Virus record (IMG/VR): IMGVR_UViG_3300013132_000144
Span: 1 to 32,695 of that record
DNA length: 32,695 bases
Strand: one strand, 5' to 3'
From: a virus
The position numbers and the translations under genes are program-made. Shown here one piece after another: positions 1 through 32,695 of this stretch (position 1 is its first letter; each line of letters opens with the position of its first letter). Under the pieces are notes generated by a model. That model was not told where the DNA came from. It did not search any database and saw nothing but the letters and a program-made list of their open reading frames with translations.

Positions 1-390
1 ACCATTACACCAACTCAAACACCAACCAATACAATTACGCCAACTCAAACTCCTACAAATACAATTACTCCTACAAATACAATAACACCTACTAACACCA
101 TTACACCAACTCAAACACCAACTAATACTATTACACCAACCAATACCATTACGCCAACTCAAACTCCTACAAATACAATTACTCCTACAAATACAATAAC
201 ACCTACTAACACCATTACACCAACTCAAACACCAACCAATACAATTACGCCAACTCAAACTCCTACAAATACAATTACTCCTACAAATACAATAACACCT
301 ACTAACACCATTACGCCAACTCAAACTCCTACAAATACTATCACACCAACAAATACAATAACACCAACCAATACCATTACACCAACATTA
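1..390 (+). repeat. Coding tandem repeat encoding TPTNTITPT linker, with 210-bp duplication
   Basis: Bases 1-104 and 211-314 are identical, the first mismatch being 105 versus 315. The repeat therefore has a higher-order period of 210 bp made from shorter 18- and 30-bp units (CCAACTCAAAC, CCTACAAATACAATTA, CCTACTAACACCATTA). Identity at silent positions indicates a recent duplication rather than selection on protein alone. The array probably continues to the left of the window. Confidence 0.9.
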
Positions 391-1011
391 ACACCTTGTA
401 ATTGCACATCAACAATCGCGTGGAGTAGTGTTATAAGTTGTTCAGATGCATGTTCAAGAGTTGGAGATTTTAAATTTCAGCAAACAATATATACATGTGG
501 TTCAATTGGTGTAAATAAAACAATATATTCCAATTCAGATTGTACATCACCAGTTTCTGCTGGATTTTATGCCACAAATAATGATGATTGTTACACAACG
601 AATAGTAGTGGTGTAATTACTGCAATAAGTTTGTGCCCAACATCAACACCAACACCAACAAATACAGTTACACCCACCAATACGATAACTCCAACAAATA
701 CCATTACACCTACTCAAACTCCTACAAATACAATTACACCAACTAACACAATTACACCAACCAATACAATTACACCTACTAACACCATTACTCCAACACC
801 AACACCACCATGTAATTGTGTTGAATATTTAGTAACAAATACAGGTTTTGTTTCTGCAACGTGGGAATATATTGATTGTCTTGGTGAAACTGCATTTGGA
901 TTTTTAGGTGGATTACAAAGTGATACATTATGTATGTGTGAAAATTCAATGACAAATGAAAACCCATCAGGAGTATTAACTTTCCAAAATAATGGAGCAT
1001 GTCCAAGTTAA
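1..1011 (+). CDS. Thr/Pro-linker, Cys-rich modular protein (5' end missing), putative virion fibre or adhesin
   Basis: The reading frame is open from the first base, so the gene starts outside the window; an internal TTG at 631 is not needed as a start. The first 130 codons are almost pure Thr/Pro/Asn/Ile linker built on TPTNTITPT and TPTQTPTNT. Two Cys-rich modules follow, each opening with PCNC (about codons 132-210 and 270-336) and separated by another TPTNTIT linker; the second ends in GACPS and stop. The next gene carries related modules, so the two genes look like paralogues. The layout suggests an extended surface stalk carrying small disulfide- or metal-stabilised domains. Position beside other virion-like genes supports a fibre or decoration role, but no enzymatic motif is seen. 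Function is inferred from composition and context only. Confidence 0.7.
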
Positions 1012-1030
1012 AATTTATAGAATTTAAAAA

Positions 1031-1054
1031 ATAATTATAAATTCTTATAATTAT
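1031..1054 (+). other. Perfect AT-only hairpin between two fibre genes
   Basis: Arms ATAATTATAA and TTATAATTAT form a perfect 10-bp stem with a 4-base loop (ATTC), 19 bp after the upstream stop codon and 36 bp before the next ATG. A short T-run lies 8 bases further on. It could end or protect the upstream mRNA; in such AT-rich DNA a chance origin is possible. Confidence 0.4.
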
Positions 1055-1090
1055 ATTATATGTTTTTAAATAAAATAAGTTTCAAATATC

Positions 1091-2452
1091 ATGTCTAATC
1101 ATATAAGAATATACGGATTGAATTTCCAAAATGATTTCACTGTATATTATAAAATTGGTATGGAGTTATTAAGTCAAACAAATAATTTCATTTTATATGA
1201 TACATATAATTCCTCAACAACAAATTTGACAATATCAGGTATCACAATAGATTTTGATACACAATTATGGATAAAAATTGTTGATGATGTTACAAATAGA
1301 TATATTATTGAGAATATAAATATTCATGAATCCTGTTATTATAATTGTTATGATTTGTCACCAACACCAACAAGTACTGTCACGCCAACAATAACACCAA
1401 CAAAAACAAATACACCAACACCAACTTTAACAACAGGTTTATCACCTACACCAACACCTACTGAAACGACAACAAATACACCAACACCAACCAACACAGT
1501 AACACCAGGATTATCTCCAACTGCTACTCCAACACAAACACCAACAAATACAATTACTCCAACCCCAACAACAACATCTCAATGTACATGTGTTGACTCA
1601 ATCACATATACATTAAATTTGGGAGGTACAATTTCTTATACTGATTGTAATGGAAATTATCAAGAAATTATAATAGGGTCACCTGGTCAACCACCACCAA
1701 GCATAGGGGGACCATATTATTTAGTATTGACAAATACAACGGGTTGTATAAATATCAATACTTTGGGTGGGACTGCAGATTACACAATAATATCATATGG
1801 ACCATGTTGTAATCCTTCAACACCAACACCTACACCAACTATGACTCCAACTCCAACATTTATATGTAATGATTGTAGAAATTGGGAATATCTTGGTGAA
1901 TCAATACCTGTTGAAGGTGATGTAATATATTATTACAATTGTGATAATGGTTCATTACAGACGGTAGTATTAAATTATGGAGACCCAACTGGTTATATTT
2001 GTAATTGTAATAGTGTTGATAATCCTTATTCCGATAATGGTACAACATTAACCGAAGTTGGTATTTGTTCAACACCAACACCTACACCAACTGCAACACC
2101 AACATCAACACCACCACCAATTGTTATAACATGTAATCCCGTTCAAAATCTTATTGTTACTGGTGTTGAATTTTTGGGTGAAGGACAAGTAAGTATTCAA
2201 ATTTCAACACAAAATAATGTTGACGTTGATACAACATTTGACATATATATTGATACAACAAATTATGGTAATTTCTTCAAAAATATAACAATATCCTCAG
2301 GTAGTAATTATGCATCTATTACTGATTCCATCGGTTCATCTGGTACACCAATCGTAGAAAGTTATTGTATAAATGACGTAGTTGGTAGTGTATTAATTAC
2401 ATGTGATAATTTCAATTGTGAAGGATTTAGTTGTCCTTGTGTAGAAACCTAA
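1091..2452 (+). CDS. Thr/Pro-linker, Cys-rich modular protein, putative virion fibre or adhesin
   Basis: This 453-residue protein opens with a Cys-poor domain of about 80 residues ending in CYYNC. Three modules follow, separated by SPTPTPT / TPTNTVTP linkers: one beginning CTCV (about 165-240) and ending in GPCC, one beginning CNDC (about 257-328) and ending in GICS, and a longer C-terminal module beginning CNPV and ending in a Cys cluster (CEGFSCPC). A repeated element is a Tyr/Asn-Cys-Asp/Asn-Gly turn ([14 protein letters not shown], and YIDCLGE in the gene upstream). It is a paralogue of the preceding gene. I see no signal peptide, membrane segment or enzyme motif. A fibre or surface-decoration role is inferred from architecture and neighbours. 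Confidence 0.75.
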
Positions 2453-2477
2453 AAAAAATTAAATAGTATTTATTATT

Positions 2478-4634
2478 ATGAGTTTTTTAAATAATGAAGA
2501 TTCAAAATTTTTATCAGTAAGAATAACAAAAAAAGGAAGAAATGCTATTGCTAGAGGTAATTTTAAAATAAGTTACTTTCAAGTTGGCGATTCTGAATAT
2601 GATTATACAGAACCATTTAACAATTTATCGGGAGAAACAGGTACAACTGAACAAATTGTATTTGCGCCATTTGACAAAGAAAGTGGTGTAAAATATCCAT
2701 ATAAAAAAGATTCATCAACAGAATCAACAACATTTGGTATACCATCACAAAATTCAGGAATATCTGAAAAAATTAGAAATGTTATGGGACCTGCTGGTTT
2801 CATCAGTAGGTATGTGGAATATGATACTACAACAGGTTCTACTATTGAATATCCCAATTTTGAAATAAATATAAGTAGTTTGAATGGGACAAATATAATT
2901 ACAGCACCAACAGGTTCTACTTTTGCTGGTTGTTCATATTTAACGGTAGCATTAACCACATTAGTGGGCGCAAACGCACTAATATCGGGAAACTCAATTA
3001 GTTTTCAATATAAAATATCGGGCATCACATCAAACACAATATATTTAGATAGACAAACACCAAATTTATCTGCAGTTTCGGGTAAAGCAAGAGTCATATG
3101 TAATTATTATGAAACAGAATATAGTAATTGTCAAACAAGTGTCAATTATCAAGGTCAATTAAATCCTTGGTCATTGAATGTTGTATGGGCAGGAAACACA
3201 ACATCTTCAAATTTCGGAAAACCTATTGGTAGTGATGTGACATCATTAGACGAAAGTATTGCATCATATTCAAGCAATAAATACGTTTCAACAAAAGAAT
3301 TACTTGGATACACATCAACAGGACAAACATTTGTAAATTTTACGGGGGAAACATTAGAGTACCCAACATCATTTGTAAATTCGTATGATGAAGAAATTCT
3401 TGTACCATCCGATGAACAAAGATGTATCGCAATTATACATTATTCACAATTAGGTGATATTACTGTTGACCCTGAAAGGTTTTATAAATATGATGATTAT
3501 TTGAGTTATGATGATTCAACAACAAATACTGTTGCATTTGATAATGACAATGAACCTATAAGTGATACTGAGTATTTTGAAGTATTTCTACCTTTTATAT
3601 ATTATCATAGAAATACAAGTAACGTTCCTGGTGCAAAATTTATCATGGGTAGTGAAGATTATTTTGTTAAATCATTGAAAAACTCTAAACATCAATTATT
3701 ATATCGTTATTTATACGATGAGCAAGGAATAAAAGTAGGTAAAGTATATCCAAACAATAAAACAATTGTATTTGATGACCAAGAACTCGTTGCATTATTG
3801 GATTATAGGTCTAATAGAAAATATACATTACCTTCACCTAAGGTTATTACTGTACCAAGTGATGATACACCGGCTAATTCATTATTATCGGGTTCTACGG
3901 GGCAAACAGTTTGGATTACATACATGTTATCATATACTGGTGATACCAGATTAAATGGATTACCATGTAATTACATTAATAAAGTAAGACTGAATGGTTC
4001 AATTAGTTGTTTGAATATAAATGCGAGTAATGTAGGATTAAAATTTGGAGAATCATGTTTTACATATCTGAAAACATCGGTAAACAATATTGCACAAGGA
4101 TTTATTGCAAATAAATTTCAAGTATTAGTACAACTATTAGACAACGATGAATATCCAGAAACAAATAGTTGGAAAGTAATCGATATTACAGACCAAATAC
4201 CTAATCACACTGTTGGAAATTTAATCAACCCAACAGGATTGACTGGAACAACTTTTGTTGTTACATTAGATGACTATGAAAACAATTCAACGACATTTGA
4301 TTTGGAATCATATTTAGTTTCAGGAACTACAGATACCAATTATTTGGGAGACACATCTACTGCTAGTAAATTTCAATTCGGAGATAATCAATATTTTCCT
4401 GGTAGTATTAAATTAGTTCGTGCATCCGATGTTGAAGAGTTTAATTTTTTGGTTAATTTATCTTCATCAGATTTTTTAACTTCTCAAAATCCAACATATA
4501 CAACAGGAACACCAAAGAAAGTTACAGATATTGCTTTATTGGATGACAATAAAGATGTAATGGTAATTGCAAAAACATCTATACCTGTTACAAGAACAGG
4601 AGCACAGACATTTACAATTCAATTAGATTTCTAA
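2478..4634 (+). CDS. Large putative phage virion structural protein
   Basis: The 718-residue protein starts MSFLNNEDSKFLSVRITKKG and continues with GRNAIARGNF, ISYFQVGDSEYDY; this N-terminal pattern (an Arg-Ile-Thr-x-x-Gly-Arg segment, then SYFxxGDSE) recurs in structural proteins of large Bacteroidetes and marine T4-like phages as far as I recall. The rest is rich in Thr, Ser, Asn and Tyr in beta-strand-like stretches, with no membrane segment or catalytic motif. It follows the two fibre-like genes with a 25-bp gap and is the last gene before an intergenic hairpin and the DNA-metabolism block. A tail, baseplate or fibre component is the best guess; the exact part cannot be named. Confidence 0.65.
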   Translation: MSFLNNEDSKFLSVRITKKGRNAIARGNFKISYFQVGDSEYDYTEPFNNLSGETGTTEQIVFAPFDKESGVKYPYKKDSSTESTTFGIPSQNSGISEKIRNVMGPAGFISRYVEYDTTTGSTIEYPNFEINISSLNGTNIITAPTGSTFAGCSYLTVALTTLVGANALISGNSISFQYKISGITSNTIYLDRQTPNLSAVSGKARVICNYYETEYSNCQTSVNYQGQLNPWSLNVVWAGNTTSSNFGKPIGSDVTSLDESIASYSSNKYVSTKELLGYTSTGQTFVNFTGETLEYPTSFVNSYDEEILVPSDEQRCIAIIHYSQLGDITVDPERFYKYDDYLSYDDSTTNTVAFDNDNEPISDTEYFEVFLPFIYYHRNTSNVPGAKFIMGSEDYFVKSLKNSKHQLLYRYLYDEQGIKVGKVYPNNKTIVFDDQELVALLDYRSNRKYTLPSPKVITVPSDDTPANSLLSGSTGQTVWITYMLSYTGDTRLNGLPCNYINKVRLNGSISCLNINASNVGLKFGESCFTYLKTSVNNIAQGFIANKFQVLVQLLDNDEYPETNSWKVIDITDQIPNHTVGNLINPTGLTGTTFVVTLDDYENNSTTFDLESYLVSGTTDTNYLGDTSTASKFQFGDNQYFPGSIKLVRASDVEEFNFLVNLSSSDFLTSQNPTYTTGTPKKVTDIALLDDNKDVMVIAKTSIPVTRTGAQTFTIQLDF

Positions 4635-4649
4635 GTGTTTACAAATATG

Positions 4650-4680
4650 TATTATTTGATTAAAATTAAATCAAATAATA
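4650..4680 (+). other. Perfect 12-bp hairpin before the resolvase gene
   Basis: Arms TATTATTTGATT (4650-4661) and AATCAAATAATA (4669-4680) are perfect reverse complements around a 7-base loop. It fills the gap between the end of the structural gene and the ATG at 4691. No T-run follows, so it is not a standard intrinsic terminator; it may be an operator, an mRNA end or a processing site. Confidence 0.5.
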
Positions 4681-4690
4681 TAAATTTTAT

Positions 4691-5299
4691 ATGTATGTAA
4701 ATATTAATGAATTAAAAAACAAATCAAAAATTTTAGGTCTTGACATAAGTACTAAAGTTATTGGATTTGCATTATTTGATTTATCTGATTCAAATTTATT
4801 GGAATTGACCCATTTTTCACCAAAAATAAAACCTCAACCTGAAGATAAAATAGAAGAATTATTAAAAAAAGCAGATGCATTTAAAGAACATATCAAAAAT
4901 TATACTAATTTAGGGATTACCAAAATTATTATCGAAGAACCTTTACTAAACTCAAATAACATATATACTGTTGGAACCTTAATTAGGTACAATACATTGA
5001 TATTGAAAAACTGTTATGATATTTTAGGTATTGTACCCACATTCATATCAACATATAATGCAAGACGATATGCATTTCCAAGTTTGGTTAGTAAAAATGA
5101 TAAAGGAAAAGAAGTTTTATTTGGTGGATTACCAAAAGATATAGACAAAAAAAAGATTATATGGGAACATGTAAATTCATTGTTTTCTGATATAAATTGG
5201 TTATATGATAAAAACAATCAATTAAAAAAAGAAAACTTTGATATGGCAGATGCTGCGACTTGTGTTATTGGTTATATGAATATGATTAAGACTGATTAG
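4691..5299 (+). CDS. RuvC-like Holliday junction resolvase
   Basis: A 202-residue RNase H-fold nuclease of the RuvC type. The four acidic positions expected for two-metal catalysis are visible: D18 in LGLDISTKVIGFALFD, E82/E83 in KIIIEEPLL, and D184 and D187 in FDMADAATCVIGY. It would cut four-way or branched DNA formed in recombination and replication so that DNA can be packaged, the role endonuclease VII plays in T4. It heads a run of replication and recombination genes (primase, RecB-like nuclease, gp47/gp46-like), which fits that job. The ATG at 4691 gives a short N-terminal extension before the first beta strand and no better start is present. Confidence 0.85.
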   Translation: MYVNINELKNKSKILGLDISTKVIGFALFDLSDSNLLELTHFSPKIKPQPEDKIEELLKKADAFKEHIKNYTNLGITKIIIEEPLLNSNNIYTVGTLIRYNTLILKNCYDILGIVPTFISTYNARRYAFPSLVSKNDKGKEVLFGGLPKDIDKKKIIWEHVNSLFSDINWLYDKNNQLKKENFDMADAATCVIGYMNMIKTD

Positions 5300-5344
5300 A
5301 TTTCAATCTTACAATTCTTTAAATTTTTTTCGTATATTGTGATT

Positions 5345-6283
5345 ATGAAAGATAATCGGGATTATCAACCTATAATTGATATATTAATACAATTATTGGG
5401 TGAGTATAAATCTCACAATGAATTAAAGGGACAAATTTCATTTGATTGTCCTGTTTGTAGTTACGAAATTAAAGGATTAAGTGATGGTGATGGAAAGGGA
5501 AACTTGGAAGTAAATTATTATAGTAATGTATTTAAATGTTGGTCGTGTTCAGAAACACATGAAACTCACGGGTCAGTTTTTAAATTGATAAAAACTCATG
5601 GAAACAATAAATTATTAAAAAGATATCAACTTCTTAGACCTGAATCTGATAGTATTGCAGAAACAAAGAAAAAACAATACATACAATTACCAAAAGAATT
5701 TACTCCATTACATAATGTATCAAATGGTATTAAATTACTACCACAATATAAACAAGCGCATGGGTATTTAAAAAGTAGAAACATAAATGATGATTTAATA
5801 AAAAAATTTAATATTGGATTTTGTAGAAATGGGTATTATGAGAATAGAATAATTATACCATCATATGATAAAAACAATTATTTAAATTATTTTATTGGAC
5901 GTTCATATTTATCAAATCCAAAACTGAAATACTTAAACCCAGTAGCACAGAAAGAATTAATAATTTTCAATGAAAAATTTATTAATTGGAATGATACTGT
6001 ATATTTAGTTGAGGGTGCATTTGATTCCATTTTTATCAATAATTCAATACCATTGTTAGGAAAAATCATGAGTGAATATCTCCATAATGTATTATATCAA
6101 AATGCAAATCAAATTGTTATAGTATTTGACCCAGACGCATGGGATAATGCACAAATAGTTTATCATAAACTTAATTGTGGTAAGTTGATGGGAAAAGTTT
6201 CAATTATACAATTATTAGGTAACCAAGATGTTGCAGATTTACAAGGTATATTATCAGGATATGAACCCAAAAAAATAGATTGA
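5345..6283 (+). CDS. DNA primase (zinc finger plus TOPRIM)
   Basis: This 312-residue protein has a CHC2-like zinc-binding motif (CPVC at 35-38, CWSC at 65-68) and a TOPRIM catalytic domain, with the conserved Glu in LVEGAFDS (E223) and the acidic pair in VIVFDPDAWD (262-264). It would make RNA primers for lagging-strand synthesis. No helicase domain is attached, unlike T7 gp4, so a separate helicase is expected elsewhere. I chose ATG 5345; a GTG two codons upstream (5339) is possible but less likely. Its TGA overlaps the next ATG (TGATG), suggesting translational coupling. A T-run plus TATATT lies just before the start (5324-5338). Confidence 0.88.
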   Translation: MKDNRDYQPIIDILIQLLGEYKSHNELKGQISFDCPVCSYEIKGLSDGDGKGNLEVNYYSNVFKCWSCSETHETHGSVFKLIKTHGNNKLLKRYQLLRPESDSIAETKKKQYIQLPKEFTPLHNVSNGIKLLPQYKQAHGYLKSRNINDDLIKKFNIGFCRNGYYENRIIIPSYDKNNYLNYFIGRSYLSNPKLKYLNPVAQKELIIFNEKFINWNDTVYLVEGAFDSIFINNSIPLLGKIMSEYLHNVLYQNANQIVIVFDPDAWDNAQIVYHKLNCGKLMGKVSIIQLLGNQDVADLQGILSGYEPKKID

Positions 6284-7143
6284 TGAATCTTCATGAATTT
6301 TCCAAAGACATTAGGTCGGTTTTAGAAAAAAAGAGAGAAGAATTTTCTCTGAATTTTATTGAAGAAAAACATGTTTATTACATGAAAGATATTGATGGGG
6401 AAATTAAATCCAATTTTCCATCAGTATCAACTATAGTAAAAAAATTTCACAAAAAATTTGATTCCGAAGGTATATCATTAAGGATGTCCAATAATGATTT
6501 ACAAAAACAAAAGAAAATTTTACAAGAATGGAAAAATGCAGCAGATTATAGTGCAAATATGGGTAGTAGGGTTCATTATGAACTTGAATGTGAACTCATA
6601 AAAAGATATGGTAATTACAAAAATGTGAGAGAACCAATTTTTGAAATTAATGAACAACAAAAAAATATAAGCGATAGAATGATTATTGCAGGGAAGAAAT
6701 TTCTTGACCTGATACAAAAAAGAGGAGGAATATTATTAGACACTGAAATTGTATTAGGTAACCCACATGAGAGATATTGTGGTCAACCCGATAAAGTATG
6801 GTTATTCAAACATAAAACAGATGATGAATTTGGTTTTGTAATAACAGATTATAAAAGTAACAAGCCAAAAAATTTTGAAGTACATAATTACACGGATAGA
6901 TTATATTCACCATTTAATGAATATCATGACAACGCATTAGGTCATTATTATTTACAACTTCCTTTATATGGGAGATTACTTTTGAGTATGTTAAAAGATA
7001 CAAAGTATAAACATATTAAATTCTATGGCTCAGTTGTGGTTTTATTAAAAGAAGATGAAACATTTGTTGAGTATAAAGTACCAAGTAAAATTCACAACAT
7101 TATATTAAACATGGATTTGTCAAAAATTTTAAAAAATGATTAA
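6283..7143 (+). CDS. RecB/Cas4-like PD-(D/E)XK nuclease
   Basis: A 286-residue protein with the RecB-family nuclease signature in order: GSRVH (94-98), the Asp of GQPDK (D170), the D-x-K of ITDYKSNK (D189, K191), and the QxxxY motif in LQLPLYGRLL (Q225, Y229). The four-Cys iron-sulfur cluster of Cas4 and AddB is not visible. It would degrade or resect DNA ends in recombination-dependent replication or in host DNA breakdown. It sits between primase and the gp47-like nuclease, overlapping the former by one base and the latter by eight. The start is the ATG inside the upstream TGATG; a TTG one codon earlier is an alternative. Confidence 0.85.
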   Translation: MNLHEFSKDIRSVLEKKREEFSLNFIEEKHVYYMKDIDGEIKSNFPSVSTIVKKFHKKFDSEGISLRMSNNDLQKQKKILQEWKNAADYSANMGSRVHYELECELIKRYGNYKNVREPIFEINEQQKNISDRMIIAGKKFLDLIQKRGGILLDTEIVLGNPHERYCGQPDKVWLFKHKTDDEFGFVITDYKSNKPKNFEVHNYTDRLYSPFNEYHDNALGHYYLQLPLYGRLLLSMLKDTKYKHIKFYGSVVVLLKEDETFVEYKVPSKIHNIILNMDLSKILKND

Positions 7144-7933
7144 ACAAATAATACACATTGCAGATATACATATCAGAAACAATCAATATCATGATATGTA
7201 TCAAAATCAGTTTGATAAATTATATCAGGAAATTGAAAAATATAATTTCAATCATGATGAAACTAGAATTGTTATTGTGGGTGATTTGTTTCATCAAAAA
7301 ATTAACATTACTAATGAACAACTAATTCTTGGTAGTAAATTCATTAATGATTTATCACATTATGGAAAAGTTATTATAATACCCGGAAACCATGATTTTT
7401 TGGAAAACAATATCGAAAGAATTGACAGTATAACCCCGATAGTTGAATTACTAAATAACAACCATGTAAAATATTATAAAGACTATGGTATATATGAAGA
7501 TGAAAATATAAATTGGGTTGTATATTCATTATATCAAAATAATAAAAAACCTGATTATAAAAAAATTAAAGACAAATTATATGTTGGTTTATTTCATGGG
7601 CCAATTCAAGGTATGTCAACTGATGTCGGTTATCATTTCGATGATGGGTACGATAAGTTAAATTTTATTGGATTGGACCTATTGTTATGTGGTGATATAC
7701 ATTTGAGACAGAAATTTATATTACCTGATGGTGGAGATGCAATTATGATTGGTTCATATGTGCAACAAGATTTTGGTGAAAATATAACATACCATGGGTA
7801 TGGACTATACAATGTTGAAAAAAATGAATATTCTTTTCATAATATAATCAATGAATCCCCATTCATGCATTTTTTGATTAATGATATTAATGATATAAAT
7901 GATGGAAAAGAAGAACTACTTAATCTTGGATAA
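7136..7933 (+). CDS. gp47: gp47/SbcD/Mre11-like recombination nuclease subunit
   Basis: A 265-residue calcineurin-like metallophosphoesterase with the complete Mre11/SbcD metal-binding set: D10 and H12 (IADIHIR), D50 (IVGDLFHQK), N85/H86 (PGNHDF), H154 (GLFHGP) and H189 (CGDIHLR). Paired with the gp46-like ATPase at 8973, it would process double-strand ends and start recombination-dependent replication, as T4 gp46/gp47 do. Unlike in T4, where the two genes are nearly adjacent, three small genes lie between the subunits here. It overlaps the preceding nuclease by eight bases. The length is close to the nuclease core, with little of the capping domain. Confidence 0.92.
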   Translation: MIKQIIHIADIHIRNNQYHDMYQNQFDKLYQEIEKYNFNHDETRIVIVGDLFHQKINITNEQLILGSKFINDLSHYGKVIIIPGNHDFLENNIERIDSITPIVELLNNNHVKYYKDYGIYEDENINWVVYSLYQNNKKPDYKKIKDKLYVGLFHGPIQGMSTDVGYHFDDGYDKLNFIGLDLLLCGDIHLRQKFILPDGGDAIMIGSYVQQDFGENITYHGYGLYNVEKNEYSFHNIINESPFMHFLINDINDINDGKEELLNLG

Positions 7934-8123
7934 TGAATTTTTACAATTTTGTAAATTGAATAATATTGATGATATTGAAAGATATGCTAAAAAAGTATTT
8001 GATATTGGATTTACTACAATAAAATATGATAGAGTTCCTAAAATTGAAATGAGTTCCAAAATAGAAGAAATTAAACAAGAAAATAAATTAGAAAAAAAGG
8101 CAACAAGTCTATATGACGAATAA
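7899..8123 (+). CDS. Small conserved-looking protein between gp47 and gp46
   Basis: A 74-residue highly charged protein. The central part (NEFLQFCKLNNIDDIERYAK, then FDIGFTTIKYDR) reads like a compact helical fold, and the C-terminal half is Lys/Glu-rich. The ATG at 7899 (or 7902) overlaps the gp47-like gene by 35 bases; a TTG at 7926 would overlap by only eight and is an alternative start. Its place between the two nuclease subunits suggests co-expression with them. No function can be assigned. Confidence 0.6.
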   Translation: MMEKKNYLILDNEFLQFCKLNNIDDIERYAKKVFDIGFTTIKYDRVPKIEMSSKIEEIKQENKLEKKATSLYDE

Positions 8124-8146
8124 AAATTTTTCCTTATATTTTTTGT

Positions 8147-8464
8147 ATGATTATATTTTTAGTTTGGACATTCATTGCATATGGAATTACGTCAATTTTA
8201 GTTTGGGGTTCAATTTTTGAATCTACAAGAGATTGGATTAAACAAAAATCTAATTTTTTTGGTAGTATGATAAGTTGTGTTTTATGCACAAGTACATGGG
8301 TTGGTTTTTTTATGTCTGTTGTAATAGGTAGTGTGACTTCCATTTTTTTCAATACTTCTAATTTTCTGAATGTTTTTTTTGATGGTATGTACACTGCAGG
8401 TAGTGTATGGGCATTAAATGCAATAATTGAATTTTTTGAAGAGAATAGGATAAATAAAAATTAA
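8147..8464 (+). CDS. Small multi-pass membrane protein with CxxC motif
   Basis: A 105-residue protein with three hydrophobic segments (about 1-24, 44-67 and 78-98). The second begins with SCVLCTSTWVGF, a Cys-x-x-Cys followed by a Trp-x-Gly, which recalls the short DUF1360-type membrane proteins; this resemblance is tentative. The gene starts 23 bases after the previous stop behind a T-run plus TATATT (8127-8140), and its stop codon directly abuts the next ATG. A holin-like role cannot be excluded, but no lysis gene is adjacent. Confidence 0.65.
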   Translation: MIIFLVWTFIAYGITSILVWGSIFESTRDWIKQKSNFFGSMISCVLCTSTWVGFFMSVVIGSVTSIFFNTSNFLNVFFDGMYTAGSVWALNAIIEFFEENRINKN

Positions 8465-8980
8465 ATGTCGGAAAAAATAAATTATGATGATTCAATAGTC
8501 AGAAGTCAAGTCATAAATTTTTTCTCTAAAAAATTCAATATTGTTTTAGAACAAACAAATCCTGATAGTAAAATTATCGATTTGACGGGATACACATCTC
8601 ATTATTTCGGTGTTGAAGTTGAACATGGTAAATGGGTTGGAGATTTTTGGAAGAATAAAAAATATGCATTAGTATCAAATACTGGATATCCTACAATCAA
8701 CATACCACTTAGGAAAGAAAAATATTGGAAAAAAGAATATTATTATTATAATAAATTATATGTAAATGAATTTTATGATAAGAATATATTTGTCAGAACA
8801 AATATTGATTTTACACAATTTATTTTAATTTATCCCGATACAATCCTTAACGAGAATAAAAAGATTATTACAGAATTTATACCACGAAATAGTAATGTTG
8901 CAGAAAAATTCATGTCATTCAAAAAAGAAGATGTTAAAACATACAATTTGATTGAAGACAAATATCTGTTGGATGAATAA
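8465..8980 (+). CDS. Hypothetical protein next to gp46
   Basis: A 171-residue soluble-looking protein starting directly after the preceding stop and overlapping the gp46-like gene by eight bases. The middle has alternating beta-like strands and many aromatic residues: IIDLTGYTSHYFGVEVEHGK, YPTINIPLRKEKYW, FVRTNIDFTQFILIYPD. The order Asp - Glu-x-Glu - Lys-rich strand faintly recalls PD-(D/E)XK nuclease or resolvase folds, but no motif is convincing. The operon position suggests a role linked to DNA metabolism. I do not recognise the family. Confidence 0.65.
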   Translation: MSEKINYDDSIVRSQVINFFSKKFNIVLEQTNPDSKIIDLTGYTSHYFGVEVEHGKWVGDFWKNKKYALVSNTGYPTINIPLRKEKYWKKEYYYYNKLYVNEFYDKNIFVRTNIDFTQFILIYPDTILNENKKIITEFIPRNSNVAEKFMSFKKEDVKTYNLIEDKYLLDE

Positions 8981-11303
8981 TAACAAACCATATATCAAAG
9001 TCACTTGGAGAGATTATCCTGAAAATTTTACAAAAGAAAAATTAAAAAGGATAAAAGTTTATTTTCAAAAAAAGTATAATGCATTATCAGTAAAAATTGA
9101 ACCAGAGGGAGTAATCAATAAAAATGATATAAGTTTAAAATCATTAGAAACATTTAATAAAATTGCTGATACTAATTATCAAAAAACTTTGATGAAAGAT
9201 TTCATCAAAGAAAATAAAATTGATATTAAGTGGGAATTAATAGACAGATTGGATAAAAAAGTTAATGACGTATTGAGTTTAGAACACCCATCATCAATAA
9301 GTTATAATAATTGGAGTATAAAAAAAATTGAATTTTCAAATTTTTTATCATTCGGTGATAATAATTTTATAAATTTCAATGATTTAAATGGTATTACTGT
9401 TGTAGAATCTAATCCCAGCAATTTCGCAGGAAAAACTTCATGTACTTGCGATTTGCTTATGTTTTTATTTTTCGGTTCTACAACAAAAACAAAAACCAAT
9501 AGTGAAATTTTTAACATATATAGAGATGATGATGAAGTATTGGTAAAAGGTTATATTAGTATCGATAATGAGGATTATGTTATTGAAAGAAAAATAATAA
9601 GAAAAAAAACAAAGAATAATGAATATAATATTACAAATGTGCTTGATTTTATGAAAGTAAAATCAGATGGTACATTTGAAAATTTAAAAGGAGAACAAAG
9701 AAAAGAAACTGAAAAATTTATAATAAATAGTATTGGTTCAGAAGAAGATTTTTTATCGACAATTTTAACAACAGGTAATAATTTAGAAGATTTAATTGAA
9801 TCCAAACCAACAGCTAGAGGACAATTATTATCTAAGTTTTTAGGATTAGATATTTTTAAAACTAAGGAAGAAATTGCGAAAAAAATGTATTCTGAATGGT
9901 CGAAAAAATTGATTTCGAATACTAATGATATTGTTTCGATAGAAATTGAAAATGAAATGTTATCACAAAAAATAGTTGAGACACAAAATGAAATTATTGA
10001 ATTAAATAAACAAGTAGATAATATAACATCAGAAACAACAAAACTTGAAAAGAAAAAAGACCAATTATACTTATCAAGAAATAATAATCTTGATGAAGAA
10101 TTGATTAAAATTAATCCCACAAATATTGAAAAAGAAATTTCTGATATTAAAATCAAAATACGAAGCATTTCAAATGTAATATCAACAATATCAGTAGACG
10201 AACCAGAAGATTATTATTCTGAAGATGAACATAATAAATTACAAAACAATATAAATAAAATATTGATTGATAAACAATCAAATATTAAAGAAATTGATAA
10301 AATTAAAAATACAATTTTACAATTAGAATTTGGTGAATATTGTCCAACGTGTAAAAGAAAGTTAGATGATGTCGACCATAGTGGTGAAATCAAAAAATTA
10401 AAAGAAGAACAAATTAAATTAGAATCCCATGATTATGAAAATCAATTATCATCATTGTATAATGAGGTGGAAAAATTAAAATTGTTGAAGTCTAAATATG
10501 AAATGTATGAAAAGAATAAATTGATTGTTGCAAAACATGAAATAGAATTAGAACAAAAAAATATTGAAAAATCTAATAAAGAAAAATTATTAAAGGATTA
10601 TACCAACAATAAAAAATGGCTGGAGGACAATAAAAAAATTGATGAACAAATTTTGTCATTAAAATCAAAAATCCAATCATACAATAATGATGTGATAATT
10701 AAATCAAATGTCATCGAAAAAAATTTGAATGACAATGTACATAGGCAACAAAAAATAGAAACCAATAAACAACTTATAAATACAATCAAGTCTGAACAGG
10801 ATTTCATAAATGCATTCAAGGGTTACTTTATGATTTTTGGTAAAAATGGTGTGTCGAAAGTCATCATGAAAAACATGATACCACTTTTGAATTTGGAACT
10901 ACAAAGATTATTGAATGATAGTTGTTTTTTCACATTAGAATTAAATATTAATGATAAGAATGAAATTGATTTTTTGATGATAGACAAAGAAACGAGAATG
11001 GTGAAAAATTTATCTACAGGTTCTGGATACGAAAAAACCATTTCATCGTTATCTTTAAGATGTGTACTTACAAAAATATCTACATTACCAAAACCGAATA
11101 TAGTTGTAATGGATGAGGTGTTTGGTAAGATTGCGAATGAAAACTTAGAAATGGTTGGGTCTTTCTTTTTGAAAATCAAAAATTACTTTGAACATATCAT
11201 ATTGATTTCACACAATGAACTTATCAGAAATTGGTCGGACAATATTTTGATTATTAAAAAAGAAAATAACGTCTCGAATATTGAATATAAATTAAAGGAA
11301 TAA
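8973..11303 (+). CDS. gp46: gp46/SbcC/Rad50-like recombination ATPase
   Basis: A 776-residue SMC-type ATPase. After an N-terminal part of about 115 residues, the usual start of the family appears (IKKIEFSNFLSFGDN), followed by the P-loop (NPSNFAGKTS, about 147-156), long coiled-coil arms, a zinc-hook CPTC near 456, the ABC signature region (NLSTGSGYEKTISSLSLR), Walker B (NIVVMDEVFG, near 708) and the switch His (ILISHNE). It would act with the gp47-like nuclease in end resection. Two oddities: the N-terminal extension is not typical of T4 gp46 or SbcC, and the P-loop lacks the first Gly (Pro takes its place). I chose ATG 8973, inside the end of the upstream gene, over a TTG at 8952. Confidence 0.92.
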   Translation: MNNNKPYIKVTWRDYPENFTKEKLKRIKVYFQKKYNALSVKIEPEGVINKNDISLKSLETFNKIADTNYQKTLMKDFIKENKIDIKWELIDRLDKKVNDVLSLEHPSSISYNNWSIKKIEFSNFLSFGDNNFINFNDLNGITVVESNPSNFAGKTSCTCDLLMFLFFGSTTKTKTNSEIFNIYRDDDEVLVKGYISIDNEDYVIERKIIRKKTKNNEYNITNVLDFMKVKSDGTFENLKGEQRKETEKFIINSIGSEEDFLSTILTTGNNLEDLIESKPTARGQLLSKFLGLDIFKTKEEIAKKMYSEWSKKLISNTNDIVSIEIENEMLSQKIVETQNEIIELNKQVDNITSETTKLEKKKDQLYLSRNNNLDEELIKINPTNIEKEISDIKIKIRSISNVISTISVDEPEDYYSEDEHNKLQNNINKILIDKQSNIKEIDKIKNTILQLEFGEYCPTCKRKLDDVDHSGEIKKLKEEQIKLESHDYENQLSSLYNEVEKLKLLKSKYEMYEKNKLIVAKHEIELEQKNIEKSNKEKLLKDYTNNKKWLEDNKKIDEQILSLKSKIQSYNNDVIIKSNVIEKNLNDNVHRQQKIETNKQLINTIKSEQDFINAFKGYFMIFGKNGVSKVIMKNMIPLLNLELQRLLNDSCFFTLELNINDKNEIDFLMIDKETRMVKNLSTGSGYEKTISSLSLRCVLTKISTLPKPNIVVMDEVFGKIANENLEMVGSFFLKIKNYFEHIILISHNELIRNWSDNILIIKKENNVSNIEYKLKE

Positions 11304-11332
11304 CATCTATAGACAACCTGTTGATAAATTGA

Positions 11333-11364
11333 TTTGTATTTATTTTTTCTGTTACTTATTTTTG
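11333..11364 (+). promoter_or_regulatory. Bacteroidetes-type promoter upstream of clpP
   Basis: TTTG (11333-11336), a 20-base spacer and TATTTTTG (11357-11364) match the Bacteroidetes -33/-7 consensus TTTG ... TAnnTTTG with usual spacing. It lies in the 89-base gap before the ClpP gene, about 28 bases from its ATG, which would leave a short leader. Such a match suggests recognition by the host primary sigma factor. Confidence 0.5.
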
Positions 11365-11392
11365 TTTATCTTTATTTAAATACTTTTCAAAT

Positions 11393-12055
11393 ATGGATAA
11401 GATAATGAAGGATTTTAATCTATTCTCTAAGGATAGAAAAATAACATCATTACAGATGTATCATTATAATTCAAGAATTGAGGATAATATGACTCCATTT
11501 GTCTTGGAAGAGAGACAAATGAATGTTACTCAAATCGATGTTTTTTCACGATTGATGATGGAAAGAATCATATGGGTTGCGGGTCCTGTTGATGATAACA
11601 TGTCGACTATAGTACAGGCACAACTTATGTTTTTAGATAGTTTAGATAATAATGACATTACCATGCACATTGATAGTCCGGGAGGTTCGGTTAAGTCAGG
11701 ATTATCAATGGTCAATGTCATGGACTACATCAAATCGGACATTAGAACCATTTGTACGGGTTATGCTGCTTCAATGGGGTCAATCCTATTAGGAGCTGGA
11801 ACAAAGGGAAAAAGGGGGTCTTTAGAGGATTCTGAGATTATGTTACATCAATCATCAGGACACGCATATGGAAACATTCAGGATGCTGAAATAACTATGA
11901 ATTGGTGGAAAAAGAAAAATGATAGACTTTTTGAATTATTGGGTAAATATTGTGATAAATCATCAGAACAAGTAAAAATAGATGCAAGTAGAGATTTTTG
12001 GATGTCAGCAGAAGAAGCGGTTCATTATGGTATAATTGATGAAGTTATAAATTGA
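11393..12055 (+). CDS. clpP: ClpP-like serine protease (family S14)
   Basis: This 220-residue protein carries the full ClpP catalytic triad: S127 in GYAASMGS, H152 in IMLHQSSG and D201 in ASRDFWMSAEEAV. The substrate-binding HIDSPGGSV loop is also present (92-100). It resembles bacterial ClpP more than phage prohead proteases. No Clp ATPase is encoded in the window, so it may use a host ClpX-type unfoldase, replace or poison host ClpP, or work alone in head maturation. It has its own host-type promoter and follows the gp46-like gene after the widest gap in this block. The start is ATG 11393; ATG 11405 is an alternative. Confidence 0.92.
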   Translation: MDKIMKDFNLFSKDRKITSLQMYHYNSRIEDNMTPFVLEERQMNVTQIDVFSRLMMERIIWVAGPVDDNMSTIVQAQLMFLDSLDNNDITMHIDSPGGSVKSGLSMVNVMDYIKSDIRTICTGYAASMGSILLGAGTKGKRGSLEDSEIMLHQSSGHAYGNIQDAEITMNWWKKKNDRLFELLGKYCDKSSEQVKIDASRDFWMSAEEAVHYGIIDEVIN

Positions 12056-12077
12056 TATATATTTATATGAAAAAAGA

Positions 12078-12362
12078 ATGTTATCAAAAATATTTGATTA
12101 CAAAGTACTAATTATAATAATTTTATTGTTATTGTTGTATTTGTCAAACTGTGTTTCATCGAATAAAAAAGGTAGTGATATAACAATTGATAATAAAAAA
12201 TATACTCTTCTAAAATATAAAGTAGACACCTTTACAACAATAAAATCTAAAGTTTATTCAAAAAAAGGAGATGACATTTACCATGAAAAAATATTCATCG
12301 ACACGCAGTATAAATATAAAAATGTAGATACACCAGGAATCTTAGCTGATTTTTTTTGCTAA
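12078..12362 (+). CDS. Membrane-anchored protein, N-terminal part (frame broken at a T8 run)
   Basis: Ninety-four codons beginning with a strong membrane segment (residues 10-24) that ends LYLSNCVSS, which could be a weak lipobox with Cys25, though Asn before the Cys is unusual. The frame stops three codons after a run of eight T (12350-12357). Skipping one T continues directly into the next open frame with plausible protein (ADFFAKVVFKDTIS), so this entry and 12358-12708 are probably one gene of about 210 residues. The break may be a real mutation, slippage during transcription, a +1 frameshift or an assembly error. Function unknown; an envelope location is likely. Confidence 0.6.
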   Translation: MLSKIFDYKVLIIIILLLLLYLSNCVSSNKKGSDITIDNKKYTLLKYKVDTFTTIKSKVYSKKGDDIYHEKIFIDTQYKYKNVDTPGILADFFC

Positions 12363-12708
12363 AGTAGTTTTTAAAGATACAATCTCCTTACCTGACAGTG
12401 TTGGATTTGTGTTTCTGATTGATACAATCAGTCAAAATCATTTGCAAAATAGAAGTTATACTATACAATTCAAAGAGATTAAAATAACAGAAACATCAGT
12501 TGTTAAAGAACCCGAAAAAAATGAATATTTTTTAGGTATTGACGCGACAATAAATAAAACAACTTTATTAAATTCAGTTGGAAGTTCAATTTTATTACAA
12601 TCAAAAAAAGATAAAAATTTATATCAAATTACCACAGGTTTATCATATATAAATGGAAGTGTAGTCCCATATTTTGGTGGTGGGGTTTATTTTAAATTAA
12701 ACAAGTAA
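12358..12708 (+). CDS. C-terminal part of the split membrane-anchored protein
   Basis: The frame is open from the T8 run to a stop at 12706-12708 and encodes 116 residues. The internal GTG at 12409 is the first possible independent start, but it leaves out the conserved-looking start of the segment (AKVVFKDTISLPDS). The C-terminal part has alternating strands ending SVVPYFGGGVYFKLNK, a glycine- and aromatic-rich end reminiscent of outer-membrane or periplasmic beta proteins. It is most likely the second half of the gene at 12078. Confidence 0.55.
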   Translation, partial: AKVVFKDTISLPDSVGFVFLIDTISQNHLQNRSYTIQFKEIKITETSVVKEPEKNEYFLGIDATINKTTLLNSVGSSILLQSKKDKNLYQITTGLSYINGSVVPYFGGGVYFKLNK

Positions 12709-12713
12709 ATCAA

Positions 12714-13130
12714 TTGAGTACACATATCATATTCATTTATGGAGATTTTGATGATTTGGAATCAATAGAATTCTTTTGCAATGAGATAGTATCTCAATCC
12801 ACGACAATATCTGATATTAACTACATAATACAAAACGTAAAAAACATAATTATATTTTTTACCTCTGAAATAGAAAAGGATGAATTAAATAAAGAAATAA
12901 GCAATTTACTCAATATATATCAAGTTGAATATTATTTTATGTTTAAACTTGAGGATATGAAAACTTATAAATTTCCTGACAAGTTTGAAGAAAAAATTTT
13001 TAAATCTAAAAATCAGAAAAATGTAAAAAAAAATTACAATATAGATGATATTTTGGATAAAATCTCTAAATATGGTCTGAATGGTATTTCAGACGATGAA
13101 AAAAATTTTTTAGACAATTTACAATTTTAA
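12714..13130 (+). CDS. Hypothetical protein with DUF6576-like C-terminal tail
   Basis: This 138-residue protein seems to start at TTG 12714 (MSTHIIFIYGDFDD), since no in-frame ATG lies before residue 77. The first 95 residues look like a small alpha/beta domain. The last 30 read NIDDILDKISKYGLNG then ISDDEKNFLDNLQF, closely resembling the tail ILDKIxxxGxxSLTxxEKxFL found at the ends of rhomboid proteases and other Bacteroidetes proteins (DUF6576). This is one of the better host pointers in the window. It lies just before the sigma factor gene (15-bp gap). Function unknown; the tail may be a protein-interaction module. Confidence 0.65.
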   Translation: MSTHIIFIYGDFDDLESIEFFCNEIVSQSTTISDINYIIQNVKNIIIFFTSEIEKDELNKEISNLLNIYQVEYYFMFKLEDMKTYKFPDKFEEKIFKSKNQKNVKKNYNIDDILDKISKYGLNGISDDEKNFLDNLQF

Positions 13131-13145
13131 AAAAATTTATTATCC

Positions 13146-13964
13146 ATGAATAACATGAAGAAGTCAATTCTTAATGCTACTGAAGAAGTGCAGCAATACA
13201 TCAAGGATATTAGAAAAATTCCTGTCATAACACATGAAAGGCAAGAAGAAATTTTTATTCTATTAAATAATCCTATAATTACAAAAATTGAAAAAAAGAA
13301 ATTATATGATGAATTAGTAAAAGGTAATTTACGATTTGTTATATCTGTTGCTAAATCATATCAAAATCAAGGCATGGATATCATGGATTTGATATCTGAG
13401 GGTAATTTTGGATTAATAAAAGCCGCCGAAAGATTTAATCCAAATAATGGAGTCAAATTCATATCTTATGCTGTATGGTGGGTTAAACAAAGTATATTTG
13501 CAAGTTTAAATGAAAATGCGCGTACAATAAGATTACCATCAAATATTGTATTAGAAACTCAGAAACAAAAAAAAGACGACTCAATTGGTGAAGACAATCA
13601 TTTAATGAACTTTTCAGACACACAAAATATAACAAACTTACCTTATTGTGTAGGTTTATCTGACAGTATAAATGAAGATGGTGACCAACTAATTGATATC
13701 ATTCCTAATTTAAATGCAGATAACCCTGAAAATGCATTAAATAATTCGGATGAAATAAAAAAGAAAGTGGCACTTATGTTGAGTATATTAGATGAAAGAG
13801 AAAAAACAATAATTGAAAAGTATTATGGTCTTACTAATATTGAGTGTAATTTAGAAGATTTAGGAGAAGAGTTTGGTTGTACGAAAGAACGTATCAGACA
13901 AATAAAAGACCGAGCCATCAAAAAACTAAGAAATGAAAGTTTTACACTTCTTAAATATTTATAA
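13146..13964 (+). CDS. Sigma-70 family RNA polymerase sigma factor, RpoD-like, lacking region 3
   Basis: A 272-residue sigma factor. Region 2 (about 58-130) is very close to the Bacteroidetes primary sigma factor: NLRFVISVAKSYQNQGMDIM, LISEGNFGLIKAAERF, FISYAVWWVKQSI. Region 4 (about 205-265) includes LDEREKTIIEKYYGL and the helix-turn-helix LEDLGEEFGCTKERIRQIKD. Between them, region 3 is replaced by about 70 Asn/Asp-rich residues without an evident helix-turn-helix. An N-terminal region 1.2-like part (EEVQQYIKDI) is kept. It probably directs host RNA polymerase to phage promoters, the role of T4 gp55, although its sequence looks host-derived. The start is ATG 13146; ATG 13155 is possible. 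Confidence 0.92.
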   Translation: MNNMKKSILNATEEVQQYIKDIRKIPVITHERQEEIFILLNNPIITKIEKKKLYDELVKGNLRFVISVAKSYQNQGMDIMDLISEGNFGLIKAAERFNPNNGVKFISYAVWWVKQSIFASLNENARTIRLPSNIVLETQKQKKDDSIGEDNHLMNFSDTQNITNLPYCVGLSDSINEDGDQLIDIIPNLNADNPENALNNSDEIKKKVALMLSILDEREKTIIEKYYGLTNIECNLEDLGEEFGCTKERIRQIKDRAIKKLRNESFTLLKYL

Positions 13965-13967
13965 ATA
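13960..13967 (+). promoter_or_regulatory. TATAAATA, T4-late-promoter-like element
   Basis: The octamer matches the T4 late promoter core and ends 9 bases before the ATG at 13976, overlapping the end of the sigma factor gene. In DNA this AT-rich the octamer also occurs by chance (for example inside the genes at 12078 and 15913), so this is weak. Confidence 0.2.
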
Positions 13968-13975
13968 TATATATT

Positions 13976-14266
13976 ATGAAAGAAAGTATTGAAAAGAATT
14001 TTAGTGCTATTGTTCTCGGTTTTGTTATATTACTATGGTTGAAAACATGTTCAGTAAGTAATGACGTTTCTAAAATACAAAAACAACAACAATACATTGT
14101 TGATTCAACATATAACAAAAAAGAACTCGATGTCAAACTTCAGATTGAAGGTCTGAAAGCAGAAAAAAGAATGATTCAAGCAACAGATAGAAAAATGCTA
14201 GATGTTCAAAGACAAAATCAAATTGATATTGAAATAAAGCAATTAGAAGATAAATTAAAACAATGA
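13976..14266 (+). CDS. Small membrane-anchored coiled-coil protein
   Basis: A 96-residue protein: one membrane segment near the N-terminus (about 9-24, FSAIVLGFVILLWLKTCS) followed by a Lys/Glu/Gln-rich helical region likely to form a coiled coil (about 30-96). The design resembles inner-membrane spanins or other phage envelope-associated small proteins, but family membership cannot be shown. It overlaps the next membrane protein gene by four bases (ATGA), so the two are probably translated together and may act together at the membrane. Confidence 0.65.
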   Translation: MKESIEKNFSAIVLGFVILLWLKTCSVSNDVSKIQKQQQYIVDSTYNKKELDVKLQIEGLKAEKRMIQATDRKMLDVQRQNQIDIEIKQLEDKLKQ

Positions 14267-15192
14267 AAAATTGGTTAAATAAAAACTATAAAATATTAAT
14301 AATTCTTGCATTTTTAATACCAATTATTATTGTTGCAATAGTATCTATATCCCATGTAACAGTTTGGTATGGTATTTCTAATCCTTTATCATGGGCAATG
14401 TACCTATCATTAGGTATTGAAATAGCTGCATTATCAGCACTAGCAGCTATTTCTGCAACTATGGGGAGAAATGTTTATTTTCCTTTCATTATTGTTACTC
14501 TTATACAATTTATTGGTAATATATTTTTCTCTTATCAATACATAGATACCAACAGTAAAGTTTTTAAAGATTGGGTTGATTTAGTTACTCCATTATTGTT
14601 AACATTCGGAGTAGAAGCTGGTGATATGGTTGCACACAGAAGGTTTTTATCTGTTTTTTCAGGTGGGTTACTACCTCTAATATCTTTATCATTTTTACAT
14701 ATGTTAGTCAAGTTTTCTGAGGATGCTAGATTAAAAAAACATAATATTATTAATGAAGAAAATGTAAAATCAGAAAAAAATATTGAAAAACAAATAGATG
14801 AATTACAACAAAATGGAATTGTTCCTAACATAGTTACTGCAAGTGATATTATTGGAGAAGTTTCAAAAGTAAGATTAACTGAAGATGATTTGAATAATTT
14901 AGAAAATTTTTTATTTAAACCAAAAAATAAATCAGTTGATACTAATGAAAGTATCGAAAAAAAAGATGAAATATTAGAAGAAAATATAAATGAACAAGAT
15001 TATGATTTTGACATAGAAGAAATTGTAGGGGAAAATGAAAACTATAAATATAATGATGTAAAACCAATAGTTGAACAAGAAAGTTTAACAACTATTGCGG
15101 TAGACACACAATCTGAAAATACTGAAAATGAAGAACCGATTACACACCAACAAGATGAAATAATAGTAAGTGAAGATGAAAAAAAAAAATAA
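14263..15192 (+). CDS. Multi-pass membrane protein with long acidic cytoplasmic tail
   Basis: The 309-residue protein has four to five hydrophobic segments (about 11-29, 38-66, 70-90, 100-115 and 124-145), then a charged tail of about 160 residues rich in Glu, Asp and Asn. The membrane part is well formed and not low in complexity (WAMYLSLGIEIAALSALAAI). The frame ends directly after a run of eleven A (15179-15189); in the -1 frame 51 further codons are open with the same acidic style, so the true C-terminus may be longer. It is coupled to the coiled-coil membrane gene upstream. Function unknown; remodelling of the host envelope or a membrane scaffold is possible. Confidence 0.75.
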   Translation: MKNWLNKNYKILIILAFLIPIIIVAIVSISHVTVWYGISNPLSWAMYLSLGIEIAALSALAAISATMGRNVYFPFIIVTLIQFIGNIFFSYQYIDTNSKVFKDWVDLVTPLLLTFGVEAGDMVAHRRFLSVFSGGLLPLISLSFLHMLVKFSEDARLKKHNIINEENVKSEKNIEKQIDELQQNGIVPNIVTASDIIGEVSKVRLTEDDLNNLENFLFKPKNKSVDTNESIEKKDEILEENINEQDYDFDIEEIVGENENYKYNDVKPIVEQESLTTIAVDTQSENTENEEPITHQQDEIIVSEDEKKK

Positions 15193-15344
15193 CAGAAGAA
15201 TTATCAGAAGAAATCCTCCAAGAAGATATCCCTTATTCAGTCAATTTTAATGATATTAAAACAACAGATAAAAATATAGAATTGAATCCTAAAAAAGTTT
15301 TTCTTAGAAATGTCAATAATAGAAGACGTAGAATTTTTAGATAA
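15179..15344 (+). other. Possible -1 frameshift site (A11) and 51-codon extension
   Basis: At the A11 run the zero frame reads AAA AAA AAA TAA. Moving back one base continues as ITEELSEEILQEDIPYSVNF and onward to RNVNNRRRRIFR before a stop at 15342-15344. The A-run contains the slippery heptamer A AAA AAA. The extension would fill the otherwise gene-free 117 bases before the next gene and overlap its start by 35 bases. Confidence 0.45.
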
Positions 15345-15906
15345 AAAAAAATTAAACATTTATAAACGAAAGACAAAAAAGTCTCAAATATTTTTATTTG
15401 ATACACATAGAAGATTTGATGATTACATCAGCAAATTAAAATATAGGTATGACGGTAATTATGATGATTTACCACATTACGTTGTAACAAAGTTAGGTAA
15501 AGTATATAGTATATTTGATACTGATTATAGTTCTAAAACATTTTATGATAATGATTTTGATAAAAAAATAATAAAAATAGCATTAGAAAATCTTGGTTGG
15601 CTAAATAAAAACACCATTACAGGTGTTATGAATAATTGGATAGGAGACACCTATAGAGGGAAACCATATGTAAAAAATTGGAGAAATAAATTTTATTGGG
15701 ATATATACCCATCTTTACAAATTGAATCATTAAAAGAGTTGATTGGTATTTTGTGTGACAAATATGAAATACCAAGAAATGTTGTGCCATCTAATGGATA
15801 TTTGGAAAATATTATAAAATTTAGAGGAGTATCATGTAAATCCAATTTTTCAAATATTTATACAGATATAAACCCATCATTCAATTTTGATGATTTATTT
15901 AAATAA
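15310..15906 (+). CDS. N-acetylmuramoyl-L-alanine amidase-like protein (possibly inactive)
   Basis: A 198-residue protein with the layout of phage amidase_2 endolysins: a first strand with DTHRRFDDYI, a central PHYVVTKLGKVYSI (the usual YHyvI-x-x-dGkiy element), ALENLGWLNK, a helix LQIESLKELIGILCDKY, and a C-terminal CKSNFSNIYTDINPSFNF segment matching the end of this family. Active members bind zinc through a His in the first strand and a His in a G-H-N/R motif after the late helix; here the latter place reads VVPSNG, and the first His is shifted. It may be a diverged peptidoglycan amidase or a binding-only relative. It follows membrane-protein genes, which fits a lysis or envelope role. Confidence 0.6.
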   Translation: MSIIEDVEFLDKKKLNIYKRKTKKSQIFLFDTHRRFDDYISKLKYRYDGNYDDLPHYVVTKLGKVYSIFDTDYSSKTFYDNDFDKKIIKIALENLGWLNKNTITGVMNNWIGDTYRGKPYVKNWRNKFYWDIYPSLQIESLKELIGILCDKYEIPRNVVPSNGYLENIIKFRGVSCKSNFSNIYTDINPSFNFDDLFK

Positions 15907-15912
15907 AAACAA

Positions 15913-16398
15913 ATGGGTAACCAATACGACGAAACAAAAAAATTATTGAATGTAATTAGGTCTTTTAATAATAAAAAAAGATTATTCGAAGACGATGTTA
16001 ATGTACCAAATTCAGATATAAAAAGTGATATTACAAATATCAATAATGTTGATGTTAAATTTGTTTCTCAAGATGAATCTGATTTAAAATTGTCAGATGA
16101 ACAAAAAAATGTTTTATCTCAAGTTATTGATAATTTTAAACAACAAGTAACTCAAATAGTTGAATTTGAACCAGGTTTCATAATTAAATCTGACGAAATA
16201 AGATTAGATGGTAATATAAAAGATGAAGAAATTGTTTTTACTATCATTGTTGGTGAAAATGATGGTTTGTTTATAAATACAAATATGTCACAAATAACAG
16301 ATGAATTTGTTACTATTATCACTAAATTGAAAAATTTTGAAAAAGTATTTAAAACGGCTTTGGAGCCATTAATTAATGATTTACAGAATAATATCTGA
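15913..16398 (+). CDS. Hypothetical protein, possible assembly factor
   Basis: A 161-residue acidic protein with a disordered-looking N-terminus (MGNQYDETKKLLNVIRSF) and a folded C-terminal half containing beta strands (EEIVFTIIVGENDGLFINTN) and a terminal helix (LKNFEKVFKTALEPLINDL). Its TGA overlaps the ATG of the next gene (TGATG), so it belongs to the translationally coupled run leading to 19184. I do not recognise the family. Confidence 0.65.
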   Translation: MGNQYDETKKLLNVIRSFNNKKRLFEDDVNVPNSDIKSDITNINNVDVKFVSQDESDLKLSDEQKNVLSQVIDNFKQQVTQIVEFEPGFIIKSDEIRLDGNIKDEEIVFTIIVGENDGLFINTNMSQITDEFVTIITKLKNFEKVFKTALEPLINDLQNNI

Positions 16399-16637
16399 TG
16401 GCACTTACAGATACAGACAAGAAAGAAATTCAAAGTATTGTAAAAAGAGAAGTTAAAGAATTTCTTGATACTACTCAAGCACATAATATAGTCATTAAAG
16501 TAATTCAAAAAGAATTAGGAACAAGAAATATAGACGATAAAATAGTTGATTTGTCAACAAAGGTTGTTGTTGAATTATTTAAAACTCTATGGCAAAGGAA
16601 ATCATTTTGGGAATCTTCACTAAAAAATGTTAGATAA
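16398..16637 (+). CDS. Small helical hypothetical protein
   Basis: The 79-residue protein appears all-helical and charged (KKEIQSIVKREVKEFLDTTQ near the start, VVVELFKTLWQRKSFWES near the end). It overlaps both neighbours by one base (TGATG and TAATG), a sign of coupled translation and probably of fixed stoichiometry with them. Small helical proteins in this position in T4-like phages are often assembly or virion components, but no assignment is possible. Confidence 0.65.
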   Translation: MALTDTDKKEIQSIVKREVKEFLDTTQAHNIVIKVIQKELGTRNIDDKIVDLSTKVVVELFKTLWQRKSFWESSLKNVR

Positions 16638-17392
16638 TGAATAAATTGAAAGGTGGTTTATCGGATAATAAGACAATTGGTGATTTATCAAATAAACATA
16701 AAATATCAATAGACAACATTTTATCCCAATTAAATAAAGGGGTAAAAATCGAGATGGAGCACACCACAGATAAACAAAAAGCAAAAGAGATTGCAATGGA
16801 CCACTTATATGAAGACCCCAAATATTATGATAAATTAAAAAAAATTGAGGTTGACGAAAAATGGTCAGAGAAATATAAAAAATCAATTGATTGTAGTAAT
16901 CCTAAAGGTTTCAGTCAAAGAGCACATTGTCAAGGTAAAAAAAAGGAAACAAAAGAAGCGACAGGTGCGAGTTCATCAGGTTCATTTGAAGGACCATTTT
17001 TGAGTGATAAACCAATAAGAAGAGATATTGGAACATATCATAATGCAAAATTAGATGAGGCGTTAGGTGGTACTGAGATGGGTAGTTACGATGTTCCATT
17101 TCTTGGTACAACACCGAAAGGTCGTAAGAATCCATTGAAAATTGATGGACCTGAAAGTATAAAAAAAAGTAGAGCGGTCAAAGATAAGAATTTTCCAAAA
17201 TGGGGTGGACCTAAAGGGATTTACATAAAAATAAAAGAGAAATGTAAAAAATTTCCATACTGCAATCAGGGGGATATAAATGCAATCGAAGTTTTGAAAG
17301 AATCAATCAATGATATGTCAAAAAAATATGGAATACCCAAAGATTATTTAGAACAAATAATAATAAATGAAATAAAGACAATATTTATATAA
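16637..17392 (+). CDS. DUF5661-like protein with phage NPKGFSQRAHC motif, putative assembly or virion protein
   Basis: The 251-residue protein starts with a segment matching DUF5661 (about 33-70: KGVKIEMEHTTDKQKAKEIA then DHLYEDPKYYDKL). Next is DCSNPKGFSQRAHCQGKKK (about 85-103), a motif I recall from virion-associated proteins of large phages. A linker follows with a twice-repeated short motif (GSFEGPFLSDKP and GSYDVPFLGTTP), then a second Cys motif (KCKKFPYCNQG) and a helical C-terminus. It overlaps the gene before it by one base and is one base from the next. The two Cys motifs may bind metal. A head or tail assembly role is inferred; enzymatic activity is not evident. Confidence 0.65.
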   Translation: MNKLKGGLSDNKTIGDLSNKHKISIDNILSQLNKGVKIEMEHTTDKQKAKEIAMDHLYEDPKYYDKLKKIEVDEKWSEKYKKSIDCSNPKGFSQRAHCQGKKKETKEATGASSSGSFEGPFLSDKPIRRDIGTYHNAKLDEALGGTEMGSYDVPFLGTTPKGRKNPLKIDGPESIKKSRAVKDKNFPKWGGPKGIYIKIKEKCKKFPYCNQGDINAIEVLKESINDMSKKYGIPKDYLEQIIINEIKTIFI

Positions 17393-17393
17393 T

Positions 17394-19184
17394 ATGAAAA
17401 TACGTGATTTTGAAAAATTAATTCAAGAATCTATTTCAGATAAAATTAAATCTGAAATTGTTAAAGAATCTTCAGAAAAATATTTAGTTAAAACTGAAGA
17501 TGGTGTTCCATTAGAGAGTTTTGATAAAAAAGAAGAGGCAGATAAATTCAAATCTGACCATGAGAAAAAAAATCCTAAACAAAAATTATTAGTTGATAAA
17601 TTCGGTTCTTATGATGATATGATGGAAGAATTGGATGAAATGAATGATAAATTAGAACAAAAAGAAATAAGTAATATGAAAAATGAAATGTCTAAGGATT
17701 CAAATTACATGAAAACTGAATCCGTAAAAAAGTTAGCAATATTAGCATCAAAAACTCGTAAATCCGCTGCAAATAAATTAATTAATTTAACTGAGACAAT
17801 CAAAAAAGGTAAAGTTAATTTGAATGATGTAATATCTATCCTTAACGAACACAAATTATATGACTTGAAAAAGAAAATTACATTAAAAGAAGATATGTTC
17901 GAACAAAATATGAACAATTCCGATGATGAATTATTTAATTTTGATGATTATAAAGATATGACCGATGATGATGATATTAATTTGGGAGATGATGATATTG
18001 ATGATATTGATGATATTGATGAGCCATCATACATAAAAAAACCGATGAGAAAGTCAGAATTTATGGATAATGAACCAGATGAATATGATGACATTAGAAG
18101 TTCTGATTTTCTAGATTACAATTCTGAGGAGGATGATGACGATATTATGTTTGACGATTTGAAAGAAATCGACATGGATGAAGAATTATATGAATTAAAT
18201 TTAGACGATGAAATGGATAATCCTAAAAAAAAATCAACTAAAATATCTCATGATTATTCATGGGAGGATGACTTTGAACTTGCCCGAGATTTAGATGACC
18301 AATTCGCGGATTATGACAGATACGACCCACATCCCGATGATGTTGATGATAATTCTCATGGAATGCCATGGGGATGGAAGTATACTGATGGTGGTCGAAT
18401 CGAAGATTTGGATGAAATGACAGAAATGGAACCCGATTTTTCTATGGAAGAAATGATGAGTATGGATGGTGATATGTATGAAGGGAAGGGAATGTGTTCT
18501 GAGTGTGGGTCAATGTTAAACGAGGAGGGCATGTGTTCTGAATGTATGAAAGAAGGTTCGTATATGAATGAATCAAAGAAAAGAAAATTAGTATTAAAAG
18601 AAAGTGAATTGATTAATCTTGTCAAAAAAATGGTTCTTGAATCTGTCCCCGGTTTATCAATTACGCAAAAAAATAGAAAAAAATCAGGTGCAGAATCTAA
18701 TAGTCATATGAAAGATGTGGAATCCAAAATGAAAAAGACAAGAAAATTTGATGGCAATGATAATCCATCATTTCCAAAGCAAATAGGAAAAGGAGAGAAA
18801 GTAGCAAGACAGAATACATCAGAAGAAGATAAGATTATGTCTACATACCGAGGTGGTGGTCTTGAAGATTTAAAGTATGATACTCAACCATCTAAGTCAT
18901 TCAATGAAAGGATTAAAAAAGCTCTAAAAGGTGATTCTACTATGGGTAATTCACAAGATTCACCCAATGTTATGAAATCTGATACTGGTGAAAACATCAT
19001 GAAAAAGGCTCAGATGAAAAAAGACACATTAGAAAAAGATACCAATGTAAGTTGGGGACATGCATGGAAAGAACCTGAAAAAGTAAAAATTGTAAAAGAA
19101 TCTAAAAATAAAGAATCTTCACAATTAAAAAAAGAAATGAATAGGATGAAAGACATCGCTTCATACAATAAAAAAACACAGTAA
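17394..19184 (+). CDS. Large acidic protein with CxxC-x9-CxxC zinc ribbon, putative assembly or virion protein
   Basis: A 596-residue, highly charged protein. The N-terminal part is helical and Lys/Glu-rich, including a short alpha/beta stretch (EKYLVKTEDGVPLESFDKKE). Residues about 175-365 are extremely Asp/Glu/Met-rich and probably disordered. A compact Cys motif follows (CSEC at 368-371 and CSEC at 381-384), encoded by a near-duplicate 15-base sequence, which could bind one zinc ion. The C-terminal third is basic and Ser/Lys-rich (SELINLVKKMVLES and onward). Acidic, modular proteins like this act as scaffold or core components in some large phages, but that is inference. A perfect hairpin lies just beyond the stop. 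Confidence 0.65.
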   Translation: MKIRDFEKLIQESISDKIKSEIVKESSEKYLVKTEDGVPLESFDKKEEADKFKSDHEKKNPKQKLLVDKFGSYDDMMEELDEMNDKLEQKEISNMKNEMSKDSNYMKTESVKKLAILASKTRKSAANKLINLTETIKKGKVNLNDVISILNEHKLYDLKKKITLKEDMFEQNMNNSDDELFNFDDYKDMTDDDDINLGDDDIDDIDDIDEPSYIKKPMRKSEFMDNEPDEYDDIRSSDFLDYNSEEDDDDIMFDDLKEIDMDEELYELNLDDEMDNPKKKSTKISHDYSWEDDFELARDLDDQFADYDRYDPHPDDVDDNSHGMPWGWKYTDGGRIEDLDEMTEMEPDFSMEEMMSMDGDMYEGKGMCSECGSMLNEEGMCSECMKEGSYMNESKKRKLVLKESELINLVKKMVLESVPGLSITQKNRKKSGAESNSHMKDVESKMKKTRKFDGNDNPSFPKQIGKGEKVARQNTSEEDKIMSTYRGGGLEDLKYDTQPSKSFNERIKKALKGDSTMGNSQDSPNVMKSDTGENIMKKAQMKKDTLEKDTNVSWGHAWKEPEKVKIVKESKNKESSQLKKEMNRMKDIASYNKKTQ

Positions 19185-19200
19185 GTATACACTTTTTTTT

Positions 19201-19236
19201 GTCCCCCATATCAATTATATTATTGATATGGGGGAC
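19201..19236 (+). promoter_or_regulatory. Perfect 15-bp hairpin containing the start codon of the next gene
   Basis: Arms GTCCCCCATATCAAT (19201-19215) and ATTGATATGGGGGAC (19222-19236) pair perfectly around a 6-base loop. The ATG of the next gene is bases 19228-19230, inside the 3' arm and paired with CAT of the 5' arm. A T-run precedes the hairpin and TTCTTTTTT follows five bases after it, so it could also serve as a terminator for the gene upstream. Five consecutive G:C pairs in such AT-rich DNA argue against chance. Confidence 0.75.
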
Positions 19237-19674
19237 AATTCTTTTTTGACATTTAGTGATAATTATAAGAATCATATTGATATTTGGTTCAAAGCATATA
19301 ACATAAGTTACGAAAAATTATCATTGTATTATGATTTTCTTATGTCATTATATGAGTTGATTGACAAAACTTATTTAGGTAATGATGTAATAATAACAGA
19401 TGAAAATCAAAAAGAACATTTTGATTGGTGTTGGAAAAAAGTCATCAATAATTTCGAAAAAGAAAAAATAAATTTTAAATACGATGGATATCATTACGAG
19501 TATTTTTGGAATTTTTTCAAAGAAGCTTTTTATCATAATAAATCAATTGATGAAAATGTTAAAATACTTCAATATTTTAAAATTTTATTTGATTTCAACC
19601 ATACAAAAACTCGTTCTGAGATTGATGTATTGACTGAATTATATAAAATATTCAATGAAAGCTTGAAAAAATGA
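19228..19674 (+). CDS. Hypothetical protein with hairpin-occluded start
   Basis: A 148-residue, aromatic-rich, mostly helical protein (NHIDIWFKAYNISYEKLSLY, HFDWCWKKVINNFEKEK, YHYEYFWNFFKEAFYHNK). The sequence looks protein-like throughout from about residue 10, so the ATG at 19228 is favoured; the next in-frame ATG (19342) would remove well-formed helices. The start codon lies in a perfect hairpin, so expression may depend on unfolding or processing of the mRNA. No known domain is recognised. Confidence 0.7.
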   Translation: MGDNSFLTFSDNYKNHIDIWFKAYNISYEKLSLYYDFLMSLYELIDKTYLGNDVIITDENQKEHFDWCWKKVINNFEKEKINFKYDGYHYEYFWNFFKEAFYHNKSIDENVKILQYFKILFDFNHTKTRSEIDVLTELYKIFNESLKK

Positions 19675-19708
19675 TTATTTTATCATATTTTATTACAAAA
19701 CTTATAAC

Positions 19709-19888
19709 ATGGAAACGTTGCAAAAAATGAAAGAATTATTCGAAAAAATGTCAAGAGATACTGAAAAAGTCATGAACAAAGGAAATCGTAGTGCAGCAAT
19801 TAGAGCAAGAAAATTTTCACAAGAATTAAAAAATTTAATTCCACAATACAGAAAAGAAATTCTTGAAAAATCGAAAGAAAATGAATGA
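19709..19888 (+). CDS. Histone H1-like (Hc1-like) small basic protein
   Basis: A 59-residue protein: METLQKMKELFEKMSRD, a central NKGNRSAAIRARKFSQELK and a Lys/Glu-rich end. The pattern M-K-E-L ... (K/N)KGN(R/K)xAA-x-R-(A/L)RK ... E(L/I)K-L matches the short chromatin protein called histone H1 or Hc1-like in Bacteroidetes and Chlamydiae, from family knowledge. The full Lys/Ala/Pro-rich DNA-binding tail of longer members is missing. It could bind DNA in the nucleoid or the phage genome. Its end overlaps the next gene by eight bases. Confidence 0.65.
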   Translation: METLQKMKELFEKMSRDTEKVMNKGNRSAAIRARKFSQELKNLIPQYRKEILEKSKENE

Positions 19889-20057
19889 AATTAAATTTTT
19901 CTTTTTTATAATTTCAATTTTAGTGGTTTTTAAATTTGGTATTGATTTAGTATTAAGATTTTCTCAAGATATGCCGAAACCATTAGTATTGACAATACCA
20001 CAACAAACATTATTGACTGTTACAATTGCATATATAATAACTTATTTAAGATTTTAA
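19881..20057 (+). CDS. Small membrane protein
   Basis: A 58-residue protein starting at ATG 19881, eight bases inside the H1-like gene; an upstream TTG at 19863 would overlap more. It has one clear membrane segment (about 5-25, KFFFFIISILVVFKFGIDLV) and a second weaker one at the C-terminus (about 42-57). The stop codon is followed one base later by the next ATG. Function unknown; a holin-like or accessory membrane role cannot be told apart. Confidence 0.6.
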   Translation: MNEIKFFFFIISILVVFKFGIDLVLRFSQDMPKPLVLTIPQQTLLTVTIAYIITYLRF

Positions 20058-20058
20058 A

Positions 20059-20553
20059 ATGTACGATTCAATAAAATCCATAAGACCATACTTTTATTCA
20101 CTTAGAGAAATTGAGTCTTATGTTACTCTTGATATTAAAATTCCTTTGACTTGGAAATATATTGATATCATTCAGACTTTTGAATCTATTAAATATAAAG
20201 TTCAAGATAAAAATGACAAATTCATATTATTATCTATAATAACAAACTCAGATGAAAATGGTTATTCACTAGTTTTTCTATGTGCAAATGAAATTATAAA
20301 AGTAAATAAAGAAGAGGAAGAAAAACAATTATTGTTCCAACAAAAATTATTAGAATTACAAGAATTATTTGAAAAAGAAAATTTAGATATTCTAAGGTCT
20401 TTGAATTTAAAATTATTGACTGATGGACAAGGAATTACAAATAGAGATGAATTTATTGGAGAAGGAGAAAAAGAAGAATTTGAAAGAGATAGAGAATTAC
20501 AAGAAAAAAGTAATAGAAGAGTTAAGACAAATAGACAAAAACAAAATGTTTGA
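20059..20553 (+). CDS. Hypothetical protein with charged C-terminal tail
   Basis: A 164-residue protein. Residues 1-85 look folded (SIRPYFYSLREIESYVTLDI, IPLTWKYIDIIQ, a strand FILLSIITNSDENGYSLVFL); then comes a long Glu/Gln/Leu helix (about 87-115, EEEEKQLLFQQKLLELQELF), probably a coiled coil, and a disordered tail of Glu, Arg and Lys. The design suggests a small domain that oligomerises through the helix. The family feels phage-specific, but I cannot name it. Confidence 0.7.
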   Translation: MYDSIKSIRPYFYSLREIESYVTLDIKIPLTWKYIDIIQTFESIKYKVQDKNDKFILLSIITNSDENGYSLVFLCANEIIKVNKEEEEKQLLFQQKLLELQELFEKENLDILRSLNLKLLTDGQGITNRDEFIGEGEKEEFERDRELQEKSNRRVKTNRQKQNV

Positions 20554-20617
20554 AAAACCTAAAATTGGTTTTTTTCAAAAAATATTATTAATAATTGGTT
20601 ATGGACAAAAAGGGTGA
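20546..20617 (+). CDS. Possible 23-residue peptide gene
   Basis: A short frame starting at ATG 20546, overlapping the upstream stop by eight bases and the next gene by 17. The peptide (MFEKPKIGFFQKILLIIGYG plus three residues) is hydrophobic in the middle. It fills the only gap between its neighbours, as coupled genes do, but is too short to be sure. Confidence 0.2.
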   Translation: MFEKPKIGFFQKILLIIGYGQKG

Positions 20618-20834
20618 ATTACTTAATCAGTTAGCAATAGTTTCAGATTTGTTGGAAAGAATGAATTCTAAAAGTATATCCACAACTTTGATAATCGAAC
20701 AAAATCATCAGGATTTTGATAATACATTTATCGAAGTTCAAAAAAAATATGGGATTAAGACTGAAAAACCAGACGACAAATTCCAAATTACTATTGGATT
20801 TGTAGATATTATTTTTAGTAAGAATAGTGTCTGA
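20601..20834 (+). CDS. Small hypothetical protein
   Basis: A 77-residue acidic, partly helical protein from ATG 20601 (MDKKGELLNQLAIVSDLLER); a TTG at 20595 is an alternative start. The C-terminal half has two strands (QITIGFVDIIFS). It is the last + strand gene before the lone minus-strand gene, with which it overlaps tail to tail by 20 bases (20815-20834). Function unknown. Confidence 0.6.
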   Translation: MDKKGELLNQLAIVSDLLERMNSKSISTTLIIEQNHQDFDNTFIEVQKKYGIKTEKPDDKFQITIGFVDIIFSKNSV

Positions 20835-21453
20835 ACAAATCTTTTTTATCGTATCCCTTACTTTCTAATAATCTGTACAACTGACTTCTCTGATTTGTAT
20901 TTATATCTTTTACAAATATAAAATTACTCTTTTTCTTTGATAACAAATCTGACCTAATTATTTCAAATAATCTTTCTGTATCATTAATATTTTTATTACC
21001 AAATAATTTTATATCATTTTCTACTTGTACAAACAATTTATTATTTAATGTAAATAATTGTGCAATATCTCTTATTCTATAAAGTTTTTCAATCAGTTGA
21101 TGATATCTTATTCTTTTTTTTGTGTCAAAATCATAAATCTGTTCTTCAACCCAATATGGTATAATTTCTTTGATACGAAATTTATTATTTTCGATTTTTG
21201 CTTCAATATTTCTACCCATACTATCTTTAACCCACACGGAATTATTCCATCTGTTCTGTGGAAAAATCAATGCTAATTCGTAAACTAACTCACGTTTACG
21301 TTTACCACCTTGTAATTTAATGTAAGGTGGTTTCTTTTCTGTTTTATATTCTCTCCAATATTCATAAATGGTATTTTTTTTCATGCATTTATAAATAACC
21401 TTAACCTTTTTTTTGTTACAAAAAAGAATTATAAAGTATTTTCCATTTTTCAT
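20815..21453 (-). CDS. Hypothetical protein, the only minus-strand gene
   Basis: Up to 212 residues. The first 23 (MKNGKYFIILFCNKKKVKVI...) are Lys-rich and may not be translated; an internal ATG at 21384 (MKKNTIYEYWREYKTEKKPP) would give 189 residues and is a good alternative start. The core is basic and aromatic (GGKRKRELVYELALIFPQNR, WNNSVWVKDSMGR) and the end is charged (RSQLYRLLESKGYDKKDLF). The high basic charge would suit nucleic-acid binding, but no motif is seen. Its opposite orientation, its own upstream region shared with the methylase gene, and its tail-to-tail overlap suggest separate timing, perhaps early expression. Confidence 0.65.
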   Translation of the reverse strand: MKNGKYFIILFCNKKKVKVIYKCMKKNTIYEYWREYKTEKKPPYIKLQGGKRKRELVYELALIFPQNRWNNSVWVKDSMGRNIEAKIENNKFRIKEIIPYWVEEQIYDFDTKKRIRYHQLIEKLYRIRDIAQLFTLNNKLFVQVENDIKLFGNKNINDTERLFEIIRSDLLSKKKSNFIFVKDINTNQRSQLYRLLESKGYDKKDLFRHYSY

Positions 21454-21464
21454 ATAATAAACAT

Positions 21465-21492
21465 TTTAAATACCACAAAGAGGTATCTTAAA
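21465..21492 (-). promoter_or_regulatory. Imperfect hairpin in the divergent intergenic region
   Basis: Left arm TTTAAATACC and right arm GGTATCTTAAA pair over ten bases with one bulged base around a 7-base loop (ACAAAGA). It starts 11 bases upstream of the longest start of the minus-strand gene, in the 126-base divergent region shared with the methylase gene. It may be an operator or a leader structure for the minus-strand gene. Confidence 0.4.
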
Positions 21493-21559
21493 ATATATAT
21501 TTTTAATTTCTCTTTTTCAATTTTTTTCTCTATATTTTTTGAGAGTGAATGTCATTTTT

Positions 21560-21567
21560 TATAAATA
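21560..21567 (+). promoter_or_regulatory. TATAAATA, T4-late-promoter-like element before the methylase
   Basis: TATAAATA ends 12 bases before the ATG at 21580 in a true intergenic region, directly upstream of the rightward methylase-to-glutaredoxin gene run. The position is reasonable, but the octamer is common in AT-rich DNA. Confidence 0.3.
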
Positions 21568-21579
21568 ATAAACAATAAC

Positions 21580-22473
21580 ATGGCCATAAGTTATATTGGA
21601 GGGAAGGCAAGAATAGGTAAATGGATTGTTGAATATATACCTAATAACATAGAAACATATGTCGAAGGGTTTTCGGGAATGTTTTGGGTATTTTTCAATA
21701 TGGACTTAAAAAAATACAAAAAATTGAAAACCGTTGTATACAATGATTATAATAAGTTGAATTCAAATTTATTCAAATGTGCAAAAAATTATGATAGATT
21801 ATGGTTAGAATTATCTAAATATCCTTGTCAACAATTGGGTGTTGATGATACACCGAAAGAATACAAAGAAATGTTCGAGAAATTTCAAAAGGAAATATTT
21901 GCATCTGATTTTGTAATTCCAAATGAAGAAAATTATGAAATCGCAGCAAAATATGTATATGTTTTATGTCAAATATTTTCAGGAAGTAAACCTGAGACAT
22001 CCCAATTCATGGATTACAAAGGAAAATATAGATGCAAAGTTTTAGTCTTCATGGATAAATTGAAACATAAAAAATATAGAAAACATTTTGACAAGATAAC
22101 TTTTGTTGAAAATATGGATTTCGAAGAAGTGGTAAAAAAGTATGATTCAGAAAAAACATACTTCTATATGGACCCACCATATTGGAAAACTGAAAACTAT
22201 TATTCCAATCATGATTTTGACCAAAATGACCATGAAAGACTTTATAAATGTCTAAGAGAAATAAAAGGTAAATTTGGATTGTCGTATTATTATTTTGATA
22301 AACTATCATCATGGTTTTCAAAATATAGATATTCATGGTTACAAAAAGATTTTAAAAAAGCAGCATCATCTAAAAAAGATGGAACTCAAAATATTGGAAC
22401 AGAATTATTAATAATGAATTATAAAATAAAAAGAAATAAACCCATACAATTGAAATTATTTGAGGATTTTTAA
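21580..22473 (+). CDS. dam: Dam-type N6-adenine DNA methyltransferase
   Basis: A 297-residue class D12 (Dam/T4-Dam) methyltransferase. The N-terminal SAM-binding start is clear (ISYIGGKARIGKWIVEYIP, then ETYVEGFSGMFWVFF), and the catalytic DPPY is at 198-201 (FYMDPPYWKTENYY). A late SYYYFDKLSSWF segment and the NIGTELLIMNY end also fit. It would methylate adenine in a short, probably GATC-like site, protecting phage DNA from host restriction or marking it for transcription or packaging. No cognate restriction enzyme is nearby, so it is an orphan enzyme. It faces away from the minus-strand gene and leads the operon that includes the NusG-like factor. Confidence 0.9.
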   Translation: MAISYIGGKARIGKWIVEYIPNNIETYVEGFSGMFWVFFNMDLKKYKKLKTVVYNDYNKLNSNLFKCAKNYDRLWLELSKYPCQQLGVDDTPKEYKEMFEKFQKEIFASDFVIPNEENYEIAAKYVYVLCQIFSGSKPETSQFMDYKGKYRCKVLVFMDKLKHKKYRKHFDKITFVENMDFEEVVKKYDSEKTYFYMDPPYWKTENYYSNHDFDQNDHERLYKCLREIKGKFGLSYYYFDKLSSWFSKYRYSWLQKDFKKAASSKKDGTQNIGTELLIMNYKIKRNKPIQLKLFEDF

Positions 22474-22484
22474 AATTGAATATT

Positions 22485-23012
22485 ATGAAATCGTTTTGGT
22501 ACGTATTGAAAGTTATACCAGGTAAAGAAAGACAACTAAAAGAGCATTTTAATCAACAAATAAATTTAGGTAGAATTCTAAATGTTAATAGATTTATTTG
22601 TCCAACTGAAAAAGAATATATTGTTGTTAAGACAAAAAAGGTATTAAGAGAAAAAGTAATTTATAATGGATATTTATATTTTGAAACCAAACGTGTTTTA
22701 AATGAGGATGAATTAAAAAATTTCTCATCAATACCAAATATCATGGGTATGTTAGGAGATAAAAAACCTATTTTATTATCTACTTCAGACGTTGAAAGAA
22801 TTCTCAAAGATGATATGTTGGATGATTATGTTGAGACAAAAAAACTTAAATACACCTTGGGTGAAGAAGTCATAATAACCGATGGTCCTTTCAAAACATT
22901 TGAAGGTGCAATAAAAAATGTATTAGAAGATAAGGTCGATTTGGACGTTAAAATATTTGGTAGAAAAACTTTGGTTTCATTAAATATAAATCAAATTGAA
23001 AAAAAACAATGA
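22485..23012 (+). CDS. nusG: NusG-like transcription elongation factor
   Basis: A 175-residue protein with the two NusG domains: an N-terminal NGN domain opening SFWYVLKVIPGKERQLKEHF and a C-terminal KOW domain (about 118-170: GEEVIITDGPFKTFEGAIKN, then FGRKTLVSLNINQIEKK). It would bind RNA polymerase during elongation and affect pausing, termination or the link to translation. A phage copy could act as antiterminator, or pair with the phage sigma factor to take over host polymerase. The start is ATG 22485; a TTG at 22476 gives three more residues. Its last four bases overlap the next start (ATGA). Confidence 0.85.
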   Translation: MKSFWYVLKVIPGKERQLKEHFNQQINLGRILNVNRFICPTEKEYIVVKTKKVLREKVIYNGYLYFETKRVLNEDELKNFSSIPNIMGMLGDKKPILLSTSDVERILKDDMLDDYVETKKLKYTLGEEVIITDGPFKTFEGAIKNVLEDKVDLDVKIFGRKTLVSLNINQIEKKQ

Positions 23013-23311
23013 CATTACATCCTGATATTTTGATTTATATTCAAAATGTAAAAAATTTTTTTAATCAGAATAATGAGATAAAAAAATATTATAATATAGA
23101 TATTAATGAAAATTTGTTCTATATTAAACTTATAGAGATATCAATCAATAATTACAAAAAAAATAATGACCCGAAATTAACTGTTGAGCAATTTGAAAAG
23201 TTAAAACAAAATTTTATAAATGAAGTGAACAAAACAAATTTAGATGATGAGGTAAAACAAAATGTATTATTAAAATCATTTTCAGAATTATCAACAATAT
23301 ATCTAAACTAA
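23009..23311 (+). CDS. Small helical protein between NusG-like and AAA genes
   Basis: A 100-residue, mostly helical, charged protein (HPDILIYIQNVKNFFNQNNE, LTVEQFEKLKQNFINEVN). It shares an ATGA overlap with the NusG-like gene and ends two bases before the AAA ATPase start, so all three are almost surely co-translated. It could be an adaptor or subunit for the ATPase, but this rests on position alone. Confidence 0.65.
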   Translation: MTLHPDILIYIQNVKNFFNQNNEIKKYYNIDINENLFYIKLIEISINNYKKNNDPKLTVEQFEKLKQNFINEVNKTNLDDEVKQNVLLKSFSELSTIYLN

Positions 23312-23312
23312 T

Positions 23313-24386
23313 ATGAACATACCAAAGAATTATCCTCTTTACGAATCAACTTATGGTCAAGATTTTCCAATTGAACAATTTTATGTAATGTATTTTGATA
23401 CAATACCATCGAAATATACCACAGGTTCTTTCTATGATAATTGTTTGTCGGATAAATTGGAAAGTGAAAACTATAAATTATTATCCAGAATTATTACTAC
23501 AGCAAGAAGAACAAGTTCTGAACAAATAATAAAAAATATTTATATAAATGAAGATAAAAAAATTATATTCATCACTGTAAAAACTGACAATAAAAATGAA
23601 TCATTATTAGTTGATATATGTTATGATATTAGAAGTGGGGATTTAATGAGACAAGTACCATTTTTATTTACATCAAATTATCTACATAAAAAGATAAAAA
23701 AATCAAATATCAACTTAGTAAAGGTTATTGGTGGTCATTTAGACGCACAAGAATTTGATTTAAATGTGGGGGAAATTGATATAGAATTAAATTATGGTAA
23801 ATCATTTACACGAATACATGATTTGATTTTGAAAAAATTAAATGAAAATAAAAGTAAGGGTATTATTTTATTACATGGAGAACCAGGTACAGGAAAAAGT
23901 TCATATATCAAGTATTTAACAAGTGTCATAAAAGATAAACAAATATTATACATTCCACCATCCATGGCGGAATCATTATCGGAACCAAATTTCATACCTT
24001 TCCTAATGGATTTCAAAAATTCAATTCTGATAATTGAAGATGCAGAATCAGTAATTACTGATAGAGAGTTTGGAGGTTCAATCGCTGGTGTTTCAAATAT
24101 ATTGAATATTACAGATGGTATATTAGGGGATTGTTTGAACATACAAATAATTGCAACCTTTAACATGGAAAAACGAAAAATTGATAAAGCACTTCTCAGA
24201 AAAGGTAGATTGATTGCGGAACATAAATTTTTACCATTAAATATAAATGATACGAATAAATTATTAAAACATCTCAATAAAAATTATATTTCCGAACAGG
24301 AAATGATATTAGCTGAAATTTATAATATTTATGAAGAAATATACAAATCTGAAGAAAAATCACAAAAAATAGGGTTTTATCAATGA
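23313..24386 (+). CDS. Bcs1-like AAA ATPase
   Basis: A 357-residue single-domain AAA+ ATPase after a 165-residue N-terminal domain. Walker A is GEPGTGKS (189-196), Walker B SILIIED (237-243), sensor 1 ATFN (281-284), and the arginine-finger region DKALLRKGRL (291-300). The pattern IEDAESVITDRE - SNILNITDGILGD - DKALLRKGRL is that of Bcs1-type AAA proteins, which move or unfold proteins. The typical membrane helix of mitochondrial Bcs1 is absent. In a phage it may remodel protein complexes in head or tail assembly or act on host targets. It is in an operon with NusG-like and glutaredoxin genes, overlapping the latter. Confidence 0.85.
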   Translation: MNIPKNYPLYESTYGQDFPIEQFYVMYFDTIPSKYTTGSFYDNCLSDKLESENYKLLSRIITTARRTSSEQIIKNIYINEDKKIIFITVKTDNKNESLLVDICYDIRSGDLMRQVPFLFTSNYLHKKIKKSNINLVKVIGGHLDAQEFDLNVGEIDIELNYGKSFTRIHDLILKKLNENKSKGIILLHGEPGTGKSSYIKYLTSVIKDKQILYIPPSMAESLSEPNFIPFLMDFKNSILIIEDAESVITDREFGGSIAGVSNILNITDGILGDCLNIQIIATFNMEKRKIDKALLRKGRLIAEHKFLPLNINDTNKLLKHLNKNYISEQEMILAEIYNIYEEIYKSEEKSQKIGFYQ

Positions 24387-24664
24387 TGGAAAAAAAATTA
24401 ATCATATTCACATTATTTGGTTGTCCATATTGTGTCAATCTAAAAAATCAATTAAAAGATTTATCTATTGATTTTGTAGATATTGATATAGAAGTTAATC
24501 CTGAAATTTGGGACAAGGTCGTAAAACAAACCAAACAAGAGGTGTTACCAACAATATTCATTCAAGAACCAAATACTTCAGAGGGTAATGTTTATATACC
24601 AGGATACAATTATGATGAGGAAGATGAAATTGTTGAAATAATAAAAAATATTTTTAAAAAATAA
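24386..24664 (+). CDS. Glutaredoxin
   Basis: A 92-residue thioredoxin-fold protein with the dithiol active site CPYC (Cys13 and Cys16 in FTLFGCPYCVNLKNQL) and the cis-proline loop VLPTIFI. It probably supplies electrons to a phage or host ribonucleotide reductase, the job of T4 nrdC, although no reductase is in the window. The ATG at 24386 forms TGATG with the ATPase stop; an ATG one codon earlier is possible. It is the last gene before a strong terminator. Confidence 0.9.
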   Translation: MEKKLIIFTLFGCPYCVNLKNQLKDLSIDFVDIDIEVNPEIWDKVVKQTKQEVLPTIFIQEPNTSEGNVYIPGYNYDEEDEIVEIIKNIFKK

Positions 24665-24670
24665 AAGAAA

Positions 24671-24698
24671 AGGGGGACTGAAAAAGTTCCCTTTTTTT
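24671..24698 (+). terminator. Intrinsic terminator after glutaredoxin
   Basis: A stem GGGGGACT / AGTTCCCT (two G:U pairs) with a GAAAA loop is followed by an unbroken run of T to 24698, and flanking A and T runs extend the stem. It lies 7 bases after the glutaredoxin stop and separates the regulatory operon from the fibre block. This is the clearest terminator in the window. Confidence 0.88.
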
Positions 24699-24727
24699 GT
24701 CATTAAATTATAATAAAAGTATTTATG
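24696..24727 (+). promoter_or_regulatory. Possible Bacteroidetes-type promoter for the fibre block
   Basis: TTTG (24696-24699), a 20-base spacer and TATTTATG (24720-24727) differ by one base from TTTG-N20-TAnnTTTG, with the same spacing as the clpP promoter. The TTTG overlaps the T tail of the terminator. The predicted transcript would start 10-15 bases before the ATG at 24747. Confidence 0.4.
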
Positions 24728-24744
24728 TATAATACTTTTATTAT
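24710..24744 (+). promoter_or_regulatory. Perfect 14-bp palindrome before the fibre block
   Basis: Arms ATAATAAAAGTATT (24710-24723) and AATACTTTTATTAT (24731-24744) are perfect reverse complements with a 7-base centre TATGTAT. The right arm ends two bases before the ATG at 24747, and the centre coincides with the end of the putative -7 element. This fits an operator, or an mRNA leader hairpin, controlling the beta-helix fibre gene. Confidence 0.65.
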
Positions 24745-24746
24745 AG

Positions 24747-26663
24747 ATGGCATTACAAAAAATAAATTGGACACAAATTGACAGTATAAATATACCTTCT
24801 GGTTATACTGTCGATATTGGTAACCCAACGGGTTCAATTAATGCAATATATTCAGATAATATTTATTTATCTGGTTCCCCTATACAGAATTATTTTAGCG
24901 AAGGTTCAATTTGGCAACAAACGGGTTCTTTTTATGCTACTACCAACGATTTACAAGTTACTGGTTCATTATCGATAAGTGGTAGTTTAAGTGTTACTGG
25001 TGGTATATTGGGGGTTGGGGATATTGAAACAATATTTTATGTTTCAGAAGAAGGTTCTGATACTAATGATGGGAAGTCATTAGATTCTGCGTTTAGAACA
25101 ATTAAGAGAGCAGCACAAGCGGCTACAACATTAAAAGCATCAAGACCAAGTTATAATCGTAGTCCTGCTATTACAGGAACAACAACACCTACAAGAATAT
25201 CAATACAAATAAAAACTGGTTATTATGTTGAGGAGGGTCCGATAACCATACCAGCAAATACATCTTTACTTGGTGATGATTTAAGAACTGTTGTTATTAG
25301 ACCAACAGATGCAACCAAGGGTGAGAATTTGTTTTTAATGAACAATGGTACATATGCGTGGGGTCTAAGATTGGAGGGTTGTGAGATAGATGATTTAGAA
25401 GACCCAAGAAAAGGTTTCTTTTTTGCATTTGCACCAAATGCATATATTGTCACATCACCTTATATTCAAAACTGTACGGCATTACATACACCGGCAGATA
25501 AATTCTACGTTCCCCTTAATCCAACGGGAGCAACACCCAATGAACTTGTTGGTAATGGTCCTGGAGGTATGATTATTGACGATAGTGTCTTGAATGGTTA
25601 TAGTCCATTGAAATCAATGATTGTTGATGCATATACACAGGTTGCTTTCAATGGTATCGGTCTTTGTGTAAGAGGTAGAGGTTATGCACAAATGGTATCC
25701 TTTTTCACAAACTTCTCAAGAGTCGGCACATATGCCATAGATGGTGGACATGCATCATTACTTAATTCTAATACGACATTTGGTGATTATGGTTTAAGGT
25801 CCAAAGGACATAGAATATTGGTTGTTCCAAGCACAACTGGTGTAACCACAAATATTGATGTTAGTGGTTCATTGGTTGTTAAAAATAATAAAAACAACAT
25901 CAGAAATTACATGATTTCTAAATTACAGCAATCAGGAAGTTATAATGTTGAATACAATAACACAGGGTCATCAATATATAATTCTACAGTTACTGATTCT
26001 GAGTTATTAATTGATGCAATTGCAGATGACTTGTTATCACCAAAAGCAGGTAGAATAACACAATTTACAACTGGTTTATTCAAAGGTCAAGATGTATCAT
26101 CTGGTAGTGTGTACACAGTACCTACTGTCAGCGGATTTACAAAGGGGGCAATTGCAGTATTTCCATTGATATCGAATGCAAGTGGCTCACTTGCGGGTGA
26201 TTTTATAAAATCATATGAATATATCAAGGAATATGTTGTTGATGACCCAGACAATGTTTTCACGGGTTTGACAGCAACAACAATATCAAAAATTGAACAA
26301 CTGATTGATGTTCCTATTGATACACTACAAAGTGTAATAGTTAATAATGAAGGAACATATTTACAAGAGTTTGGTTCACTAATCACATCAACATCACATG
26401 ATTTCTCATATGCTGGTTCTGGTGTTAACTTTTTAGCACTACCTATCAACCAAGGTGGTATCGGAGTAACAGATATTGATTTAAGGGTATATCAGGAAGG
26501 TGGCGGTAGAGTCTACCATACATCAGGTGATGAAACAGGTGATTTTTATTCTGGTAATGATTTTGTTATCAGACAAGAAACGGGAACAATTGAAGGAAGA
26601 ACATTTTATAAAGCAATTTCTTCAGTCATAACACCCATAAATTTAGCATTAGAGAGCAATTAA
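24747..26663 (+). CDS. Tail fibre-like protein with pectate-lyase-type beta-helix
   Basis: The 638-residue protein has an N-terminal region with short repeated strands (DLQVTGSLSISGSLSVTGG, about 69-87) like those in the large fibre downstream. From about residue 97 it has a right-handed beta-helix region introduced by FYVSEEGSDTNDGKSLDSAF, RTIKRAAQ, the usual entry of pectate-lyase-like phage proteins, with IPANTSLLGDDLRTVVIRP and YAWGLRLEGCEIDD further on. T4-like marine phages carry a similar virion protein. It may form a rigid spike or bind and cut polysaccharide; catalytic residues cannot be identified by eye. It is the first gene of the fibre block, just after a terminator and a palindrome. 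Confidence 0.85.
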   Translation: MALQKINWTQIDSINIPSGYTVDIGNPTGSINAIYSDNIYLSGSPIQNYFSEGSIWQQTGSFYATTNDLQVTGSLSISGSLSVTGGILGVGDIETIFYVSEEGSDTNDGKSLDSAFRTIKRAAQAATTLKASRPSYNRSPAITGTTTPTRISIQIKTGYYVEEGPITIPANTSLLGDDLRTVVIRPTDATKGENLFLMNNGTYAWGLRLEGCEIDDLEDPRKGFFFAFAPNAYIVTSPYIQNCTALHTPADKFYVPLNPTGATPNELVGNGPGGMIIDDSVLNGYSPLKSMIVDAYTQVAFNGIGLCVRGRGYAQMVSFFTNFSRVGTYAIDGGHASLLNSNTTFGDYGLRSKGHRILVVPSTTGVTTNIDVSGSLVVKNNKNNIRNYMISKLQQSGSYNVEYNNTGSSIYNSTVTDSELLIDAIADDLLSPKAGRITQFTTGLFKGQDVSSGSVYTVPTVSGFTKGAIAVFPLISNASGSLAGDFIKSYEYIKEYVVDDPDNVFTGLTATTISKIEQLIDVPIDTLQSVIVNNEGTYLQEFGSLITSTSHDFSYAGSGVNFLALPINQGGIGVTDIDLRVYQEGGGRVYHTSGDETGDFYSGNDFVIRQETGTIEGRTFYKAISSVITPINLALESN

Positions 26664-26674
26664 AATAAAGTTAT

Positions 26675-27022
26675 ATGGCAAATCCACTACCACTAAATAA
26701 ATTCAGAATAATTGGTAAAAAATTAAATAGCGGAAATAATACGATTTATCAAGAAAATTTAGATGTATCGAGTATCATTCTTTCTTGTCAAATATCGAAT
26801 ATGACTGGGACAACACAATATGTTACAGTTCTCATAGAAAAAATTGATGAACTTGGCAATCCATACACATTGGTTAAAAATGCACCAATACCACCGAATG
26901 AAGCGTTAAATCCATTTACAGGTAAAATAGTTTTAGAAAAAAATGATAAACTTATTTTTAACACACCTAATACTGGCACATTGGAAACAGTATTATCTGT
27001 GCTTGAAAATGCTATTAATTAA
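26675..27022 (+). CDS. Small virion-associated protein
   Basis: A 115-residue beta-rich protein (NPLPLNKFRIIGKKLNSGNN, then NAPIPPNEALNPFTGKIVLE and a C-terminal LETVLSVLENAIN). The pattern strand - P-P-N-E/D-A - G-K-I/L-V-L-E resembles a small structural protein found next to fibre genes in T4-like marine phages. It lies between two fibre genes with 11-base gaps each side, so it is probably made with them and may be a fibre connector or tip protein. The exact role is unknown. Confidence 0.7.
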   Translation: MANPLPLNKFRIIGKKLNSGNNTIYQENLDVSSIILSCQISNMTGTTQYVTVLIEKIDELGNPYTLVKNAPIPPNEALNPFTGKIVLEKNDKLIFNTPNTGTLETVLSVLENAIN

Positions 27023-27033
27023 CCCATTAAAAA

Positions 27034-30000
27034 GTGAATAAAAGAATAGGTAGGAAAGAAGTTGAAGTAAATATAAATTCCCCGAAAGAAGGACATCTCC
27101 CGATATTTGATGAGAGTTTAAGGTTATGGGAAACTATATCTAAAGAAGATTTGACTTCAGGTAGTGCACAATTAAGTGGTTCCAATAATTATACTGGTAG
27201 TCAATATATTTCAGGTTCAATAACAGCAACTGGAGATATACAAACATATGGGTCTATAATAGCGCAACAATTTATTGTAAGTTCATCAGTTGCATATATT
27301 ACAACAAGTTTTGCAAGTGGTTCAAATATATTCGGTAATTCTTTAGACGATACTCACGTTTTTACCGGTTCAGTTAATATAACAGGTAGTTTTTCTTTAC
27401 CTGCATATGACTCAAATCCTATTGGTACATATACTGGTCAATTATATTATAACACTTTAGACACAAACATATATAGATACGATGGTGCAGTTTGGTTAGC
27501 AGCGGCAGGTTCATCAGGAACTGCAGGTACTTCAGGAAGTTCGGGTACATCTGGAACAAGCGGTAGTTCAGGAACATCGGGTTCATCAGGAACATCGGGT
27601 TCATCAGGAACAAGTGGTTCATCTGGAACTTCAGGAACATCGGGTACATCGGGAAGTTCAGGAACAAGTGGAACATCAGGAAGTGCGGGTACCTCAGGTA
27701 CTTCAGGTAGTGATGGTAGCTCAGGAACTGCGGGAACATCGGGTTCATCAGGAACAAGTGGTTCATCTGGAACATCAGGAACATCAGGAACATCGGGTAG
27801 TGCTGGTACATCAGGTGTACAAGGAGATAAGGGAGGTTTAATTTTTTCATTTATTGGTCAAACAGGTGTATTCCAACCAGGATTTGGAAATTTTGCGGTT
27901 GATAACACAGCAATTTCAGGTGTAACATCATTGTATATTGATGATTTAACTTATAATGGTGCAGATGTCAGAAATTATTTAATACAATGGGATGATTCAA
28001 ATACAACACCCAAAGGAACCATAATCATAAAAAGTAATGAAAACCCAGATTCTACGGTTTGTATTTTCAATAATACGGGTATTGTTCAAGAAAACTTAGG
28101 GTGGGTTGAAGTATATGTTACATACATTTCTGGTACAGCGTTAACAATAGGAAAAAATTATGTAATAGATTTTTATAGAACAGGAGATTCTGGTACAAGT
28201 GGTACAAGTGGTACAAGTGGTACAAGTGGTACAAGTGGCACAAGTGGTACATCAGGTTCTTCTGGTACAAGTGGTACTTCAGGAACTTCAGGAACCTCAG
28301 GAACATCGGGGACTTCAGGTACTTCAGGTTCTTCTGGTACAAGTGGTACTTCAGGTACTTCAGGAACTTCAGGAAGTTGTGGTACATCAGGATTGTCAGG
28401 TTCATCAGGAACAAGCGGAACATCAGGTACAAGTGGTGTCGATGGCGTTTCAGGTACATCAGGGACATCAGGTAGTAGTGGAACATCAGGTACTTCTGGG
28501 ACATCAGGAAGTGCGGGTACGTCAGGTAGTGCTGGTACGTCAGGTAGTGGGGGTTCTTCAGGTACATCAGGTACTTCGGGAACATCGGGTACGTCAGGTA
28601 CAGGATTTGATACAATTTTCAATCCATCAGAAGGAAGAGTATTATTATCTGATGGTACAACCAATGCTGCAACAGCATCATCTAATTTAGTTTTTACAGG
28701 TGATACTTTATCAGTTTTTGGAAATCAATACATAGCAGGTGACTTAGTTATAACTGGTTCACTTACCGCGCAACAATTTATTGTTTCATCATCTGTTTCA
28801 ATAATTACAACCTCATTCAGTAGTGGTTCAACACAATTTGGTGATAGTTTAGAAGATAATCATAATTTCACCGGTTCTGTAAATATTACAGGAAGTTTAA
28901 ATATTAATGGAACTTCATATACCGCTGCAACATCAGGAACATCTGGTACAAGTGGTACATCAGGGAGTAGTGGTACATCGGGGAGTAGTGGAACATCTGG
29001 CACATCAGGAACTTCAGGTTCATCAGGAACTTCTGGTACTTCAGGTTCTACAGGAACCTCAGGGACATCAGGAACCTCAGGAACGAGTGGAACCTCAGGA
29101 ACGAGTGGAACATCAGGTACATCTGGAACAAGCGGAGAACAAGGGGATAAAGGGGGGTTACTGTACACGTTTAATACATCGACGGGTACATTCGAACCGC
29201 CATTCGGACAATTTGCATATAATAACACTATTGCATCAGGTGTAACATCAGTATTCATTGATGATTATACTTCTGACAATGGTTATGTATTTGACTATAT
29301 TGATACTTGGGATGATTCAAACTCATCTATCAAGGGAACATTAATCATAAAAAGTAACGTAAATTCAGATACAACATTTACCATATTTTCAGTAACATCA
29401 ATAAATCAAAATTTAGGGTGGCACGAAATTTATGTTCAATATGTTAGTGGTACAATTCCTTCAAATTCTGAAGAATGTGTTATTGAATTTATAAGAACAG
29501 GTAATTCGGGAAGTTCAGGTACATCAGGTACAAGTGGTACTTCTGGTAGTTCTGGAACTTCAGGTACTAGTGGTTCTTCAGGTACTTCTGGTAGTAGTGG
29601 AACATCAGGAACAAGTGGTAGTTCTGGTACAGGTGGTTCTTCAGGAACAAGTGGAACTTCAGGAAGTAACGGAACAAGTGGTACATCAGGTACTTCTGGA
29701 ACATCTGGAAGTAGTGGAACATCTGGTACATCAGGTAGTTCAGGAACAAGTGGAACATCAGGGACTAGCGGAACATCTGGTACATCAGGTAGTTCAGGAA
29801 CAAGTGGAACATCTGGTTCTTCAGGAACAAGTGGCACATCAGGTTCAAGTGGAACCTCAGGAAGTGACGGAACAAGTGGTACATCAGGGTCTAGTGGAAC
29901 ATCAGGTACTTCAGGTTCTTCAGGTACAAGTGGTAGTTCAGGTTCTATGGGTACATCAGGTACAAGTGGCACATCAGGTTCTTCTGGTACTTCAGGAACA

Positions 30001-32154
30001 TCAGGAAGTTCAGGAACAAGTGGTACATCAGGTTCAAGTGGTACATCGGGAACTTCAGGTACATCAGGAACATCGGGGTCTAGTGGAACTTCAGGTACAA
30101 GTGGTACATCAGGTAGTTCCGGAACAAGTGGAACATCAGGTACAGGATTTAGTACAATCAATAATGCTGGTAATGGTAGAGTTTTATTATCAGATGGAAC
30201 AACAAATGCTGCAACAGCATCATCTAATTTGGTTTATAATAATGGATTATTAACAGTTGATGGTAATCAATTAATTAACGGAAATCTTATTGTTACAGGT
30301 TCTTTAATTGCTCAACAATTTATAGTATCATCATCAGTCTCAATAATTACAACTTCTTTTAGTAGTGGTAGCACAAAATTTGGTGATTCTTTAGATGACA
30401 CACATCAATTTACTGGTTCCATAACAATAACAGGTTCATTACAAATACCCAATTCTTCAACAACACCATTATTAAACGCAACAGGTGCGTTGTACTATAA
30501 CACAACAGATACAAATATCTATAGATACAATGGTACATCTTGGGTAAGTGCAGCAGGAACTTCTGGTACTTCTGGTAGTATTGGAACTTCTGGTTCTTCG
30601 GGTACATCAGGAACTAGTGGAAGTTCGGGTAGTAGTGGAACATCTGGTACATCAGGTACAAGTGGTACTTCTGGTAGTAGTGGAACATCTGGTACATCAG
30701 GTACAAGTGGTACTTCTGGTAGTAGTGGTACATCGGGTACTTCAGGTACAAGTGGTTCTTCAGGAACAAGTGGAACATCAGGTTCTTCAGGAACAAGTGG
30801 AACATCAGGAAGTTCGGGTACATCAGGAACGAGTGGTAGTAGTGGGACTTCAGGTTCATCAGGAACGAGTGGTTCGTCTGGTACAAGTGGTACATCGGGT
30901 TCTTCAGGAAGTTCAGGAACAAGTGGAACATCAGGAAGTTCGGGTACATCAGGAACGAGTGGCAGTAGTGGAACATCAGGAAGTTCGGGTACATCAGGAA
31001 CGAGTGGTTCGTCTGGTACAAGTGGAACATCAGGGTCTTCAGGTAGTAGTGGAACAAGTGGTAGTAGTGGAACAAGTGGTACATCTGGTTCTTCAGGAAC
31101 ATCAGGTACATCTGGGTCAAGTGGCACATCAGGTTCTTCAGGAAGTTCAGGAACAAGTGGAACATCAGGAAGTAGTGGTACATCAGGCAGTTCAGGAACA
31201 AGTGGTACATCAGGTTCTTCAGGTACTAGTGGGGCATCAGGTTCATCAGGTACTTCAGGAACAAGTGGAAGTTCAGGTACTTCAGGTACTTCAGGAAGTA
31301 GTGGTACATCAGGTACAAGTGGAACTGGATTCAGTACCATTACTAATGCTGTTGATGATAGAATATTAACATCACTTGGTACATCAAATACAGCAAATGC
31401 TGAAACAAATTTAACATTCGATGGGACAAACTTGAGGGTTACAGGTTCTGCACGAATTACAGGAAGTTTGGAAGTAACAGGTTCATTAACATCAATATTT
31501 GGTTCAGCAATTGAATTTCAAGTAACAAGTACAAACGTAAGAATTGGTAATGCTTTGACCGATATTCACCCTGTGACAGGTAGTGTTAACGTAACAGGTG
31601 CATTGTCAGTTAGGAATACGATATCTGCATCCAATGTTTATATTTCAAGTTCTGAAACACAAGCATTAACAGTTATTGGTTCAGGTTCGGCATTACCATT
31701 GTTTAGTGTACTCGGTAGTCAAGGTGAGTTGTTCTCAATCACGGATAGTCTTTCAGGTTCATTATTCTCTGTGAATGACATATCTGGTTTACCAATATTG
31801 GAGGTATTCTCCGATGATTCCGTATTGTTGGGTGATAGTGTTGCACCAGTTCTTCATACAACAAAGAGAGTAACATTAGGTGCGGGTTCAACTACAATAT
31901 ACAATATGCTCACAAGTTCATATGATGGTATGTTTGTGGATTATCTGATTAGAAGTGGTTCAAATGGTAGAGGTGGACAATTTATGGCAATGTGGAGTGG
32001 TTCCGCAACTGTTATAAGTGATGTATCAACTATCGATTTTGGAACAACTTCAGGTGTGGCGTTCAACGCAATAATATCTGGTTCAAACATGGTTATGACA
32101 AGTTCCGCGTCAACAGGTGCATGGACCGGTAAGTTTATAATTAGAACAATATAA
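27034..32154 (+). CDS. Giant collagen-like tail fibre protein (1706 residues)
   Basis: It starts at GTG (MNKRIGRKEVEVNINSP). Five Gly-X-Y blocks, mainly GTS and GSS, make up about 46% of the protein (residues 159-267, 387-524, 633-707, 826-1038, 1175-1432). The blocks join two kinds of repeated globular module: type A with AQQFIVSSSV - ITTSF - FTGS-NITGS (four copies, the last diverged) and type B entered by GDKGG with WDDSN and LGWxEVYV (two copies, 268-386 and 708-825). The C-terminal 270 residues are a distinct beta-rich domain, possibly for trimerisation or receptor binding. Such Gly-X-Y stretches form collagen-like triple helices in phage fibres even without proline. The high Gly content raises local G+C. 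It is likely a receptor-binding fibre. Confidence 0.88.
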   Translation: MNKRIGRKEVEVNINSPKEGHLPIFDESLRLWETISKEDLTSGSAQLSGSNNYTGSQYISGSITATGDIQTYGSIIAQQFIVSSSVAYITTSFASGSNIFGNSLDDTHVFTGSVNITGSFSLPAYDSNPIGTYTGQLYYNTLDTNIYRYDGAVWLAAAGSSGTAGTSGSSGTSGTSGSSGTSGSSGTSGSSGTSGSSGTSGTSGTSGSSGTSGTSGSAGTSGTSGSDGSSGTAGTSGSSGTSGSSGTSGTSGTSGSAGTSGVQGDKGGLIFSFIGQTGVFQPGFGNFAVDNTAISGVTSLYIDDLTYNGADVRNYLIQWDDSNTTPKGTIIIKSNENPDSTVCIFNNTGIVQENLGWVEVYVTYISGTALTIGKNYVIDFYRTGDSGTSGTSGTSGTSGTSGTSGTSGSSGTSGTSGTSGTSGTSGTSGTSGSSGTSGTSGTSGTSGSCGTSGLSGSSGTSGTSGTSGVDGVSGTSGTSGSSGTSGTSGTSGSAGTSGSAGTSGSGGSSGTSGTSGTSGTSGTGFDTIFNPSEGRVLLSDGTTNAATASSNLVFTGDTLSVFGNQYIAGDLVITGSLTAQQFIVSSSVSIITTSFSSGSTQFGDSLEDNHNFTGSVNITGSLNINGTSYTAATSGTSGTSGTSGSSGTSGSSGTSGTSGTSGSSGTSGTSGSTGTSGTSGTSGTSGTSGTSGTSGTSGTSGEQGDKGGLLYTFNTSTGTFEPPFGQFAYNNTIASGVTSVFIDDYTSDNGYVFDYIDTWDDSNSSIKGTLIIKSNVNSDTTFTIFSVTSINQNLGWHEIYVQYVSGTIPSNSEECVIEFIRTGNSGSSGTSGTSGTSGSSGTSGTSGSSGTSGSSGTSGTSGSSGTGGSSGTSGTSGSNGTSGTSGTSGTSGSSGTSGTSGSSGTSGTSGTSGTSGTSGSSGTSGTSGSSGTSGTSGSSGTSGSDGTSGTSGSSGTSGTSGSSGTSGSSGSMGTSGTSGTSGSSGTSGTSGSSGTSGTSGSSGTSGTSGTSGTSGSSGTSGTSGTSGSSGTSGTSGTGFSTINNAGNGRVLLSDGTTNAATASSNLVYNNGLLTVDGNQLINGNLIVTGSLIAQQFIVSSSVSIITTSFSSGSTKFGDSLDDTHQFTGSITITGSLQIPNSSTTPLLNATGALYYNTTDTNIYRYNGTSWVSAAGTSGTSGSIGTSGSSGTSGTSGSSGSSGTSGTSGTSGTSGSSGTSGTSGTSGTSGSSGTSGTSGTSGSSGTSGTSGSSGTSGTSGSSGTSGTSGSSGTSGSSGTSGSSGTSGTSGSSGSSGTSGTSGSSGTSGTSGSSGTSGSSGTSGTSGSSGTSGTSGSSGSSGTSGSSGTSGTSGSSGTSGTSGSSGTSGSSGSSGTSGTSGSSGTSGSSGTSGTSGSSGTSGASGSSGTSGTSGSSGTSGTSGSSGTSGTSGTGFSTITNAVDDRILTSLGTSNTANAETNLTFDGTNLRVTGSARITGSLEVTGSLTSIFGSAIEFQVTSTNVRIGNALTDIHPVTGSVNVTGALSVRNTISASNVYISSSETQALTVIGSGSALPLFSVLGSQGELFSITDSLSGSLFSVNDISGLPILEVFSDDSVLLGDSVAPVLHTTKRVTLGAGSTTIYNMLTSSYDGMFVDYLIRSGSNGRGGQFMAMWSGSATVISDVSTIDFGTTSGVAFNAIISGSNMVMTSSASTGAWTGKFIIRTI
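27508..27834 (+). repeat. Collagen-like (G-T/S-S)n block 1
   Basis: About 109 codons of Gly-X-Y, mostly GGA/GGT ACA TCA-type 9-base units coding GTS, GSS and GTA. It ends with VQGDKGG leading into the first type B module. Confidence 0.9.
28192..28605 (+). repeat. Collagen-like block 2, with five identical 9-mers
   Basis: It opens with five identical copies of GGTACAAGT (28192-28236) and a one-base variant, then becomes mixed. It includes unusual triplets (GSC, GLS, GVD, GVS, GSG) and leads through GTGF into the second type A module. Identical tandem units are a likely slippage site; losses or gains of nine bases keep the frame. Confidence 0.9.
28930..29154 (+). repeat. Collagen-like block 3
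   Basis: About 75 codons of GTS/GSS triplets between type A and type B modules, the shortest of the five blocks, ending in EQGDKGG like block 1. Confidence 0.88.
29509..30147 (+). repeat. Collagen-like block 4
   Basis: About 213 codons of Gly-X-Y, dominated by GTSGTSGSS with rare GSN, GSD, GSM and a GTGGSS interruption. It joins the second type B module to the third type A module through GTGF. Confidence 0.88.
30556..31329 (+). repeat. Collagen-like block 5, with nested duplications
   Basis: About 258 codons, the longest block. A 45-base unit is present twice exactly (30628-30672 and 30673-30717) and begins a third time. A second unit, containing GGAAGTTCGGGTACATCAGG and AACGAGTGG, recurs near 30809, 30931 and 30979, so this block has grown by recent duplications. 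Confidence 0.88.
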
Positions 32155-32155
32155 A

Positions 32156-32695
32156 ATGGCGTTTAACTATTCACCTAAGATAGTTCGTAGTGGTTTACAA
32201 CTGTATTTGGATGCAGCCAATAAAAAAAGTTATCCCGGCACAGGGTTATCGTGGTTTGATTTAAGTGGTAATAATAGAACATTTTCAATAAGTTCAACAG
32301 GAATAACTTGGAATAACGGAGGTTTTTTTACGTTGGCAGATGGGGGTATAACATATAATGGTTCAACATCAACATCTACAACAAGTACATGTGTATATTG
32401 GATGAAATCTACGGATACCCAATCATTATTTTGGCATGGAAATGACGGTGGTTTTTATGTTGGTGCATATCGTGTTGATAATAAAGAATATTATGGTAAT
32501 TGTGGGTCACCAGATTTTTATATGGATACTGTGGATTATGCTAATATTTATGATAATTTTCGAAACGGAAATTGGCATATGGTTGAATTTAAAAATGTTA
32601 ATTTAAGTTCGTGGACTACTAGTAGATTTAATACATATGGTTCATATACTTTTGGAGATGGTGCTTGTAGTTCGATTATGATTTATGACAGAAAC
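32156..32695 (+). CDS. LamG/concanavalin-like lectin-domain protein, 3' end outside the window
   Basis: The frame from ATG 32156 is open to the right edge (180 codons). It begins MAFNYSPKIVRSGLQLYLDA and continues ANKKSYPGTGLSWFDLSGNN, the standard opening of LamG or concanavalin-A-like domains in phage fibre and adhesin proteins (G-L-x-L-Y-L-D-A-x-N-x-x-S-Y-P-G ... W-x-D-L-S-G-N). Later strands (STSTCVYWMKSTDTQSLFWH, NGNWHMVEFKNVN) also fit the lectin fold. It starts one base after the stop of the giant fibre gene and probably encodes a further receptor- or glycan-binding fibre part. Confidence 0.8.
   Translation, partial: MAFNYSPKIVRSGLQLYLDAANKKSYPGTGLSWFDLSGNNRTFSISSTGITWNNGGFFTLADGGITYNGSTSTSTTSTCVYWMKSTDTQSLFWHGNDGGFYVGAYRVDNKEYYGNCGSPDFYMDTVDYANIYDNFRNGNWHMVEFKNVNLSSWTTSRFNTYGSYTFGDGACSSIMIYDRN

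Follow-up and report, generated by a model that had tools for sequence, protein, structure and literature searches.

A perfect hairpin at positions 19199–19238 of the window, by which we mean the whole 32,695-nucleotide stretch of viral DNA analysed here, encloses the start codon of a gene for a 148-residue protein and is directly followed by a U-run. On the basis of sequence, folding and comparison with relatives, we propose, with a probability of roughly 0.55, that this single element acts both as the terminator of the upstream transcription unit and as a lock closing the next start, insulating a 148-residue gene that would have its own promoter. The hairpin probably terminates transcription of the upstream gene in these uncultivated phages, and the 148-residue gene is probably not producible from messages running on from its neighbour. 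The features of this junction are:

17381–17388, + strand: late-type motif ATATTTAT, at −13 relative to the upstream gene's ATG (k-mer motif from relatives)
17394–19184, + strand: upstream gene, 596 residues, with the end ...YNKKTQ, whose transcript runs into the hairpin (open reading frame; C-terminal end and position shared in relatives)
19199–19215, + strand: 5′ arm of the hairpin, TTGTCCCCCATATCAAT (sequence read, fold)
19215–19221, + strand: TTATATT box, of which TATATT is the loop, proposed −7/−10 element of the promoter of the 148-residue gene (conserved in one clade of relatives, clade A; promoter role inferred)
19222–19238, + strand: 3′ arm of the hairpin, ATTGATATGGGGGACAA, which holds the start codon (sequence read, fold, relatives)
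19228–19674, + strand: gene for a 148-residue, all-helical protein, with its ATG (19228–19230) in the 3′ arm (open reading frame, relatives, structure model)
19239–19247, + strand: U-run TTCTTTTTT right behind the stem, within codons 4 to 7 of the 148-residue gene (sequence read, terminator scan)

A terminator-shaped hairpin encloses the start codon

Read on the + strand, the segment 19199–19247 consists of TTGTCCCCCATATCAAT, TATATT, ATTGATATGGGGGACAA and TTCTTTTTT. The two arms (19199–19215 and 19222–19238) form a perfect stem of 17 bp with seven G:C pairs and the six-base loop TATATT, the run GTCCCCC sits at the stem base of this 19199–19238 hairpin, and the ATG lies wholly within the 3′ arm. 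The perfect stem enclosing the ATG that had been noticed in the first-pass annotation is thus even longer than the 15 bp claimed there. Its remark that the genome avoids G:C runs holds for CCCCC, which occurs once on the + strand of the window, but not for GGGGG, which occurs 13 times.

The hairpin RNA folds with −32.2 kcal/mol as compared to −14.0 ± 3.0 kcal/mol for shuffled sequences (z = −6.0), with 0 shuffles equally stable, and this leader fold bears out the earlier suggestion that the start would be closed in read-through RNA. The 17-bp stem is the longest perfect one in the window, whereas 40 dinucleotide shuffles of the whole window yielded 12 bp at most, and the hairpin has the most base pairs among all matches of the window's terminator scan. 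T occupies eight of the nine bases of TTCTTTTTT, immediately 3′ of the stem. With its stem, loop and U-run, the element has the shape of a terminator overlapping the gene start, as had also been put forward at first reading, and carries every feature of an intrinsic terminator that is checkable from sequence. Like intrinsic (Rho-independent) terminators, it combines a G+C-rich stem past a gene end with a short loop and an adjoining U-run; unlike the usual ones, its stem and U-run overlap codons 1 to 7 of the following gene, whose start codon is thereby concealed. The gap from the upstream stop codon to the stem, on the same strand, is 14 nt. Ribosomes of E. coli can suppress a terminator located about 14 nt past a stop codon, and termination at the window hairpin may be weakened for this reason.

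A search of the window with the Rfam 15 covariance models returned no family at gathering score. A repeated or mobile element was rejected as the origin of the structure, the hairpin being single-copy in the record and its exact arms absent from the viral contigs searched.

Identification of the start codon and the encoded protein

The ATG at 19228 is believable as the true start. The nearest relatives begin with MENREGYLEFITSENYKNQIDIW where the window has MGDNSFLTFSDNYKNHIDIW, at a matching place (best tblastn segment at most 64% identical), and this match puts the ATG at the homologous position. A start elsewhere was rejected because the only other nearby in-frame start is a TTG at 19246, in the U-run, and the ATG of the relatives matches 19228. 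Conservation of the protein sets in about 12 codons past this ATG, and the structure model assigns low confidence to residues 1–12; such a tail would fit a freedom of this segment to serve RNA structure. The 148-residue protein has no Pfam, PHROG, PDB-sequence or fold relative with known function, nor any relative of solved structure.

Across the family, the fold energy of the start region separates these starts from those of other genes (−14.9 vs −6.3). The accessibility of the start codon does not, with a median of 0.37 in the family and 0.37 in other genes (p = 0.05), in a comparison where the outer of two ATGs was taken in some rows and where, for some members of clade A, the ATG falls within an internal loop.

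Paired changes around the start codon in relatives

The 148-residue family was found in uncultivated phages from viral metagenomes, with 80 loci kept out of 85 and 46 distinct proteins including that of the window; searches of named phages and species genomes gave no relatives. In the protein tree, the window sits on a long branch inside the well-supported clade A (21 members). In clade B (16 rows), the proteins have starts of the type MENFFNY or MDNFFNY, and the genes have their ATG within the 3′ arm of a strong hairpin with a T-run behind it, as in TTCTCCATAGA-CAAAC-TCTATGGAGAA-TTTTTTT and AATTATCCATAGA-TGAAC-TCTATGGATAATT-TTTTT. Every clade B member thus shares with the window an ATG within the 3′ arm, at a nearly constant position, and the distance from stop codon to stem is about 25 nt in clade B vs 14 nt in the window. 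Within clade A, to which the window belongs, the hairpin is less strong, has interruptions and mostly carries no U-run, which makes termination doubtful in most of its members. The most conserved intergenic block of the clade A alignment is TTATATT, corresponding in the window to the loop and the preceding base. The letters of loop and stem differ between the clades, and pairing alone is kept.

This pairing was followed in an ATG-aligned set of 14 sequences (the window and clade B), with each row placed in the register of its own best stem, a choice that favours pairing. Positions 0 to +2 are paired in 14/14 rows. Within the same rows, the pair at +5 is G-C, T-A or A-T and that at −2 is C-G, T-A, A-T or T-G; positions +4 and +6 form A-T pairs in clade B and G-C pairs in the window. 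Coevolution was also probed by a swap test, in which each upstream half was joined to the start region of every relative, with no correction for common descent. All clade B halves fold better with their own start than the swap mean, 0 of 20000 permutations matching the observed sum, and the test on representatives only gives p = 0.0001 (descent uncorrected); the control swap at the starts of neighbouring genes has no effect in this clade. For clade A the test gives p = 0.004 (descent uncorrected), but one neighbouring gene also scores in the control (p = 0.0006, about 0.5 kcal/mol), which leaves clade A weak as evidence by itself. The alignment and the swap tests together reveal, in relatives, the compensatory stem changes that the first-pass annotation had named as something to check.

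The structure depends on the upstream neighbour

The structure is present at the 38 loci whose upstream gene ends in ...TQ, with a median of −15.1 kcal/mol, and absent at five loci with other upstream neighbours (−7.8 kcal/mol; p = 0.0006 vs the 38, descent uncorrected). The possibility that relatives keep the start codon and lack the stem, raised at first reading, is clearly realised only at these five loci; the clade A stem is weaker and interrupted, not absent. Among relatives, the T content of the nine bases past the stem increases with stem length (rho = 0.67, descent uncorrected), and the two loci with the weakest structures of clade B (L066 and L083) also have broken T-runs. Two loci of the other-neighbour group (L007 and L009) carry a separate terminator and then a free start, a separate terminator is found at the same junction in L085, and in L087 a terminator-like hairpin stops just short of the ATG. 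From these separate and merged terminators, the task of the junction seems to be the stopping of transcription from upstream, the terminator seemingly being merged with the gene start in the window and clade B. A homologue search with the 596-residue upstream gene itself gave no matches, probably due to the high variability of that gene.

These observations bear on the best-surviving alternative, a simple intrinsic terminator whose overlap with the next start reflects nothing but genome compactness. The closed start would then be a side effect, and the gene would be expressed by read-through or breathing of the stem. The classic anatomy, the U-run that accompanies strong stems and the separate terminators in L085, L009 and L087 all agree with it. 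We nevertheless consider it rather unlikely, since both the window and every clade B member have the ATG at a near-fixed place of the 3′ arm, though a terminator a few bases upstream would do, and since the pairing of the start is kept in clade A, where the U-run is mostly missing.

Promoter motifs suggest a late upstream unit

Promoter motifs were obtained from upstream k-mers in two long relative records, G006 and G001. The motif ATATTTAT precedes 41 of 124 spaced gene starts, at about −12 or −22, vs 3.1 expected (G006, L099–L112), and TATATTTG is enriched in G001 (11/73 vs 0.4). Families preceded by ATATTTAT are annotated as structural, head-tail, endolysin and peptidase proteins, with helicase matches as exceptions; those preceded by TAnnTTTG include methyltransferase, primase, SbcC, RNA ligase, DnaA-like and ClpP families. 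From this gene content we infer that ATATTTAT is a late-type motif, and it is a strong candidate for the late promoter of this phage group. TAnnTTTG, which TATATTTG matches, equals the −7 box recognised by the housekeeping sigma factor of Bacteroidota, located 4 or 5 nt from the RNA start (PMC6847099), which makes a Bacteroidota host likely.

At the junction itself, [AG]TATTTAT precedes the homologous upstream gene in 35 of the 38 loci having that neighbour, and the segment 19184–19228 of the window contains neither this pattern nor TATAAATA. In G001, TATATTTG is positioned at −21 of the 148-residue gene, between the arms, and some other members of clade A carry this box as well; a transcript beginning 4 or 5 nt past it would be made without the 5′ arm. 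The window box TATATTAT, at −12, misses the last two letters of TAnnTTTG, and the promoter predicted there would yield a leaderless RNA, which is the least certain element of our proposal. A further candidate for a general promoter, TTTATATT before the ATG, was rejected as not clearly above the reversed pattern in most of eight records.

Since the late-type motif belongs to the upstream gene, the likely purpose of the arrangement is to keep the 148-residue gene out of late read-through. The timing switch envisaged in the first-pass annotation is retained as far as the closed start is concerned, but its direction is not: the hairpin would most likely silence late read-through into a gene under an earlier, host-type promoter rather than delaying that gene. 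The window also encodes a phage sigma factor and a NusG-like protein (13146–13964 and 22476–23012), either of which could alter promoter use or termination at the hairpin.

Comparison with known regulatory hairpins

The T4 literature consulted here describes start-closing hairpins in T4 and its relatives. The starts of T4 e, soc, 49 and I-TevI are closed in long early RNA and opened by a nearby late promoter (PMC3014915, PMC2988022). As in these four genes, the start region of the window gene is part of the 3′ arm of a stable hairpin, which would form only in a long upstream RNA, and a promoter-like box is found between or at the arms, here the conserved TATATT of the loop as a candidate promoter element. 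Unlike the T4 switches, the window hairpin bears a U-run and is thus terminator-shaped, its 5′ strand lacks the late box TATAAATA, and it is the upstream gene that carries the late-type motif, so that the long RNA would be late and not early. Because of these differences, the element is one that would work like a T4 switch yet is not classed as a member of that group.

The shared geometry, the pairing of clade A without a U-run and the promoter-like box between the arms could also be read as a T4-type timing switch devoid of termination, with the long RNA closed, the RNA from an internal promoter open, and the U-run an incidental consequence of Phe codons. Such a switch appears improbable: stem strength and U-run go together, and the Phe-Phe of clade B is lost in the window, yet T still fills eight of nine positions behind the stem. 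Switch and terminator had originally been posed as alternatives; each description stands, but they do not exclude one another, as both belong to one element.

Still less probable is a processing or binding site, whereby an RNase III-like enzyme would cleave the stem, or the 148-residue protein would bind it and so repress its own synthesis. Although T4 gp43 and gp32 each bind a structured leader in their own mRNA (PMC3014915) and the 148-residue protein is without an assigned function, only the pairing, and neither loop nor stem sequence, is common to both clades, and no sign of RNA binding was seen. A functionless chance palindrome or recent copying error can be dismissed: a search of viral contigs found no close relative of the window carrying the same hairpin, as such an accident would have it, but stem length and fold stability are far beyond the shuffles, the U-run is present and the same arrangement recurs in a distant clade.

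As for terminators, the E. coli tR2 construct W48 (PMC4824070) likewise places one at the very beginning of a reading frame, but in that laboratory construct an open start lies ahead of the terminator, whereas the start in the window is inside the stem. A literature search of partial coverage returned, among the titles listed, no matching case of a natural terminator hiding the next start codon.

Other gene-start hairpins and features of the window

The three longest perfect stems of the window are all at gene starts. In the region 24709–24747, a perfect 15-bp A+T hairpin with the late-type motif GTATTTAT at its tip directly precedes a 638-residue gene (24747), and in the region L092:2050–2118 the homologue from another phage has its ATG (2104) inside a hairpin arm behind the same motif, which resembles the classical T4 late-gene arrangement. 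In the region 4650–4691, another perfect A+T hairpin, of 12 bp, lies ten bases ahead of the ATG of a RuvC-like gene. In G001, a near-perfect A+T hairpin carrying TATATTTT at its tip (z = −6.0) encloses the ATG (L096:13988) of a gene of about 470 residues. A second terminator-like hairpin, GGGGACT-GAAAA-AGTTCCC followed by TTTTTTT (24671–24698), closes the unit ahead of gene 24747 and had not been picked up by the terminator scan. Finally, a 1706-residue frame (27034–32154) consists largely of GTSGTSGSSG repeats and is probably a fibre-like structural protein.

Proposed mechanism and significance

Based on the above data, we propose that a polymerase starting from the late-type promoter at 17381 would make the hairpin and its U-run and mostly halt at about codon 6 or 7 of the 148-residue gene. 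In the terminated RNA as well as in any read-through RNA, the start codon would be locked in the stem and ribosomes could not initiate. In E. coli, a terminator less than 100 bp into a reading frame functions, but ribosomes starting there lack a stop codon (PMC4824070). Since the ATG is hidden here, this cost would be removed, and the locked ATG on the terminated RNA would also spare ribosomes from stalling on stopless RNA. The promoter of the 148-residue gene itself, with the TATATT box in the loop, would generate an RNA that begins past the 5′ arm and whose start is open. It is tempting, if doubtful as a complete account, to view the 40-nt palindrome as a three-in-one insulator, acting as late-unit terminator, lock on the next start and frame of a promoter, which would be the reverse of the T4 lysozyme switch, with its pairing kept by compensatory change throughout a large group of uncultivated phages.

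If the proposed combination of terminator and lock is true, one hairpin would end the first message, lock the next start and spare ribosomes a stopless RNA, achieving a compact separation of two differently timed genes about 45 bases apart without cross-talk. A start-closing pairing kept by compensatory change would thereby exist in phages distant from T4, whose hosts are probably without Shine-Dalgarno signals. It would also provide a clue to the 148-residue family, namely that its protein probably must not be made late.
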